64,000 bases of DNA from Syntrophus aciditrophicus SB (lineage in GTDB: Bacteria; Desulfobacterota; Syntrophia; Syntrophales; Syntrophaceae): positions 931,001-995,000 of the forward strand of contig NC_007759.1 of assembly GCF_000013405.1 (NCBI RefSeq). Direction: 5' to 3'. Shown piece by piece: positions 1 through 64,000 of this stretch. Positions within the stretch are counted from its first letter, which is position 1; each line of letters opens with the position of its first letter. Made by a program: the position numbers and the translations under genes. The notes below the pieces were generated by a model. That model searched no databases and had not been told where the DNA came from. It was given only the letters and a program-made list of their open reading frames with translations.

Positions 1-574
1 CGGGATGTTCCGCTTTTGCCCGGGCGACCTCCTCGGGCAGGACGAAATGATGGAAGGGGCAGTAGCCTTCCCAGGGGATGATCTCCTTATCCGTGAATCT
101 GGCGGTGTAACGGGCCAGGTTGCCATCGGGGATCATGAGGATCTGCCGGGCATCCGTCAGGCTGTTGACCACCTTGACGGCGTTGGCCGAGGTGCAGCAG
201 ATGTCGGAGTGCGCCTTGATCTCCGCGGAGGAATTGATGTAGGTGACGACCGCGGCGTCGGGGTATTTTTTTCTGGCCTCTGCCAGCGATACGGGTGTTA
301 TCTTGTCGGCCAGGGGGCATCCCGCACCCAGATGCGGCAGAAGAACTGTCTTGTCCGGAGAAATGATGGAGGCGCTTTCGGCCATGAAATGAACACCGGC
401 AAAAACGATGACATCGGCATTCGTCCGAGCCGCCTCGATGCTCAGGGCCAGCGAATCTCCAAGTATATCGGCAATTTCCTGAACTTCTTCCCGCTGATAA
501 TAATGCGCCAGCAGGATGGCGTTCCGTTCATGAAGCAACGCGCGGATTTCTGACTGCAGGTCTGATAAGCTCAT
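1..574 (-). CDS. nadA: Quinolinate synthase NadA (partial, 3' end outside window)
   Basis: Quinolinate synthase condenses iminoaspartate with dihydroxyacetone phosphate to make quinolinate for NAD synthesis, using a 4Fe-4S cluster. The minus-strand frame from the ATG at 574 is open to the window edge. Its translation carries NadA hallmarks: an N-terminal [15 protein letters not shown] segment, [12 protein letters not shown], a Cys in GAGCPLAD (first cluster ligand), [11 protein letters not shown], and [10 protein letters not shown]. About 191 residues are visible, so the C-terminal part with the remaining cluster cysteines is missing. The start is set by a GAGGGGG Shine-Dalgarno sequence 6 bases before ATG. 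It points away from selC. Seen: motifs and frame. Known: family function. Very likely correct. Confidence 0.93.
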
Positions 575-833
575 AAGTCGCCCCCTCGATTTCTGGAAAA
601 TTAAACTCTTATATTTTGGAAATATAATATAAAAACCAACAATACAAGATGAAAAACAAACGATGCGACTGTTGACAGATTGGGGGAATTGGGGTAGTTA
701 CCAGAGCGGTTTGCAGGGCTGCAACCCGGAGTACCCGGATCAGTCAGAGATAATGGTTGACAGGCCGACCCCGTTTGGGGTTTAATGCCGCAGCTTTCAG
801 ACAACTTACAATTTTCCGCTTTTTCTTCCCCAC
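575..833. other. nadA/selC intergenic region
   Basis: No convincing gene. It should hold the nadA promoter (reading left) and the selC promoter (reading right). A short CCCC-GTTT-GGGG hairpin lies at about 769-780, just before selC. Nothing else is recognisable. Confidence 0.4.
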
Positions 834-931
834 GGAAGTGCCAAGGTCACTGGTGGGCCTCCCGGACTTCAAATCCGGTGTGGGGCGCTAAAACCGTCCC
901 AGGTGGGTTCGATTCCCATGCACTTCCGCCA
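834..931 (+). tRNA. selC: tRNA-Sec (anticodon TCA), selC
   Basis: A 98-base tRNA with an 8-bp type acceptor (ggaagtg...cacttcc), an encoded CCA end at 929-931, a long variable arm and the anticodon loop CTTCAAA giving anticodon TCA, which reads UGA as selenocysteine. The extra-long acceptor/T-arm layout and long variable arm are diagnostic of tRNA-Sec. It implies that the organism makes selenoproteins; selA, selB and selD are not in this window. The BREX locus begins 17 bases past its 3' end on the opposite strand. selC is a known insertion site for genomic islands in other bacteria. Confidence 0.96.
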
Positions 932-947
932 TTTTTACTCAATTTTA

Positions 948-1367
948 TTATCTTTTATTACTTGCTTTGGCGCCTACGGAGTGCCTACGCATTTTGATGA
1001 TTTCGGCGACATGGATAAACTTGCCTGCAACGGGCAAGTTGGGGCTGGGCTGAACATTCAGCCATTTAAGCATGGCCAAATTCCTGATGGTATGAGCGAC
1101 TTTTTCACTGTCAAGTGGGGGACGAAGTTTCTGTTTCCATTCGAGTACATAGGACAGGACATCGGTTTCGGCAGGTTTATTTTTTCCGCTTCTCGTCAAT
1201 TCTTTTTCTGCAAACAGGACTGTCGAGACAATCTCCGCCTGCATCGTGTTCATCCGCACGAATAAATCGACCGTTTTTTCAATGATCGGCTCCCATTTCC
1301 TGATCTCTTTTTCATATGCCTTTCTGGCATCGGCGAATGTCTGTCCGGTTTCATTAAACCACAACAC
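948..1367 (-). CDS. Small unknown protein downstream of brxL (possibly a C-terminal fragment)
   Basis: A 139-residue frame on the BREX strand, 52 bases after brxL. Composition is protein-like: an amphipathic N-terminal half (ARKAYEKEIRKWEPIIEKTV), a middle with STVLFAEKEL, and a segment (VLSYVLEWKQKLRPPLD ... HTIRNLAMLKWLNV) that reads like a winged-helix domain. The only start near the top is a GTG directly after an in-frame TAA, with no clear ribosome binding site, so this may be the tail of a larger gene that lost its 5' end. It ends 17 bases from the selC 3' end, convergent with it. I do not recognise the family and assign no function. Confidence 0.55.
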   Translation of the reverse strand: MLWFNETGQTFADARKAYEKEIRKWEPIIEKTVDLFVRMNTMQAEIVSTVLFAEKELTRSGKNKPAETDVLSYVLEWKQKLRPPLDSEKVAHTIRNLAMLKWLNVQPSPNLPVAGKFIHVAEIIKMRRHSVGAKASNKR

Positions 1368-1419
1368 TTTTTCTTATATATGGACACGTCGCACCCTCAA
1401 AGTTTAATTTTAATTACCC

Positions 1420-3471
1420 TTATTCGAGGATGGCCTTCATAAAGGCATCCGCTGGGTCCGCATAGAAGACGATATTTACTTTTGTCGCCATTTCGTCTGG
1501 CAATTCTAGTAGTTGTCTTCGTGCCGAAATTGGCATGAGAATCTGGGCAGCTCCTTTTTCAACCCCTAACTCGGCGACGGCGACCGGGTTGGGGATCATT
1601 TCCACTGAACCTCCCAAATTGAGCGAGCCAATAACGATAAGCCTACCCTTCGTGCTCCTCTCCATCAAACTTCCACACAGGGCTATCAATAAGGGCAACC
1701 CCAAGCCATGTCCGGAATGGTCTGTATCCATCGCCCGCAACTGCACGGAAAACTCATGGCTGCGAGGGTCGCGATCCCCAACAAGAGACTTGGCCTGCGA
1801 GTAGAGATTTTGCTCTCCAAAACGGACGCTTTCTCGAAACGCCGGTGGAACGGGTGCATTAAGTATCTTCACTCCATTGCCCGGACCGCACGTTACTTCG
1901 ATGCGATATAGAGATGGCGCTGCATCTTGTCCACCGGGGCTGATCGCCCATACCTGTCCGGGCGGCAATGGGTCCGCTTCGATCGCTTCATCGCTGTGTA
2001 GTTCAGGCGTCGATACGAATTGTTCTACTCCATCCATGCCCATAAAATAGCTGAAATGCGTATTTCGGAACTCTGTTTTCAGGCAACGCTTCTGTTGTTC
2101 TTTAACCCGGCGCCGTGCCTCCAAGGCAATCCGGATTATGAACTCAAGATCATCATCGGGTATTGACATATTCGGGTCGGGAAATAAAAGCTTGAGTAAA
2201 CCACTGATGGTCTTATTGACCGCCTCAATATCCCGCCCACTCAGCGCGCCGCCCCAATGCGCCCGGCCTTGCAGTGCCGATATTCGCGTGCCTTCGCGTA
2301 ACTTCGTCCAGCACTCGGAAAGGTAGTCCGTCACCAGACCGAAATGATTTGTAAGGTGGTCACTTGCCTTGAGCTTTGGGAAATCCCACCCGGGTGCATA
2401 GGCGTGAATGCGGTCCATAAAGGCCGTATCGTTGCGCATTTCTGGTGGCAGCGGGCTGAGCAAATGGCCGATTCTCTGCTGCTGCTCCACGTCCACATCG
2501 AAGTTGCCCACCATCACGATGCCACCGGAAGCTCGAATGCTTTCCTTACCACGCGAAAATTCACCGGCCGCCATATAGCCTTTAAGGATGTTTACCCCAT
2601 CTTTCTGGTCAAAAGAGATACCTGACACTTCATCGAAGCAAACCGCATCATATAGGCAGACAAGCCCCCGCTGACCGCTGGACATGTTTACGAACATCTT
2701 AGCAACTGTTGCTTTTCCGCCCGAAATCAAGTGCGAATAAGGTGATATTTGCTGGTACAGATGACTCTTGCCCGTGCCACGTGGGCCGAGCTCAACAAGA
2801 TTGTAGTTACGCTCGACAAAGGGGATCATTCGCAGTAGCACCACCATCTGTGCCCGATCCGACATTGTCGCCGGTTCCAAACCTACAGAGCGCAGGAGGA
2901 AATCCTTCCACTCATAACTAGTAAAACTCTCGCGGCCTTTTCTCAGGGTTGCCAGGACATCCGACTTGGAAAGCTGGATTGCCCGCAGACTATCGATAGC
3001 GAATGGCCTGCCGTGTTTCTCAGCCGCAATGGCTGCATCGTAGGTCAGTGTTACTTCAGCATAGAAACCATCGGTCAGCATTCGCTCATGCTCATGCACT
3101 ATCGCGTCTGCAATCCGGACGTCCCTGATTCCCAAACTTGGCAATTCAACCAGGAATGAGTCTGTCTTGGCATCGAGGCGCGCCTTGACAATGTCGATCA
3201 ATTTTACTGAACCCTTCTCACGCGCCCGTGCCTTGAAAAGTTCCTGCTCGCTTGTGCGGACAGTGCGATCCTGCAGCTGACGTTCAACGATTTTCAATCC
3301 TTCGTCGATTTCCTGTGAGTCTACGGACGCGCAGTAACGTCCGAGCAGGAATTCCACAACGTAAGTCGGAACGGGGTACTGCCGGCTGTACCGTCTTACC
3401 AGGTCCTTGCGAACCAAATAACCGTCGAATGCAGATGCCGCAAGTTGGTCAAGATGGTCGAGTTCTTTCAT
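1420..3471 (-). CDS. brxL: BREX system Lon-like AAA+ protein BrxL
   Basis: BrxL is the last core gene of type 1 BREX. It is an AAA+ ATPase with a Lon-protease-like C-terminal domain, needed in many systems for blocking phage replication. The start is the ATG at 3471 (MKELDHLDQLAASAFDG), 1 base after the pglZ stop and preceded by a strong GGAGGTGA; a longer frame to 3639 only overlaps pglZ. Length is 683 residues, the usual size. Walker A GPRGTGKSH lies near residues 227-235, Walker B-like LYDAVCFDE near 270-280, and the Lon-like fold around 585-660. In that fold the classical Lon Ser-Lys motifs are altered (HSGHGLGLP in place of GPSAG, and no GGLKEK-like Lys). That agrees with reports that BrxL works as a DNA-binding motor rather than a protease. 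Confidence 0.94.
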   Translation of the reverse strand: MKELDHLDQLAASAFDGYLVRKDLVRRYSRQYPVPTYVVEFLLGRYCASVDSQEIDEGLKIVERQLQDRTVRTSEQELFKARAREKGSVKLIDIVKARLDAKTDSFLVELPSLGIRDVRIADAIVHEHERMLTDGFYAEVTLTYDAAIAAEKHGRPFAIDSLRAIQLSKSDVLATLRKGRESFTSYEWKDFLLRSVGLEPATMSDRAQMVVLLRMIPFVERNYNLVELGPRGTGKSHLYQQISPYSHLISGGKATVAKMFVNMSSGQRGLVCLYDAVCFDEVSGISFDQKDGVNILKGYMAAGEFSRGKESIRASGGIVMVGNFDVDVEQQQRIGHLLSPLPPEMRNDTAFMDRIHAYAPGWDFPKLKASDHLTNHFGLVTDYLSECWTKLREGTRISALQGRAHWGGALSGRDIEAVNKTISGLLKLLFPDPNMSIPDDDLEFIIRIALEARRRVKEQQKRCLKTEFRNTHFSYFMGMDGVEQFVSTPELHSDEAIEADPLPPGQVWAISPGGQDAAPSLYRIEVTCGPGNGVKILNAPVPPAFRESVRFGEQNLYSQAKSLVGDRDPRSHEFSVQLRAMDTDHSGHGLGLPLLIALCGSLMERSTKGRLIVIGSLNLGGSVEMIPNPVAVAELGVEKGAAQILMPISARRQLLELPDEMATKVNIVFYADPADAFMKAILE

Positions 3472-3472
3472 G

Positions 3473-5824
3473 CTATCTGTCACCTCCGACGGTAGTAGCT
3501 TCTTTGCAAATGACGCGTCCAGAAGCATCGACAATAACCAGGCTGACCGTTGTTCCTTCAAGCGTGTCGTCAGCGACCAGCAGCGCCGCCTTTCCATGGG
3601 CATCCAGACGTTTAAGGCCAGAAATGCTTGAACTGGCAACGCTTGGTTTCGTCCGCAGATCCGCCATTATTCCTTCCGCCACTGGTTCAACCTTTACTCG
3701 GCAGCGTTGGTGAATCCACTGAATTTCACATACCTTGACGATCAACTGAGGCGATTCCATCATGGCAGTAAAGGTAAGAATCGGAACCATGCACTCTTGC
3801 AAGCTCACGCCGCCATGTGCATACTCCTGCCCGGACACAAAGCAGTAAGCCCCTGGCGCATGGGCGAATTGTTCATGCGAGTTCCATGACCAGCCGGAAA
3901 CCGGTGCTTCTACATGCGATGTATCCTTAATGGCTGCACACCGCGACCATCGGCTCTCGGCAAGGTACTTTTGTAGTGGTGCTTTGGGCATTCCGCCAGG
4001 CACGAGCAGCCAGCCGTGATCGGTTACTACGACCACCCGTTTCCATCCGGCTTCCAGTAGCCCTTGCACTCGCTCGAACAGAAGTTCTAATTGGTCTTCG
4101 ATCATGGTTGCCAGCTTTACCTGGAGATCGTGTCCGAGTTTGTCAAACTCTCCGTACTCGGTCCACCCTCTGGCGTCCTGCGTTAGAGGGTCTCCTGTAT
4201 CAACCTGCCCTAGTATCTGGAAGCCAGCATCTGAAAGCAGCCGACGAAAACGATCCGTAGTCAACGTCTCGCCGGTTTCCTTCAATTCTGGAGAGAAGTC
4301 TTCCCTCATGTGACCGCCGCTTAACTTCCCGGCAATAGGAGACGTTGCCGGCTTGGCTGTTGCCGTTACTGTGGGAAGTGAAGCCCAGCGCCAAGTGACA
4401 GACACTTCAATGTTCCGCTCGCTGGCCATCGCTGCGAGTCGCTGTCCTATGTCAAACCGCAGCCCATCGGCAAACAAGATGCATTCATGTGTGTTAACTT
4501 TGGCAACTTCCTGTTGTTCCACTGAAGGCAACGACTTAACCGAATGGCATTGTTGGAAATGCCTGGTCGTGTCCTCCAGCCAAGGCAGATAAACGCATCT
4601 TACTGCTGTCTGGACGGCTGTGGTATCTTCCGCCGTCTTCACACAAGCCAAGGATCGAAGCATTGCATCGTCAGCGAGATATCCACCCTCGGCATAAAGT
4701 CTGGCCATGGCATCGACCGATTCGCCACCAAGCGTTACTTCGGTCCGTTTGGCCACGGCTGCCAGATGCTCCATGGCATTGGCCAGCGGACTCATGCCCA
4801 ATCTAGCCCATACCCAGTTACGACGTACTCCATGCTTGACTTCCAACTGTTCCAGTTGTTGTCGAGCTTCGTCGGGACTCATCGCGCTTGTCTTTAATAG
4901 AGCACTCCGAAGTTCATTTTCCATGGATTCATTCTCATCCGGCCATGAATCTTTATCAAAGATCAATTTTCCCGATGGCTTAGAGCGTCGCAGGAGCTCC
5001 GGAACTCTCGGATAGAACGCCGGCGCCTCCACGAAACGTTCCCAAACGCCATACCATGTGCCCTCGCGTATCCCGAGCTTTTCGCCGGCTACAATGTCTC
5101 CATCTGTTTCTGGATTAAAACTATAGTCCTGTCGGCAGCGATTGCGAAATGCCGCCCAGGTTCCTTGGTCCAACTCCTTACGCACCCCATCCGGGTCATT
5201 CAGCCAGCGCAGCAGATCGCGGGTTGGGTCGCCAATCATCAACCGGTCGAAGTCCTCAGCCTCCAGTCTTTTGTTTCTCAACTGCTTTACCGGCGTTACT
5301 GACAATTTCGACAAAGCGCCCCGAATCGCCTGGAGTGTAAGCCTGTCCCCAGCCACATCCAAACCCATCCCCCCATCTTCACTAATGAGGAAAGCAAGAA
5401 CTGTCCAGTCCTTGCCGTTTTTCTGCGTCCAGACCGTACCGCGATACTGAAGCTCCACCAGTGGCTTAAGCCCGTCAGGGCATTCCTCGACGGCCCGAAG
5501 TGTCTGGCGGCTCACACCCGGCATGTAAATCACAGGCGTTGCATCGTCCGGCCATTGCAGGTCTGTGAATTTCTCTTTCCGAACCACTGGCTCGATCACA
5601 CACCGCAACCAGATCGCTGGTCCGGTGCGTGTCTGTGGATCGTACTCACCAAGTGTCAGCAGTCCTGGCATGAACCTTCGAAGTTGTTCAACCACCAGTC
5701 GCCACTGCCCATCCGTGTCTGTCCATAGAACGGCTGCCGGAGCAACCATGTCACCGGGATTGTACCGTGCAGCGTGTGCCAGAGAGGCCAAGACAGACTC
5801 TATCAGGGTCGTTTCATCTTTCAT
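3473..5824 (-). CDS. pglZ: BREX-1 alkaline-phosphatase-fold protein PglZ
   Basis: PglZ is the signature protein of BREX. It has an alkaline-phosphatase superfamily core that binds metal and is required for both methylation and defence. It is 783 residues long, in the range of type 1 homologues. The metal-binding nucleophile region ECILFADGLRFDIG is near residues 447-461 and a second core segment VVVVTDHGWLLVPGG is near 593-608, both typical of the PglZ domain. The start at 5824 overlaps the upstream ATPase gene by ATGA, so the two are translationally coupled. It is followed 1 base later by brxL. The position pglX-...-pglZ-brxL is the canonical type 1 order with extra genes inserted. Confidence 0.94.
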   Translation of the reverse strand: MKDETTLIESVLASLAHAARYNPGDMVAPAAVLWTDTDGQWRLVVEQLRRFMPGLLTLGEYDPQTRTGPAIWLRCVIEPVVRKEKFTDLQWPDDATPVIYMPGVSRQTLRAVEECPDGLKPLVELQYRGTVWTQKNGKDWTVLAFLISEDGGMGLDVAGDRLTLQAIRGALSKLSVTPVKQLRNKRLEAEDFDRLMIGDPTRDLLRWLNDPDGVRKELDQGTWAAFRNRCRQDYSFNPETDGDIVAGEKLGIREGTWYGVWERFVEAPAFYPRVPELLRRSKPSGKLIFDKDSWPDENESMENELRSALLKTSAMSPDEARQQLEQLEVKHGVRRNWVWARLGMSPLANAMEHLAAVAKRTEVTLGGESVDAMARLYAEGGYLADDAMLRSLACVKTAEDTTAVQTAVRCVYLPWLEDTTRHFQQCHSVKSLPSVEQQEVAKVNTHECILFADGLRFDIGQRLAAMASERNIEVSVTWRWASLPTVTATAKPATSPIAGKLSGGHMREDFSPELKETGETLTTDRFRRLLSDAGFQILGQVDTGDPLTQDARGWTEYGEFDKLGHDLQVKLATMIEDQLELLFERVQGLLEAGWKRVVVVTDHGWLLVPGGMPKAPLQKYLAESRWSRCAAIKDTSHVEAPVSGWSWNSHEQFAHAPGAYCFVSGQEYAHGGVSLQECMVPILTFTAMMESPQLIVKVCEIQWIHQRCRVKVEPVAEGIMADLRTKPSVASSSISGLKRLDAHGKAALLVADDTLEGTTVSLVIVDASGRVICKEATTVGGDR

Positions 5825-7062
5825 TTGCTTACTCCAGCGGCAGGAATGATCGTTTTTAAATAATCATCGGTTTCTTCGAATATTGGGTCCTGCCCGGTCA
5901 TTTTGCGGACGAGAGGGATAACCTTATTCCTGATACCCATGCCCCGTGCATCCACATATCCATAATCACGCAGGATATCGACAAGAAGAGGATTACGTGG
6001 CGATCGCTGGCCCGCGATCATCTTTTCGATCGTCATCGTATTAGGCAATGGACCAGGGCTGGTCAGTTCAAGCCGATCAGCGTAGATAACCAGTTCAATG
6101 TCGGTAAAGCGCGTCCAGTCCCGGTGAGCGACTGCATTCAGCAGGACTTCCCGGATAACTTCCCGGGAGAAGCGCTGCGATACCTCTTTACGAAAGGCCA
6201 CATTAATTTTACTGCTTTCTTCTGAAATAAAGGGCTGTATGATTGAATTAACTATTTCGAGAAGCCCATCAGCAGCTTGAACCCGTCCGTTTTCATTGGA
6301 CGTAGTCCACAGGGGAAGAATAGGAGCGTCTATAACCCTGTCGTAGAGCGCATGGTAAGCCTTTTCGCTACCTTCGAAAATCATAATCCGAATGCCGGCC
6401 TGGCGTAAAAAACTTCGCGGAGCGAAACCAAAAAGCAAAAGCCCAGCAATCGTGCAGACAGGAATGCCTCCAGGTCCGCTGGTCATGAAGCCAAGCGCCA
6501 TAAGACGTTGAGACCATTCAGTATCTGATTTGGGCAATATGGCGTCCTGCAAGATATGTTGTAGAAAATCGGTGATACGTTGACGGTCAAGCACGTTAAG
6601 GCCAGCGCCGGAAACTGGCAGTAATTCGGTATGAAGTATGCCGCCCATTTCGTGCAAGCGTGCCTGCTGTTCCCGGGTAGCCCGCCGTGTTGTGGACCCC
6701 ACGCGGATGAAGATTTCCTCTCTACCCTCATGTCTGAGAACATAAGGTTTGCTAGGTCCTTCTGAAATGGTCACTACAGCCACACGTTTGCCATTGTCTA
6801 ACACCACCTCTTCGTAAAATGGCAGAAGCATCGGGTGGATTTTGGTGGCTAAGATATTCATTACCCATTCCTCGGTCTTCGGACGTTGAATTCCGGTAAT
6901 TGTTCCGTCGTCGTCAACGCCAAGTAAGAGCCGTCCCCCTTTCAGGTTGGCCATGGCAACGATTTCCCGCGCAATTTGTTCCGGGCGTACATCATCCCGC
7001 TTGAATTCAATACCTGAATTTTCACCGGCCGCGATGATCTCCAAAAGTTCAATCTTAAGCAT
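5821..7062 (-). CDS. AlbA_2/Schlafen-type ATP-binding protein embedded in BREX
   Basis: 413 residues. The N-terminal part (about 12-130; GIEFKRDDVRPEQIAREIVAM, GRLLLGVDDDGTITG) matches the AlbA_2 (Schlafen-like, SLFN) domain. A C-terminal part around 304-318 (VIREVLLNAVAHRDW) and RGMGIRNKVIPLV match the GHKL-like HATPase_c_4 domain. Such proteins are annotated as putative ATP-dependent helicases or RNA-binding-domain proteins and recur in type 1 BREX loci between pglX and pglZ. Schlafen-type domains are nucleases or nucleic-acid binders elsewhere; activity here is inferred. The stop overlaps the pglZ start (ATGA) and the gene starts 14 bases after the TrlF-type gene, so it is part of the operon. 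Confidence 0.85.
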   Translation of the reverse strand: MLKIELLEIIAAGENSGIEFKRDDVRPEQIAREIVAMANLKGGRLLLGVDDDGTITGIQRPKTEEWVMNILATKIHPMLLPFYEEVVLDNGKRVAVVTISEGPSKPYVLRHEGREEIFIRVGSTTRRATREQQARLHEMGGILHTELLPVSGAGLNVLDRQRITDFLQHILQDAILPKSDTEWSQRLMALGFMTSGPGGIPVCTIAGLLLFGFAPRSFLRQAGIRIMIFEGSEKAYHALYDRVIDAPILPLWTTSNENGRVQAADGLLEIVNSIIQPFISEESSKINVAFRKEVSQRFSREVIREVLLNAVAHRDWTRFTDIELVIYADRLELTSPGPLPNTMTIEKMIAGQRSPRNPLLVDILRDYGYVDARGMGIRNKVIPLVRKMTGQDPIFEETDDYLKTIIPAAGVSK

Positions 7063-7076
7063 CAGAATTCCCCTTT

Positions 7077-9722
7077 TCAGAAACCATATTTTTCCTTACG
7101 TTGGATGAAGGCCTCTTTCCCTCCCTCCAGAATGGCAGCAGCCTGAGAGCGGATCTCAGGTACGTCCACCGCACCCTGGAATTCATCAGGCATGTTGGCC
7201 TGGCCTTCGCTGGCTTGCAGCACCCCGATCCACTCTGCATCACCAAACACGGGGATGTTCGCGTTATGTGTTGCGAAGATAAACTGTCTCCCGAGCTTTG
7301 CAGAGCGGAGCTCAGTGACAATGCGTTCCGCAATGAATGCATTGTCGAGATTATCTTCCGGCTGATCGACGATCAGGGGATCCCGGTTTTCCAAGAGCAG
7401 CAAGTGCAACACGGCCGTGCATTGTTGCCCGGTCGAGAGTTTGGATATCGGACGATATTCTTCCTTGCCGATATGCGCGACATTTAACTCCAGCCGGATA
7501 ATGTCTGGCAATACCATGGCTTCAATTTCAAGAAGTTTAGATTCCGAAAGTTTCGTCAAAGCCTCTGCCACACCGGCAGTCATCCCCCACCCGGCATTCT
7601 TAAGCGCTTCTGCGCCCTGCCTTATCGTCTGTGCGAGTCTGATGGGAGAGAACTCCTCTGCATCGTCAAGCCAGCGTAATCGCGCCTCACCCACACCTTC
7701 CAAGTTGCATTTCATGATAAAGTCTTTTAATTCTCTGCGGTTTGCTGCGTGATCGACAGATGGGCGGAGCTTTCCTTCCAACTTCTTACGCAGTATCTTT
7801 AATTCTACATCAATCTCTGCTGCGGCATTTGCAATAGCCTCTGAGAGATTGGCAAGTAGATTGTTCCGTTCCTTGCGAAGTTCGGTGACAAGCATTTGTC
7901 TGGTGTCGCGCTTTGTTTTTAAAGGTCGAATCCGTTCAATGTCTTTAAGCACTTGTTGGTATGCCGATCCGATTTCGCGGCCGGTACGGCCTTGAAAAGC
8001 AGGTATCTTGGCAAATTCCTGTTCCAGGGTGGCTTCTTCACCGGTAATCTTTGCTGACAAAGCGGTTATTTTTGCTTTGATTTCGGTATCGGAGACCTCC
8101 ACTTTCTGCTTGGCATTGGCTATTAAAGTTTCAAGTTCAGAGTGCAGTGTTGTCAGATTACTTCTGAGTTTTCTGATTTCTTGTACATGGGGGAGACCTT
8201 TAACGACTTCTTCACCAAGGAAAGTTGCGTCGGGCAGCGCATCCTCCAAACTGACCAGTGCTTCCTGAACATTACGCTGCTCTTCCTCGATGCGCGCCGC
8301 CAATTGTCTCTCCTTCTCCAACTTTGGAACAATAGCGAGTTTTTCACCAAGGCCGATCGTTTGAAACTGTCTAGCCTGTTCCTCCAGTTTGGGGAGGCGT
8401 GCCACCTGGTCTTCGATCTCTGCAAGTTTACTCCGCGCATCGACCAGGCGCTTTGCATTTCCCCTGAGCTTGTCCTGGATTTCTATCCTACGCCGGTCGG
8501 TCGCGTCTTTGCTGGAGAGAAACCGCCGCAACAGGCTTGTCAATCCACCTTCGTCCTGCGCAATGTCAAAGATCTCGTTTTGACCAAAGATTTCGAGCCT
8601 GGGAAGCAGGTCGGCAGGCCGGAACGTCGAGGTGTTGCCCGATTCGTCGCGAACAATTGCGGCTTCACCATAGCGGCGGGAGATCGTGAATCTCCGTCCC
8701 TGCATGGTGAATGAACGGATGTCGATCTCAACACGTCCAGCCCCAAGATTCTGTTTTACAATCTCTCTATGGGTCCGTTTCGCCCGTTCGCTGATAGGTT
8801 CTTGCTCCATCGCATAGCGAATGCATTCCAAGAGAGTCGTCTTGCCGGTGCCGCGTCCGCCGATGATAGCGTTCAAGTGCCCAGACAACTGGATATCCAC
8901 GCCCGGGAGATAGCCGCCGGTGAAGCGCACACGCTCCAGTTGAGAGAAGAAACGTTCCTGGCGGTCACTTAACAGCCGAACCCGAGATTCAGGGTCCAGA
9001 AAGGCCTGCCTGAAAGCATCAAAACAAGGCTCGGTCATACGTACCAGGCAACATGCTTGAGGTAACTGCAAATCCTTCGGTTCCGCGACATCCTTTGCGT
9101 TGATAATCCCTATCGGACGCTCTCGCTGGTAGTCCCGGTTCTTGTTGCGTAGTATGATTCGGTATGCGTTGCCTTCGTCATTTTTTAGGTCATCAAGCGA
9201 GCCGGGAACCTGTGCCGCAAGGAGAAGAGAATTTTTCCACACATGGTCGAGCTTCCGCTGGAGTACGCCACTCTTTTCTGTGCAATGCGCCGCATAGGCT
9301 ATGCCGCCGAGCTGTTCGATTTCCCATAGGAGCTGTTCGGCGCTTAAGGACGAGGGATGAACGCCGTCGTCCGGGTCCGTCAGCTTAAGGCTGCCCAGGT
9401 ATCGCTCAAGTTGCTGAATTGTGGTGTTTTCTGAAAACAGGCAGACGAAGTGAGCCTTTTCCGCTGATGCAATCTCAAATCCCGGAAAGACCACAATCCC
9501 GCCATTAACTAAAACCTGGCGAAGTCCATCCAGCGTGTCAACGCTCCCGTGGTCCGCAATACCCACAACGTGTATGTCTTCAGACTGGCATGTCTGGAGA
9601 ATCTGATTGTTGTACTCTGATTCATCCAGTCCGTGGTCCCGGCCTCGATATTTCCTGGCGTAGTCCCATGGATTCACCTGTAGAGCGCATTTCCAGAATC
9701 GTGCATATCTGGCTTTACTCAT
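7077..9722 (-). CDS. TrlF-type PHP-domain SMC-like ATPase
   Basis: 881 residues. An N-terminal PHP-like phosphoesterase segment (VVGIADHGSVDTLDGLR near 49-66, AYAAHC near 140-145) is followed by a P-loop GGRGTGKTTLLE near 286-297. A long coiled-coil insertion spans roughly 400-680, and a Walker B-type PLIVDQPEDNLDN lies near 779-791, followed by FATHNANIPV. This layout of a PHP domain plus a split, SMC/Rad50-like ATPase is that of the TrlF family, which occurs in defence contexts. The likely action is ATP-gated cleavage of nucleic acid; that is inference. A clear AGGAG precedes the ATG at 9722. The gene lies 69 bases after the DUF932 gene and 14 before the AlbA_2 ATPase. It is not a core BREX gene. 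Confidence 0.86.
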   Translation of the reverse strand: MSKARYARFWKCALQVNPWDYARKYRGRDHGLDESEYNNQILQTCQSEDIHVVGIADHGSVDTLDGLRQVLVNGGIVVFPGFEIASAEKAHFVCLFSENTTIQQLERYLGSLKLTDPDDGVHPSSLSAEQLLWEIEQLGGIAYAAHCTEKSGVLQRKLDHVWKNSLLLAAQVPGSLDDLKNDEGNAYRIILRNKNRDYQRERPIGIINAKDVAEPKDLQLPQACCLVRMTEPCFDAFRQAFLDPESRVRLLSDRQERFFSQLERVRFTGGYLPGVDIQLSGHLNAIIGGRGTGKTTLLECIRYAMEQEPISERAKRTHREIVKQNLGAGRVEIDIRSFTMQGRRFTISRRYGEAAIVRDESGNTSTFRPADLLPRLEIFGQNEIFDIAQDEGGLTSLLRRFLSSKDATDRRRIEIQDKLRGNAKRLVDARSKLAEIEDQVARLPKLEEQARQFQTIGLGEKLAIVPKLEKERQLAARIEEEQRNVQEALVSLEDALPDATFLGEEVVKGLPHVQEIRKLRSNLTTLHSELETLIANAKQKVEVSDTEIKAKITALSAKITGEEATLEQEFAKIPAFQGRTGREIGSAYQQVLKDIERIRPLKTKRDTRQMLVTELRKERNNLLANLSEAIANAAAEIDVELKILRKKLEGKLRPSVDHAANRRELKDFIMKCNLEGVGEARLRWLDDAEEFSPIRLAQTIRQGAEALKNAGWGMTAGVAEALTKLSESKLLEIEAMVLPDIIRLELNVAHIGKEEYRPISKLSTGQQCTAVLHLLLLENRDPLIVDQPEDNLDNAFIAERIVTELRSAKLGRQFIFATHNANIPVFGDAEWIGVLQASEGQANMPDEFQGAVDVPEIRSQAAAILEGGKEAFIQRKEKYGF

Positions 9723-9791
9723 ATTGATTCTCCTATCCGATCCTCCGCAGTTTTTGCGTTAATTCTTCCTGCACTCAGATTAACTTTTCTT

Positions 9792-10772
9792 TCAGTTCCA
9801 AGCATTGGCTAATTCGGTAGCCTTAAACAAAGCCTTCATTTTTATGTCAGCGCCACTACCAAACCATATTCGGTCCAATCTCTGATCAGGCAGCTCTTCC
9901 TGCTGTGGTTCCTTGTAGTCTTCAAATCCTGTGATGGCGTTGTATGCTCCCCAGAGAGTGCCACAAACGCCTGGCAATTGAAGATCGTCACTATTCTCGA
10001 AGACTTCGTGCACATGCTTCCACCGAGCCGGTGTTTCGCCTTTCTTTTTTTGATTATCCGTACGTGGATAAACTGCTTCGAGATAGTCATTCAGTCGAGT
10101 TCCTGTCATCTGGATCTTGACCATCTTTCTGAATTGCTCTTCGGCTTTGAGGAAAATCTCCTGGGTGATTGACAGGAAATCCGCGAGTTCGTTAAGCTTG
10201 AATTGCATTTGCCTGCTATGCCGCACGCGATAAGCTTTTTGTCCATCGTCCATCGCCAACATCAGAGTGTTCTGGCAAACTACGCGAACCATTGTGAACT
10301 TTACAATCACCGAGCCTTCACCCGAGTGCGTGTTTGACAACAGCAGGTACTTGAAGCATTCATCTCCGCTGACGATTTTCATTGCGTCAGGCATCCTGGC
10401 CATTACCCATATCCGTTCCCCTTCACCCAGTGCACCTGCTGTCTCAAAATATGCCTTACGTTCTCCAACTATGAGATCAAAGAACCCGAAGGCCTCTATG
10501 TTCTGAAGAGGCTGATACCGCCGACTGACGACACCAAACAGCACCTCGGTTTCTTTTGTTCCTGGGCGGGGCACGCGCACGATTTCATAGCGAGAGAATT
10601 CTCCCTTACGATTGATTTTCCGTGCACCTCTGGCAGGTCGGAGTTCCACTTCCCAGTTCAACCCGGCAGCCCTGATCATCTCTTCAGCGGTCACTCCCTT
10701 CGGCACTTCCTTTCCAAGGCCATGCCAAGGCTTCTCACCATAATAGGCCATTGTCTGAACATTTGCTGGCAT
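9792..10772 (-). CDS. DUF932 (TIGR03299-type) phage/plasmid-related protein
   Basis: 326 residues from the ATG at 10772 (MPANVQTMAYYGEKPWHGLG), which has an AAGGAG ribosome binding site; a longer frame to 10994 lies inside pglX and is unlikely. The start overlaps the pglX 3' end by 38 bases. The N-terminal PWHGLGKEVP segment, the TEVLFGVVSRRYQPLQN core and the SNTHSGEGSVIVKFTMVR strand are typical of the DUF932 family, otherwise found on phages, plasmids and integrative elements. Molecular function is unknown. Being inside a BREX operon it may be a defence accessory or an acquired anti-restriction-like gene that became an operon member; the sequence does not decide. Confidence 0.82.
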   Translation of the reverse strand: MPANVQTMAYYGEKPWHGLGKEVPKGVTAEEMIRAAGLNWEVELRPARGARKINRKGEFSRYEIVRVPRPGTKETEVLFGVVSRRYQPLQNIEAFGFFDLIVGERKAYFETAGALGEGERIWVMARMPDAMKIVSGDECFKYLLLSNTHSGEGSVIVKFTMVRVVCQNTLMLAMDDGQKAYRVRHSRQMQFKLNELADFLSITQEIFLKAEEQFRKMVKIQMTGTRLNDYLEAVYPRTDNQKKKGETPARWKHVHEVFENSDDLQLPGVCGTLWGAYNAITGFEDYKEPQQEELPDQRLDRIWFGSGADIKMKALFKATELANAWN

Positions 10773-13700
10773 TACTTTTCTCCTTTTTCGCAGTCTCACG
10801 AGCGATTTGCTTAACCTTGTTGGTGTAGTGGCAGGCGTTCCAACGGTTTCCGTCGAAGGTTTCACCTCCTGAAAAGTCGACAGTCTTTTCATCCCATCCC
10901 CAAAACCATGGGTATTCGTCTTTTGGGCGCTGCGGCTCCTTGCCGCGATCCTTTGTCCATTTAATATTGGGCTTGTACCGGAGGATTCCCGCACCAGTCC
11001 GGCAACCGGGCAGGTCAGACGCCAGGAACGGGCGGATATTCAGTCTGACGCCGTCGTTGATATCCGGTTCCCACCCGATGGGTTGCTTTTGCAGCGGTTT
11101 CCAGCGAACAAAGATGTCAAGGGGCGGCTCGCCAGCCAGAATCGCCTCCAACCGCTTCTGAAGTTCCAGTGCCGCGGCCAGGCGGTCTTCTGCACCTTCT
11201 TCACCGCGCTTCACGCCGTCCTTCTGCCGGGTGATCCATTCACCGAGGTATGCGTACGTGAGGCTCTCCAGCAGCCGCCGGCCCTTACCGTCGCCTTCAC
11301 ATAGCTTGTGATAGTTGACCAGGGCATGAAAACCATCGCGCTTCCGCCCGTCCCAGATGTGCCACACGAACGGCCGATCGTGGAACAGTTTGCAGTGCTG
11401 CTCGAAAAAGCTGTTGCGGAGCCAGTCGTCGAGGTCAATCCCACCGGTCAGTTCGCGCATCTTTGCTTGCTCAATATTCGTCTCAGCCAGCAGCGCATTC
11501 AACCGTATGGCTGCAGGTTCCTCGCTATGAACAGATGGAATACAGACAATACCGTCTTCGTCCACAAATTTGGAGAGTTCCCTGCACCGCTTGACTAGCG
11601 CCCGAGTCTGTTCACTGAGACGCATCATGCAATCCAGTTCAGCTGGCCAGTGGTAACCCATTAGCCGTGCCACAGCAACTTGGAGTGTAGCGGTCGATTC
11701 TTCCGGCCAGCCGTGGAAAAGCCATTGGGTCGGGTCGTCGCTTTCGGGTTCCGGCAAGCCGTTGGGGAACTTATCAGCTGCAATCTTCTGCCAGTGGGCA
11801 AGGTCGAATGGCACGCGAAGAAGTGCACCGCGAACTTTCGACGACTGATCAATTTTCCGAACGAGCCTGTCGTATAATGCGTCGCTACAGAACGCCCATA
11901 GCGCGTCAAAATGATCAACTGATTTTGGGATTATAACGACAGTGTTGTCGTCAAATATCTCACCCGAATATAGTGTTGCCTTGAGTTCACCCATAGCACT
12001 GATAGCAACGCCACGTCGATCGCGGCAGTTTAATCCTCGCACCCATGACTTAACTCGGCTTGGCCCGACTTTTTCTCGAATAAATTGGTGCAACGATCCG
12101 CAACCACTTTCCCAAAGAAGGCATTGTTCTCGGCCACCATACGTAACTGACTCCTGCACGGTAGATAATTGCAAAGACCACTGGGTTAAAAAAGCGGGTA
12201 CTTCCCAAAAGCACTTGCCGAATCTTGGGTAGTCGCCAGTTTGAATGCCATTGGAATACCATGCATATTCTTCGAGCAGCCTTTCCTTCGCCTTCTGCTC
12301 GCCTCGTAAGATGTACTTCGCGCTTACCAGGGCATCCTCCTGAGCGACAAGCACCTCTGCAATTACCTGTAGATTTTGCTGCTTCTCATCGGCATCCCCA
12401 GACGTGACGAGGTATTGACTGATGACGATCTTTTTCGTTGAATTCAGTTTATCCGCAATAACCAAACAGACTTTCACTTCCTCTCCGTTGATCCCGCGGA
12501 AGGCCCTCGCACCTAGTCGTGCAATCACGTAAAAGTTGTGCTCGCGGAAGAGCCGCTTTCGAAGGCGTGCATAGTAATCCTTGTAAAGGAAGCCTTGCGG
12601 CAGAACGACTGCAGATGATCCAGTCAATGAAAGCATGTCGTTCAACCTGCAGTAGAATACTGTTGCAAGGTCGGTTTTCGCATCAGGGTAGTTTTTTTCC
12701 GCATATTCCAGTAATGTCCGATCGAGATCATCTGCTTGCCGATATGGAACGTTCGTTATGACAAGGGTGTATTTACCGGTCAACAGGTTGGCTGCTTTGG
12801 CCATGCCGGCGGCAGCGACGGCTTGTTCATGGGTTTCGTCGTCGACTTCCTCTGCTTTGAGAACGGCTGCCAGATAAGGCTGGATCATCTCGTAGTCGGC
12901 AGTAAAAACGTCTGCCTTGAGCTGCTTGGGATTAATGAGCGACCCCAATATCGGTGCCTGCGAGAAGAGGCGATGCAGATTCAGTAAGCCATTCTTGATG
13001 CGATCGTCTTCAGTGGCTTGAGTGGGCATGCCCGATTGCTCGGCCAGTTTCACCCATTGTTCTTCCGTTGCTTGCTGTCTGATTCCAGTACAGGCAATGT
13101 GGAGTGGTGGCAGTAGTCGGTAGCCGCCGCCGCCAGGATATGTCCAGGCGGCCAGAGCTAGGGCGAAAGCGGCGATCTGACAGCAGCGCTCATCGATCTC
13201 CAGCCCGTGGAGGTTGTCACGGAGCACCGCCTCGACGGCATTATTTGCAGACAAACCCTCTTCGTCCATGCGGATCGGTACGAGGTGGCGAAGCAACGCA
13301 ACCAGGAAATGTCCGGATCCGCAGCAGGGATCAAGGGCTTTGATATCCTTGGCGGCCTTCGGCCAGCCTTCAAAGGTTCCGGCGGCAGGTCGCCATGGAC
13401 CTCCGTTTTCGTCCTGTCCACGGACAAAACGCAGATAGTCCCATGTCAACCCGGGCAAGGCAAGCTTGGCGCGGAGTTCGTCTTCTGTCCCTGCGCTGGC
13501 GGCGCCTTCGGCTTTGAGCCTCTTGCCGGCCCACCAGGCTCCCAGGGTGTTGTGGATTAGAAATTCCACCATATATGGTTCGGTAAAGAGCTGCGTTACC
13601 GCGGAGATTTCGTCTGCCCCGATCTTCACTTCGGAACGATTAATCTCCCCTTTCTTCTTGCTCTGCCAGAACTGGTAGACCCACCCCAACCCGTCGGAGG

Positions 13701-14241
13701 CGGTGAAAACTTCCCAAGGCAACGACGCCAGGAGTTTCTCCAGCTTGAGGATGTGCTCAGTGGCGAACGACACTTGAAGGAGCGGATCATCTGGCCGGAA
13801 GATTTGCGGTAGCATCTTCTGTGCACACCGGGAGGCGAAGACCCACATGTCCACACCTTCATCCCTAGCCAGTTCCCCTGCCTCGTCCAAACTGATGGCC
13901 ATGTTCTCTTCCGGTTCGATCAAGAGGTTGTTCTCAGCCAGGAAGCGGGCAAAGAGCATGCGATGCCAGTGCTCATAGGCGCAATCGCCGGTTAGATGGT
14001 AGATAGCATGGTCTTTCCCACTTCTATCAGGTTTGTGAAGCTTGCGATCCCCGAGTTGTCGCGCCCGGGCACGGAGATGATTGCGTAACTCACGCTGTAC
14101 CGGATTCATGTGCGGATACGGCTCGTGGTGATGAACGGCCAGGGTTTCGAGGGCCGCGCGAGCAGCAGTCTCAGCAGCGTCCCGCGCCTCAATAACAACG
14201 CGCTCCAATTTGTTCCGTAGTTCACTGGATAGAGTTGCCAT
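10735..14241 (-). CDS. pglX: BREX-1 adenine-specific DNA methyltransferase PglX
   Basis: PglX methylates adenine in the BREX recognition motif of the host genome, marking self DNA. It is 1168 residues, the normal size. Motif I for S-adenosylmethionine binding is ALDPCCGSGHFLVALL near residues 299-314. The catalytic motif IV appears as TNVPY near 495-499, a variant of the usual NPPY. The C-terminal half is the large target-recognition and spacer region. The start at 14241 overlaps the stop of the membrane-protein gene by one base (TAATG). The unusual N-V-P-Y is worth noting but the Asn, Pro and Tyr are kept, so the enzyme is probably active. Confidence 0.94.
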   Translation of the reverse strand: MATLSSELRNKLERVVIEARDAAETAARAALETLAVHHHEPYPHMNPVQRELRNHLRARARQLGDRKLHKPDRSGKDHAIYHLTGDCAYEHWHRMLFARFLAENNLLIEPEENMAISLDEAGELARDEGVDMWVFASRCAQKMLPQIFRPDDPLLQVSFATEHILKLEKLLASLPWEVFTASDGLGWVYQFWQSKKKGEINRSEVKIGADEISAVTQLFTEPYMVEFLIHNTLGAWWAGKRLKAEGAASAGTEDELRAKLALPGLTWDYLRFVRGQDENGGPWRPAAGTFEGWPKAAKDIKALDPCCGSGHFLVALLRHLVPIRMDEEGLSANNAVEAVLRDNLHGLEIDERCCQIAAFALALAAWTYPGGGGYRLLPPLHIACTGIRQQATEEQWVKLAEQSGMPTQATEDDRIKNGLLNLHRLFSQAPILGSLINPKQLKADVFTADYEMIQPYLAAVLKAEEVDDETHEQAVAAAGMAKAANLLTGKYTLVITNVPYRQADDLDRTLLEYAEKNYPDAKTDLATVFYCRLNDMLSLTGSSAVVLPQGFLYKDYYARLRKRLFREHNFYVIARLGARAFRGINGEEVKVCLVIADKLNSTKKIVISQYLVTSGDADEKQQNLQVIAEVLVAQEDALVSAKYILRGEQKAKERLLEEYAWYSNGIQTGDYPRFGKCFWEVPAFLTQWSLQLSTVQESVTYGGREQCLLWESGCGSLHQFIREKVGPSRVKSWVRGLNCRDRRGVAISAMGELKATLYSGEIFDDNTVVIIPKSVDHFDALWAFCSDALYDRLVRKIDQSSKVRGALLRVPFDLAHWQKIAADKFPNGLPEPESDDPTQWLFHGWPEESTATLQVAVARLMGYHWPAELDCMMRLSEQTRALVKRCRELSKFVDEDGIVCIPSVHSEEPAAIRLNALLAETNIEQAKMRELTGGIDLDDWLRNSFFEQHCKLFHDRPFVWHIWDGRKRDGFHALVNYHKLCEGDGKGRRLLESLTYAYLGEWITRQKDGVKRGEEGAEDRLAAALELQKRLEAILAGEPPLDIFVRWKPLQKQPIGWEPDINDGVRLNIRPFLASDLPGCRTGAGILRYKPNIKWTKDRGKEPQRPKDEYPWFWGWDEKTVDFSGGETFDGNRWNACHYTNKVKQIARETAKKEKSNASKCSDNGLLW

Positions 14242-14954
14242 TATTTTCCATCCTTCACAATCTTCTCTAGTGAGTCGGCGAACCTGACGAACTCATCACT
14301 GACCTTGCGAAGGTCTGCAACCAACTCATTGTATAGAGGATAGAGCTGCTGAATTTCCTGAGGTGACTTGGCCTTGTTGTCATCACTTGCAACTGCAGAG
14401 TCATACCATCGCCTGAACTTCGCCTGCCACTTTGTGAGGTGTGGCCGAAGCCCTTCATTGAGTGCCCTCATCAACAGGGCAACGAGATTGCGCGTGTCCT
14501 CGCAGTCTTGAAGCCTGTCGGCTGGGATGCTCTTGGCGAGGTCGCGCAGAACACCAAATAGCTGATACCAAGAGTTGTAGACCTCTACAATAACATCAAG
14601 TCCTTCCTCAAAGGGCAGGCCGACCTTGCGACTCTTAATCTCGACCCATGCTTGATGGGCAACACGCCTAGTTTCGGTGTCGAGGCAGATGTCCCACTCA
14701 ACGCCCTTGAAGGTAAGTTTGACAGCCTTTGTTCGGTAACCTTTGAGCCAGTTGTTTCGAATCCACGGTAGAAGCCACCAGACGACAATCCCGACGATGA
14801 CCGCGACCAAGAGCCACAACACTCCGACCCGCATCTCGATACCCCATCCATTCCAGTCCAAAAGACTTAAGTCGGTAGGACCTACGGCCTGTCCTATCGG
14901 TGACGCAGAAACGGTCGGCAATAACATTGTGGCTTGGAAAATCAAATAAGTCAT
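14241..14954 (-). CDS. Membrane-anchored protein coupled to TIR genes
   Basis: 237 residues of unknown family. One strong membrane segment lies near residues 42-64 (VGVLWLLVAVIVGIVVWWLL), preceded by a possible weaker N-terminal hydrophobic stretch and followed by a basic stretch (RNNWLKGYRTK), which suggests a cytoplasmic C-terminal domain. That domain (about 75-237) is helical, with VEIKSRKVGLPFEEGLDVIVEVYNSW and a charged tail. The start overlaps the TIR-like gene by ATGA and the stop overlaps pglX by one base, so it is made together with both. By analogy with TIR-signalling defence systems it could be a membrane effector or a membrane tether; this is inference only. Confidence 0.8.
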   Translation of the reverse strand: MTYLIFQATMLLPTVSASPIGQAVGPTDLSLLDWNGWGIEMRVGVLWLLVAVIVGIVVWWLLPWIRNNWLKGYRTKAVKLTFKGVEWDICLDTETRRVAHQAWVEIKSRKVGLPFEEGLDVIVEVYNSWYQLFGVLRDLAKSIPADRLQDCEDTRNLVALLMRALNEGLRPHLTKWQAKFRRWYDSAVASDDNKAKSPQEIQQLYPLYNELVADLRKVSDEFVRFADSLEKIVKDGK

Positions 14955-15508
14955 GGGCGACTCCTCTCCATTCGTGGTGCAGAATTGGAGATGTTGCGAG
15001 TCTGCCGAGCTTTATCTTTTGACGCGTCAATCGCTGTCCGTAACGTTAGAGGGTCTTCCGTCCACTCAATCCAGTGAGCGAACCCGCTTATAATATTGGC
15101 ATGAAGGCGATCGGGCACAATGATCTGCCCGGCTGAATTTCTTGTCGCCGTGGGCAGAGCAATCCCAAGGAGAGCATGCTCCTTGTTAAGTGTCATGTGA
15201 ATTTCCCAATCGATCCATCGACGTTTCCAAGTTTCAGCCCCACACAAGACAATAGTGATTGAACTGCCGGTGATGTGCTGCTCACGTATAACCTGCTGTT
15301 GATAGGTAACGCTATCGCTGCCGATTTGACGCTCAATTGACGTATCAGTAATTATTTCATAGCCATTTGCGAAAAGCTTCGTGAACTTGTCATAATACGC
15401 TTGGTCGCCATTATGGTGGTAGCTTACAAATACTCTGTGTTTCACCGCCATTAGGGGGCGAATGCCAAGAGGGTGTTGACCGAATCCGTAGTCACCAAAA
15501 CTATTCAT
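14951..15508 (-). CDS. TIR-like (MTH538/ThsB-type) domain protein
   Basis: 185 residues. After a short lead, the core begins VKHRVFVSYHHNGDQAYYDKF and continues through SSITIVLCGAETWKRRWIDWEI (about 84-103), the pattern of the MTH538 TIR-like family (DUF1863). This family includes the Thoeris sensor ThsB. The Glu in WEI is at the place of the TIR catalytic glutamate. In Thoeris such proteins sense phage and make an NAD-derived signal; here there is no ThsA-type gene. The start has an AAGGAG site; the stop overlaps the membrane-protein gene by ATGA. It lies 11 bases after the other TIR gene, so the pair is co-expressed. Confidence 0.84.
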   Translation of the reverse strand: MNSFGDYGFGQHPLGIRPLMAVKHRVFVSYHHNGDQAYYDKFTKLFANGYEIITDTSIERQIGSDSVTYQQQVIREQHITGSSITIVLCGAETWKRRWIDWEIHMTLNKEHALLGIALPTATRNSAGQIIVPDRLHANIISGFAHWIEWTEDPLTLRTAIDASKDKARQTRNISNSAPRMERSRP

Positions 15509-15519
15509 CGCATCTCTCC

Positions 15520-16011
15520 TTATCGCTGACCAAGAGCGTTCTTCAGGCTTGCTTGGAACCGGTCAACGTAGCTCGCCTGCATTGGGGCCGATGCTCGCTT
15601 CTCCAATACCTGTTCAGTCAAAACTCTATTCTGTTCCTTGTAGAGTCGAGCAAAGGTATCTACTGCCGCCTCTCCCCGGAGCCGTGGCCATTCAAGCAGG
15701 TACTCCGGGAGGGACGCATCAACTAGATTAGTCATTGTGGTAATTGCCCGCGGAGACTGCCTGGCAACGCCAATCTCAAACGGCACCCACCACGAGCCTT
15801 GTGTATTCTGAGAGACGATAGCAAGCAAGTTGGTACATGTATTAATCCGTTGCACAAGCAGAGCCGTTATTGCCGCTGTTCCTTGCGCTTGCCGAACTTC
15901 CTGGTCGATGTCGTCAATGAACACTGTGATGCCGTGACGATAGCGCAAGCGATAAGCGACTTCCTTAGCTATCGTATCGTCTGCGGTTCTATGCGAAATG
16001 AATACGGGCAT
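15520..16011 (-). CDS. TIR-domain protein embedded in BREX
   Basis: 163 residues, essentially one TIR domain: PVFISHRTADDTIAKEVAYRL at the N-terminus (strand A with the SH motif), FIDDID in the second strand, TNLLAIVSQNTQGSWWVPFEIGVA near residues 62-85 with the putative catalytic Glu at about 79, and a helical C-terminus. Bacterial TIR domains cleave NAD+ or turn it into cyclic ADP-ribose signals in anti-phage systems. A strong AAAGGAG site precedes the ATG. The gene lies 21 bases after brxC and 11 before the TIR-like gene. It is an extra gene in a type 1 BREX operon. Confidence 0.88.
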   Translation of the reverse strand: MPVFISHRTADDTIAKEVAYRLRYRHGITVFIDDIDQEVRQAQGTAAITALLVQRINTCTNLLAIVSQNTQGSWWVPFEIGVARQSPRAITTMTNLVDASLPEYLLEWPRLRGEAAVDTFARLYKEQNRVLTEQVLEKRASAPMQASYVDRFQASLKNALGQR

Positions 16012-16032
16012 AATTTTCTCCTTTCGAACAGT

Positions 16033-19000
16033 TCAGGAAATAACTACGGGACCGCTTGTTAACTTTGCCAGCAGGTCCTTCTCTGTACCAGCCAACCAAG
16101 CCTTTACTTCCTGTTCCGTTGTGAGTGTGCTGCTAGTCAAGTGGACGCGTTGAGTCTTTGGCTCCAACAGTTTTGCCGCCGCCATGGCGGCGCGGGCGAA
16201 CTGTTGGGGCAATGCATCAGTCTTGGTCTTCCATGATGGAAGCGCTGTCTGCTCCAGTGACCGGATCAGGTCTCCTTCATTGCCTACGGAAAGCAGTGGC
16301 AGTCCATCAATACCTTCATCGGCAAGGATTTGTTTCTGCTGTTCGGCCTTTAGTTTTTTCCAGTTGTCGCTGCCAGTCAAAGCGGCCATCTGTTCGTTGT
16401 AAATTTTCTCATACTCGGCATAGGCTCCGGTGACAGTGGTACGGAGCGCATCAACGGCCGCCTTGCGGATCTCCGGCACGGGATCGCTGGTGTCGAGCAG
16501 CCGGCGTTCGGACTTCACCGCGTCGGCCTGCCTGCGGATTTCTTCGGTTCCAGGGATGGCCTCGGCATGCTTGAGGAGCGTGCAGAGAGTAACCCAGGCG
16601 GGTTTGCGCTTGTTGGCAAGGTCAGCCAGCTTACTCCAGTCCCCAGCCTGTTGCCCGAGCGTATCGTGCTGCTTGAGGATTCCGGCCAATTGTTCGATAC
16701 CGCCGAAGCCGCGGAGGGTATCCAGATGGACCGTCGCCGGCCGGACTGGCATGGGTGGATCGCCGCCGGCACACTCGGCCAGTTCTGACAGGCGAGCCAG
16801 AAATACCGGGGCCTTGGCGGTTTCTTCGTTGGGTTTGCAGTCAACGCCCGCCGTCTGGAACAGCTTGCGAAGTTTGATCTTTTCTTTGGCGTTGATCGTG
16901 GCTGTCTCCGCCCGGAAGTCGGTCACGGGAATCTTTGCCTGATCAAGCTGACCCTGTGAGAGGGTCATGCCCTTGTGGGTGGCGCGGATGTGACCGGTGG
17001 CGTGCAGGACGATGAGCGCGGCATCCACAGCATCACGAGGCCAGCCATAGGGACTGGCCCCGAAGGCATCACGGACTTCCTTTCCACGTTTACCCGAACC
17101 GACCTCAGCGAGCACTGCCGCACAGACCAGATGCTTTTCAGGAGCGTCGGTCCAGTCCACGGCCGACAGGGCCGCCTCGTCACCGTTCTTGGCGCGGCTG
17201 ATGACGTTGGTCCAGCGGTCGTCATCGGCATCCTTGAAGCTGGGGAAAAGTCGGTCGAGCGATGCCTGTGCAGCGGCTTCGACCTTGGCCACGAGATTTA
17301 ATTCGAACCGTTCGCCACCCCCACCCTGGAAGACTTTCGCACGGTCAATCAAGTCGTGTAAAATCTGGTTGCGGGAAGTTTCAGCCGCAGCCATGCGAGT
17401 AGCCATGGCGTCACGGGCCTCGCAGCCTTCAGGAGAGGTGGGCGTACCTTTGAACTCCAGCGTGGACTTGGCTGCATCGTATTCGACGATGGCCTTTTGC
17501 AGATCATCAGCGCTGGCTTTGGGAATGTAAACGTAGACGATCGCGCTGTCACTGCCGGCGGCGCGAGCATCGTTGACGACAGTGCTTTCCTTCTCTCCCC
17601 AGCCATCGCGGACCCATATGGGAATTTCGGTCCTGCCGGTCAGCGGCGTTTCGCTGCCGAAGTGGACCAGCAGCTTCCGATGTTCTTTGTACTTGCCCTG
17701 TACGAGCTTGATGCCCTTGAGAGCCTCACCGCAAGCGGCGCTGATGAGCGTGCCGCGCTTGATCGGCAGGGAAGTCGGGTCGCTGTTCAGCCTTGTCTGG
17801 CGGTTGCGGAACTCCCGATCCCATTCACTGCTCTCGCGGGTCTGGAGGCTGTATTCGCCATCAATCTCAATAAGCAGCGCTCCCTTGTCCTGCATGGCTT
17901 TCCTTAGCCAGGTCGGCCGCTCGGACTCCGGCGGCGGGTCGGTCAGGAGTTTCAGTATGCGCGGAATGTTCTTGCGGAGTTCCGTCCCGTCGTTGGCCAG
18001 ATTGGACACCATGAGGTCTGCCAGCATCTCTGGTGTCGCGCGGACGCCTATATCGGCCACCGCTTCGAGCGGAAGCTTGCGGATCAAAAAGATCAGGCCA
18101 CAAAGCCGCTGGGCGAGCCGGCCATCATCAGAGCCGTGGTCAAGGTTGCGGATCGTCTCGTCGATTTCACGGAGCAGGATGCCAGTCTTGCGTAGGTCGG
18201 GACTGATCTGCTCATAGATGAAGTCCGCGGGAACCACGGTACCCAGGTTTTCCTCTGCTGACTGCCGAACGGCCTCGTGAACAATTTTAAGTTGCGTGCG
18301 AAGCTGACTGGCCGTACCAGGTACGTCCACCGCGCGAAGCACATGTTCCCAGAAGCGTCGACGGACTGGCAGTAGTGGGTAATCATCGACAATGATGTCT
18401 CGGTCTTCAGCACAGGCGGCGATGCGCGTGCCGGCGAGCTGGCGGTTGATTTCACCGGCATGGGCGTTGACCATTTCTTCAATGGCCTTCTTTTTGTCCA
18501 CTTTCTTCGCCAACACGACACGACGGGTAACTGTTTCCACATCGGCGTCGGAGAGTTCCACCGGCATGGTAAACCGACCGTTGAGTCGTTGAAGCAACGG
18601 GACAGACCCTGCCAGGGCGGTTTGGCCCGCGCCAATCAGTAACACTCGACTGTATAGTTGCTTGCAAAGGGCTTCGGCAACTTCCTGTACATCTGTTGAT
18701 CGGCCCGGATCGTTGCCAATGAAAAGCTGGATTTCATCCAGCACGATCACGGTGCAGGGGATTTGTCCATCGACGGAAAGTACCTCGCGGACCAGCCGTA
18801 TGAATTCGTTAGTCGAGATGTCTTCGACCACGGGAAACTGCGCCCGCAGGGCCGCGCGCGCCTGCTTCAGGTCAGCGGCGAAATCGGGGTCGATATCGAG
18901 AACGGCCTTGGCCAGGATAGGGCTGACATAAAGATCATGGAGTTCGCTGTAAAATTCCTTGCCGGCAGATTCAACTGCGGCCTTAACCTGGTCTATGATG

Positions 19001-19530
19001 CCATTCTTCTGGAGCCACATGCAGAATTGCGCCTGGGGAAGCACCTCAGGCAATCCCCTGGATACCAGCACGATGCTCAGGACCGCCAGTCGGACGCTCT
19101 CGCCACCGCCGGAAGGGAGCGTTCCTGACGCGGCATGCAAGCCGCCATTCCGCTTGCCCAACGTGTCGAGTTCACGAAGAAGATCCTGCACCTCCTGCGG
19201 GAGGCTCACCAGTCCGCGGGCGGTTGCGCCATCAGTGAAGAGCGTATCCACCCACAAATGGCGGAACATCTTCAAGAGGTGGGATTTCCCGCTGCCATAG
19301 AAGCCGCTCACCCAGGCCGCCGGTTGTGTCGTCGAACTGACGTTGCCGAGGTAGGACTCAAGTATGCGGATCAAACCGTCCTCGTACTGGCCCTCGCACA
19401 CAAAATGTGTGAGTTCATAACGGAGCGTCTCGATTTCCTTGGCGCTTGCTGTCTCGCGCACGGCAGCAACGCCATCATTCAGGAGCTTAGCTAAGGCAGG
19501 ATCGCGTTGAAAGAGTTCTCTGTTTTTCAT
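16033..19530 (-). CDS. brxC: BREX P-loop ATPase BrxC
   Basis: BrxC (PglY-like) is the large STAND/ORC-type ATPase of type 1 BREX and is needed for both defence and methylation. It is 1165 residues, as expected. Walker A GFYGSGKSHLLKM is near residues 73-85 and a Walker B VIVLDEIQLFIG near 259-270. Long charged helical regions follow (DUF6079-type architecture). The start overlaps the brxB stop by one base (TGATG). The order brxA-brxB-brxC is canonical. The P-loop and acidic residues are intact, so it should be active. Confidence 0.95.
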   Translation of the reverse strand: MKNRELFQRDPALAKLLNDGVAAVRETASAKEIETLRYELTHFVCEGQYEDGLIRILESYLGNVSSTTQPAAWVSGFYGSGKSHLLKMFRHLWVDTLFTDGATARGLVSLPQEVQDLLRELDTLGKRNGGLHAASGTLPSGGGESVRLAVLSIVLVSRGLPEVLPQAQFCMWLQKNGIIDQVKAAVESAGKEFYSELHDLYVSPILAKAVLDIDPDFAADLKQARAALRAQFPVVEDISTNEFIRLVREVLSVDGQIPCTVIVLDEIQLFIGNDPGRSTDVQEVAEALCKQLYSRVLLIGAGQTALAGSVPLLQRLNGRFTMPVELSDADVETVTRRVVLAKKVDKKKAIEEMVNAHAGEINRQLAGTRIAACAEDRDIIVDDYPLLPVRRRFWEHVLRAVDVPGTASQLRTQLKIVHEAVRQSAEENLGTVVPADFIYEQISPDLRKTGILLREIDETIRNLDHGSDDGRLAQRLCGLIFLIRKLPLEAVADIGVRATPEMLADLMVSNLANDGTELRKNIPRILKLLTDPPPESERPTWLRKAMQDKGALLIEIDGEYSLQTRESSEWDREFRNRQTRLNSDPTSLPIKRGTLISAACGEALKGIKLVQGKYKEHRKLLVHFGSETPLTGRTEIPIWVRDGWGEKESTVVNDARAAGSDSAIVYVYIPKASADDLQKAIVEYDAAKSTLEFKGTPTSPEGCEARDAMATRMAAAETSRNQILHDLIDRAKVFQGGGGERFELNLVAKVEAAAQASLDRLFPSFKDADDDRWTNVISRAKNGDEAALSAVDWTDAPEKHLVCAAVLAEVGSGKRGKEVRDAFGASPYGWPRDAVDAALIVLHATGHIRATHKGMTLSQGQLDQAKIPVTDFRAETATINAKEKIKLRKLFQTAGVDCKPNEETAKAPVFLARLSELAECAGGDPPMPVRPATVHLDTLRGFGGIEQLAGILKQHDTLGQQAGDWSKLADLANKRKPAWVTLCTLLKHAEAIPGTEEIRRQADAVKSERRLLDTSDPVPEIRKAAVDALRTTVTGAYAEYEKIYNEQMAALTGSDNWKKLKAEQQKQILADEGIDGLPLLSVGNEGDLIRSLEQTALPSWKTKTDALPQQFARAAMAAAKLLEPKTQRVHLTSSTLTTEQEVKAWLAGTEKDLLAKLTSGPVVIS

Positions 19531-20090
19531 CAGTCGTTTACCCCATTATGAAGCGTGATAGGTACGGCCAGGTAGTTCCAGCCATCCCTTGCGTCCAGTA
19601 ATCTGTATTTGTTTTCTTCGTATTCACCGGGGAAGAACACCAACAGTCTGCCCCGGATGTCCTTGACCACTTCCTTGAGAACCAGCGAAACACGGGTGAA
19701 GCCGAAGAGGCACCCGACGCCTTGGACAGCAACCACGGTATCTTCGTCAGTCCCTTCGGCCGTAAGTATTTCACGGATTCTGCCAGCGGCGTCCTGAACG
19801 AAGTCGCTCCGTAGCTTCATCGCCAAAGCTTCCGGGTCTTCGAAGTATGCCTCGCGATAGTCAGTGTTCGCCATCCACCCTGCGAACGTGTCGCCTATGT
19901 CCAGCAGGCGCCAGCCGTGACCAGTCGAGGTAGTCGCCATCTCGAATAGTTCCAGCCGCGCCCGTAACTTCCGTTCATCTGTTTTCGGATACACAACGAA
20001 AATTGCCTTCTGGTCACCGGCGAGGTTGCGCTGCCATGGTGCACCGATATGGCCACGGTATCGCGTTGCCAGTTCTTCGATTCTTCCCAT
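19530..20090 (-). CDS. brxB: BREX protein BrxB (DUF1788)
   Basis: 186 residues, the usual size of BrxB, a small core protein of type 1 BREX with unknown biochemistry. The family is recognised from the N-terminal RYRGHIGAPWQRNLAGDQKA, the middle GHGWRLLDIGDTFAGWMA and the C-terminal LLVFFPGEYEENKYRLLDARDGWNYLA. It begins 6 bases after brxA and shares a base with brxC, so translation is coupled. Recent work places BrxB in a complex with PglZ. Confidence 0.93.
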   Translation of the reverse strand: MGRIEELATRYRGHIGAPWQRNLAGDQKAIFVVYPKTDERKLRARLELFEMATTSTGHGWRLLDIGDTFAGWMANTDYREAYFEDPEALAMKLRSDFVQDAAGRIREILTAEGTDEDTVVAVQGVGCLFGFTRVSLVLKEVVKDIRGRLLVFFPGEYEENKYRLLDARDGWNYLAVPITLHNGVND

Positions 20091-20096
20091 TTTTCT

Positions 20097-20906
20097 TTAT
20101 CGCCTTTCGTCGAGGGGCAGAAGCCGTGAGAATCCTAACTCGACAATGCCGCCCGATTGACTCATGTCCAGGAAGCCCAATCTCCGGGCATCCATGGCAA
20201 GGTGCATGAGTGTACTTGGCGGCGTGTCGAGCGCTTGTGCCCAAGGCGTCTCAAAGAGTTTCGCTCCGCGTGTTCCCGTAAGATAGCCGAGCAGAAGGGC
20301 ATATGCAGTGGTGATTGCCGTTGGAGCAATGCTCTGGCGAACCTTATGGCTTCTCCCCTTCAGATGTCCGGTTTGCGTCCACGAGGAAGCGGCATTACGT
20401 ACAATTTTATTGAGCGTCCCCTCATTAAAACGGCCGCCCGCTGCCTGGTTCAGTGCGTCCGTCATCGGCTGCCGCGCGAACTCTTCGCCAGGATGCATAC
20501 ATAATACACTGGCAGCAGTTGCCCGGAGCAATGGGTCTCGAGCAAGGGCAAGCAACAAAGGAAGGATCGCCTGTCCAGAACGATCTGCATACCAAAAGTA
20601 ACGCATAAGCTGGAACAACAGTACCTTTGGATCAAGTGCATACAACTCAGAGAGACGTTGTAAGGACAATTTCCGGGTTGAGGCTGTGCGTTTGCCGAGG
20701 CAATTATCCTCAATAATGACTGATACATAATCATCACGCGTTGCATCTGGCCGCGAATAGTTCAATAACGCTCGAAGCTCATCGAGCATGATTGTGCGGC
20801 TTGTATGAGTGCCCTTATTGCCCCATCGAAAACCCGTAGAGCGAAATCGTATTTCTTCTGCTTCTGTTTTTGGCTGTAGCCAATCTATGGGTTGAATTGT
20901 TTTCAT
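20097..20906 (-). CDS. brxA: BREX protein BrxA (DUF1819)
   Basis: 269 residues, first gene of the BREX operon. BrxA homologues (DUF1819, sometimes called BREX inner-membrane proteins) are small DNA-binding helical proteins. The segment RFRSTGFRWGNKGTHTSRTIM followed by LRALLNYS near the N-terminus and LLLGYLTGTRGAKLFETPWA near the C-terminus fit the family. The ATG at 20906 has only a weak upstream purine run, unlike most genes of this operon. An 18-bp perfect palindrome sits 21-38 bases before the start and is a candidate operator. Confidence 0.9.
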   Translation of the reverse strand: MKTIQPIDWLQPKTEAEEIRFRSTGFRWGNKGTHTSRTIMLDELRALLNYSRPDATRDDYVSVIIEDNCLGKRTASTRKLSLQRLSELYALDPKVLLFQLMRYFWYADRSGQAILPLLLALARDPLLRATAASVLCMHPGEEFARQPMTDALNQAAGGRFNEGTLNKIVRNAASSWTQTGHLKGRSHKVRQSIAPTAITTAYALLLGYLTGTRGAKLFETPWAQALDTPPSTLMHLAMDARRLGFLDMSQSGGIVELGFSRLLPLDERR

Positions 20907-20926
20907 GTAATCTTAATTATCATATT

Positions 20927-20944
20927 GCCGGCAAATTTGCCGGC
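20927..20944. promoter_or_regulatory. Perfect 18-bp palindrome upstream of brxA (candidate operator)
   Basis: GCCGGCAAATTTGCCGGC is a perfect inverted repeat directly between the upstream gene remnant and brxA. It lies inside the 5' leader or promoter of the operon, so binding or pairing there could block transcription or translation of brxA. BREX loci in other bacteria are controlled by WYL-type regulators (BrxR) that bind inverted repeats; a WYL gene lies 2 kb away. The link is inference. Confidence 0.5.
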
Positions 20945-20959
20945 GTAATTTTTAAATTT

Positions 20960-21139
20960 TCATTTGGTAATGAATCTGAAGAATTGGACGGCGGAGATAA
21001 GAAAGTTGCCGCTATTGAGAATTTGATATTCCCTGAAGGCGCGCTCCTGAATGGCCAGGGGCAGCTCACCGTATTTCCCTTTCAGGATGGTGATAATGTT
21101 CGGATCCAAACCGAAGGCTTCAAAGAGATCGATGCGCAT
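20960..21139 (-). pseudogene. N-terminal remnant of a DEAD/DEAH-box (Ski2-like) helicase
   Basis: A 59-codon frame whose translation fits the beginning of a superfamily 2 helicase: FEAFGLDPNIITILKGKYGE, then a Q-motif-like LPLAIQERAFREY, then a strand GNFLISA that normally runs straight into the Walker A APTxSGKT. Here it is followed by unrelated residues and a stop, so all catalytic motifs are missing. The rest of the helicase was lost, probably by a deletion. It lies on the BREX strand between the IS110 element and brxA, so it may once have been the first gene of this locus. About 140 bases between it and the IS contain nothing I recognise. Confidence 0.6.
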
Positions 21140-21333
21140 GGGACGTAATGCTTTCTTTTTATTATGATCGATCCGTCGATCTTAAGGGCGGAAAATCACA
21201 AGTTCAAGGCCCAGGCGACAAAGGGGAGTCGTATGATGTTTCGAATACCAGCTTCCCAGTCGCAGTGTCAGTAGGCGAAAACGATAACGTGATGATATTC
21301 GCGCCGCTAAATACCATTATTTTCAGTCAACTA

Positions 21334-22536
21334 TCAAGAATTCATCTGTGGGCAAAAAGTTGTCCGTCGTGTCAGCATGGCATAGGCGATACGAATCAAT
21401 TTATGTGCAGTGGCCAATACCGCCATTTTATAGGGCAAGCCTTCAGTCCTTCGTTTAAGGTAATAAGCCTTAAAAATATCGTTATATTGAATCACTTTGG
21501 TTGTCATCATCCATATGATTCTCCTCAGATGACGATTTCCACGTTTCGTGATCCTGCCTTTACCTTCATGTTGACCTGACTGGTAAACAGCCGGGTCCAA
21601 TCCTGCCATGGCAATGATTTTCCCAGAATATTCGTAATGATTAACATCGCCACCCATCTCAATGAGAAAATTTACAGCGCTTTTGTCCCCGATACCTTTT
21701 ATGGAAGTAAGAATGTTGATATCGTCTTCCATCTGCTTTCGACTCATCTCAATCAATATGCCGGTTATCTCCTCCAGTGCCTCTTCAAGGTGAAGGAGCA
21801 GAGTCACGTTTTGCTTGAGAATGATTTCCTTGGCTGAACTTTTGGTACCGACCGACGAATGTGCGGCCTTGATCAGCTTCACAGCAAACGCCTCTCTTTT
21901 ATGCCCATAGGAATCTGCGATCAGCATCTGAGATAATTGACCAAGGTTTGCATTTCCAAGAGCAATGGCAGAAGGGTATTTCTGTACAAGCTTCAGTATG
22001 GACTTCGTAAAGACGGAAGTCATATGCTCCAGCTCCGGAAAAGTGATATTCAGGAGCCTCTTGATATTGATCTTCAATGCGGTCATCTCGTCAATCAAAC
22101 CTTCCCGCTGACGCGAGAGATCACGAAGATCGGAAATCAAAGATGAATCGACCCGTTGGATCAGAGTGTTCCCATTCGCAAGAAGAAACTGGGCAATGAC
22201 CACAGCATCCTTCTTGTCGGTTTTGGTCTTCCTGAGCTGCATCTTGACATAATTGGAAATCAGCAAAGGATTGATGATAACGACCTGGTATCCCTCAGAA
22301 ACCAGATAAGAGAAAAGATTGACATGATAGGAAGCCGTGGACTCCATCCCGATTAAAACGGATGAGACCGAAACAACCACCAGATGTTCCTTCAGCTTCT
22401 CAAAACCATTCCGGTCCATGGCCGCTGAAAACTGAAATAGCTTTTTCTCGTCCCTTCCAATCCCGTAGACATCAAATTTATCTTTTGAAATATCGATACC
22501 GAAAAAAGCATCAACGCTACCCTTTAATCCGGGCAT
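21334..22536 (-). CDS. IS110-family transposase (DEDD type)
   Basis: 400 residues from the ATG at 22536 (MPGLKGSVDAFFGIDISKDKFD), chosen for its GGGAGGTGATGTG leader. The N-terminal RuvC-like DEDD domain starts with GIDISKDKFDVYG and contains GMESTASYH and the KTKTDKKDA motif. The C-terminal Transposase_20 domain has IKGIGDKSAVNFL and AGLDPAVYQSGQ, with the likely catalytic Ser in QSG, then KGRITKRGNRHLRR. Full length and apparently intact. IS110 enzymes are guided by a structured RNA encoded in the element. It is inserted between the BREX locus and the WYL/ADP-ribose cluster. Confidence 0.95.
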   Translation of the reverse strand: MPGLKGSVDAFFGIDISKDKFDVYGIGRDEKKLFQFSAAMDRNGFEKLKEHLVVVSVSSVLIGMESTASYHVNLFSYLVSEGYQVVIINPLLISNYVKMQLRKTKTDKKDAVVIAQFLLANGNTLIQRVDSSLISDLRDLSRQREGLIDEMTALKINIKRLLNITFPELEHMTSVFTKSILKLVQKYPSAIALGNANLGQLSQMLIADSYGHKREAFAVKLIKAAHSSVGTKSSAKEIILKQNVTLLLHLEEALEEITGILIEMSRKQMEDDINILTSIKGIGDKSAVNFLIEMGGDVNHYEYSGKIIAMAGLDPAVYQSGQHEGKGRITKRGNRHLRRIIWMMTTKVIQYNDIFKAYYLKRRTEGLPYKMAVLATAHKLIRIAYAMLTRRTTFCPQMNS

Positions 22537-22790
22537 CACATCACCTCCCGACAAAAGAAAGATAAAGCAGGAAATTTAGCCTCTAAACCAATCCTCCAGC
22601 GTGACAAGGATTCTATGATCCAACCAACCTATTATGATTCATAGAGGCTTGGGACATACTGAAATGAGGGCTCTGTCGCCCAGGAAGTAATGAGTCCTCC
22701 TGCCTTCCCATGAATATTATTGCCATCCCTGTAGTCAATTAAATAATATTCTATAAGAATTCATGGTAGGAGGATATTACAAAGGTTAAA
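22537..22790 (-). ncRNA. Candidate IS110 bridge RNA / non-coding leader
   Basis: About 250 bases upstream of the IS110 transposase hold no gene. In the IS110 group this 5' leader encodes the bridge RNA that pairs with donor and target DNA. The sequence can fold: GCCTCTA at 22579-22585 pairs with TAGAGGC at 22642-22648, and a nested CTATGA (22613-22618) pairs with TCATAG (22639-22644), leaving an internal loop. Exact ends of the RNA and of the IS cannot be fixed by eye. Confidence 0.45.
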
Positions 22791-22818
22791 TATAGTAAAT
22801 ATGGCATAACCGGTCATA

Positions 22819-22854
22819 AACAGGGCATCGCAGGCGATTCCGCGATGCCCTGTT
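22819..22854 (-). terminator. Hairpin terminator after the WYL gene
   Basis: A 13-bp perfect inverted repeat (AACAGGGCATCGC with GCGATGCCCTGTT, 10-base loop) 55 bases past the WYL regulator stop. On the minus strand it is followed by TTTATGACC, a modest T-tract. It probably ends WYL transcription. Confidence 0.6.
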
Positions 22855-22908
22855 CTACGCGACTCTAATTTCTTCTATGACTGTAATTCGAGATTTCTAT
22901 CCGACAGT

Positions 22909-23874
22909 TCAGAAAGAGATATTATCGAGGCAGGATTGCTGTTCCTGCTTCTCCACCCACCCCTTTATATCGTTCAGCATCGACACCCGAAAATCCTCCG
23001 GCTCCAGAATCACGAAATGGGGAATCCAGGACTTGAGGATATCGCGGATGGCCTCATAGTTACCCACACGGAACGTCACAACCAGGGACCCGTCCGGCCT
23101 TTCTTCTTTGATTTCCTGTGTCGGATACATTTTGCGGCGTTTGAAATAATCGCTGACCCGGGCATCGATGTGCACGGTAATCTCGATATTCGCGTCCTCC
23201 GTAAACCAGATATTCGCACTCTGTCGGAGGACATCATCAAGGTCGCTCGGGATCGCCGTGAAGCACTGTCTGGACGATTTGAAATTCTCTATCTTGTCGA
23301 GGGCATATCGCTTGAGAATGCCGGTGGAGGGTTCGTTGCCGATGAGATACCAGAAGCCGCTGAAGTAGACCACCCGGTAAGGCTCGAGGTTCACGGCATG
23401 AGAGCCATGGGGAGCGGCATACTGAAAGCTGACGGTTCTTTTCTTCAGGATGGCCTGGAGTATCCGGTTCAGAAGGGCGCTGTCCAGGGGGACGGCATCG
23501 TCGATCTTGACAAAAACCGGCATGGACTTCACGCAATCATACAGATGATCCAGGATGTTGCCCGCCGCTGTCTGAAAAGGCCTGCCTAACTGCCCCACGA
23601 TGTTCTTCAGGGCCACGACCAGGGCCAGCTCCGTGTCGTCGAAGACCTCCAGGTTCCTGACCAGATCCTTGTGAAGTTGATAGATTCCTTTCCGGATTTC
23701 ATGGAGGGGGAAGCCGGACTTTTTCAGAAGCAGCAGGTCCCGCTGGATCGTGCGTGGGGTGGTCTGAAATTGTCGGCTAAGCCAGGTGCTGGAGACCTTC
23801 TCTTTTTCCATGAAGATTCGGAGGATCTGACCCAGCCGAACAATGCGCGCTTTTCCATCAGCCTTTTCCGTCAT
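22909..23874 (-). CDS. WYL-domain transcriptional regulator
   Basis: 321 residues from the ATG at 23874, placed by a GAAGGTG site; an upstream frame to 23910 lacks one. The N-terminus is a DeoR-like helix-turn-helix (VSSTWLSRQFQTTPRTIQRDL, about 28-48). A WYL domain (about 150-220) carries EPYRVVYFSGFWYLIGNEPS and RYALDKIENF, and a WCX-like C-terminal domain ends in LKSWIPHFVILEP. WYL proteins sense ligands, probably nucleic-acid species, and often control defence genes; BrxR of BREX is one. The gene is divergent from the DUF6569 operon, its most likely target. A role at brxA is possible but separated by an IS. Confidence 0.9.
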   Translation of the reverse strand: MTEKADGKARIVRLGQILRIFMEKEKVSSTWLSRQFQTTPRTIQRDLLLLKKSGFPLHEIRKGIYQLHKDLVRNLEVFDDTELALVVALKNIVGQLGRPFQTAAGNILDHLYDCVKSMPVFVKIDDAVPLDSALLNRILQAILKKRTVSFQYAAPHGSHAVNLEPYRVVYFSGFWYLIGNEPSTGILKRYALDKIENFKSSRQCFTAIPSDLDDVLRQSANIWFTEDANIEITVHIDARVSDYFKRRKMYPTQEIKEERPDGSLVVTFRVGNYEAIRDILKSWIPHFVILEPEDFRVSMLNDIKGWVEKQEQQSCLDNISF

Positions 23875-23903
23875 TTTTTCACCTTCAATAGGAAAAATCG
23901 TGC

Positions 23904-23925
23904 GACTCACCCTTGTCGTATGACC
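23904..23925. promoter_or_regulatory. Inverted repeat between WYL gene and DUF6569 operon
   Basis: The 111-base divergent intergenic region contains GCGAC-N8-GTCGT, an imperfect inverted repeat placed where an autoregulatory WYL protein would bind both promoters. Weak evidence: one short repeat only. Confidence 0.3.
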
Positions 23926-23985
23926 ATAGAATCATGCGGTAACGGGGATTATAATGTCAATCAAAAAGAGGGAAGGAGAGAGAGA

Positions 23986-24966
23986 ATGAACACAATTATG
24001 AAAGAGTACATGGAAAAGATATCCTTCGGCGACATGCAGGTCCACGATCATGTAGCCGTCATTCCTTTGATGATGACCAATGGCATCGGGCCGGAGTATT
24101 TCACACTGAAGGAGGCGCTGGCGAGCGATCTCCTCACCATTTCGGAACTTACCGAAGGCGGGCACGTTCCGGAATTGAAAGTCCAAAACCGTGCAGAAAA
24201 ACCTGTCCTGATCATTGATGGGGAAGAGTTGAGCGGGGCCAAACAGAACCGGGTCCTGAACACAACCATCCTGCTCAAGGAGCAGTCCGAAACCGTCATT
24301 CCCGTGAGCTGCACCGAGCAGGGACGATGGTCTTACCGGTCTGCCCATTTCGAAGAGTCGGGCCATATCATGTCGGCCAAACTGCGGCGGGTGAAAAACA
24401 GGTCGGTTATGGAATCACTGAAATTTTGCCGCGGGTTTCAATCGGATCAGGGTGCTGTCTGGGAAGAAATACAGGCACAGTCGGAAAAAGCCAGGGTTTC
24501 ATCGCCGACCCATGCCATGAAGGATATTCATGAGGCCCGAGAGAACGATCTGGATGCCTATCTTGAATACTTCACAATGGTTCCGGACCAGAAGGGGCTC
24601 ATCGTCATCGTCAATGGGGATGTGGCGGGTCTCGATATGGTTTCTCAGGCTGATACCTTCAAGGTCCTCTATTCCAAGCTCATCAAGAGCTATATCATGG
24701 ATGCCATTCTGGAAAGGCCGGCGAAAGGCAAGGCGCCCGGCTTGGACAAGGCAAAGGCATTCCTGGATGAGATAATAACGGCTGGCGAGCAGACTTACGA
24801 TTCCGTGGGATATGGCCGTGACTTCCGTTACGAGGGGAAGAAACTGGTCGGCTCTGCTCTGGTCCACGAAGATGCAGTCATCCACATGGCCTTCTTCAGG
24901 ACGACGCAGGCGGAAAAGTCGGGCTTTATGGCAGGGACATCCCGACGCAGGAATTTCCGGCAGTGA
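23986..24966 (+). CDS. DUF6569 (ARPP-1) family protein
   Basis: 326 residues from the ATG at 23986, which follows GGAAGGAGAG; the longer frame to 23671 runs back into the WYL gene. The fold is recognised from VHDHVAVIPLM, the EALASDLLTISELTEGG segment, VLIIDGEELSGAKQNRVLN, the IPVSCTEQGRW strand, and a C-terminal YEGKKLVGSALVHEDAVIHMAFF. This is the ARPP-1 domain, named for its association with ADP-ribosylglycohydrolases (ARG) and rhodanese/phosphatase proteins. An ARG gene lies 720 bases downstream on the same strand, matching that association. Biochemical activity is not known; a role in handling ADP-ribose-modified molecules is inferred. Confidence 0.83.
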   Translation: MNTIMKEYMEKISFGDMQVHDHVAVIPLMMTNGIGPEYFTLKEALASDLLTISELTEGGHVPELKVQNRAEKPVLIIDGEELSGAKQNRVLNTTILLKEQSETVIPVSCTEQGRWSYRSAHFEESGHIMSAKLRRVKNRSVMESLKFCRGFQSDQGAVWEEIQAQSEKARVSSPTHAMKDIHEARENDLDAYLEYFTMVPDQKGLIVIVNGDVAGLDMVSQADTFKVLYSKLIKSYIMDAILERPAKGKAPGLDKAKAFLDEIITAGEQTYDSVGYGRDFRYEGKKLVGSALVHEDAVIHMAFFRTTQAEKSGFMAGTSRRRNFRQ

Positions 24967-25001
24967 GCCTATGGGCGTGAATGAAATAGTGTGGTGTCGG
25001 C

Positions 25002-25184
25002 ATGAAAAAGATTTGTGACCAGTGCTATCGGGAATATTTTGAGGAAGATGATCCGATCAGTCCAGCGGACGAACTTGGGCGCATTTTTCTCGAAAGCATA
25101 GAAGATACCCGAAACGCCAAAAACATTTGCCCCGAATGCCGGGAGAGACTCGGAATTCTGTTTCTCCTGGGATTCGGGGAATAG
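25002..25184 (+). CDS. Small zinc-ribbon-like protein
   Basis: 60 residues with two CxxC pairs (CDQC near 5-8 and CPEC near 46-49), spaced by an acidic linker, consistent with one structural zinc site. It starts 35 bases after the DUF6569 gene on the same strand, with a weak ribosome binding site. Unrecognised; probably part of the same operon. Confidence 0.6.
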   Translation: MKKICDQCYREYFEEDDPISPADELGRIFLESIEDTRNAKNICPECRERLGILFLLGFGE

Positions 25185-25275
25185 GCGTCATGCGCTATGT
25201 GCACAATACGGAACTGCAAAAAGTTTGGCAGACCGTCATGTCTCTTTAAGGGAAGACAAATAAGGAGGCGTTATT

Positions 25276-25539
25276 ATGAAAAAAAAGGATATTAAAGAAG
25301 CCTTCAGGAGGGCGGCATCCAATATGATCGTGGATCTTTACGATTTCAGTGGATGTAAATGCTTTGATCATTGCAAGCATCTCCAGGAGAACATAGGACC
25401 CGATGGATGGTGTGCGGCGTTTCCTGATGGACCTGTACCGGATGACATATTCATGGGTGAATTTGATCATTCGAAAAGACATCCCGATCAGAAGAATGAC
25501 ATTGTTTATGAGAGAGAAACAAATGATGACATCAAATGA
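25276..25539 (+). CDS. Small Cys-containing unknown protein
   Basis: 87 residues with a strong AAGGAGG site 7 bases before the ATG. It contains Cys-rich SGCKCFDHCKHL and DGWCAAFPD and ends in a hydrophilic tail. No family recognised. It overlaps the next small gene by 17 bases, which suggests coupled translation toward the ADP-ribosylglycohydrolase. Confidence 0.62.
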   Translation: MKKKDIKEAFRRAASNMIVDLYDFSGCKCFDHCKHLQENIGPDGWCAAFPDGPVPDDIFMGEFDHSKRHPDQKNDIVYERETNDDIK

Positions 25540-25678
25540 AATGCAGGAAAAATTAATGATGGAAAATTGGAATTACTGGATCGTTATGGGTCATTGCTGC
25601 GATCCCAAAGCACACTGGCTATTTCCGGAGATGGCCTCTCAAATTGCCATGGTTCTTTCATGGGAGAAAGGGGAATAA
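25523..25678 (+). CDS. Very small unknown protein before ADP-ribosylglycohydrolase
   Basis: 51 residues starting at tandem ATGATG inside the end of the preceding gene, and ending 6 bases before the ADP-ribosylglycohydrolase start. It has a GHCCDPKAHWLFPE segment with paired Cys and His. Tight packing and AGAGAG upstream support translation, but there is no known family. Confidence 0.5.
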   Translation: MMTSNEMQEKLMMENWNYWIVMGHCCDPKAHWLFPEMASQIAMVLSWEKGE

Positions 25679-25684
25679 AGCAGA

Positions 25685-26608
25685 ATGGATATGCCTTTGG
25701 ATAAACTGACCCGTTATCGTGGCTGCCTTCTCGGACTGGCCGTGGGTGACGCCCTGGGAACAACCCTGGAATTTAAACCGCCGGGAAGTTTCAAACCCAT
25801 CACCGACATGGTCGGCGGCGGTCCTTTCGATTTGCAGCCTGGTCAATGGACGGACGATACCTCCATGGCCCTCTGTCTGGCTGAAAGCCTGATAAAATGT
25901 CGGGGATTCGACCCGAAAGATCAAATGGAGCGGTACGTCCGCTGGTGGAAGAAGGGTTGTCTGAGCAGCACCGGGTCATGCTTTGATATCGGAAACACGA
26001 CGAGAACGGCACTCTCCAACTTTTTGAGAACGGGGAATCCCATCAGTGGTCCGACCGATTCCCACAGCGCAGGGAACGGCTCCCTTATGCGCCTGGCCCC
26101 TGTGCCGATGTTCTATGCCGGCAATCCCGGGGAAGCCATCGAGAAGTCGGGTGAAAGTTCCAGGACAACACATGGCGCAACGGCTGCCGTAGATGCCTGC
26201 CGGTATTTTGGGGCATTGATTGTCGGGGCACTGAACGGCGAGGACAAAGAAACCATCCTGTCCGATCATTATTGCCCAAGCCCCGGCTATTGGCAGGAAA
26301 AAGTTCTTGCTTCTGAGATTGCAGAAATCGCAGCCGGCTCATTCAAACACAAGAACCCTCCGGAAATCAAAGGAACAGGTTATGTCGTCCAATCCCTGGA
26401 AGCGGCCCTCTGGGCCTTTTACAACAGCAGTTCCTTTGAAGAAGGTTGCCTTCTTGCCGTCAATCTCGGTGATGACGCGGATACCACAGGGGCGATTTAT
26501 GGGCAGTTGGCGGGAGCTTTTTATGGTGCCAATAGGATCAAAGGCGCCTGGAAAAATCAACTCGCTTGTAGGGCGAAGATCGTATTCATGGCTGAACACC
26601 TTATTTGA
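25685..26608 (+). CDS. ADP-ribosylglycohydrolase (DraG-like)
   Basis: 307 residues. This family removes ADP-ribose from proteins or nucleic acids with two Mg ions. The three metal-binding motifs are present: GDALG near 20-24 with the [13 protein letters not shown] context, WTDDTSMA near 55-62, and [10 protein letters not shown] near 262-271; [12 protein letters not shown] near 119-130 is also typical. So the enzyme should be active. With DUF6569 and the small proteins it forms the WYL-flanked cluster at 22909-26608. No ADP-ribosyltransferase is visible nearby, so the modified substrate is unknown; it could counter a phage or toxin ADP-ribosylation. Confidence 0.93.
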
Positions 26609-26745
26609 AAAAATATAGATTTTTATGAAAGTCCTACATTGCACAGGGCAGATGGACGTTACGAAAATTTTAGTCAAACTATTTTTTTCAGCTCAACGAC
26701 AACTAAAATTACCATTGCGTAGATTATCATCTGGAGATAACTATT

Positions 26746-27116
26746 ATGGCCATGAAGGAAAAATGTTATTCCACGGAAGATGAAACCCTTGCCACCATGC
26801 TGAATCTGGATGCGAGATCTTTCCCATGGACAACGGCTAATGGACAAAGTTCGAGGCGTACCGGGTGAATCCGGAGCAGCAAATTCCTCATGGCGTCCGG
26901 TACTCCCTGACGTTGCACGACCGTTATAATCGTCGGATTCTGGGTTTCGACAACGCCCATGCCATACGACCGACAAGGAAAGGCTACGGAGGCAGGAAGA
27001 TCACGTGGGATCACAAGCACAAATGCGACAAGATATCGCCTTATGAGTACGAATCGTCGAGCCAGTTGCTGCAGGATTTCTGGGAGGAGGTCGAGCGGAT
27101 CATGGGCAAGGAATGA
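26746..27116 (+). pseudogene. Broken TumE-type (DUF6516) toxin gene
   Basis: The C-terminal part (from about 26841: WTKFEAYRV, then HGVRYSLTLHDRYNRRILGFDNAH and WDHKH) is typical of TumE toxins of TumE-TumA modules. The N-terminal part starts at the ATG at 26746 (MAMKEKCYSTEDETLATMLNLDA) in another frame. A one-base loss near 26813 moves to the frame reading EIFPMDNG. There a TAA stop at 26838-26840 replaces the residue expected before WTKFE (likely Tyr). A GTG at 26865 could make only a truncated product. So there are two lesions. It overlaps the intact antitoxin gene at its 3' end. Confidence 0.75.
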
Positions 27117-27127
27117 GAGGAAAAGAA

Positions 27128-27532
27128 ATGGATCAGAAAGTTCTTCACATCGGCATCATATCCCGTGAGGACTATAAAAAGCGAACCCTGGCGATCGCCC
27201 GGGGAGAATACCGGCCGCAGCCCGATGAACCCAAGATCTGGTTTGAATCGCTGCAATCGATGGCTCAGGTCCTCAGCAACGAGAACCTGTTGCTGCTCAG
27301 AACCATTCTGGAGCGGAAACCGGAATCGCTGAAGGAACTGGAAGCGGCGACGGGACGGAGCAGCAGCAATCTTTCCCGTACTCTCAGAACGATGGCCCGG
27401 TACGGCATCGTGAAAATGGAGAGGGTGCGCCGGAAGATCAGACCCGTTGTCGAAGCAACCGATTTCACTGTGCAATTCAGCATGTATGCAGACGCCCACA
27501 GGGAAGACGGTAGGGATGCTGCACGGATCTAA
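27128..27532 (+). CDS. TumA-type antitoxin (HVO_A0114-like HTH)
   Basis: 134 residues from the ATG at 27128, chosen for the AGAGGAAAAG site; an ATG at 27113 overlapping the toxin stop is the alternative. It has an N-terminal HIGIISREDYKKRTLAIARGEY, then a winged helix-turn-helix (LKELEAATGRSSSNLSRTLRTMARYGIV) of the HVO_A0114/MarR-like type. TumA antitoxins bind DNA and oppose TumE. The gene is intact though its partner is broken, so it may now act as a regulator or protect against other copies. Confidence 0.8.
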   Translation: MDQKVLHIGIISREDYKKRTLAIARGEYRPQPDEPKIWFESLQSMAQVLSNENLLLLRTILERKPESLKELEAATGRSSSNLSRTLRTMARYGIVKMERVRRKIRPVVEATDFTVQFSMYADAHREDGRDAARI

Positions 27533-27544
27533 ACGAGAGGAAAG

Positions 27545-27584
27545 ATAGAAAGGCAACCCTGATATTGTCGGGTTGCCTTTCTAT
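27545..27584 (+). terminator. Terminator hairpin after tumEA
   Basis: A 15-bp perfect stem (ATAGAAAGGCAACCC with its complement, 10-base loop) 12 bases past the antitoxin stop. The end of the stem is T-rich (TTTCTATT). It also sits before the convergent antitoxin gene at 27608, so it may serve both strands. Confidence 0.75.
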
Positions 27585-27607
27585 TGCATCAGAAGGAGAT
27601 ATTGTCG

Positions 27608-27952
27608 TTATCTTTCAGAAGGGCTGTTATTTCCCTCCTTGGCCACGATATCTTTAAATTGATTGATCTGAACGGATCCATCCGGGAATTTCGCGATGAT
27701 TTCCAGATCTCCTCCCATCGCATGAATGAAATTTCTCAAGGTACTGATATACATATCAGTCCTTTGTTCCATCTTGGAAACGGCCGCCTGCTTAACGGAC
27801 AACATCTTCGCCAGCTGCTCCTGGCTTAAATTTCTTGCCCGGCGCAGCTCCTGCAAGGGCATTGCCGCAAGCAGAGCCTTTGTCTTTCCCGCCGCTTTTT
27901 TACGGGCCTCGGGTTTCATCTTTTCCCTCAGCGTAGAGTAAGGTTCGCTCAT
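27608..27952 (-). CDS. HigA-type XRE antitoxin
   Basis: 114 residues with a Cro/C1-type helix-turn-helix in the middle (LRRARNLSQEQLAKMLSVKQAAVSKMEQ) followed by TDMYISTLRNFIHAMGGDLEIIAKFPDG, the standard HigA layout. It normally neutralises the HigB RNase and represses its own operon. The start ATG overlaps the ancestral toxin stop by ATGA, as in intact higBA pairs. It is intact while the toxin is frameshifted. Confidence 0.88.
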   Translation of the reverse strand: MSEPYSTLREKMKPEARKKAAGKTKALLAAMPLQELRRARNLSQEQLAKMLSVKQAAVSKMEQRTDMYISTLRNFIHAMGGDLEIIAKFPDGSVQINQFKDIVAKEGNNSPSER

Positions 27953-28312
27953 GATATGCTCCCTTGTTCATCTTTTAATGTCTGTAAATGGTTCTCATAG
28001 ATCTTTTCGGCGATAGGGACATGTCGTACCAGCGACGTTCTTCTGTCTTCTTGCCTCCAATGAGAAGAATGGCGGTTCTGCGCGGATCAAAGATGTAAAG
28101 GATTCGATGTGGTTTTCCTTCGTGTTGAATTCGCAGTTCCCTCATTGAACCATATTTGGCGCCTTTAACATCCGCAGAATAGGGATAAGGTAGATGCGGT
28201 CCTTTTTCTTCCAACAAACCGACTCTACAGCGTCGATTTCGATCTGTTCGTCTTCATTCAGACAGACCCTCCATGCCTCAAATTCGTCCGTATATTCAAC
28301 GTCCCATGCCAT
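27949..28312 (-). pseudogene. higB-type (Gp49-like) toxin with two frameshifts
   Basis: Three reading frames must be joined to restore the toxin. The first starts at the ATG at 28312 (MAWDVEYTDEFEAW ... DEDEQIEIDAV). The second gives GLLEEKGPHLPYPYSADVKG and RILYIFDPRRTAILLIGG up to RWYD. The third gives VPIAEKIYENHLQTLKDEQGSIS and a TGA that overlaps the antitoxin ATG. The breaks are near 28225-28240 and near 28022. HigB toxins are RelE-fold mRNA nucleases. Two independent shifts argue for decay rather than a single sequencing error. Confidence 0.8.
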
Positions 28313-28348
28313 GGAAGGAATATAAAACCTCTACGGAATATTTGGTCA

Positions 28349-28618
28349 ATGAAATTTATAGAGCTTCTGAGCGAATACCGGGACAATATCGTGCTCATTG
28401 GCGGCTGGGTGCCGGAACTCCTGATACCCTATGAACCAGGGTCCCATGTGGGAAGCATGGATATCAATCTCGCCCTGAATCATGAGAAAATCCAGAAAGA
28501 ACGTTACAAATTGATCATGGAATTGCTGGCTTTCGGCGCAGCCCTGACCATCGAAGAATATCTTAAGCATCCTTTATTAGCGTCTCACGGACGTTATGCG
28601 TTTCAGGAACTTTCTTAA
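28349..28618 (+). pseudogene. AbiEii-like nucleotidyltransferase remnant
   Basis: 89 residues: FIELLSEYRDNIVLIGGWVPELLI followed by GSHVGSMDINLALNHEKI, the G-G-W and D-x-D/N core of the AbiEii/DUF1814 nucleotidyltransferase toxins. The second half is unrelated and ends early, so two thirds of the usual protein is missing. The second Asp of the D-x-D motif reads as Asn here, so even the core looks inactive. Confidence 0.6.
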
Positions 28619-28644
28619 TCTGAGCAAGAAGGCTTGTTTTTTCG

Positions 28645-28760
28645 ATTCCCGTTCGGTAATATATGGAGGCATGAAAACATGCATTTCTTTAATTATTCCC
28701 AACCGGGAATATATTTCTTGACGATTCCTCTATAAACGATTATTATTCCCGAAAGGGAAT
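28645..28760 (+). promoter_or_regulatory. Three HipB-type operators, exactly 50 bp apart
   Basis: Three 16-bp palindromes of form ATTCCC-N4-GGGAAT: 28645-28660 (right half changed, GGTAAT), 28695-28710 (perfect) and 28745-28760 (perfect; it covers the hipB ribosome binding site and start codon). Start-to-start spacing is 50 bp each time. HipB dimers bind such palindromes and repress hipBA cooperatively. The placement over the start of hipB fits autorepression. Confidence 0.85.
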
Positions 28761-29007
28761 GACGGAGAAAAGAATATTGAAAAACAAAGCAGCGACGGCG
28801 GCGGATATTGGCGTCGCTATCAGAAAAAAGCGCAAGGAAGACGGTTTGACCCTGGCTGATGCAGCAGCCTTATGCGGTGTCGGGTACAGATTCATGTCCG
28901 ATCTGGAAAACGGCAAAGCGACGGCGCAGGTTGGGAAGGTTCTGCAGGTTCTGACGGCGCTGGGGCTCGATGTTTACATCGAATCAAGGAGCTGGCCGAA
29001 TGAATAA
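28759..29007 (+). CDS. hipB: HipB-type antitoxin
   Basis: 82 residues. XRE helix-turn-helix (IGVAIRKKRKEDGLTLADAA ... GVGYRFMSDLENGKATA) followed by VLQVLTALGLDVYIESR, the strand used for HipB dimerisation. It overlaps hipA by 8 bases. It should repress the operon through the three palindromes upstream and bind HipA. The start ATG lies within the third operator. Confidence 0.92.
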   Translation: MTEKRILKNKAATAADIGVAIRKKRKEDGLTLADAAALCGVGYRFMSDLENGKATAQVGKVLQVLTALGLDVYIESRSWPNE

Positions 29008-30250
29008 AGAGGTCGGCATGGATAATCCTGGTCTGGATGTCTATCTCCGGGATCAAAAAATCGGACGGCTCTGGCTGGATGATAAAAGACGCTTTGTGTT
29101 TCAATATGACAGCGAATGGACACATCAGAAGGGTGCCGTTCCCTTGTCGCTGCACCTCCCTTTGAGAGAGGAGATATACCCTGATGATCTTGCCCGCCCT
29201 TTTTTTTCCAATCTCCTGCCGGAGGCTGAAGTCAAACGGGCTATTGCCCAACGCCTGAGAATTTCTGAAAGTAATGACTTTGCCCTGTTGAACAGTATCG
29301 GCGGGGAGTGCGCGGGGGCGGTATCCGTACTGCCCGCGGGCGTCGCTCCCGCCATGAAACCGGGCTATCGGGAACTCAGCGAGGAAGAACTGCACCGGAT
29401 TATCATCGAGCTTCCCCGAAGGCCGCTGCTTGCCGGTGTAGAAGGAATGAGACTTTCGCTGGCCGGGGCGCAGAACAAGTTGCCTGTTTACATGGAAGAC
29501 CACCGCATCTTCATCGCCACGGGAAATGCACCGAGCAGCCATATCCTGAAACCGCCGATCAGGGATCTGGAGGATACGGTGGGGAATGAAGCATTCTGCA
29601 TGATACTCGCGCAGAGACTGGGGTTGCAGGTTCCGGTGGTTACGATCCGCCGGGGTCTTGATCGGATTTTCATCATTGCGCGTTATGACCGCAGCCGAGA
29701 CACGGATGGCCACATCGTGCGTCTGCACCAGGAAGACTTCTGCCAGGCCCTGGGGTTTCTCCCCGAACAGAAATACGAAAATGAAGGCGGCCCGTCTTTA
29801 AAACAGTGTTTTACCCTGCTGCAGGAAAAAAGCATTCGTCCCGCCGCCGATCGCATGGCCCTTTTGCGATGGACGATCTTTAATTTACTGATCGGCAATG
29901 ACGACGCTCATGCTAAGAATCTGGCCATGATTTTTACGGACCGGGGGCCGCGACTCGCGCCTTTTTACGATCTGATCTGCACTCAGGTCTATCCGGATTT
30001 GACGGAAAAACAAGCCATGAGGATAGGCGGTGAGAACCGGCCGTCCTGGATTCTGCAGAAACACTGGGACAGATTCAGCGAATCAACCGCGATCAAGCCA
30101 AATCTTGTTTTGAAGACGTTAAAAGAAATGTCTGCCGCCATTGCCCTAGCGGCGCAAACACTATCGAGCGAGTTCATAAAAAAATACGGAACGTGCACGA
30201 TTATTGAGGAGATACTGGCTGTCATTGAGAAAAGGGCAGAGTCCGTCTGA
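29000..30250 (+). CDS. hipA: HipA-type serine/threonine kinase toxin
   Basis: 416 residues from the ATG at 29000 inside the end of hipB. HipA kinases phosphorylate aminoacyl-tRNA synthetases and cause dormancy. Present are the couple_hipA N-terminal domain (VYLRDQKIGRLWLDDKRRFVFQY), the SLAGAQNKLPV nucleotide-binding loop, SHILKPPI with the ATP-binding Lys, the catalytic LIGNDDAHAKNL near 297-308, and the metal-binding YDL near 322-324. All catalytic residues are kept, so of the three toxin loci here this is the only one that looks functional. Confidence 0.93.
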   Translation: MNKEVGMDNPGLDVYLRDQKIGRLWLDDKRRFVFQYDSEWTHQKGAVPLSLHLPLREEIYPDDLARPFFSNLLPEAEVKRAIAQRLRISESNDFALLNSIGGECAGAVSVLPAGVAPAMKPGYRELSEEELHRIIIELPRRPLLAGVEGMRLSLAGAQNKLPVYMEDHRIFIATGNAPSSHILKPPIRDLEDTVGNEAFCMILAQRLGLQVPVVTIRRGLDRIFIIARYDRSRDTDGHIVRLHQEDFCQALGFLPEQKYENEGGPSLKQCFTLLQEKSIRPAADRMALLRWTIFNLLIGNDDAHAKNLAMIFTDRGPRLAPFYDLICTQVYPDLTEKQAMRIGGENRPSWILQKHWDRFSESTAIKPNLVLKTLKEMSAAIALAAQTLSSEFIKKYGTCTIIEEILAVIEKRAESV

Positions 30251-30404
30251 AAAGATCACTTTGCATGCACGCACCGAAGCGATTTTTTGTCATCCTTGAC
30301 CTTAAGCGTCACCTGATTGATCATATTCCCGTATACAATCAGTATGACGAGTAACAGCCTGAGCCGATTGTCTTCTAAAAAATCCCCGTTTTAAGGGTCT
30401 TAAC
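30251..30404. other. Intergenic region after hipA
   Basis: No gene, clear terminator or repeat seen between hipA and the transposase remnant. Confidence 0.4.
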
Positions 30405-30761
30405 GGATCGAAGGACAGAGTTCTGCGCGGCGCCCGACAGCAGCCGCATCCTTACGAGCTGTTCCTGCAACTCAATGACACCGATCATTCCAATAAGAAA
30501 GTCAGGAGTCCTCAAAATAATGGGATCTGCGAGAGAGTGCATCAGACCATTCCGCATGAATTTTAAAAGGTTGCCTTTAGAAAGAGGCTCTATACGGATC
30601 TGGAATCCTTGTAAGCCGATCTGGATGCGTATATGGATGAGTACAATGAAAAAAGAACCCGCCAAGGAAAATGCTGCCAGGAAAGAACCACCATGGATAC
30701 GTTTCGAGATGGAATTAAGCTCTTTAGAGAGAAAAATTTGAGCGAAATGGCAGCAGCCTAA
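30405..30761 (+). pseudogene. Decayed IS481/IS3-type transposase fragment
   Basis: Joining frames gives HPYELFLQLNDTDHSNKKVRSPQNNGICERVHQTI and, after an in-frame TAA, KVAFRKRLYTDLESL, then another TAA, then ADLDAYMDEYNEKRTRQGKCC and a normal C-terminus. This is the end of an rve-type (DDE) integrase domain of IS481/IS3-like transposases, carrying at least one frameshift near 30430 and two stops. It is non-functional. Confidence 0.75.
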
Positions 30762-31509
30762 ACGCCGTCAACAATCCGGAAGCATCGGGCCACTGTCAAC
30801 TCAAGTCTTGTTCAGGACAAATAATATGAATTGATTTCTCTGTGAAGGACCATGGTAATTCCGCAACTGCGGGGCCACGGTAATTCCCAATGTTTGCCGC
30901 AAGAGGACACACTATCTGGTTTATCCTGAAAACGTCACCAGGGTTTGAATCGCCTTTGCGACGTTTGTGGCGAACACTGCTGAAAATGACAACTTTAACC
31001 TCCGACCTGAACAGATTCTCTTCAAACCCTCCTTTGGGGGGATTCAATTTTTCTGTAAGAATCTCCTTCTTCACTGATAAAGCAGGGTATGGAAATTCAG
31101 GGGATTTTGAAAACTCCGGCCGCGGATGCCTGGAAAAGATAAACTCAGGTTGAAAAATGTAAAAAGTACTTATAATTGATGAACATCAGCTATTTTTCCA
31201 CATAATGACAATTATCGGAATTGGAATTCAGTTTACTCTGGATTTTGTGTGAAATTCTTTTTGTTGGAAGATCAGCCGCTGTTGCCGTGCAACCGAAGAA
31301 GCTTTCCTGATTATTCTTACACATAGCACTGAAAAGCTAAGGGCCCGCCATATTGACAGGCCCTTCTTCAATAAATCCGCTGCTCCGCCCGCATGCCCCT
31401 GCCTGATGATTGCGATTTCTCATCAGGAATTGAGTCGGGCCATGGAATTACTTCAATTTTTCTCTTGATTCAACCTTGAAAGCACCCCCGACAAAGACTC
31501 TGCGCCAGG
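30762..31509. other. Gene-poor stretch
   Basis: No supported gene. It contains a repeated TAATTCC motif (ccatGGTAATTCCgcaactgcGGGGCCACGGTAATTCCc at about 30850-30890) that looks like debris from a mobile element, and a GGCCC hairpin at 31339-31365. Confidence 0.4.
31339..31365 (-). terminator. Possible terminator of the Gln-rich lipoprotein gene
   Basis: A 7-bp AAGGGCC/GGCCCTT stem with a 13-base loop, 145 bases beyond the lipoprotein stop. The T-tract is poor (AGCTTTT), so it is only a possible terminator. Confidence 0.35.
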
Positions 31510-32694
31510 CTACCGTCTATCCTGATTGTCGTACCTGCCTCTTTCACGGTTCCCCTGTTGCTGAACATTCTGCGAACGTTGCTGGTGAGATTGCAGCTTC
31601 ATCTCTCGTTGTAGCTGGACATTCCCTGGATGCGACTGAGGATGCTGAGCCTGTCTCTGTTGTTGGGGTTGCTGCTGGGGCTTCTGAGGTCTCACCATTT
31701 CCCGTTGTTGCGGCTGAGTGCGCTGTGTCCGTATCTGTCGAGGCTGCTGTTCTTGCCCCTGTTGTGGGGATTGCTGCCGAGTCTGCTGTGGCGGCCTGAA
31801 CACCTCACGGGATTGAGGCAGTGTGTGTTGAGGCTGCAACTGACGAGGTTGCTGCCGAGGCTGACCCTGTTGAGGTTGCACCTGGGGTGGGCGCTGCTGA
31901 GGCTGAGGTATCTGTTGATGTTCACGTCTCTGTCCTTGATGTTGTGGCTGCTGCGGTCTCATAACCTCTCGTGATTTCGGCTGACTAAGCTGCGGCTGCA
32001 CCTGTCGAGGCTGTTGCTGACCCCAGGGCGTCTGCCGCTGCTCCTGTACCTGGCCCCATTGCTGGGCTGGCGCCTGTCGAGGTAGCTGCTGTGGATTCTG
32101 CCGTCTCATCACCTCTCGTGATTGTGGTTGAGTTTGCCGTGGCTGAATCTGACGAGGCTGCTGACTCCAAGGTGTCTGCTGATGCTGCTCTCGCTCCGGC
32201 TGCCGAGGTTGATAGCCCTGGATACCCCAGCTTCTTTCCCTTTCCCAATATCGATTACTCTTCCAGCCCTTCCAGTTCTGCTGAAGTCGTTGGTAAGGAA
32301 TCCGTTCATAGTTCCAGCGATACCCTTGCCAATTATGGTTTCTGTAGTATCCCCTCCAATCCGGGTCTACTTTAGAATAGAAACTTGGCACACCGCTATA
32401 ATAAACCCAGTTCTGGTTATAATAGGGTGAGCGATACCAGCGACCTTCCCAGGGACGCCACCACCAGCCATCGTAGAAGAACAAGTCAATATTTATGTCT
32501 GGAACAACGTAAACATCGCTCGTATAAGGCATCACTATCAAATCCGGAGGTGCCTCAAGTCCGATAGGCGGTGGTTCGTAGCCTGCGTCTCCATCATAGC
32601 CATAATAACCCGGCCCGACATAGCAGCCCTGGAGAGATAGTAACATCACCAATGCGGCTACTGTTGTTACGAACATCATTTTTTTCATGGTCAT
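31510..32694 (-). CDS. Gln-rich repeat lipoprotein
   Basis: 394 residues. The N-terminal signal MTMKKMMFVTTVAALVMLLSLQGC has a lipobox LQGC, so it should be a lipoprotein. Residues about 25-170 form an aromatic-rich domain (WWWRPWEGRWYRSPYYN, NWVYYSGVPSFY, DWRGYYRNHNWQGYRW). From about 175 to the end the protein is low-complexity Gln/Pro/Arg with at least four degenerate copies of SREVMRPQ-like units. This design, a Trp/Tyr-rich head with a Gln-rich tail, occurs in deltaproteobacterial envelope proteins of unknown role. The opposite strand is open over the repeats because of the composition. A good AAGAGGATGACC leader precedes the ATG. Confidence 0.8.
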   Translation of the reverse strand: MTMKKMMFVTTVAALVMLLSLQGCYVGPGYYGYDGDAGYEPPPIGLEAPPDLIVMPYTSDVYVVPDINIDLFFYDGWWWRPWEGRWYRSPYYNQNWVYYSGVPSFYSKVDPDWRGYYRNHNWQGYRWNYERIPYQRLQQNWKGWKSNRYWERERSWGIQGYQPRQPEREQHQQTPWSQQPRQIQPRQTQPQSREVMRRQNPQQLPRQAPAQQWGQVQEQRQTPWGQQQPRQVQPQLSQPKSREVMRPQQPQHQGQRREHQQIPQPQQRPPQVQPQQGQPRQQPRQLQPQHTLPQSREVFRPPQQTRQQSPQQGQEQQPRQIRTQRTQPQQREMVRPQKPQQQPQQQRQAQHPQSHPGNVQLQREMKLQSHQQRSQNVQQQGNRERGRYDNQDRR

Positions 32695-32905
32695 CCTCTT
32701 GCTCTCAGCAGAGTGTTATTGATCTTATAACTTTTACCCTGTTTCCAAAGGGCTTTGGTCTGAATTTTTTTCTCAGTTTCCCATTCTCTTTATAGTCTTA
32801 AATGGCAAAGAGCGTACCAATTGCACATTAAGCAATGATTATCAATTAAAACAGTAAGTTACTATATTGCGCTATAAACTGAGATATCCTCTTCGAAGGG
32901 GATGC

Positions 32906-32941
32906 GGATAATAAGTATGCAGCGTGGATATTAAGTATGCA
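32906..32941. repeat. 16-bp direct repeat with 20-bp period (IS-end-like)
   Basis: GGATAATAAGTATGCA and GGATATTAAGTATGCA follow each other with a 20-bp period and differ at one base. Tandem repeats of this form are typical of IS21-family termini, where the transposase binds several copies. No IS21 genes remain here, so this would be an abandoned end. Confidence 0.5.
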
Positions 32942-33240
32942 CTCTGAAGTCATCCTGCGGGGTAAGTTCTGTTAATGCGTGTGGCTCAGCCTTGCTGGGC
33001 TATGATATTGTTCCTTCGAATACCATCTCCAGCAAGTGCATCGTGGAGTTATAGATCGCCGGATCTTTACTTGCTCCTGGTCCAGCAATATTCAGCACTC
33101 GAATGTCATGTTGGTTCGTCCACCGGAAATAGTTTTAGTAACCGATACCTTCCTCTTCTTCATTTTATCGATCTGCATTTGTCCTGGTTCAGCGTGAATA
33201 GGCCTTTTGACCCGGCGGGGTGTCACTTTCCCTTGACGAT

Positions 33241-33472
33241 TCCCACGGAATGGTCCAAAAGTACATCACGCACTACTACATCGCGCATTACAATGAGACC
33301 AGGCTGCACAGTGTCTCGGATATTTTGCCCTGCGGATAAACTCGAAGGTAGAGATGTAAAAATCTTCAAAGAACGAGACCGAAAACTGTAAGCAGCCAGA
33401 GAGCCGCGAAAACAAAAACGACAGAGGAACTATTCTGAAGTCATTCCTTCAAGAGCAGCCTTTGTATGCTAA
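33241..33472 (+). pseudogene. Decayed IS3-type transposase C-terminus
   Basis: In one frame it reads VQKYITHYYIAHYNETRLHS, in the next PADKLEGRDVKIFKERDRKL, then a TAA and AAREPRKQKRQRNYSE to the final stop at 33472. This is the conserved tail of IS3-type OrfB (HYNxxRLHSxxGYxTPxDKLxGR), broken by a frameshift near 33330 and by the stop at 33389. Confidence 0.7.
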
Positions 33473-33634
33473 AAAAACGAGGCGAAAGTCCATTTCCGAC
33501 TGAGGCGTGACAGTTATCTATGCTGATAAAAAGCCTGTTTATGAATTTTTCTGCTACCCTGTGAAACTTAATAAGAATTAAAACGTAGCGTGTGATTTGG
33601 ATAATCTGTAACTGCATTTTTAATGAGGGAAAAA

Positions 33635-34342
33635 ATGAAGCGTTGCTTATTCTTTCTGTGTGTTTTGGGTTTTATATTTTCACCGTGCGTTTCTATTGCG
33701 GGTTCGGAAAGTAAGGTTATTAAAAGTCATGAGAATAAAATTTTGCATGATTTGAACGATCAGCGATCTGAAAATAAAATACAGAACAAATTTCATCTCT
33801 TATATTCCAATCCATTTGCTCTGTCTTATATTCTAAAGTATCAATCTTTTCATTTAAATCAGAACCTGCTTATCATAGGTTCTCGGCCTGCTTACGATAA
33901 ACCCGAGAACGCTTCAACAGTTTTTGGAAAGCAGGAAAACGACAATGATTGGTTGTTGGAGGAAGGGTCATCGGCAATATGGGTCAAAAGCATCCCGGGT
34001 CCCGTAAGTCATGAACAGATTATCGTTCTTGGCAGTCTTGAAGAAAAAGGCGGAAACATTTATTTAAATGGCCAATATTTGATTAATATCGGCAATGAAA
34101 AGGAGAAAAAAATAGTTCTGCATAAGGGTGAATATATTTTTTATGCCTTGCCAGGCTCAAGGAGCAATACCTGCCCGGTTGAATTATACGGTGTTTCCGT
34201 TGCAATAGCCTACTATGATCCATTTGATGCCATTATCTTGGAGGCAGTTAAAGCCGGACCGGCAAAGCTGAAGGTTTTCAGCCTTTGGTGGCGTGATTCT
34301 CAACCTGAATTCATAGGCGAATATGAAATTTTGGTAAACTGA
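33635..34342 (+). CDS. Secreted protein of unknown function
   Basis: 235 residues from the ATG at 33635, preceded by GAGGG; an ATG at 33623 is the alternative. A signal peptide (MKRCLFFLCVLGFIFSPCVSIAG) is evident. The rest is a mixed soluble domain with KSIPGPVSHEQIIVLGSLEEKGGNIYLNGQYL and a final segment PAKLKVFSLWWRDSQPEF. No family recognised. Codon choice is more AT-rich than the neighbouring core genes, which suggests transfer. It lies 30 bases before a membrane gene, probably the same operon. Confidence 0.75.
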   Translation: MKRCLFFLCVLGFIFSPCVSIAGSESKVIKSHENKILHDLNDQRSENKIQNKFHLLYSNPFALSYILKYQSFHLNQNLLIIGSRPAYDKPENASTVFGKQENDNDWLLEEGSSAIWVKSIPGPVSHEQIIVLGSLEEKGGNIYLNGQYLINIGNEKEKKIVLHKGEYIFYALPGSRSNTCPVELYGVSVAIAYYDPFDAIILEAVKAGPAKLKVFSLWWRDSQPEFIGEYEILVN

Positions 34343-34372
34343 CTGAATATTGGAAATTGAAAGGATTAAACG

Positions 34373-34771
34373 ATGAGTGAAATCAAATTGAAGCCCAGCA
34401 AACCCATTTCCGCGGGAACGTTGATTATACTGATTTTCATGCTTTTGTTTGGGATTGCCTTTGCAGTGCTCATCGGAGAAGAAATTTATGAGTATGGCGA
34501 CGAGCCTGTATTGAAAATTCTATTTTCTCTTTTTATGTTCATATGGATAGGAGGCATCCTGTTCATGGTGATTTATCATGTTCTGAATATCAAACGTTCA
34601 AAAGGATTGTCTTTGATAGATATCGATGCAGAAACAGGGTTTTCCTCGGGACGGACAGATAAAGACCCGATGCAAAGGCTGCGTGATTTGGAAGCGTTAA
34701 GAAAAGATAAATTAATAGCCAAGGATGAATTTGACCGGAAACGTAAAGAGATAATGGCCGAAAAATGGTGA
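34373..34771 (+). CDS. Two-TM protein with SHOCT domain
   Basis: 132 residues: two membrane helices near 13-36 (LIILIFMLLFGIAFAVLIG) and 46-70 (LFSLFMFIWIGGILFMVIY), then a short linker and a C-terminal SHOCT motif (RLRDLEALRKDKLIAKDEFDRKRKEIM). SHOCT is a small helical oligomerisation motif often found at the ends of membrane or phage proteins. Function unknown. It follows the secreted-protein gene by 30 bases. Confidence 0.8.
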   Translation: MSEIKLKPSKPISAGTLIILIFMLLFGIAFAVLIGEEIYEYGDEPVLKILFSLFMFIWIGGILFMVIYHVLNIKRSKGLSLIDIDAETGFSSGRTDKDPMQRLRDLEALRKDKLIAKDEFDRKRKEIMAEKW

Positions 34772-34867
34772 ACTGTCAGCTTAACCATTGGAAAAGATTA
34801 AAGTTCAATCCAGGCTTTTGAACCGATTTTGGCATGAAGGGAACGGTATTTGCTCATCCTTCCATTG

Positions 34868-36661
34868 CTAACGTGGTGGCCGGCGAGCCTCGCGGAACCA
34901 GAGGCGGTACTCTTCCATGCGCGCGCGTTGTTCCGCCGGCGCCTGGCGGTTGCAGGTGGTGAACTCCGGCGTGCCGGGTGTGGCAGCCCAGCGGCGTTCC
35001 ATACAGTCATTGGGATTATAGGCCATCTCGAGTCCGGAACGGCGCTTGTAGATTTCTGCCAGACTCAGGCGCCAGGAACTCCCGTTACTGCGGGTATAGG
35101 TGATGAAACACTCCCTGATACGCTTGGTATGGAGGTCTTCGATGCGTGCTGCTGCCGCCGCCGGGCGCTCTCTGCCCAGTAGAAAGAGCTCAGGATGGCG
35201 ACGGATACGCTCAGGCAGGTCGGCAAGCACTTTAAGGGCGATCAAAATACGCATATCCCTCGAGGGAGTGGCGTAGTCCTCCCAAAGGCCGGTTGTTTCG
35301 AAAATGGCAGAGCCTCGCGGCATCGGGGCAATGATTCCGGGATGGGTGCGCATGAAGTTCTCGCCGATATCGACGGAGCGAACGCGCGTTTCGAGTTGCT
35401 CCATCAGTGCATCCAGAGTGGCTGCGTAAGCTGCTTCCGGATCGAGCCCATGGGGGTTGATAAGCTTCTCCATACGGGCATAAAACGCTTCCGGGGCGAG
35501 ATCAGCCTGCGACGCCGAATAAGGTGGAAGTCCGGAGTGCCGGGCAATTGCGCTGTTGGTTACAGGACGCCAATCCCTCTTTCCGGGGTCAGCTACCGGC
35601 ACACGGTAGACTTTGAAACCAGGGCCTGCGCTCGGTGTCTGGGCAAAGAGGAAATTTCCTTCCCAGAAGCGCTTGCGGCTGACCGAGTTGTCAGGCTGGG
35701 CATCGACAGTGAGCAGAAGACCGCCGCTCTGGCCGGTTTGTGGCAACCATTTAACAATGATCAGTGTATGGCCATAAGGGTCGGCATAGACAGTTCCCGG
35801 CCAAAGGCTGGCGCGGTCCAGTACGGTCGGGTAGAAGTCGCTCGCCTCATCGCTCAGCGCTGTGCGGCCATTGCCAGAGCTCACCTGGTCCATAAGACGG
35901 CGGCTGACCTGTTGAAAGGTGGCAGGTGTGGCAACAGTTCCCACGAAGCCGCGGACAATTTTCGCAGAACCGCAGCGCGGCGCGCTGTGGCTGTTGCCGC
36001 GGTCACAGGAGCGATAGCTTATAGGAAGACCGAGTTTCCATGCAAAGTAGCCGCGCAGGAAATAGGGGAGGTCTGCGCAGTCCGGCCTGGCAGAAAACTG
36101 GGTGTCTTCCCCCTTGCGCAGAAAATCATGAAGGAAGTTGCGGTTCGGATCGCGAAGCACCGGCTCGAGGGACGGGTAACTTAACGACATCTCGGGTGCG
36201 GCGTCAAAGAGGTGTTCGACCCAGGCAGCATAGAGCGCCTGGGTTGACAGATTCCACTCGCCTGTGCCGCGCTGGCCTGCTTTACCACCCACTTCGACCT
36301 CACTGCAGGCTGCCACCTTTCCTGCGCGTTGCGCCTCAATGCGATAGCGACCGGCTGCCGGTGCGGTAAGCGCGCCGCGCAGACTCCACGGAGGTCCTCC
36401 AGCCTTTACTGTCGGCAGAGTGCTGCGGCGACCCGCGGGATCAGTGATCAACATCTCGGACAGCTCTCCATTGGTGGCCACTGCCACGATCTCCAGCTTC
36501 TCTCCAGGCCGCGCTACCAGAGGCGCGGTCCAGATCCGGACCGAGTTACCCTGAATGCAGGCGGGCAAAGTCCATGGGTTGTCGGCGAAAACCGCACTTC
36601 CTGGAAAAAACAGGAAGTTACACACCACAAGAATCGTAAGGATTGTTATTTTCTTGTTCAT
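34868..36661 (-). CDS. Secreted protein, possible papain/transglutaminase-like fold
   Basis: 597 residues with a signal peptide (ITILTILVVCNFLFFPGSAVFA). An Ig-like front part (about 28-125: VRIWTAPLVARPGEKLEIVAVAT) is followed by DCADLPYFLRGYFAWKLGLPISYRSC near 195-220, DPYGHTLIIVKWLP near 298-311 and VDAQPDNS near 325. A Cys, a His and an Asp in this order and context match a papain-like (transglutaminase/NlpC-type) site. The C-terminal half is unrecognised. The catalytic reading is inferred. Homologues that I recall are annotated only as hypothetical. Confidence 0.7.
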   Translation of the reverse strand: MNKKITILTILVVCNFLFFPGSAVFADNPWTLPACIQGNSVRIWTAPLVARPGEKLEIVAVATNGELSEMLITDPAGRRSTLPTVKAGGPPWSLRGALTAPAAGRYRIEAQRAGKVAACSEVEVGGKAGQRGTGEWNLSTQALYAAWVEHLFDAAPEMSLSYPSLEPVLRDPNRNFLHDFLRKGEDTQFSARPDCADLPYFLRGYFAWKLGLPISYRSCDRGNSHSAPRCGSAKIVRGFVGTVATPATFQQVSRRLMDQVSSGNGRTALSDEASDFYPTVLDRASLWPGTVYADPYGHTLIIVKWLPQTGQSGGLLLTVDAQPDNSVSRKRFWEGNFLFAQTPSAGPGFKVYRVPVADPGKRDWRPVTNSAIARHSGLPPYSASQADLAPEAFYARMEKLINPHGLDPEAAYAATLDALMEQLETRVRSVDIGENFMRTHPGIIAPMPRGSAIFETTGLWEDYATPSRDMRILIALKVLADLPERIRRHPELFLLGRERPAAAAARIEDLHTKRIRECFITYTRSNGSSWRLSLAEIYKRRSGLEMAYNPNDCMERRWAATPGTPEFTTCNRQAPAEQRARMEEYRLWFREARRPPR

Positions 36662-36887
36662 CTAGTTGTTATTATTCCCTTGTTTTTTAGGGTTCATATA
36701 AAAACAGTCACTTTGCCCATAACTCAATAAACTTTAATCAGACAGGATCATCAGTTCATGAGGATCTGCATTGGCATTGAACAGAATGAGGTCACTTGCA
36801 CTTTAATATTTGAAGATAAATTTCGTTTCGCGGTTCATCGGCTAAGTCAAGAAAAGGCCATAATTGTTCAAAATTAATTTCTATCTG

Positions 36888-38627
36888 TTACAGAGGGCTT
36901 AAGGGAAGGATCTTGCGATCTCTCAACCGGACATATCCTTCATGGGTAATCCGCAGATGGGGAATTGAAGCAGTCGTGAGAGTATCCAAAGTCAACACAG
37001 GCTTTTCCCACCGCACACCATTATTTTTCAAGGCTTCTTCCAGCTTTTTCATCTGTCCGTACAAAGTTCTCATGGGTGCAAGGGAAACAACTCCGCATAA
37101 CGGCGCAGGAAATTCCGCAATTACAGTTTCCCCGATCGCAAACACTGCGCCCCCACCGATTTCCCGCAGCCGCTCGATCACGGTGCGGATGGAAATCATG
37201 TCAGCGCCAACGCAAATCATGTCAACCGTATCCCAGCACATTGTGGTTCCGCAAGCCCCCTGCTGCAACCCGAAGCCCTTCAGAAATCCTGTAAAAGATT
37301 GCATTCCACCGGTCCGATCCAATGCTACCGTCAGAACGACGTCGGCCGCATCTTCTGAGCTGTCAAAATCGAGAATCTTTTCCCGGGTCACCAGCCGGGA
37401 CACAAGCTCAATGGCACGCATCTGCCCTTTCCTCTGAGGTTCATGCAGCTGACAGCCCTGAATCTTGATTGTGGAGAACAGAGCTTCCGGATAGGCTGTC
37501 TGCCTCGGCTCGACGAGCGTCTTTCCCTCTTGAAAAACCGTCTGGCCTTGAATCAGGATTCTCCGGGGCTCATACTCCGTCGGGGATGGAATAAAGACGA
37601 CATCTGCCGCTTTTCCCGGAGAAAGTGAGCCGATGTGATGGTCCAGCCGGAAATGCTCCGCTACATTGATTGTTACCATCTGATAGGCTAATGCGGGAGG
37701 AATCCCGAGTTTCAGTGCCGAGCGAAGCGATCCATCCAGGTAACCCCGTTCCAGAAGCCCTTCCGGATCCACAGAATCGGTGCAAAGAGCCATGCGCCGG
37801 AAGTCTATATTTTCCCGGAATATCCTGGCAATTTCCGGCAATTCTTCCCGGATGGAGCCTTGCCGGATCATAACCCAGTATCCCAGTCTCAGTCGTTCCA
37901 GTGCCTCATCTGCAGTAATGGGTTCATGATCGGATGAGATGCCGAAGGCTGTATAGGCCTGCAGGCTTCTTGCGGGCGCCCCTGCTGTATGGCCCTCGAC
38001 ACGCTTTCCCAGGCGGAGGGCCATGGTTGCCAATTCCTGCACCCTTTTCCCCTGCACTCCTTCCAGAAACAGGTTGCTCCAGTATATCTCTCCAACTCCC
38101 ATACATTCCGGCTCCTGCAGGTAAGGAAGATATGCCTTGTTATCCGGGGCTTGAATCTCCTGTGCCGGTGTCAGACCGCAGAGGGGCGGGAGGGTGTAGT
38201 AAAAGCGGACAGGCTGATTTTTCATCCCCTCGATAACCGGTTTGATCCCCATCATACCGGCAACGGATGCAAACTCGATAAGTTCAGTAATGACTGTGGT
38301 CGTTCCGCCGGGAAGAACATGGCGGATGAATTCCTCCATGCCGGAGCGGATCATGACGTGGGTGTGACCGTCAATCAGTCCGGGCAGAAGAGTCATCCCT
38401 TCAGCATTGATTACCTCCGTCTTGCCGTCCTCTGTATAGTAATCTGTATCTGGACCCACATAGGCAATCCTCCCGTCGGCAATCCAGATAGACTGTTCCG
38501 GGAGAAATTCACCGGTAAAGACATTAAAAACTTTTCCTCGTTGGATAACGGTATCAGGAGGTGACTTCAACGCGGCGACGTCGCTCGGTCTCTTGGAGCG
38601 TACAATTTCTTCTGACAGGCTGCTCAT
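36888..38627 (-). CDS. ade: Adenine deaminase
   Basis: 579 residues, the usual length. Adenine deaminase converts adenine to hypoxanthine and ammonia for purine salvage. It belongs to the amidohydrolase superfamily. Seen: GMTLLPGLIDGHTHVMIRSG (metal-binding HxH near 80-100), VEGHTAGAP, SSDHEPITADEALERLRLGYWVMIRQGS, the late ALCTDSVDP with the metal Asp, and a C-terminal extension found only in the adenine deaminase subgroup (LDRTGGMQSFTGFLKGFGLQQGAC). The start ATG at 38627 has AAAGGAGGACAC before it. No purine riboswitch was recognised upstream. Confidence 0.93.
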   Translation of the reverse strand: MSSLSEEIVRSKRPSDVAALKSPPDTVIQRGKVFNVFTGEFLPEQSIWIADGRIAYVGPDTDYYTEDGKTEVINAEGMTLLPGLIDGHTHVMIRSGMEEFIRHVLPGGTTTVITELIEFASVAGMMGIKPVIEGMKNQPVRFYYTLPPLCGLTPAQEIQAPDNKAYLPYLQEPECMGVGEIYWSNLFLEGVQGKRVQELATMALRLGKRVEGHTAGAPARSLQAYTAFGISSDHEPITADEALERLRLGYWVMIRQGSIREELPEIARIFRENIDFRRMALCTDSVDPEGLLERGYLDGSLRSALKLGIPPALAYQMVTINVAEHFRLDHHIGSLSPGKAADVVFIPSPTEYEPRRILIQGQTVFQEGKTLVEPRQTAYPEALFSTIKIQGCQLHEPQRKGQMRAIELVSRLVTREKILDFDSSEDAADVVLTVALDRTGGMQSFTGFLKGFGLQQGACGTTMCWDTVDMICVGADMISIRTVIERLREIGGGAVFAIGETVIAEFPAPLCGVVSLAPMRTLYGQMKKLEEALKNNGVRWEKPVLTLDTLTTASIPHLRITHEGYVRLRDRKILPLSPL

Positions 38628-39295
38628 TCTGTGTCCTCCTTTTTTTTAGAATGAATTGTAAATCCTTGCACTGAGTTTTGATTCGAAATATTGCCGCACC
38701 TTACTTTCGTTATATGAAACGTTGAACTCATTATAAATGCCATATTTTTCAAACAGTCCGTTGAAATATCCATGGCGTGAAGAGAATTTATACAATAGAT
38801 CTCGCTGGATTTCCATGCCGCGAATTGGATCGACTTCTGCTGCAAACCGCACTCAATTCCAAATGGATGTGCGTTTATCAAAGAAAATAACATCTTATTT
38901 TTTTCCATGTCTTTTTATCTCAGATCTTCACATGAATGTGAAATGTCGAAATCGGCATACAAGTCGGTTCAGGTTCTCTGTGGCGCATAATTAAACGAAA
39001 ACCACTGGAACAACGGACACCCCAAACGAATTGCATTCAAGAACGCCATCATGTTGCTGACAGTGAACCGTCAAGTCAGTCGGAATTATGTCGGAGAGGT
39101 TTGTCATGCAAGGCGGAGCGTCAGCTATCAATCAGAAGCAGCTCGGTTAATCTTTATGTGAGGTAAATCACATTTTTTCTTTCGAATCTTTGTGAAACAT
39201 ATCACTTTCGCTTTATTGATTGTTATCGGTACTGAGAATAAAGTGTCTCCTGAAAGATAGGTCTTTATATAGGCGTAGAAGTTGCCCCCAAAGAA
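38628..39295. other. Region upstream of adenine deaminase
   Basis: No solid gene. A 68-codon minus-strand frame at 38646-38852 (RGMEIQRDLLYKFSSRHGYFNGLFEKYG) reads like protein but starts with GTG right after a stop and may be a fragment. Two CRP/FNR-like palindromes lie at 39157-39206. Confidence 0.4.
39157..39206. promoter_or_regulatory. Pair of CRP/FNR-type palindromes, 34 bp apart (copy 1)
   Basis: TGTGAGGTAAATCACA (39157-39172) is a perfect match to the CRP consensus TGTGA-N6-TCACA. TGTGAAACATATCACT (39191-39206) follows with one changed base. They lie 90-140 bases before the small gene at 39296. Confidence 0.7.
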
Positions 39296-39541
39296 ATGCA
39301 TCGGTATAACTTTTCATTCCATGAGAACTGGGAACGGGTAAAAAAGAGCGGGATAATGGAAACATGCCTGAATGAAGGTCAAAAATGGAATTTGGATACT
39401 GATTATCTGAACCTCCAACAGAAGGATCTCGAAGAAAAGTTAAAAGGTGTTCCGCCGGAAGATGTACTGCTTGTTTTACTGGACGCCGGCAACGAAACAC
39501 TTCGGGAAATTGCCCGGAGCATCAGGTCCGTGTTCCGATAA
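39296..39541 (+). CDS. Small unknown protein
   Basis: 81 residues, mostly helical and acidic, with QQKDLEEKLKGVPPEDVLLVLLDAGNETLREIARSIRSVF. The start is unsure: 39296 has no clear ribosome binding site, and an ATG at 39356 is an alternative. It follows a pair of CRP-like sites. No family recognised. Confidence 0.45.
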   Translation: MHRYNFSFHENWERVKKSGIMETCLNEGQKWNLDTDYLNLQQKDLEEKLKGVPPEDVLLVLLDAGNETLREIARSIRSVFR

Positions 39542-40071
39542 ATCAAAGTATGCAGTTTGTCTGCAAAAGCCGAAATCAAGATCGGCAAAAGCTGATTGAT
39601 CAATAGGTGATCGGCTGTGCGGAATGCCATTTTGTTGAAGAGAGATGATTTTGTGGTTATTTGCCGCGACCTGTGGGGTGTTTAAAATAAATTTACACAA
39701 ATAGCTGTTTCACTGAAACATTTCCTCTTTTCTCACGTCAAGTATGTCCTGTCAGCAATTCTGACGATCCCCCATTAAATCCCAGCACAGCAAAAAGTAT
39801 CTATAAGTGAAACATATCACTGTTTAACTATTCAATATCAGTGATTTTTATCACTTTGCCCCTATTGAACATGATAACTGACTGGAATAGAATGATTGTT
39901 AAGAAGATTAATTTTTCTGTAAACGAAACAGAATTTATTCCTGAGGCCATGAAGGAAGAATGATCGATCCTGTTATGCTTTTCACTGCGACCAGCCGGAT
40001 GCTGCCCCCATGAAAGGCGTATCTTATTGATGTTCGGGGCGATTTTGACAGACATTACGGAGCACCAATAG
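39542..40071. other. Intergenic region before the GGDEF gene
   Basis: 530 bases without a supported gene. It contains the second pair of CRP-like palindromes (39806-39855); the remainder is AT-rich and likely promoter sequence for the cyclase. Confidence 0.4.
39806..39855. promoter_or_regulatory. Pair of CRP/FNR-type palindromes, 34 bp apart (copy 2)
   Basis: AGTGAAACATATCACT (39806-39821) and AGTGATTTTTATCACT (39840-39855) are both perfect 5+5 palindromes with a 6-base spacer. Start-to-start spacing is 34 bp, identical to the pair at 39157-39206. They lie about 215-265 bases upstream of the diguanylate cyclase gene. Confidence 0.68.
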
Positions 40072-40956
40072 ATGGAAAAAGAATCACGGGATATGCTGAC
40101 TTTCTTGAAGACCCTTATAGATGCCATTCCAAGTCCAATATTTTATCAGGATATCAGTGGCCTCTATCTGGGCTGCAACAGGGCGTTCGAGGAATTCCTC
40201 GGCCTCAAAAAGGAAAAGTTGGTTGGAAAGTCCGTCTATGACGTCTTTCCGAAAGATTTGGCTGAAAAATATTACACAATGGATTCGTTATTGGCTCATC
40301 AAGGGGGGCAACAGACATATGAAGATCAGATCATTGATGCCAACGGAAAAACGCACGATGTCATCTTCATCAAAGTTACCTACCTGAATACTGACGGCGT
40401 CCCCGCAGGGTTGGTTGGCGTCATGGTAGACATTACAGAACGAAAGCGGATGGAGGCGGAATTATTGTCAATGTCGCTCCGTGATCAGCTCACGGGAATA
40501 TATAACCGTCGGGGGTTCATCAATCTTGCGGAGCAGTGGATCAAGACGGCAAACAGAGCGAAACGTCAGATGCTGCTTTCCTTTATTGATGTTGATGATT
40601 TGAAAAAAATCAACGATACGCTGGGACATGAGGGAGGGGATAAGGCTCTGGTCGAGACGGCAAACATTCTCAGGCAGACGTTTCGGGAATCTGATATCGT
40701 TGCCCGCATAGGAGGTGATGAATTTGCTGTTCTGGTTCTCGATATGACAGACTTGAATCCTGAGATCCTGTCAAGACGCCTCCAGCATAACATTGATGAA
40801 TGGAACGCAAAAGTGTCGCGACAATACAAGCTCGCGATGAGTTGGGGCATGACCCTGTATGATCCTGAGTCTCCCATATCCCTGAACCAGCTGATGTCGC
40901 TATCGGACAAATTAATGTACGCCCGGAAAAAAGCCAAAATGAACAAAAGCATCTGA
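40072..40956 (+). CDS. PAS-GGDEF diguanylate cyclase
   Basis: 294 residues. A PAS domain (about 8-125: FLKTLIDAIPSPIFYQDISG, GVMVDITERKRMEAEL) is followed by a GGDEF domain (about 130-290). The active-site loop ARIGGDEFAVL is intact, and RESD five residues upstream of GGDEF is a product-inhibition I-site (RxxD). So it should make cyclic di-GMP from GTP and be feedback-limited. No membrane segment, so it is cytosolic. CRP-like sites upstream suggest control by a cyclic-nucleotide or redox regulator. Confidence 0.92.
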   Translation: MEKESRDMLTFLKTLIDAIPSPIFYQDISGLYLGCNRAFEEFLGLKKEKLVGKSVYDVFPKDLAEKYYTMDSLLAHQGGQQTYEDQIIDANGKTHDVIFIKVTYLNTDGVPAGLVGVMVDITERKRMEAELLSMSLRDQLTGIYNRRGFINLAEQWIKTANRAKRQMLLSFIDVDDLKKINDTLGHEGGDKALVETANILRQTFRESDIVARIGGDEFAVLVLDMTDLNPEILSRRLQHNIDEWNAKVSRQYKLAMSWGMTLYDPESPISLNQLMSLSDKLMYARKKAKMNKSI

Positions 40957-41226
40957 ACCTGTAAGTGAGCAGCCGTTGACTGTCGACTGAACAAAAGCAA
41001 CACTGAATGAATTATTATTCCTTTTAGGAATTAAAATCTGCGTTATAGAATGGTTCAAAGCCAAATTATAATAATAGTTCATTATTTCATTGACACACAA
41101 ACCTGCTTATCCTAATATTTTCCACATCTGGAAGCAAGGCTCTGTCAATTTCAACATATATCTCTGAAATACCTTGCTCAATGTCTTCCATACCTCCGGG
41201 TGGTTTATCCGTAAATAATAGAAATC

Positions 41227-42681
41227 ATGCATCTACATTTTAAATCCGTTTTCCTTCATTCGATGATGCCTTTCCTTCGACGGTCCGGTAGATTAATACA
41301 TGCCGCACTCAACCAGGCAAAAGGAAGATTCCGTTCGGCAAGCCTGCGGTTTAAGATCGCCTTATTTGTTGTCCTCCTTTTGACCGCCACCTCCTTTATC
41401 CTGTGCATCACTACCGTAACCATCATGAACAATTACATATTGAACGAGATCACCAAACGGGGGGAATCGATAAGCAAGAGTATCGCTGCCTCCGCGGGCT
41501 ACAACTTTCTCTCGAAAGACATTTTAGGCATGGATAACCTCGTCTTCAAGGCCCAGTCTTCAAACAACGATGTGGAGTACGCCGCCATCGTTGCTCCCGA
41601 CGGCAAGGTGGTTGTTCACAGCGATCTGGCGATGCGTGGACAAACTTTACGAGATGATGAAGGTCGGTGGATCAGGTCGGGTGAGGAGGGGACAACCGTG
41701 AGAGACTTGACGAATTCTGCTGGCTCCATTTTCGAAATATCATGTCCAATCATTTTTATGAATAAAGTATTGGGGACAGTGCTGATCGGCATAAACAAAT
41801 CAGTATTCCAGGAAGCACAGGCACAGGTTTATCGCAGAATAGTAACTGTTTTCGGCATTGTTCTCGTATTCGGCGTTGTAGCCAGTACTTTTCTTGTATC
41901 TTTCTTGATCAAACCGATCCGGGAACTTTCAGCCGGGGTGGATGAGCTCAAACAGGGTATATCAAAAAAGCCTCTCAAAATTTACTCTCATGATGAGCTC
42001 GGAAAACTGACGGCAAATTTCAATGAGATGTCAAAGGTGATAGCGGACCAACAGGGTCAGATGAACCGATACACACGGGATCTTGAGAAGGCATACATAT
42101 CAATAGTCAAGGTAGCATCTGCAGCTATTGACGCCAGAGACTCGTATACCCGTGGACATTCGGACAGGGTCTCTGATTTTTCTCTTCTTATCGGAAGGAA
42201 AATCGGGCTGCCCGGGGAAGAACTTGAAAATCTGAGAGTAGCCTGCTTGTTTCATGATATAGGAAAAATCAAGACGCCCGACTCGATATTGCTCAAACCA
42301 GGCAAGCTAACCGCGTCAGAACACAAGGAGATGATGCGCCATCCCGATTATGGCGTAGCCATTCTGGATAAGGCCCCGACTCTTAGAAAGTACATTCCCG
42401 CCATCCGACATCACCATGAAAGGCATGATGGAAAAGGGTATCCCGATCGACTCCCGGGAGAGCATATTCCTCTCCTCGCGTCTATTATTGCAGTTGCTGA
42501 CACATTTGACGCGATGACCACAGACAGGCCATATCGGAAAGCGTTATCACACAAAGAGGCTTTACAGGAGATTATGCGGGTAGCCGGAACACAATTGCAC
42601 CCGGACCTGGTCGAAATATTTGTCGGAATCATGGAGAAAAGGGTGCGTGATACAGTGTGGTTTATCGGGAGGACCGGATGA
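41227..42681 (+). CDS. Membrane HAMP/HD-GYP phosphodiesterase
   Basis: 484 residues. Two membrane helices near 48-72 (IALFVVLLLTATSFILCITTV) and 203-226 (IVTVFGIVLVFGVVASTFLVSFLI) bracket a periplasmic sensor (NDVEYAAIVAPDGKVVVHSD). Then come a HAMP linker (KPIRELSAGVDELKQG) and an HD-GYP domain (about 300-475) with LFHDIGKIKTPDSI and HHHERHDGKGYPDRLPGE. HD-GYP enzymes hydrolyse cyclic di-GMP; all metal ligands and GYP are present. The stop overlaps the next lipoprotein gene by ATGA. With the GGDEF gene it makes a local c-di-GMP pair. Confidence 0.93.
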   Translation: MHLHFKSVFLHSMMPFLRRSGRLIHAALNQAKGRFRSASLRFKIALFVVLLLTATSFILCITTVTIMNNYILNEITKRGESISKSIAASAGYNFLSKDILGMDNLVFKAQSSNNDVEYAAIVAPDGKVVVHSDLAMRGQTLRDDEGRWIRSGEEGTTVRDLTNSAGSIFEISCPIIFMNKVLGTVLIGINKSVFQEAQAQVYRRIVTVFGIVLVFGVVASTFLVSFLIKPIRELSAGVDELKQGISKKPLKIYSHDELGKLTANFNEMSKVIADQQGQMNRYTRDLEKAYISIVKVASAAIDARDSYTRGHSDRVSDFSLLIGRKIGLPGEELENLRVACLFHDIGKIKTPDSILLKPGKLTASEHKEMMRHPDYGVAILDKAPTLRKYIPAIRHHHERHDGKGYPDRLPGEHIPLLASIIAVADTFDAMTTDRPYRKALSHKEALQEIMRVAGTQLHPDLVEIFVGIMEKRVRDTVWFIGRTG

Positions 42682-43358
42682 TGCCTTGCCTTCGCGCCGT
42701 CCTCAATTTTGTTGCTCTTGCTTTCCTTTTCGCCTCGATAGCTTCCTGTTCTCACTTTATGTATCCCCCGACTCCATCCGAACAGAAGACCACGACTTCG
42801 CCCGCGGATAAAACCCCAACTCCACCGGCCCAAAAGACAACGGCTTCGCCCGCAGATAAGATCTCAACTTTACCCGCCCAGAAGACTGCGACTTCGTCAG
42901 CAGATAAGACCAAAAGGCATATCGTGATATCAGCCCAGAACCCTCAGAAAGGCATTGAAAGCTTCAGGATTCAATGTGCCAGGAACCCTCAGGATCAGGC
43001 TCTCATCAAGGAATACATAAAAGGTCTGGAGGATCTGAGATCGTCGGCAGACAGTGCGTCAGCCAAAGGAGACTTTACGTCGGCAGGAAGACTTTATAAA
43101 GTGCTCTTTGTTAATTACCAGGAGTTCCGGCCTTTCACAACAATGCTTTCTTTCGACCGGGACTACCTGCATGCAAAACTTTCTTACTGCAAAACGATCC
43201 TTTCAGGAAAGGGGTTCGAGGAGTACAGAAAAGGCCGCCTCAGCGAGGCGATTAGTTATTGGCAGGATTACCTTTCCATTGATCCATCTGATGAAGGTAT
43301 TAGAAAGGCAGTGAATACAGCATCCGACCAGCGGAAGAATCTCAAGCAGACTAATTAA
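42678..43358 (+). CDS. Lipoprotein with 16-residue tandem repeats and TPR-like tail
   Basis: 226 residues from the ATG at 42678, which overlaps the HD-GYP stop and follows GGGAGG. The signal peptide ends in a lipobox IASC. Next come three near-identical 16-residue repeats (KTTTSPADKTPTPPAQ and variants), a Pro/Thr/Lys-rich spacer, and then a helical domain with GRLSEAISYWQDYLSIDPSDEGI, resembling a TPR. The spacer could span peptidoglycan. Coupled translation suggests that it works with the HD-GYP sensor, perhaps as its periplasmic partner; this is inference. Confidence 0.8.
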   Translation: MMPCLRAVLNFVALAFLFASIASCSHFMYPPTPSEQKTTTSPADKTPTPPAQKTTASPADKISTLPAQKTATSSADKTKRHIVISAQNPQKGIESFRIQCARNPQDQALIKEYIKGLEDLRSSADSASAKGDFTSAGRLYKVLFVNYQEFRPFTTMLSFDRDYLHAKLSYCKTILSGKGFEEYRKGRLSEAISYWQDYLSIDPSDEGIRKAVNTASDQRKNLKQTN

Positions 43359-43680
43359 TTCATATGATTTTCTGCTTCTTCATCTGTCATGCCTGGGCAA
43401 CCTCCTGATCGTTTATGTAATAATGGATCAAGTCAGCTCCCCCTGATATCCGGAAAAGTAAATACGATCTTATATTAACAGGTTATAAGTCGAGAGATAT
43501 TATGTCCGCAGCGGGTGAGTGTCAGCCTGTTAAAAACCGCGCGGCTCAGGGATGCAGGGAGTTCAGGAATTTTGAACCTGAACTCCCTGCATCCACAGAT
43601 GGAAAAAGGGTGTAACTAATTAAATTTTCTGTTGACAAGGGCAGTCTCTTTTTTGAGGGTAATATTTCTGTCCATGCATT
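43359..43680. other. Convergent intergenic region
   Basis: No gene. It holds the hairpin at 43550-43594 between convergent genes. Confidence 0.45.
43550..43594. terminator. 18-bp perfect hairpin between convergent genes
   Basis: GGATGCAGGGAGTTCAGG pairs with its perfect complement across a 9-base loop. It lies between the lipoprotein gene (plus strand) and the PNPOx-family gene (minus strand), where a two-way terminator is expected. There is no long T-tract, so the role is probable rather than certain. Confidence 0.6.
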
Positions 43681-44091
43681 TTATGCCAGTTGCTTGCCAG
43701 CGTCAGGTCCCGGCGCAACGTCATAAATCTTTTCAATTTTGAGAATAATTGTTCCCTTGGATTTAAGGGGGGCTCCTATCTTGGTACTTAGTTCATCAAT
43801 CCATCGAACCGTTTCTTCAAAACGTGGCCCGCTGGTTTCGATCGACGCAGAGCCTTTCAACTGGTAACCTTCCCGCCCTTCCCAATAGGTCACGGACGCC
43901 TGCGGATTTGTCTTCATGTTTTCCAATGTTTTCTTAAAGAACTGATCAGATATGAGAATAGTTTCCGCATCGATAATTTTTTTTGCACCAACCGGTACCG
44001 CGTTAGGTGTGCCATCGCTAGTTGCCGTGGAAAGAACTACGATATGCACTTTGTTGAACAGTTCCTGCATTCTTTCTGTCATTTTAGCCAT
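43681..44091 (-). CDS. Pyridoxamine 5'-phosphate oxidase family protein
   Basis: 136 residues from the ATG at 44091, eight bases after AAAGGAGG; a longer frame exists but lacks a site. The split-barrel flavin-binding fold is suggested by HIVVLSTATSDGTPNAVPVGAKKIIDAETILISDQFFKKTLENMKTNPQASVTYWEGREGYQLKG, visible at about 15-85. Such small proteins bind FMN, F420 or haem; the true substrate is unknown. Single gene. Confidence 0.85.
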   Translation of the reverse strand: MAKMTERMQELFNKVHIVVLSTATSDGTPNAVPVGAKKIIDAETILISDQFFKKTLENMKTNPQASVTYWEGREGYQLKGSASIETSGPRFEETVRWIDELSTKIGAPLKSKGTIILKIEKIYDVAPGPDAGKQLA

Positions 44092-44134
44092 CTTCATTAC
44101 CTCCTTTATTTTAGGTTTGGTGAAAAATGATATC

Positions 44135-44543
44135 TTAATCACTGTGTCTGAAGATACCCCTATGATCCGGACGATGTCGACGTGTCAATTTGACAATCAA
44201 CTTCTGAATATACACCTCACTGATGAACTGGCATCCTCTCATGTCTGATATCGCAATAAAACGCTGTGCTTCTGGAGAGAGTTGAACGCCTGTCCATCCG
44301 ATCAAAGCAGATACCAAAATGATTGATGTCATTTTTTCATCTTTTCCTTCCTTTGTTTCGGATTACAGGTATGAGTACTATTCCATTGATAATCCAGACC
44401 GGCATTGAGGCAATGCGACATTCCATCATTATCGACTGAATGCTCATCCTTATGTCATTTGCGCGTGGCTTGGCTGTCTGTTCCGCGGTTAAATTCGCTT
44501 CAATGCTCTCAATGATAACTCCATCAATGAGCACAGCTTCCAA
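44135..44543 (-). pseudogene. Possible decayed small membrane/secreted genes
   Basis: Two short frames follow each other: 44337-44543 (TTG start; ends in a membrane-like MPVWIINGIVLIPVI) and 44135-44332 (MTSIILVSALIGWTG signal-like start, then ISDMRGCQFISEV, a DUF4156-like stretch). Between them GGAAGGAAAAG-ATG-AAA-AAA-TGA suggests that the second gene lost its first codons by a one-base change. Weak evidence; function unknown. Confidence 0.3.
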
Positions 44544-44614
44544 AACTCTTTGAACGGCTCACTACCGAGTTCAGACAATCTCGGCATATTGAGAATAATC
44601 CGCCATCCTTTAAT

Positions 44615-45418
44615 TCAGAGCTTTGCTTTGAGAAAAGATATAAGTTTGCAATAAACTTGTTCAATTTCTTCTGTTCCCGGCAGTGTATCCCTGATTTTCC
44701 TGAGATAATTCCGTTCATAGATCATCCGGAAAGTTGGCAGATAATTGATGTCATAGACCCACGCCATCTGAAGAAGCTTAAAGTCATTCAGAGACTTTAG
44801 CTGGTGCAGGCTGATCATTTTTTCTTCAATGAGGCTGATCAAAATTTCACCGGATACTTCCGGTGTATCCGGCAGATCAAGTTCAACAGCTGCTTTCCTT
44901 TCTGTCCCGTTACTGTTGTAACAGGTTGTAACAACGTAGTAGATGTCCAGTTTATCGGCATCCCGCAGCAGTCTGCTGAAATAGGTGCAGATGGGGGACT
45001 CATTTTCAGGGATGGTCAAGCGATTATGATAGGAGATGGCTTTCAGTATCAGTTCCCGGGCATCCCTATCCAATGCTGCCAGCGCCTTTTCCTGTTTAAG
45101 GATCCTGACGCCCAACTCTCCATGGTTTTCTGATTTCTGATCCACGAAGGTCTGGTAGCGGACGAATTGCTGAAAACGGCCAATATCATGAAACAGGGCC
45201 ATGACTTCCGCAAGTCTAAGGGCATTATGACTCAGATCCAGCTTTTTTCCGATATTCAGGATTTCATTACAAACCCTTAATGAGTGCTTCTCCTTCAGCA
45301 ATATGGCCTGCTGGATAATCGAGTCAGAGGAATAGAAAGATCGGACATACCTGTAGAACCAGTCTTTCAGATTTTTCAAATCGGATTCGTTTATTTGACA
45401 GGAATTCTGGGATATCAT
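44615..45418 (-). CDS. HD-domain phosphohydrolase
   Basis: 267 residues. An HD domain (about 45-165) has SLRVCNEILNIGKKLDL, then EVMALFHDIGRFQQF with the HD pair near 72-73, SENHGELGVRIL with a third His, and SYHNRLTIP, with LLRDADKLDIYYVV supplying the last Asp near 140. This is the metal-dependent HD phosphohydrolase pattern (nucleotide or cyclic-nucleotide substrates). The exact substrate cannot be told. Single gene. Confidence 0.85.
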   Translation of the reverse strand: MISQNSCQINESDLKNLKDWFYRYVRSFYSSDSIIQQAILLKEKHSLRVCNEILNIGKKLDLSHNALRLAEVMALFHDIGRFQQFVRYQTFVDQKSENHGELGVRILKQEKALAALDRDARELILKAISYHNRLTIPENESPICTYFSRLLRDADKLDIYYVVTTCYNSNGTERKAAVELDLPDTPEVSGEILISLIEEKMISLHQLKSLNDFKLLQMAWVYDINYLPTFRMIYERNYLRKIRDTLPGTEEIEQVYCKLISFLKAKL

Positions 45419-46294
45419 GATGGGTCTTTTAACAGTTCATTATTCAGAAAAAAGAAAAGAGGCCTATACTGCATTCAATTCGCAATTTGTTGCTTGTGGT
45501 AATCAGCGGTGACCATCATGGCTGCTGAAGTGAAGCGACACACCTTTTGCCTCTGGGATTGACATCCTCATTTATCTTTAAATATAAACACACATTATTC
45601 TGTTTTTACAGGAGAAAATTCCATTTCAAGGAATTTTCTCAGCAACGACGGTTCATTAAGGTCTGTAAGAACAATCCTGAAATCGTTCGGATATTCCGTG
45701 CGTTGACTCAGTCAATGGGGGGGGCGTGATTCTTCCGGAACACTACGCTTCCTGTCAACAAGGATGAAATCATCCGGAAAGTAGAGTGCAAGTTCATATT
45801 CGATTTCATTTCTGTCAGGAATACAGATATTGAACATCGACATGGCATCATGGATCTTATGAACGACGATGGGTATCCTTGTTTAGGCAGTGATGTTGTT
45901 AAGAGAAAGGTAGAGGGGCACTCCACGCCACGTCTTGTGGCAACTCGAATTGGAAGGCAATGAAGGCTTTTCAGCAGTTTCTTCATTGGAAAGAAGGTTT
46001 TTACCAGGCGGTAGATTCAAGCTGATGACATAAACATTTTTAGTTTCAGGATAATGTTATTTAAATTAATCGTTAAAAAATATTTGGGAAAGATTGTAAC
46101 TGAACGGAGGCGGCCACTTCCTAATTTCATGGTCAGGGTTGCATGAACAGCCGGCCGATATGGGCCGGTATTTTTTCCGGGAACGGTAAAGGTCAAATGA
46201 TGGTAGTGAAAGAACCAAGGAATCATTTTCCGCCTTTGCGTAATGGTCTGAGGACCTATGATGAAAAGGCTCTTTAAGAGATCTGCCGGACAAT
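45419..46294. other. Gene-poor 0.9-kb region
   Basis: No supported gene. It contains an 11-bp hairpin GAGAAAATTCC/GGAATTTTCTC (45612-45640) and a terminator-like hairpin with a T-tract at 46150-46176. Short frames in it look random; it may be eroded coding sequence or hold an unrecognised small RNA. Confidence 0.35.
46150..46176 (+). terminator. Rho-independent terminator-like hairpin
   Basis: CCGGCC-GATATG-GGCCGG followed by TATTTTTT on the plus strand: a strong GC stem with a T-tract. No plus-strand gene ends just before it, so it could end a small RNA or an unrecognised transcript from the preceding 0.7 kb. Confidence 0.6.
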
Positions 46295-46927
46295 TTATTC
46301 CGCAAGATTGTAGTCTGCCAGGATTTCAGCTGTGAGACCTTCTGCTTCCCGCTTAAACACCTGATGATGTACAAGGCTGATGCCAATAAGTTCTTCAAGG
46401 AACTGTCGAAAATCGGGGGCTGAAACCAATGGCACAGAAGACTTGTATCTGGCAGCATACAATCTCAGAATATTGGCTTTGGTAACTTCTTCCAGCCTTT
46501 CACGCTCCGCGGTATAAATTGCCTGCCACAAACGTCCGGTTGCTTCCTCCATCCCCCTGTCTCCCTGAGCCCGCTGTGTCCTCTCCACACTGGAAAGTTC
46601 CGCCCGGGCCGCTTCCACTTCGCCGTGAGCAATCCCGAACTTGTCCCGTGCTGACATGGCCTCGGATTTCGCAGTTTCGAACGCTTCTCTTTGTGCGGGG
46701 CCTTCTTCATAAAATTTGCGGCGAACGCTTTCGTAAACATTCATTGCAGAGTAAAGCAGGCGTTGAGCTTCTTTTTCTTGTGCAATCAGCAGGTTGATTC
46801 TGTCTCTCCGAGCTTGAAGAGAAGAATCCCGAGCCTTTTCCTTCTCTTTCAATCGTTCCAGGTCAAGCTTTGCCTTCTCGATTGCGGACAAAGTCTCTGT
46901 TGAAATTTGTTTTTTCTGCATGTTCAA
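46295..46927 (-). CDS. Coiled-coil protein of unknown function
   Basis: About 210 residues. The TTG at 46927 has GGAG six bases upstream; an ATG at 46921 is the alternative. Nearly the whole protein is charged helix with heptad character (IEKAKLDLERLKEKEKARDSSLQARRDRI, TAKSEAMSARDKF, GEVEAARAELSSVERTQRAQ), ending in a short globular tail. No family recognised. Cytoplasmic by lack of signal or membrane segment. Confidence 0.65.
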   Translation of the reverse strand: MNMQKKQISTETLSAIEKAKLDLERLKEKEKARDSSLQARRDRINLLIAQEKEAQRLLYSAMNVYESVRRKFYEEGPAQREAFETAKSEAMSARDKFGIAHGEVEAARAELSSVERTQRAQGDRGMEEATGRLWQAIYTAERERLEEVTKANILRLYAARYKSSVPLVSAPDFRQFLEELIGISLVHHQVFKREAEGLTAEILADYNLAE

Positions 46928-47408
46928 TGATTTCTCCTTTTTTGATTTATCCCACAGTCACTCGCTTCCTGAGAAAAACGAACGTATCATGATCCACTGT
47001 ATCCGGCTGAAGAAAAAATGCGTGATAATCATTTCTCTATTTTGAGGGTTTCCCGATTGGTTTTTTGTATCTGCTGCATATATTATTTAATTTAAGTCCG
47101 AAATCAAAGGCTTTGCTGAAAACTTTATATCAAGACTCATAAATGCCATTCTTGTCAAACCAAAATTTACTTAAAACATCGACCAGTTTGCGCCTGATTG
47201 TGCAGATAATAACTTTTTCATTCCTGCCTTTACCATATACAAATCGGTCATGACCGGATTACATCAAATGAACAAATGCATATCCTGACAATCAGGGCAT
47301 GAACCCAAAAGAAGTGTGGGCATCTATGCTTATTTAATGAAAACAGAGAGTCAAATGGCCGTTTGTATATTCGGAAACACGATTTTTGAGGGAATTGGGC
47401 ACAATTCA
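46928..47408. other. Intergenic region upstream of the coiled-coil gene
   Basis: Nothing recognisable as a gene; AT-rich, presumably with the promoter of the coiled-coil gene. Confidence 0.35.
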
Positions 47409-47466
47409 GGCACCATAAAATCAAGGGATTAGCCGTGCATGGCTAATCCCTTGATTTTATGGTGCC
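47409..47466. repeat. 26-bp perfect inverted repeat overlapping the tRNA-Arg 3' end
   Basis: Arms 47409-47434 and 47441-47466 are exact complements around a 6-base loop (GTGCAT). The right arm includes the last bases of tRNA-Arg (GGCACCA on the tRNA strand). The stem continues past the tRNA through ATAAAATCAAGGG. There is no T-tract after it on the tRNA strand, so it is not a standard terminator. Confidence 0.85.
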
Positions 47467-47536
47467 CCTGCGGCGATTCGAACGCCGGGCACACGGATTA
47501 GGAATCCGTTGCTCTATCCTGCTGAGCTACAGGGGC
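47460..47536 (-). tRNA. tRNA-Arg (anticodon CCT)
   Basis: 77 bases with the CCA encoded. Acceptor GCCCCTG pairs with CAGGGGC, the D arm is GCTCAGCAGGATAGAGC, the anticodon stem ACGGA/TCCGT closes loop TTCCTAA (anticodon CCT, reading AGG), and the T arm is GGCGTTCGAATCGCC. Its 3' end lies inside a 26-bp inverted repeat. Confidence 0.96.
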
Positions 47537-47831
47537 CTGATAGGGAATTGAAAGATGCAGCCGTGTAACACTCTTTTTCCCGGGTGTCAATATGCTTTGC
47601 TGATCGCGATTCATATAGATGCTATTGATGAAGTAGATAATTCATGTTGCCTGATCCTTGCATACAAGTCAACGAAAATGGGGTTGCACCGGCGTTCTAA
47701 TCCTGTTAGAAGCTTACTGAAATATTTTTTTGTGATGTAAAATTCCATTCTGAGAGGAATGGGATCTCACGTGCTGGACCTGTTCAGGTTTTCAGGCGAA
47801 GAAGATTCAATGCAAAGTGAAGTAACAATTC
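47537..47831. other. Intergenic region tRNA-Arg to DUF4390 gene
   Basis: Divergent promoters expected; no gene or clear motif seen. Confidence 0.35.
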
Positions 47832-48410
47832 ATGAAAAACAAGATTTTAGTTTTATTAATTATTACAATTGTTCTGCTGCTTTTCCCACTTTTTTATAAT
47901 CATTATGCGATTGATTACAGTGAAATAAAAATCAGGGATGTTCTGGTGACGAATGACAACACGAACGTCCTTGTTTATGCGCGGGTATCTCACTTCACTC
48001 CGGATCTCGAAAAGGCCATTCTTGCCGGAGTTCCCACGACATTCTCTTTCAAAATAGAGTTCTATCAGGATGAGGAATTCTGGTTCGATAAAAGACTGGC
48101 GCAAGTCGAAGTAAAAAAGAACATCAAGTATGACCAGATCAAGAAAACTTTTTATCTGACGTCGGATTTCGAGAGAGCGCCCGCTGTATTTCAGGGATTT
48201 GATGTGGCCTGGCCGGCCATAGCCGAGATCAACGGAATCCCCATCATAAATACGAAGCATCTTAATCAGGATCAGAAATATTATGCCCGAATTAAAATGG
48301 AATGGGAGAATTACCGTTTACCTTTTTATGCGAAGTTGATTCGGATTTTTTTATCATTCCGGGATTTTGAAACAGACTGGCAAAGTCAGCCTTTTCATTT
48401 TCAGCAATGA
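47832..48410 (+). CDS. DUF4390 membrane-anchored protein
   Basis: 192 residues with one N-terminal membrane segment (ILVLLIITIVLLLFPLF) and an extracytoplasmic beta-rich domain (IDYSEIKIRDVLVTNDNTNVLVYARV, FSFKIEFYQDEEFWFDKRLAQVEVKK). This matches DUF4390, a family found mainly beside NtrY-type kinases. Its stop overlaps the kinase start by four bases, so the pair is coupled; it may be an accessory sensor of the kinase. Confidence 0.85.
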   Translation: MKNKILVLLIITIVLLLFPLFYNHYAIDYSEIKIRDVLVTNDNTNVLVYARVSHFTPDLEKAILAGVPTTFSFKIEFYQDEEFWFDKRLAQVEVKKNIKYDQIKKTFYLTSDFERAPAVFQGFDVAWPAIAEINGIPIINTKHLNQDQKYYARIKMEWENYRLPFYAKLIRIFLSFRDFETDWQSQPFHFQQ

Positions 48411-50629
48411 ACAGGAACAGCCAAATCAAGAATAATATCGACGAAGTGCAGAGGAGGCGCCGTGATCTGATCCTGATTGTCGTGACGGTGTTGTGCATCC
48501 TTGCTTTTTCATTCATCGAACATCACCTTTTTCAAGAGGAATATCTTCTTCCCGAGTCGAATAACATCCTTATTTTCGGTCTGATCAATATCAATATCAT
48601 CTTGATCATCCTGCTGATTTTCTTGATTGTCAGGAATGTGGTCAAGCTGGTCTTTGAAAGACGCCAGGGTGTTATCGGGTCAAAAATGAGAACGAAACTG
48701 GTGGCCGCCTTCGTTTCTCTTTCCCTCATTCCAACCATCCTGCTCTTTCTGGTATCGATTAACTTTTTATCCTACAGCATCGACAACTGGTTTAATGTCC
48801 GGGTGGGTGACGCATTGAATAAAACGATGGAAGTCACCCAGATTTATTACAAGCAATATGAAAAGAATGCGAAGTATCATGCAGGCCAGTTGAGTGCCGA
48901 TATCATGGAAAATCAGCTTTATGAAAAAGAAAGAGTCGATTATCTGAAGACGCTGGTTGAACAAAGGCAGAAACAGATTAAAACTACAGTCATCGAAATA
49001 TACGTGGATAACCGGAAGAAAGGGATGGTGTTTCCCGGTCCGGAGCACGCTGATATCAAAACCATATCTCCTACCCCCCAGGTTATGGAGGAGGTTTTTG
49101 CCGGGAATGAGATTTCAATCATCCAGCCTTCGGAGGATGGGGAATTCATCAGCGGATTGTCCCCCATTTATTCCAGTGCAGAGCCTTCTGAAGCTATCGG
49201 CGCCGTTGTAGTCAGTTATTATATCCCGAAAGAAATCGTCGACAAAGTTTCGGTGATATCCAGGGCTTCAGAACAATACAGCCAACTTCATCTCATGAAG
49301 AATCCCATCAAAATCAGTTACATCATCACTTTGTCCATTGTGACGCTCCTGATTATTTTTTCCGCTACCTGGTTTGGCTTGTACATGGCCAAAGGGATTA
49401 CGGTGCCGATCCTGAATCTTGCCGATGCGACAAGGCGTATTGCCCGGGGGGATCTGAATCACCAGATTGACATTGTCGCTGATGATGAAATCGGAGTTCT
49501 TGTTGAAGCCTTCAATTCAATGACCAGAGATTTGAAGCAGAGCAACGAAAATCTCGAACAGGCCAACATGGATCTTGAGCAGAGACGGAAATATATGGCG
49601 ACGGTTCTTCATAACGTTTCTGCCGGTGTGATTTCCGTTGATGAAGAAGGGTTTATTACGACGATCAACAGAGCAGCGGAAAGAATGCTCGACATTCGAC
49701 TGGAAAAGGTAATCAATCGACGATATGAAGACATTCTGTCGACTGAGCATATGAATCTTGCCGAAGATCTTTTACAAGAACTGGCGAAAAGCGGAAAGAA
49801 CCAGATCGAAAAACAGATTGAACTGATGCTCAAGGACCGAGTCTTGACCATTCTCATGACCATGACGCTTGTGAGGGATGGCGAGGGTCATGAGAGAGGG
49901 ATGGTTGTCGTCTTTGAGGATCTTACTCAGCTGCAGCAAGCCGAGCGGGCTGCGGCGTGGCGTGAAGTGGCTCGACGGATGGCTCATGAAATCAAGAACC
50001 CATTGACGCCGATTCAGTTGTCTGCCCAGAGGCTCCAGCGCAAGTATGGCGAGCGGTTGGCTGAGGATGGGGCTGTTTTTTATGAATGCACCCGGACCAT
50101 TATTGATCAGGTCGAGATTCTGAAAAATCTGGTGAATGAATTTTTCCGTTATGCCCGGATGCCGGTGACGCGTCCCATGCCCAGCAACCTGAATGAAACT
50201 GTAACCGATGCCGTTGCTCTTTTCCAGGATGCCCATAAGGACATCAGGTTCGAGTTTAATTTGAGCGAAGAAATGCCGAAGGTGATTCTGGATACAGAGC
50301 AGATTAAAAGGGTCATCGTCAACCTGCTGGATAATGCCGTGGCTGCTGTCAGTAAAAATGACGGATGTATAAAAATCAGGACCTTTTACGACAGGATCAA
50401 CAACCGGGCGATCACGGAGGTTGCCGATAACGGCTGCGGCGTTCCTGCGGGGAATAAGGTAAAGGTGTTTGAACCGTATTTTTCCACGAAAAAAACCGGA
50501 ACAGGTCTTGGATTAGCGATTGTCAGCTCCATCATTTCCGATCACAATGGACATATAAAGATCTCCAATAATGCTCCCCGTGGCACGGTTGTCAGGTTTG
50601 ATCTGCCCGTCCTGGAAAACCTGACATAA
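48407..50629 (+). CDS. ntrY: NtrY-type sensor histidine kinase
   Basis: 740 residues. N-terminal membrane helices (about 20-95 and 305-330) flank an extracytoplasmic sensor. Then come HAMP (LADATRRIARGDLNHQI), PAS (VLHNVSAGVISVDEEGFITTINRAAERML), HisKA with the phospho-acceptor His in RMAHEIKNPLTPIQLSAQRL near 525-544, and HATPase with NLLDNAVAAV, EVADNGCGVP and GTGLGLAIVSSI. This is the NtrY order, a kinase linked to nitrogen or redox control in proteobacteria. It is followed by its NtrX-type regulator. Confidence 0.93.
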   Translation: MNRNSQIKNNIDEVQRRRRDLILIVVTVLCILAFSFIEHHLFQEEYLLPESNNILIFGLININIILIILLIFLIVRNVVKLVFERRQGVIGSKMRTKLVAAFVSLSLIPTILLFLVSINFLSYSIDNWFNVRVGDALNKTMEVTQIYYKQYEKNAKYHAGQLSADIMENQLYEKERVDYLKTLVEQRQKQIKTTVIEIYVDNRKKGMVFPGPEHADIKTISPTPQVMEEVFAGNEISIIQPSEDGEFISGLSPIYSSAEPSEAIGAVVVSYYIPKEIVDKVSVISRASEQYSQLHLMKNPIKISYIITLSIVTLLIIFSATWFGLYMAKGITVPILNLADATRRIARGDLNHQIDIVADDEIGVLVEAFNSMTRDLKQSNENLEQANMDLEQRRKYMATVLHNVSAGVISVDEEGFITTINRAAERMLDIRLEKVINRRYEDILSTEHMNLAEDLLQELAKSGKNQIEKQIELMLKDRVLTILMTMTLVRDGEGHERGMVVVFEDLTQLQQAERAAAWREVARRMAHEIKNPLTPIQLSAQRLQRKYGERLAEDGAVFYECTRTIIDQVEILKNLVNEFFRYARMPVTRPMPSNLNETVTDAVALFQDAHKDIRFEFNLSEEMPKVILDTEQIKRVIVNLLDNAVAAVSKNDGCIKIRTFYDRINNRAITEVADNGCGVPAGNKVKVFEPYFSTKKTGTGLGLAIVSSIISDHNGHIKISNNAPRGTVVRFDLPVLENLT

Positions 50630-50742
50630 TGAGGTAACGGGAGAAATATCATTTTGGCTGGTGTTAATGACACCCATAATCTGAGAGAATGTGTTAGAAT
50701 ATAAAAAATGTTCTACTCATCAAATATTTAAAAAGTTGGTTT

Positions 50743-52116
50743 ATGCAAAAATCAATACTGATTGTCGATGATGAAGAGAGTATCTGCAAGTCCCTGGGAG
50801 ATATTCTTGTTGATGAAGGGTATGAGGTCCAGACTGTGCAGAGCGGCGAAGAGGCCATAAGACTCCTTGACGAGGATCTTCCCGGCATTGTGCTTCTGGA
50901 TATTTGGCTGCCCGGGATAGACGGGATGGAAGTCCTGAAAACGATTAAAAGCCTGCATCCCAAACTGCCGGTGGTCATGATGTCCGGCCACGGAACGATA
51001 GAAACCGCTGTGAAGGCGACTAAACTGGGCGCCTTCGACTTCATTGAGAAGCCTCTTTCTCTGGAGAAGATCATCCTGACGCTGAAACATGCTCTGGATT
51101 TGTCCCGCCTTGAAGAAGAAAATGTTTTACTGAAACAGAAAATTAACCGGGATTATGAGCTGACCGGTAAAAGTCCCCCGATTATCGAGCTGATGGAAAT
51201 GATCAGCATTGTGGCTCCCACTAATGCCTGGATTCTCATCATGGGGGAAAATGGAACGGGTAAGGAACTGGTAGCCCGTGCGATTCACCGTCAGAGCAAG
51301 CGGGCGGACAAGCCAATGGTTGAAGTGAATTGCGCGGCCATTCCCGAAGAACTTATCGAGAGCGAACTTTTTGGTCATGAGAAGGGCGCTTTTACCGGGG
51401 CCACGGAGAAGAAAAGGGGAAAATTCGATATCGCCCATGAAGGAACCATATTCCTTGACGAAGTGGCGGACATGAGTTTGAAGGCCCAAGCCAAGATTCT
51501 GAGAATCCTGCAGGAAAAAAAGTTTGAACGGGTTGGAGGGAACAAGGTGATCCAGCTCGACGTACGCGTCCTTGCCGCTACGAACAAAGATCTTGAAAAA
51601 GAAATGGAAGAAGGCCGATTCAGGCAGGACCTGTTTTATCGGCTTAATGTCATTCCGCTGAAAGTTCCTCCCCTGAGAAGCAGAAAAGAAGATATCCCTC
51701 TGCTGGCGGAACGGTTTCTGAGCGATTTTGCCCTGAAAGAGGGAGAGCCCGGAAAAACAATTCAGGATGATGCCTTGGCTCTTTTAATGGAGCATTCATG
51801 GCCGGGTAATGTGCGGGAACTCAAGAATTTCATTGAACGACTGGCGATCATGACGACCTCGAATGTGATCACCGTTCATGACATTCCACCTCTTCCAAGG
51901 GATGGCCATAAAGTCGAGCCATTCAGAGAACCCGGATTTGAGCTCTTGGCCGGCTCGTTCCGGGAGGCCAAGATGGATTTTGAAAAACAGTATATTTCCA
52001 GAAAACTCCGTGAATTTGACGGAAACATCTCAAAAACAGCCGAGTCCATTGGCCTGGAGCGAAGCAATCTGCACAAGAAAATCAAGGCCTATGGTCTGGA
52101 GAGCAAAAACGATTAA
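50743..52116 (+). CDS. ntrX: NtrX-type sigma-54 response regulator
   Basis: 457 residues. The receiver domain (ILIVDDEESIC; phospho-Asp in VLLDIWLPG near 53) is followed by an AAA+ sigma-54 activation domain with GENGTGKELVARAI near 167-180, the GAFTGA loop that contacts sigma-54 near 216-221, and FLDEVADMS. The C-terminus is a Fis-type HTH (ISKTAESIGLERSNLHKKI). It pairs with the kinase 113 bases upstream. All key residues are present, so it should activate sigma-54 promoters. Confidence 0.94.
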   Translation: MQKSILIVDDEESICKSLGDILVDEGYEVQTVQSGEEAIRLLDEDLPGIVLLDIWLPGIDGMEVLKTIKSLHPKLPVVMMSGHGTIETAVKATKLGAFDFIEKPLSLEKIILTLKHALDLSRLEEENVLLKQKINRDYELTGKSPPIIELMEMISIVAPTNAWILIMGENGTGKELVARAIHRQSKRADKPMVEVNCAAIPEELIESELFGHEKGAFTGATEKKRGKFDIAHEGTIFLDEVADMSLKAQAKILRILQEKKFERVGGNKVIQLDVRVLAATNKDLEKEMEEGRFRQDLFYRLNVIPLKVPPLRSRKEDIPLLAERFLSDFALKEGEPGKTIQDDALALLMEHSWPGNVRELKNFIERLAIMTTSNVITVHDIPPLPRDGHKVEPFREPGFELLAGSFREAKMDFEKQYISRKLREFDGNISKTAESIGLERSNLHKKIKAYGLESKND

Positions 52117-52293
52117 GAGTGCCGGCTTGGATTTAAAGGAATTTCAGAAAGCATGAAAGGAAAATCCACGGAGGGAGAGGAAAATAGTTCAGGAACGACG
52201 GCAATTCAACCTGCAGTTTAAATTGAACATCGGAAATATCCGGTTGCATCCGCTTCTGCCTGCATCCATGCTGAGATGAGATTTCCGAAAATC

Positions 52294-52707
52294 CTACCAC
52301 CGGGAAATGTTATCTTTGATCTTGCCATGGAGGAGCTTTGAAGCCTTCTCATCGCCTATGATACCCACGCGAATCCCCACAGTGGTCAAATTTTTATCTT
52401 TAAATGTGACGGTGAATTTAACCATTTCGTTGTTGATTTTGGTGGAAATCGTTCCCTGACTGATTTCCTTTACAGGCTCGACAGCGGTGCCGCGCATGTC
52501 CGCGACAGTCCTTTCGCATGCAGTCCAGACTTTTTCGAAAGGGTAGGGATAGTCCGTTTTCAGTTCGCCGTTGACAAACAAATAGGTTCCCGTTCCCGCG
52601 CCGACGGCCGCGCCGCCTACCAGGAGCGCCTGACAGCCTAAAGTAAGAGAAATAAATAAAATCGGTATGATCCCGAACAGGCTTCTTTTTATGTTCGAAC
52701 TTTTCAT
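52294..52707 (-). CDS. DUF3568-like lipoprotein
   Basis: 137 residues from the ATG at 52707 with GGGGAGGTAG before it. The signal peptide ends in lipobox TLGC. It then has GGAAVGAGTGTYLFVNGELKTDYPYPFEKVWTACERTV and a mixed alpha/beta domain, matching DUF3568, small envelope proteins of unknown role. The start lies 5 bases before the end of dnaJ on the same strand. Confidence 0.8.
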   Translation of the reverse strand: MKSSNIKRSLFGIIPILFISLTLGCQALLVGGAAVGAGTGTYLFVNGELKTDYPYPFEKVWTACERTVADMRGTAVEPVKEISQGTISTKINNEMVKFTVTFKDKNLTTVGIRVGIIGDEKASKLLHGKIKDNISRW

Positions 52708-52711
52708 GAGT

Positions 52712-53782
52712 CTACCTCCCCTGTCCACCGCAAAGTCTTGCGAATTCAAGCAGAAGCTCTTCCTGTTTCCGCGTTAAATCAGTCGGGACGGAAACCGTGA
52801 TTTCGATGATCTGGTCTCCACTTCCAAATCCCCTGATGTGAGGGATGCCTTTACCTTTCAGACGGAATTGTGTTGCGTTTTGCGTTCCCCTGGGAATTTT
52901 CAACTTTTCTGTTCCCATCAGGGTCGGCACCTCGATTTTATCTCCCAGTGCAGCCTGCACAAAAGAAATCGGGATCCTGCAGTGGACGTCGTTTCCTCTT
53001 CTCTCAAAGAATTCATGAGGGTCGACAGTCAGGAAAACATACAGATCGCCATTCGGTCCTCCGAATTCTCCATCTTCGCCTTCTCCGCGAAGCCGCAGCC
53101 GGGAACTCGTTTCGACGCCGGCCGGTATCTTGACATGAACGGTTTTCTCAATGGTTGTTCTGCCCGTTCCATGGCAGGTCTTGCAGCGCTTAACAATAAT
53201 TTTGCCATAACCGTGGCACTCGGGACACGTGGTTCGAATGCTGAAGAATCCGCTGGATTGAACAACCTGTCCACGTCCGCCGCAATAACTGCAGGTCTTG
53301 ACATCCGATCCGGGATCAGCTCCTGAACCGTGACATTCGAAGCATTGAGCCGATTTGCTTATATTGAGATCCTTGGCGGTTCCAAAGACTGCTTCCAGAA
53401 ATGGCAAAGTCAAATCATAACGAAGGTCAGCTCCGGCCCGTCCCGCTGTTCGGGAACGGGATGTGCTGAACCCGAAGATGTCTTCAAAAATATCGCCAAA
53501 ACTTGAAAAAATATCATCAAATCCGGAAAATCCCTGAAATCCGGTGTTGCTGAGACCATCGTGTCCATATCGATCGTATATTTCCCGCTTTTTTCTGTCG
53601 CTCAGCACTTCATAGGCTTCGGCTGCCTGTTTGAATTTTTCTTCAGCCTCTTTGTCCCCCGGATTGCGGTCCGGGTGGTATCTCATGGCCATTTTGCGAT
53701 AGCTTTTTTTAATTTCTTCTTCTGTGGCATCCCGAGTTGTTCCCAGGACATCATAATAACAACTTTTTACCATTGTGCTCAA
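52712..53782 (-). CDS. dnaJ: Chaperone protein DnaJ
   Basis: 356 residues. J domain with the essential HPD in [10 protein letters not shown] near residues 34-43, a Gly/Phe linker ([22 protein letters not shown]), four CxxCxGxG zinc repeats ([32 protein letters not shown]) and the C-terminal substrate-binding domain. This is a type I co-chaperone that stimulates DnaK. The likely start is the TTG at 53782, six bases after GGAGGG; the ATG at 53773 is too far from it. dnaK is not adjacent. Confidence 0.93.
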
Positions 53783-53988
53783 GAGTACCCTCCGTTTTTA
53801 ATTCTGCATTGACGCGTATAGTCTCTGTATTTGTTCTGAAAAAACCGAAAGGCGTCAGGTTGATGCTTCTTGAACTTCCCTCCATGATCACCCTGTTGCG
53901 TTGAAACGACATTTCTTGATGACGGGTTGAATTTTTGGTCTAAAATTTATTAATCGGTTGTCCCGTTGTCAAGGCGTGAAAATGCGTC

Positions 53989-54873
53989 TTACGTAACAAG
54001 GCGCTTCAGGGCTTCCTCATATTTTTCCCGGGTCTTCATGATGATTGCATCCGGAAGCTGGGGCGCCGGTGGTTTTTGATTCCAACTCAGGGACAGGAGG
54101 TAGTCGCGGAGAAACTGTTTGTCAAAGCTTTTCTGCGGGCGGCCTTCGACATAATCCGCCTTGGGCCAGAATCGTGAGGAATCGGGCGTAAGCAGTTCAT
54201 CGATCAGAATCAGTTCGCCGTCCACAAGGCCGAACTCCATTTTCGTATCGGCTATGATGATTCCCGCCTGATCCGCGATCTTTGATGCCCGTTTGTAAAT
54301 GGCGAGACTGATCTCGATAATTTTTCCCGTGTTTTCGACGCCCAGGATGTCTTCTGTTTCTTTTCGGGTAATGGGAGAATCATGTTCGCCTTCAGGGGCT
54401 TTTGTCGTTGGAGTAAAGATCGGCTCCGCAAGTTTCGATGATTCCTTCAGCCCGTCGGGCAGTCGAATACCCGAGACCGCCTTCTTCATCCGATAATCCT
54501 GCCATCCTGACCCGCTCAGATATCCGCGAACGATGCATTCCACCGGAAGGGGGGAAGCCTTTCTGACAAGCATGCTTCTTCCTTCCAGATCCTTCCGGTA
54601 GGGTTCACACTGTGAAGGATAGTCAGCCGGGTCGGTCGAGACAAGATGATTACCGACAATATCTTCCATTTTCTTAAACCAGAAGGCGGACATCTGAGTC
54701 AGGATTTTACCCTTATCCGGAATGGGTTCGCGCATGACCACATCGAAAGCCGAAATCCGGTCCGTGGCAACAATGAGAAGATGGGTGTCAAGGTCGTAAA
54801 TGTCGCGAACCTTGCCTACACTGAACAGCTTCAGTCCTTCAAAACGGGTTTTTATCAGGCCCATCTTTTCCAT
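53989..54873 (-). CDS. purC: SAICAR synthase PurC
   Basis: 294 residues. Phosphoribosylaminoimidazole-succinocarboxamide synthase, the ATP-dependent aspartate-adding step of purine synthesis. Seen: [30 protein letters not shown] at the start, [26 protein letters not shown], and [21 protein letters not shown] with the metal/ATP residues. The start has CAGGAGG. It is last in a run fmt-rsmB-MBL-purC on the same strand. Confidence 0.95.
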
Positions 54874-54894
54874 TCATGCCTCCTGATCTTTTGC

Positions 54895-55527
54895 TCACTG
54901 CAAAAAAGGATTATAGATTTTCTCGTGACCTATGGTCGATGTGGAGGTTCTGCCATAGTTGTGTCCCGGCAACACCTGGGTGTCGTCGGGCAGCGTCAGT
55001 AACTTTTCCCTGATTGAGCGGAACATCTGGGAAGCCGAGGAACCGTTCAAATCCGTTCGGCCGACGCTTTCAACGAATAAGGTATCGCCGGTAAAGACAA
55101 ACCCTTTAATATAAAGGCACATTCCTCCTGGAGAGTGTCCCGGGGTATGGATGACCTTCAGGGAAATTTTGCCCACGGTAATCGTATCGCCATCTTTCAC
55201 TGTCATGTCGGCTGGTGGGGAGTCTTCCGCCCCGAACATGTGCAGCAGCATGGGAGAAGTATTGCCCAGCATGCGGGCATCCCCTTCGTGGATAATGATG
55301 GGTGCGTCCGTTCTGGATTTCATTTCCCGGTTTCCACTGATGTGATCAATATGCCCATGTGTATTGACGATGTATTTGATGCGCAGATTGTTTTTCTCGG
55401 CCGTGGCAAGGATGCCGTCAATGTTGTCTGCCGGATCGATGACCAGGGCATCTCCCGTTTCAGAATCGCCGACAAGATAGGCGAAGACAGCCATTGAACC
55501 GACCTGCATCTGCCGAATGACGAGCAT
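54895..55527 (-). CDS. Metallo-beta-lactamase fold hydrolase (glyoxalase II-like)
   Basis: 210 residues from the ATG at 55527 behind AAGGAGG; a longer frame to 55668 has no site. The HxHxDH metal motif is THGHIDHISG near 56-65, then HTPGHSPGGMCLY near 130-142 and FTGDTLFVESVGRTDL near 148-163. These are the binuclear zinc ligands of the glyoxalase II/YcbL subgroup, which hydrolyses thioesters. Gene order (between rsmB and purC) gives no strong hint at the substrate. Confidence 0.9.
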   Translation of the reverse strand: MLVIRQMQVGSMAVFAYLVGDSETGDALVIDPADNIDGILATAEKNNLRIKYIVNTHGHIDHISGNREMKSRTDAPIIIHEGDARMLGNTSPMLLHMFGAEDSPPADMTVKDGDTITVGKISLKVIHTPGHSPGGMCLYIKGFVFTGDTLFVESVGRTDLNGSSASQMFRSIREKLLTLPDDTQVLPGHNYGRTSTSTIGHEKIYNPFLQ

Positions 55528-55664
55528 GGGGACCTCCTTTTTCAGGTGCGCGATTGCACAAAAGAATCGCTGATCGCGAAAAGCGATTTTCGAAACCCCT
55601 ATCATTTTTTTATTTTTGAAGTCAATGGAATTTAAGCTCTTTGATACCGCTGCATGCAGGAATA

Positions 55665-57023
55665 TCACTCTTTAGTCAGAAGAGCTGCGAAAAACCCATC
55701 CATGCCCGAAGTGTCGGGGGCCGTTCTGAAAAAACCGTTTTCGTCGACCAGCGTCGGGTAAGCAAATGAAGCATCAGAGAGCCTGATTTGCCTGAATTCA
55801 TCATGGCGGGAGAGAAATTTTCCGATGAGAAGCTCGTTTTCCTCCGGCAGGATTGTGCAGGTGCTGTAGACAAGGCATCCGCCGCGATGAAGAAAAGCTG
55901 CGGCACGGTTCAGAATCTGTTCCTGGAGGCGGCTGTAGGACGGCAGAGCCCGGGGTTGCAGACGCCATTTGATTTCCGGGTTTCTTCGCAGGGTTCCCAG
56001 TCCTGAGCAGGGGGCGTCAACGAGGATGCGGTCGAACATATTCCGGAATGCTGTTTCATCCTCCATTGTCGAGGCGTCCGCCTGACGGATTTCAATATTG
56101 GAAATCCCCATCCTTGAACTCAGGCGATTCAGGGCTTCAAGCTTTGCCGGATAAAGGTCCACAGCCAGAATGCGTCCCTGATTGCTCATCAGGGACGCCA
56201 GATGCGTTGTTTTAACCCCCGTGCCGCAGCACACGTCAAGGATGGCTTCTCCGGCCGCCGGGGCTACAAGACGGCCAATCAACTGAGACGCCTCATCCTG
56301 AAGAATAAAGAGTCCTTCCCTGCTTGTGGAAGTTAAGCGGAGATGTCGGGGCGGATCGGTAATCAGCAATGCGTCGGGTGAGAAAGAGGATTCGGAAACG
56401 GTGAATCCCTCATGTTCGAGGATTTCCTTCAGCGTGGACCGGTCTGCTTTAAGCGAATTGACACGAATCGCCACTGGCGGTACCTGATTGTTGGCCATGC
56501 AGAGCGAGCGGCACCGTTCCGTACCGTAAACTGACAACCAACGGCGAACCAGCCAGGGAGGATGGGAGTGCATGACGGCGATGTGTTCGACGGGAGTCTT
56601 CTGAAAGTCTGGATAGGAGAGTTCATTGGCTGACACTTTTCGCACGGCGTTTCTCAGGAGGGCATTGACCAGTTTTTCCCTGCCGGGATAACGCAGTTTG
56701 GCCAGCTCAACAGCTTCGTCGACCAGGGCGAAAGCGGGGATCCTTTCCATGAAAAGGAATTGATACAGGGCGGTTCTCAATATGTTTCGAATCCCTCCCT
56801 GCATGGACGAAAAACGTCCCTGATAAAGCTGCTGAATGATCCAGTCCAGGCGGCCTCTCATTCTCAGGGTGCCATAAACCAGGGAAGTCAGGAGATGGCG
56901 GTCCGGGGCGCTGTCAAGGAGGTGGTCGCGGAGGAAGGCATCAAGAAGGGGTTCTGCGAAAGCCCCTGTTGTATCGATACGATCCAGAATTTCGACAGCC
57001 AGACTGCGCGGCGAGATTTTCAC
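55665..57023 (-). CDS. rsmB: 16S rRNA m5C967 methyltransferase RsmB
   Basis: About 452 residues from the GTG at 57023, one base past the fmt stop; a frame to 57080 extends into fmt. An N-terminal NusB-like domain (RSLAVEILDRIDTTGAFAEPLLD, VYGTLRMRGRLDWIIQQL) is followed by the Fmu methyltransferase domain with ILDVCCGTGVKTTHLA, DRILVDAPCSGLGTLRRNPEIKW (Cys near 343) and LVYSTCTILPEEN (catalytic Cys near 398). It methylates C967 of 16S rRNA. Coupled to fmt, a common bacterial arrangement. Confidence 0.94.
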   Translation of the reverse strand: MKISPRSLAVEILDRIDTTGAFAEPLLDAFLRDHLLDSAPDRHLLTSLVYGTLRMRGRLDWIIQQLYQGRFSSMQGGIRNILRTALYQFLFMERIPAFALVDEAVELAKLRYPGREKLVNALLRNAVRKVSANELSYPDFQKTPVEHIAVMHSHPPWLVRRWLSVYGTERCRSLCMANNQVPPVAIRVNSLKADRSTLKEILEHEGFTVSESSFSPDALLITDPPRHLRLTSTSREGLFILQDEASQLIGRLVAPAAGEAILDVCCGTGVKTTHLASLMSNQGRILAVDLYPAKLEALNRLSSRMGISNIEIRQADASTMEDETAFRNMFDRILVDAPCSGLGTLRRNPEIKWRLQPRALPSYSRLQEQILNRAAAFLHRGGCLVYSTCTILPEENELLIGKFLSRHDEFRQIRLSDASFAYPTLVDENGFFRTAPDTSGMDGFFAALLTKE

Positions 57024-57024
57024 T

Positions 57025-57963
57025 TCAGCCCAGCACCGTCCCGGTTGAGAGCTTGTGCCCGCGGAGAAAATCGGAAACATTCATTCTTTTCCGGTTTTCC
57101 ATCTGAACATCCTGCAAAACGACATAACCGTTTCCCGCGGTCACCTGCAATCCCTGATCCGTCAATTTTCCGACCTCGCCGGGTTGTCCGGGTACGGACT
57201 GTTCGATTCCTGCGGCCGCGAAGATCTTCAGGGTTTTGCCGTTTAGAAAGGTATAGGCTCCAGGGGCAGGGGACAATCCCCGTATGCGGTTGGCGATGGT
57301 TGAAACCTCTTCGCTCCAGCGGATCAGGCCGTCCTCCTTTTTCAGCATCGGCGCGTAGGAACTGAGAGAATCTTCCTGAGGGTTGCGGGGCGCCTGATGT
57401 GCTTCAAGCAGCCGCACCGCTCGAAGGAGCAGATCCGCTCCCAGATTGGAAAGGCGATCGTGCAGGATGCCGAAGTTTTCCTCAGGGGGAATAGGAGTCT
57501 CTTCCTGGAGCAGGATATCGCCTGTATCCAGCCCTTCATCCATGTACATGATGGTGACGCCGGTTCTGGTTTCACCATGAATAAGCGTCCAGTTGATCGG
57601 CGCGGCGCCGCGATACCTGGGGAGCAGTGAAGGATGGACGTTGATGCATCCCAGGGGAGGAAAATCCAGGACAGTTTTGGGCAGGATCTGTCCGAAGGCG
57701 GCAACGACGATCAGGTCCGGGGAAATCTTTTCCAGGATTTCCAGAAAAGCCGGGTCTTTGATCCCTGGAGGCTGCAGAACCGGGATCTGGTAACTCGTCG
57801 CCGCGATTTTAACAGGAGGAGCCACCAATTGCTTTCCCCGTCCTTTCGGGCGGTCCGGCTGAGTGACCACGGCAGCGATGGGATACCCGTTCCTGACCAG
57901 GATTTCCAGTGAAGGCAACGCGAATTCGGGGGTTCCCATGAACAATATACTGATTTTCGCCAT
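57025..57963 (-). CDS. fmt: Methionyl-tRNA formyltransferase
   Basis: 312 residues. It formylates initiator Met-tRNA. Seen: FMGTPEFALPSLEILV at the start, VVTQPDRPKGRGKQL, the active-site region CINVHPSLLPRYRGAAPINWTLIHGE near 105-130 (Asn, His and the later Asp in YMDEGLDTGDIL), and the C-terminal tRNA-binding domain. The usual partner def (deformylase) is not next to it here. Directly followed by rsmB. Confidence 0.96.
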   Translation of the reverse strand: MAKISILFMGTPEFALPSLEILVRNGYPIAAVVTQPDRPKGRGKQLVAPPVKIAATSYQIPVLQPPGIKDPAFLEILEKISPDLIVVAAFGQILPKTVLDFPPLGCINVHPSLLPRYRGAAPINWTLIHGETRTGVTIMYMDEGLDTGDILLQEETPIPPEENFGILHDRLSNLGADLLLRAVRLLEAHQAPRNPQEDSLSSYAPMLKKEDGLIRWSEEVSTIANRIRGLSPAPGAYTFLNGKTLKIFAAAGIEQSVPGQPGEVGKLTDQGLQVTAGNGYVVLQDVQMENRKRMNVSDFLRGHKLSTGTVLG

Positions 57964-57968
57964 CTCGA

Positions 57969-58250
57969 CTAAGACATGCTGAAACGGCCTTCCGCATCAG
58001 CAAGAGCAATGTTGACCTCAAGAACCTCATAATTGCCGTTCTTTTCCAGATTTACCTTAATCTGGCTGTCGGACACCTCGACGTATTTTCTGACGACATC
58101 CAGCAGTTCTTTCTGCAGAAGGGGAAGAAAATCAAGAGTACGGCGGCTGAGACCGTTGCGTTCGTGGGCCACGATTATCTGCAAGCGCTCTTTAGCGATA
58201 GAAGCGCTTCTTCTTTTTTGCAGGGAACGTAAGTAGTCAAGGATACTCAT
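57969..58250 (-). CDS. minE: Cell division topological specificity factor MinE
   Basis: 93 residues from the ATG at 58250 (MSILDYLRS), one base after the minD stop. The N-terminal helix binding MinD ([14 protein letters not shown]) and the C-terminal dimerisation domain ([25 protein letters not shown]) are typical. MinE drives MinCD oscillation and limits it to the poles. Standard minC-minD-minE order. Confidence 0.95.
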
Positions 58251-58251
58251 G

Positions 58252-59055
58252 CTATTTCCCAAATAAACGAGCAAATAAGCTTTTTTTGTTCATGTACCGT
58301 AGTGGACGATCCTCGCCGAGAAACCGCGCGACCACATCCAGATAGGCCTGTCCCGCATCGCTTTTATCATCCAGGGTCACCGGAATGCCGGCATTGGATG
58401 CCTGAAGCACCGATGGCGATTCCGGGATAATGCCCAGCAGGGGGATCGCTAAAATTTCCTGAATATCCTTGGCGCTGAGCATGTCGCCGGTGTTAACCCT
58501 TTTGGGGAAGTACCGGGTAACAAGCAGGTGCGTTTGAATGGGATCATCCCCGTTCTTGGCCCTGTGGGTCTTGCTCGACAGAATGCCGATGATTCGATCG
58601 GAATCGCGCACGGAAGACACTTCCGGGTTGGTTACGATAATGGCTTCGTCGGCAAAATACATGGCCATGATTGCGCCGTGTTCAATTCCGGCAGGCGAGT
58701 CGCAGACTATATAATCAAAGCGTTCTTGCAGTTCCGCAAAAACAGCTTCAATGCCCTTTACGGTAAGCGCTTCCTTGTCTCGGGTCTGCGATGCGGGCAG
58801 GATAAAGAGATTTTCAACCCGTTTGTCTTTGATCAATGCCTGATTGAGGTTTCCCTCCCCATTGATGACATTGATGAAGTCATAAACAACACGCCGCTCG
58901 CACCCCATGATCAGGTCCAGATTACGCAATCCGATGTCAAAATCGATGACAACCGTCCGGTGCCCGCGCAACGCGAGTCCTGTAGACAACGCGGCGCTGG
59001 TCGTGGTTTTACCCACGCCACCTTTCCCAGAGGTAACAACAATTATTTTAGCCAA
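58252..59055 (-). CDS. minD: Septum site-determining ATPase MinD
   Basis: 267 residues. Deviant Walker [21 protein letters not shown] near 8-27, [31 protein letters not shown], and a C-terminal amphipathic helix (LFARLFGK) that binds the membrane. MinD recruits MinC to block FtsZ rings away from midcell. Lies 111 bases after minC and one base before minE. Confidence 0.96.
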
Positions 59056-59166
59056 GCAAATATCTCCTTAAAACAGAATGCATTTTCCCCAAATTTCAGA
59101 ATTTATAAAACAAGAACATTCTTGAATGCCCGGTCGGGATTTCCGGGATGTCTCCCTTACAGTCAG

Positions 59167-59946
59167 TTAGATTTCAAAAGGTTGAATCTTCAAACGATCG
59201 TTTTCAAGAAAAATATGAACAGGCTTTCCTCTCACAGAATCTTCAAAGTCTTCATTGAGCATATACTGACCTGCCACGGCCACCAGTTCTGCGTCAAAGT
59301 ATCGGCAAAAAATCCGGGCTTCTGAGTATCCGTGAACTCCGGCAATGGCGCGTCCGCGCAACGGACCATAAACATGGATATTTTTCCCTGCAAGAATTTC
59401 CGCCCCGGGATTGACCGCGGCCAGCACCACCAGATCGCCCTGAAGCGCTGCAACCTGTTGACCTGAGCGGACAGGCTGGGTAAAAACCTTGTCCCGGGTC
59501 GCCTGGACAGCGACCTCTGTCTGAGGTTCTCCCCTTGAAGACGCGGGTTTTGCATCGGGAAGAATTCCCAGGGAAAGATTCAATGCCGCCTGCTGCTGTT
59601 GGACGTTGCCCCCCCTTACTCCGACAGGAACCAGACCGTGTTTCCGGAATAAATCCGAAAGGTGTGATAAATCTACTGGAACGCTGGTATTCTGCAGGGC
59701 ATGAAGATCGATCACAATGGGAGCGTTTTTGAAAAAATTTTTTGCCCCGGAGATTTTTTCGGTGAACTGTTGTTCAATGAGGTTCCTGTCACTGTCAAAC
59801 AAATACAAAACCATCAACGACAGAAGATTGCCTTTTAATTCAAGAACAGGCTTATGTGCAACGGATGGGGACATGGCATCTCGCTGGAACATCCCGCCAG
59901 CCGATGGTTCCGGAACATCCTGCCCGACTTTTGGTTTTTGCATCAA
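59167..59946 (-). CDS. minC: Septum formation inhibitor MinC
   Basis: 259 residues. The N-terminal domain (about 30-120) has VLELKGNLLSLMVLYLFD and VIDLHALQNTSVPVDL; the C-terminal beta-helix has QQVAALQGDLVVLAAVNPGAEILAG and IHVYGPLRGRAIAGVHGY, ending ARIFCRYFDAELVAVAGQY. It blocks FtsZ polymerisation. The start at 59946 gives a low-complexity N-terminal extension; an ATG encoding MSPSVAHKPV about 25 codons in is the alternative. Confidence 0.93.
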   Translation of the reverse strand: MMQKPKVGQDVPEPSAGGMFQRDAMSPSVAHKPVLELKGNLLSLMVLYLFDSDRNLIEQQFTEKISGAKNFFKNAPIVIDLHALQNTSVPVDLSHLSDLFRKHGLVPVGVRGGNVQQQQAALNLSLGILPDAKPASSRGEPQTEVAVQATRDKVFTQPVRSGQQVAALQGDLVVLAAVNPGAEILAGKNIHVYGPLRGRAIAGVHGYSEARIFCRYFDAELVAVAGQYMLNEDFEDSVRGKPVHIFLENDRLKIQPFEI

Positions 59947-60339
59947 CTCTGCAGGTGAACCAGATCCATAAATGCGGTTTGTTACTTTATAATAGATAAT
60001 TTAATTGGGTTGGCTGACTATAATGGGAAGGTTATTTTGTGTCAAGGAAATTAGAACTGCCGGAGGAAATTTTATTATGCTGGATGACCGATCCTGAAAC
60101 GGTCTGAAACATATATAGAATTCAGAAGGTTTCAACCGCGCGGCGTGCGCGTTTTCTTGATGGCTTTACAGACATGGCCGGATGCAGGATTGGAAAGAGG
60201 AGACGGAAAACAATTATTTTTCATTGGCTCTCCCTCCGGTGGATTATTTTTTCATTTTCTTATAAGAACCGGAACGCCGTGCTGAGGCTGAGTGAGTATC
60301 ATGTTGATTTTGCTGAATGTTGAGCTGAGGAGGAGATTC
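59947..60339. other. Divergent intergenic region minC / L,D-transpeptidase gene
   Basis: 393 bases without a supported gene; promoters for both sides are expected. Confidence 0.4.
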
Positions 60340-61104
60340 ATGAAGAACGATTGGAAGCGAAAATGGTGTGGATTATACGGCTTGCTGATGATTTTTTCCT
60401 GTGCCGGCGCCCCGGCGGTAAACGTACCCCCGGCGAAAATGGCATCGCGTCAGGCCATTGTGGTCAAGACAGCCGGCTGGAATGCTTCGGAGGCCGTACT
60501 TCAGGCCTATGAACGGGAGTCGGAATACTCATCCTGGGTTGCCGTCGGCCGGAAAATCCCGGTTGTTGCAGGGCGAAATGGAATGGGATGGGGCGACGGT
60601 CTTCACCAGGCAGGCGATGCGAAATCAGGGCCGGTAAAGAGGGAGGGGGATGGACGCGCTCCGGCGGGGATCTTCCGTCTCGGTTCCGCGTTCGGTTATG
60701 ACCGGGCGGAAATGACGTCGTGGATCAGAATTCCTTATAAACAGATGACCGCCGCCCACCGGTGCGTCAATGATGTGCATTCGATTTATTATAACCGGAT
60801 TGTCGATGCCGGCCAGGTCAGGCCGGACTGGTCCAGCAGCGAGGAGATGCTGCGGAGGGACAATTTATATCATTTGGGGATTGTTGTTGATCATAATGTC
60901 GATCCGGTGGCCTCCGGGAGGGGCTCCTGCATTTTTCTTCATGTCTGGGAGGGACCTGCACGAGGTACATCGGGATGTACGGCCATGGATAAAGAGGATC
61001 TGGAACTGCTGCTTCTCTGGCTGCTTCCGGAAGCCGGGCCTGTCCTTGTCCAGCTTCCGGAAGCAGAGTATGCAAAGATTCGGGACGTTTGGGGTCTTCC
61101 ATGA
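60340..61104 (+). CDS. L,D-transpeptidase (YkuD)-like lipoprotein
   Basis: 254 residues from the ATG at 60340 behind GAGGAGGAG. The N-terminal signal ends IFSC, a near-lipobox. A YkuD-type core has GRAPAGIFRLGSAFGYD, YHLGIVVDHN, and the active-site IFLHVWEGPARGTSGCTAM with His near 203 and catalytic Cys near 213. YkuD enzymes cross-link or trim peptidoglycan. The spacing HVW-(x)n-GTSGC fits the shortened variant seen in many deltaproteobacterial proteins. Single gene. Confidence 0.87.
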   Translation: MKNDWKRKWCGLYGLLMIFSCAGAPAVNVPPAKMASRQAIVVKTAGWNASEAVLQAYERESEYSSWVAVGRKIPVVAGRNGMGWGDGLHQAGDAKSGPVKREGDGRAPAGIFRLGSAFGYDRAEMTSWIRIPYKQMTAAHRCVNDVHSIYYNRIVDAGQVRPDWSSSEEMLRRDNLYHLGIVVDHNVDPVASGRGSCIFLHVWEGPARGTSGCTAMDKEDLELLLLWLLPEAGPVLVQLPEAEYAKIRDVWGLP

Positions 61105-61649
61105 GAATTTGAGAATCGGGGTGTCAATGGGGAGCAGGGGGGGGGAGAACGAGACCATGCAGGGCAGATTTTTTTGAGACCCAGGTCGTGCCGGTTCGAA
61201 CTGTGAGAAAAAATAAAAATGCTTTGACAGGGTCAGCTTCATATGTTAGGTGACAGAACCACTTCAGACGAAGCGAAGATTTGTCTGTCCAAGATGCTGT
61301 ATTTGCAAACTTTATGCTTCATGGCGATACCCAGCCGGTTAAACCGTCCGGACAGGAATGTCGGGGCGGCACAGGATGAAAGCTCATTTCATGAGAACTC
61401 AGAAGACAAAACAGTTTGAAGCGTGCACAAGCAGGTATTCCCGCTATTATTACTTTTATTATTACTATTATAACATGATGCGCTTGTGAGCCTGTCTCGC
61501 TGATAAGACAAGAGCGCCGAGCCATGGCCTTTCTTGTTTTCAGGCCATGGGGATTTTCTCTATGGCTTTTTTGGAATTTTTCATGATCCTGCTTCAGCCC
61601 TGCGGCGGCAATAGAAATTCAATAGCTAACCCTTATTAAGGAGGATTTT
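61105..61649. other. Leader region of tyrosine phenol-lyase
   Basis: 545 bases without an established gene. It holds a hairpin and a possible leader peptide (61524-61586). An A/T-rich repeat TTATTATTACTTTTATTATTACTATTATAA lies at about 61443-61473. Confidence 0.4.
61522..61550 (+). promoter_or_regulatory. Hairpin in the tpl leader
   Basis: CCATGGCCT and AGGCCATGG form a 9-bp perfect stem with an 11-base loop, 100 bases before the lyase start. A T-rich stretch (GGATTTTCTC ... GGCTTTTTTGG) follows. The ATG of a 20-codon Trp-containing frame lies inside the left arm. Confidence 0.45.
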
Positions 61650-63095
61650 ATGAACATCAGACTGTCCAACGGGAAGCTGCTCCCTGTGGAAATGCACAAG
61701 ATCAAGATCGTCCAGCAAACGAGACTGCCCTCGGCCGATGAGCGCCTGAGGGCTATGGAGGAGGCCGGCTACAATACCTTCCTGCTTCGAACCCGCGATG
61801 TCTTTCTGGATATGTTGACGGATAGCGGCACCAATGCCATGAGCGATAATCAGTTGGGCGCCATGATGGTGGCCGATGATGCCTACGCCGGCAGTGAAAG
61901 CTTCTACAAGTTGCAGGATGCCGTCAATGAGGTCTTCGGCCTTCCTTATTTGCTTCCGGCGCATCAAGGCCGTGCAGCGGAACACCTGTTGGCCAAGGTT
62001 TTAGTCAAACCTGGCGATGTTGTTCCCATGAACTATCATTTTACGACTACCAAGGCCCACTTCACACTGGCCGGAGGGACGGTGCTGGAAATCTTTACGG
62101 ATGAAGCCTTGAATACGGACAGCAAAGAGTTCTTCAAAGGCAATATTGATACAGATAAATTTCTCGATGTGATCAAAACCTACGGATCAGAACGTATCTC
62201 CTTTGTTCGGATGGAGGCCACGACCAATCTTCTGGGTGGCCAGCCTTTTTCCATGGCCAATTACAAGAAAGTGAAGGAAATCGCCGCGGCGAACAACATC
62301 AAACTCGTTCTCGACGCCAGTCTGATTTCCGAACAGGCCTATTTCATCAAGCAGCGGGAAGACGGCTATAAGGATCGATCCATCGCTGAGATTATCTGGG
62401 AACTTGCAGACATCGCGGATATCGTTTACCTGTCGGGACGGAAGAGCTGTGCTGTCCGTGGCGGGTTTATCGCCACGAAGCGTAAGGATATTTTTGATAC
62501 CATTCTTCCCTGGCTTCCCGTTTATGAAGGATTTGCAACCTACGGCGGCATGTCCACAAAAGAGATCGAGGCCATGGCTGTAGGCATCCGGGAAATGACT
62601 CAATACAGTGTGGCGAGCAGTTCGGCGGATATGATCCAGTATTTTGCTGAACAATTAAAGACACGGGGCATTCCCGTGGTGACGCCTCCGGGGGGGCTGG
62701 CCTGTCACATTGATGCCCGCCGCTTTCTTCCGGACATCCCTCCCTCCAAGTATATTGCCGCCTCCCTGACTTCGGCCGTCTACCTCATATCCGGGGCAAG
62801 GGGGATGGAACGGGGCACCATGTCCGAGCAACGTGACCCGGATGGCAATGAGGTCTTTTCAGATCTGGAACTCCTGAGGCTTGCTGTGCCGCGCCGAACC
62901 TACACCCTTGCGCAAATCGATTACGTCGTTGATCGGGTGGCCTGGCTCGCAAATCACCGGGATCTGATCAAGGGGTTGATCTTTTATGAAGAACCGCCTA
63001 TCCTGCGCTTCTTCTTCGGCAAGATGAGGGCCATTGACAACTGGGGCGCCAAGCTCGTGGAAGCCTTCAAAAATGATTTTGGGCCGGAGCTGTAA
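61650..63095 (+). CDS. tpl: Tyrosine phenol-lyase (beta-eliminating lyase)
   Basis: 481 residues, PLP-dependent. It splits tyrosine to phenol, pyruvate and ammonia (the paralogue tryptophanase acts on tryptophan). The residues that separate the two point to tyrosine phenol-lyase: FTTT near 131-134 (tryptophanase has an Asp here) and MERG near 386-389 with the Arg that contacts the tyrosine ring (tryptophanase has VEIG). The PLP lysine is in YLSGRKSC near 265; the neighbouring Lys of known enzymes is Arg here. LTDSGTNAMSD and AYAGSE are family motifs. A good AAGGAGG precedes the ATG. Substrate preference is inferred from these residues. Confidence 0.9.
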   Translation: MNIRLSNGKLLPVEMHKIKIVQQTRLPSADERLRAMEEAGYNTFLLRTRDVFLDMLTDSGTNAMSDNQLGAMMVADDAYAGSESFYKLQDAVNEVFGLPYLLPAHQGRAAEHLLAKVLVKPGDVVPMNYHFTTTKAHFTLAGGTVLEIFTDEALNTDSKEFFKGNIDTDKFLDVIKTYGSERISFVRMEATTNLLGGQPFSMANYKKVKEIAAANNIKLVLDASLISEQAYFIKQREDGYKDRSIAEIIWELADIADIVYLSGRKSCAVRGGFIATKRKDIFDTILPWLPVYEGFATYGGMSTKEIEAMAVGIREMTQYSVASSSADMIQYFAEQLKTRGIPVVTPPGGLACHIDARRFLPDIPPSKYIAASLTSAVYLISGARGMERGTMSEQRDPDGNEVFSDLELLRLAVPRRTYTLAQIDYVVDRVAWLANHRDLIKGLIFYEEPPILRFFFGKMRAIDNWGAKLVEAFKNDFGPEL

Positions 63096-63111
63096 GATAT
63101 CAGACGATACC

Positions 63112-63160
63112 AAGAATTCAGTGCGTTCAGGAAATGGATTTCTGAACGCACTGAATTCTT
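63112..63160. terminator. 19-bp perfect hairpin terminator between tpl and ABC permease
   Basis: AAGAATTCAGTGCGTTCAG pairs perfectly with its complement across an 11-base loop, 16 bases past the tpl stop and 61 before the end of the convergent permease gene. The stem ends in TTC-TTT-AAAAAA, giving T-tracts in both directions, as in a two-way terminator. Confidence 0.85.
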
Positions 63161-63220
63161 TAAAAAACCATTTTCAAATTTAAAAAGGTTCCATGGTTTC
63201 CCGACTTTCGGAACCGGATA

Positions 63221-64000
63221 TCAGTCAAGCCGCTTCCGGAAGCGGGCGACGGCGCCGATGAACACAACCAGTCCCAGGACCGCCATGGCGGCGAACTGGG
63301 GCCACAACACCTCCATTCCCACCCCCTTGAGAAAAATTCCCCGGATGATGACGAGAAAATAACGGAGCGGGTTCAGCAGAGTCAGCACTTGAACGGCCTG
63401 GGGCATGTTGTCGATGGGAAAGACAAAGCCGCTGAGCATGAAAAAAGGCAGGATGATAAAAAAAGTCGTCATCATGGCCTGCTGCTGCGTTCCGGAAACG
63501 GTGGAGATAAAAAGCCCGATTCCCAGGGTGCTGAGCAGGAAAAGGCAGGCGGCAAAAAAGAGAAGCATGACATTTCCTGACAGCGGGACCTCAAACCAGG
63601 TGATTGCAATGGCCGTAACGACGATCATCTGCGAGATGGCAATAATGATGTACGGGATCGTTTTGCCGAGAATCAGCTCGACCGGTCGAATCGGGGTGAC
63701 CATCAGCTGTTCCATCGTTCCCGCCTCTTTTTCCTTGATGACGGCCATGGAAGTGAAGAGCAGAGAGATCAGCATGACGACGAAGGCGACGATGCCGGGG
63801 ACGTAGAAATGCTGACTGTCCAGGTTGGGGTTGTACCAGGTTCGAATTCGGCCGTCAATTCGGCCGTAATCCATCCGCTGAGGGTGAAGTTCCCCGATCA
63901 GCTTCCGATTCAGCCCGTCCAGAATGAGCATTGTATAGGCGATCCGAATGGAAGCCATGTTGCTCATACTGCCGTCCGCAAGGATCTGAAGGTGGGCCGT
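63221..64000 (-). CDS. ABC-2 type transporter permease (partial, 5' end outside window)
   Basis: The frame is open to the right edge; codons before the first internal ATG read ILADGSMSNMASIRIAY, which belongs to the extracytoplasmic domain of YhhJ/YbhR-type ABC-2 permeases. About 259 residues are visible, with five or six membrane helices (GIVAFVVMLISLLFTSMAV, YIIIAISQMIVVTAIAITWF, MLLFFAACLFLLSTLGIGLF, TTFFIILPFFMLSGFVF, FAAMAVLGLVVFIGAVA) and the KEKEAGTMEQLMVTP signature. Probably part of a drug or lipid exporter with an upstream ATPase beyond the window. Confidence 0.92.
   Translation of the reverse strand, partial: TAHLQILADGSMSNMASIRIAYTMLILDGLNRKLIGELHPQRMDYGRIDGRIRTWYNPNLDSQHFYVPGIVAFVVMLISLLFTSMAVIKEKEAGTMEQLMVTPIRPVELILGKTIPYIIIAISQMIVVTAIAITWFEVPLSGNVMLLFFAACLFLLSTLGIGLFISTVSGTQQQAMMTTFFIILPFFMLSGFVFPIDNMPQAVQVLTLLNPLRYFLVIIRGIFLKGVGMEVLWPQFAAMAVLGLVVFIGAVARFRKRLD

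Follow-up and report, generated by a model that had tools for sequence, protein, structure and literature searches.

Why do two control regions of Syntrophus aciditrophicus SB, each before a different kind of gene, carry a pair of palindromes at the same 34-bp spacing, and which protein would read them? Both regions lie in the 64-kb stretch of DNA that was analysed as a whole, here called the window (bases 931001-995000 of a single 3,179,300-base contig); features inside it are given in window positions and promoters by contig position and strand. The earlier note on this DNA had described two palindrome pairs with a common stretch, one before a small gene and one before a diguanylate cyclase, and all of this was borne out, with GTGA half-sites starting at 39158, 39192, 39807 and 39841 (34 bp start to start within each pair), GTGAAACATATCACT common to pair 1 and pair 2, an 81-codon ORF behind one pair and a PAS-GGDEF gene behind the other. 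In the first region, a predicted distal CRP-type site (GTGAGGTAAATCAC, 39158..39171, plus strand, inferred centre -86.5) and a predicted proximal one (GTGAAACATATCAC, 39192..39205, plus strand, inferred centre -52.5) are followed on the same strand by a -35 element TTGATT (39216..39221) exactly 10 nt past the proximal site, a -10 element TAAAGT (39239..39244) after a 17-bp spacer, and the ORF of 81 amino acids (39296..39541), which starts about 45 nt past the inferred +1. The second region, also on the plus strand, combines a predicted distal site GTGAAACATATCAC (39807..39820), a predicted proximal site GTGATTTTTATCAC (39841..39854), a -35 element TTGAAC inside CCCCTATTGAAC (39865..39870, 10 nt past the proximal site) and a -10 element TAGAAT (39888..39893, 17-bp spacer), and the first substantial ORF past it (40072..40956, plus strand) encodes the PAS-GGDEF protein, a diguanylate cyclase by domain.

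With the strict site defined as GTGA-N6-TCAC and the reversed pattern as control, the four strict sites of the window all belong to the two pairs, where 0.82 sites were expected, and none of 100 window shuffles contained four. The genome scan for the paired motif that the earlier note had proposed gave 71 strict sites against 8 for the control and 12 strict pairs 19-49 bp apart against 0, a number to be compared with the approximately 0.05 pairs that 71 scattered sites would give by arithmetic. Spacing was 34 bp in eight of the 12 pairs, 33 bp in one and 24 bp in three. One of these last three arises because the pair at 2428963 is accompanied by an additional, weaker site; in the 50-80 bp range the single strict pair is the outer pair of this already counted triple. 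Random pairs at varied spacing, which the earlier note had named as evidence against its interpretation, were looked for from 19 to 80 bp and were not seen, and its reading of the spacing as a defined protein arrangement is accepted here.

A sigma-70-type core promoter was found at a fixed distance downstream of the paired palindromes. The 11 distinct pairs had been collected irrespective of any promoter; on one strand all 11 have TTG exactly 10 nt past the proximal site, on the other strand none does, and the fixed distance is claimed from these 11 only, because the class lists given below were partly gathered with a TTGA-containing pattern. The best -10-like hexamer, with ties resolved toward the longer spacer, stood at 17 bp in seven pairs; one pair had it at 18 bp and three had it at 15 bp, two of the three carrying TAAGTT at 17 bp as well. 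Both consensus elements are imperfect (-35 TTGAAT, -10 TAAGAT). If a -10 element at 17 bp is numbered so that its final base is -7, which derives the start from the -10, the centre of the proximal site would fall at -52.5 and that of the distal site, depending on the class, at -86.5 or -76.5. Class A, built on the 34-bp plan, has ten members, namely the two of the window (970192+ and 970841+), 2171689+, 2428997+, 2457780+, 2140229-, 2140665-, 2456256-, a 33-bp member (2424112-) and one with a degenerate distal site (1061778-). Class B, spaced at 24 bp and so shorter by about one helical turn, leaves the promoter-proximal part unchanged and has five members (414015-, 1547351+, 410329+, 2522757+ and, with its distal site degenerate, 2210789+). 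Five further promoters (2460318-, 2449507-, 1677635+, 1497356- and 2337495+) have a proximal site and no good distal one, and these, together with the four of 11 pairs that depart from a 17-bp spacer, count against a tandem-site explanation. A sigma-54 promoter, whose element is GG-N10-GC, was considered and rejected, as this element occurred in none of the 15 class A and B promoters in the 66 nt past the proximal site. The idea that the window pairs are chance palindromes in AT-rich intergenic DNA, with which the chance-level count of relaxed single matches in the window agrees (9 with at most two mismatches, 6.0 expected), can practically be dismissed, being refuted by the strict-site and strict-pair excess, the fixed spacing and the fixed distance to the TTG of the -35.

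We assign a probability of roughly 0.72 to the reading that the pairs are activator regions of sigma-70-type promoters, each taking two CRP-family dimers that are probably cAMP-loaded; we infer the binding protein, activation rather than repression, the cAMP signal and the transcription start alike. Two dimers of either of the paralogues CRP1 and CRP2, described below, would sit side by side on each pair, the proximal one nearer to the promoter than the classical -61.5 by about one helical turn and the distal one near -86.5, or near -76.5 in the 24-bp class; the two would jointly recruit RNA polymerase to the imperfect promoter, and their helical relation would be kept in both classes, which differ by 10 bp (34 against 24). 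The predicted proximal centre near -52.5 would match neither -41.5 nor -61.5, which counts against a tandem-CRP explanation, and the distal site would be out of register with the classical series of CRP positions. Published work gives -61.5 and -41.5 as the classical positions and 22 bp as the length of a CRP site (PMC6301791). By arithmetic, the gap between two 22-bp footprints is about 12 bp in the 34-bp class and about 2 bp in the 24-bp class, so that only class A would leave room for an alpha-subunit domain between the dimers.

The nearest textbook counterparts are the class III (tandem-site) CRP-dependent promoters of E. coli, reportedly the subject of work by Joung in 1993 and Tebbutt in 2002. 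The resemblance consists of two sites of the form TGTGA-N6-TCACA upstream of an imperfect sigma-70 promoter and of a probable synergy of two dimers. Unlike the E. coli promoters, those of S. aciditrophicus have an inferred proximal centre at neither -61.5 nor -41.5, a spacing fixed at 34 or 24 bp across the promoter set, and a repeated 34-bp unit with CCnATTGAAT, and they are missing from the other genomes compared.

The repeated unit emerged from the conservation of class A. Over 11 rows, including 2337495+, information amounted to 1.37 bits per column in the proximal site, 1.46 in the -35 (a figure favoured by the fact that some rows were gathered by the TTGA pattern), 1.12 in the -10 and 0.91 in the distal site, against 0.47-0.83 in the linkers and spacer, 0.39 directly past the -10, 0.14 in the upstream flank and 0.13-0.21 from 70 nt downstream; 1497356- was left out of the conservation alignments, and three promoters of the class B alignment have no good distal site. 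Within promoters, the 20 bp past the distal site and the 20 bp past the proximal site agree at 10.3 of 20 positions against 5.8 when shuffled, in a test that omits 2337495+ for its poor distal site; the resemblance holds in register only and was reached in 0 of 5000 shuffles. Thus, class A looks like a 34-bp unit, including CCnATTGAAT, in two successive copies, the second of which holds the real -35.

Such an in-register likeness is also what a 34-bp duplication would leave, and the pairs could be a dispersed repeat that spread as DNA, either as a promoter module or with duplicated genes, the spacing then reflecting common descent without a selected arrangement. Indeed, 1061778- and 2140665- are 73% alike over 394 bp, the promoters 2171689+, 2456256- and 2457780+ precede paralogues, so some copies came by gene duplication, and many class A promoters match mutually over about 50-100 bp at 71-83% identity. 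We nevertheless hold this origin to be improbable as the whole explanation, given that the upstream flanks are random-like (27% mean identity) while both sites, the -35 and the -10 are 66-82% alike, that the two classes differ by 10 bp, near one turn, with the promoter-proximal part intact, and that the genes behind the 24-bp class are unrelated to one another. When the two control regions of the window were compared by BLAST, they gave no match to each other beyond their common stretch, and their likeness is confined to sites and promoter elements. The repeated control region that the earlier note had suspected stands in the form of membership of both regions in one dispersed promoter family. 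Separately, four class A promoters (970841+, 2140665-, 2171689+ and 1061778-) have alike leader sequences surrounding ACAGAATT some 30 nt past the inferred start.

The sign of control is not decided by geometry alone, and CRP-type proteins can repress. The sites might be repressor operators, with dimers at -52.5 and -86.5 blocking or looping the promoter until loss of ligand releases the genes; the proximal site does lie outside the classical activating positions, and at promoter 2428997+ the additional, weaker site (2429021-2429034) overlaps the -35. In both aligned classes, however, the sites end at least 10 nt upstream of the -35, and the imperfect TTGAAT and TAAGAT are as expected where an activator is needed, which makes repression quite unlikely in our view.

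The distribution of the architecture was narrow. A pattern joining site, CCC and TTGA had 35 matches in the genome of S. aciditrophicus against 2 for the control, and 3, 8 and 6 against 1, 1 and 2 in three same-genus genomes. Single TGTGA-N6-TCACA sites (at most one mismatch) numbered 76 against 15 control matches in the own genome, 37 against 7 in G001, 47 against 23 in G003 and 39 against 19 in G002; since these relatives are also rich in single sites, the paired promoter, not the site, is particular to the own genome. Strict pairs were found in six of the 41 genomes searched, and the six outside the own genome are spaced 23 bp in five cases and 32 bp in one. In G010, TTGACA lies 17 nt past the site at two pairs; G009 and G037 gave matches as well. 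In G016 (L060/L161) and G029 (L057/L163), members of the same order, a 23-bp pair precedes genes with pilin-type N-termini, judged by eye; these resemble the present promoters in having tandem GTGA-N6-TCAC sites before a TTGACA-type promoter, and one 24-bp promoter of S. aciditrophicus likewise has a pilin-like gene (N_methyl) as its second ORF, but their spacing is 23 bp and their -35 lies 19 nt past the proximal site, which places that site at about -61.5, the class I place. In the own genome (L099, G000:2386857-2386870) and at L102 and L103, a single GTGA-N6-TCAC stands between crp1 and a divergent pilin-like gene; this region is intact in three genus members (own, G001 and G003), and TTGACA follows the site, which faces the pilin-like gene, after 21, 22 and 21 nt, respectively. 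Compared with these seven promoters (G016, G029, the two pairs of G010 and the three crp1-region single sites), the 10-nt distance from site to -35 is 7-12 nt shorter.

A wider search for the 34-bp pair, with the first site narrowed to TATCAC, returned 13 stretches with one match each from 84,980 species genomes, where about 7 or 8 are expected by chance (arithmetic, even base composition), and 2 matches from viral contigs; TTGA stood 10 nt past a site in 0 of 30 readings, both ways, of these species-genome and viral matches, in collections that may leave out records very near the own genome. Phage records contained no similar DNA at the sensitivity used. The tandem promoter class is lineage-restricted, being absent from the genomes compared.

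As to the regulator, three proteins of the organism exceeded the cut-off of a CRP-type helix-turn-helix profile and a fourth match fell below it. CRP1 (G000:2387048, plus strand), with CRP domains over cut-off, and its paralogue CRP2 (L098, G000:2193768-2194442, minus strand) are 75% identical and share the recognition helix TRESINK, which presumably reads GTGA. On the tree they are sisters (support 98/95) that split after the G001 and G003 orthologues; this tree was built without L124, a wrong ORF at a contig end, and sister support is 99/95 with it. Judged by these sequences, the two are a duplication within the own lineage. CRP2 sits on the longer of the two branches (0.33, against 0.065 for CRP1). 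Its helix-turn-helix contains a proline at a position occupied by L, I or V in the other 23 readable rows, and its nucleotide pocket a threonine at a position that is proline in 22 rows and threonine also in L121. The CRP2 gene follows a dapF-like gene (by eye), and CRP2 may be changing function or decaying.

Furthermore, strict sites occur upstream of six of 24 CRP-subfamily members, CRP2 not among them, against a mean of 0.10 in mononucleotide shuffles, and a strict site stands 184-197 bp upstream of CRP1 and of its G001 and G003 orthologues. The best full-length match of CRP1 among solved regulators was PDB 3d0s, which we take to be M. tuberculosis CRP, with TRESINK aligned to SRETVNK, a helix type common to both; the top row of that search was a large parasite protein matched by cyclic-nucleotide domains only. 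The motif bound by M. tuberculosis CRP is like that of E. coli CRP, and 14 of the 191 M. tuberculosis sites held more than one copy of it; the sections consulted of the article reporting this mention no fixed-spacing pairs, a difference from the present promoters (PMC4117774). Taken together, CRP1 and CRP2 are the likely regulators of the paired sites.

In this context, the description of the palindromes as CRP/FNR-like holds for the CRP type, with GTGA half-sites, and not for the FNR type, whose half-site is TTGAT (TTGAT-N4-ATCAA in full). An FNR regulon was rejected, the half-sites in the aligned promoters being GTGA/TCAC with few exceptions and CRP1 and CRP2 being without the iron-sulphur cysteine set; electron-acceptor control of the FNR kind, which the earlier note had envisaged, is not supported because of these half-sites and the cysteine counts of CRP1 (none) and CRP2 (one). 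The regulator could instead be the third CRP/FNR-family protein (477145, plus strand), which passes the family cut-off, or some different protein, and the signal redox or something else. The promoter class is missing from same-genus genomes that have a CRP1 orthologue, so that CRP1 alone does not imply the class, and this favours such a regulator. The helix of the third protein, IPETLSR, on the other hand, has no arginine where CRP-type helices have RE and resembles that of FNR, with a presumable preference for TTGA half-sites; moreover, G001 and G003 also have CRP/FNR proteins similarly distant from CRP1 (29% matches), and GTGA-N6-TCAC lies upstream of crp1 in three genomes. A regulator other than CRP1 and CRP2 therefore appears unlikely.

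If CRP1 or CRP2 acts with cAMP, a source is needed, and a predicted one is present in the form of three class III cyclases (PF00211): a receiver-cyclase adjoining a histidine kinase (L154:5555-6559), a cyclase fused to an HD domain (L155:4301-6283) and a CHASE2-cyclase (L156:4263-6521). None was found by PF00211 in three same-genus genomes. As these relatives show the single-site excess without a PF00211 cyclase, another cyclase class or another ligand may serve there, and cAMP is uncertain here too. A high AMP-to-ATP ratio, 5.9, is given for S. aciditrophicus in PMC4992975, and a link between this ratio and cAMP is speculation.

The genes behind the promoters are varied. The 81-amino-acid window protein (39296-39541) had no Pfam match over cut-off and, although a resemblance had been suspected, gave no BLASTP alignment with a 123-amino-acid protein of another class A operon. 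The PAS-GGDEF gene is followed after 270 bp by a gene for a Cache-HAMP-HD-domain (HD-GYP-like) protein (window 41227-42681), and co-regulation of the two would put the making and breaking of c-di-GMP side by side. The other class A small proteins matched no Pfam family over cut-off among the families tested, and Pfam and PADLOC searches with the small downstream proteins gave nothing convincing, a PADLOC match to a CARF model (E 0.00097) covering residues 5-52 of a 96-amino-acid protein. Class A targets include three paralogues with an NYK/NYN start, from a family with four copies in the own genome, a single copy in two of the three same-genus genomes, and one marginal match only (E 0.0096) in the other 96 of 100 genomes. 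Members of this small-protein family (L144, L148, L149, L150, L145 and L146) have an NYK-YLK start and a conserved FVVIHHD-HG-IP end. Neither the fourth own copy (2424395-2424598, upstream of the 2424112 promoter) nor the G003 orthologue has such CRP-type sites upstream. Downstream of 1061778- (L097) lies a homologue of the 83-amino-acid gene behind 2140665-, within the same 394 bp of 73% likeness, with no frame of at least 45 codons at the expected place; it is perhaps a decaying copy. Class B promoters stand before genes for a PAS-containing sigma-54 activator, for a DnaJ protein with a Usp protein behind it, and for a HEAT-repeat protein with a glycosyltransferase behind it; the second ORF past 1547351+ encodes a protein with the pilin N_methyl motif, and a further protein behind 414015- is pilin-like by eye, Pfam giving nothing for it.

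A literature search, in itself no proof of absence, found no paper on CRP control in S. aciditrophicus. We read the family as cAMP-CRP tandem-site promoters, a familiar kind whose fixed geometry is here unusual, which probably let cAMP switch on lineage-specific small genes and signalling genes. A broader and more tentative reading, which we regard as doubtful though worth stating, is that a new second-messenger circuit arose within one lineage in a single evolutionary step: class III adenylate cyclases that same-genus genomes lack would have joined a duplicated CRP, one or both copies of which came to read a new composite operator, the 34-bp repeated unit (GTGA-N6-TCAC, N9, ATTGAAT); the proximal dimer at -52.5 would directly contact sigma region 4, the -35 mimic of the upstream unit would dock a second RNA polymerase contact, and copies of the module would have recruited small new genes and c-di-GMP enzymes, placing c-di-GMP turnover under cAMP. 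Since the CRP duplication, the cyclases and the new promoters coincide in one lineage, the birth of a regulatory circuit would be directly testable here. Moreover, fifteen natural promoters with one architecture and two spacings, together with relatives that have the classical position, offer a test of a CRP-type activator one helical turn closer than the textbook position. For the biology of what is probably a model syntrophic bacterium, these data predict a regulon together with the signal and the likely regulators behind it.
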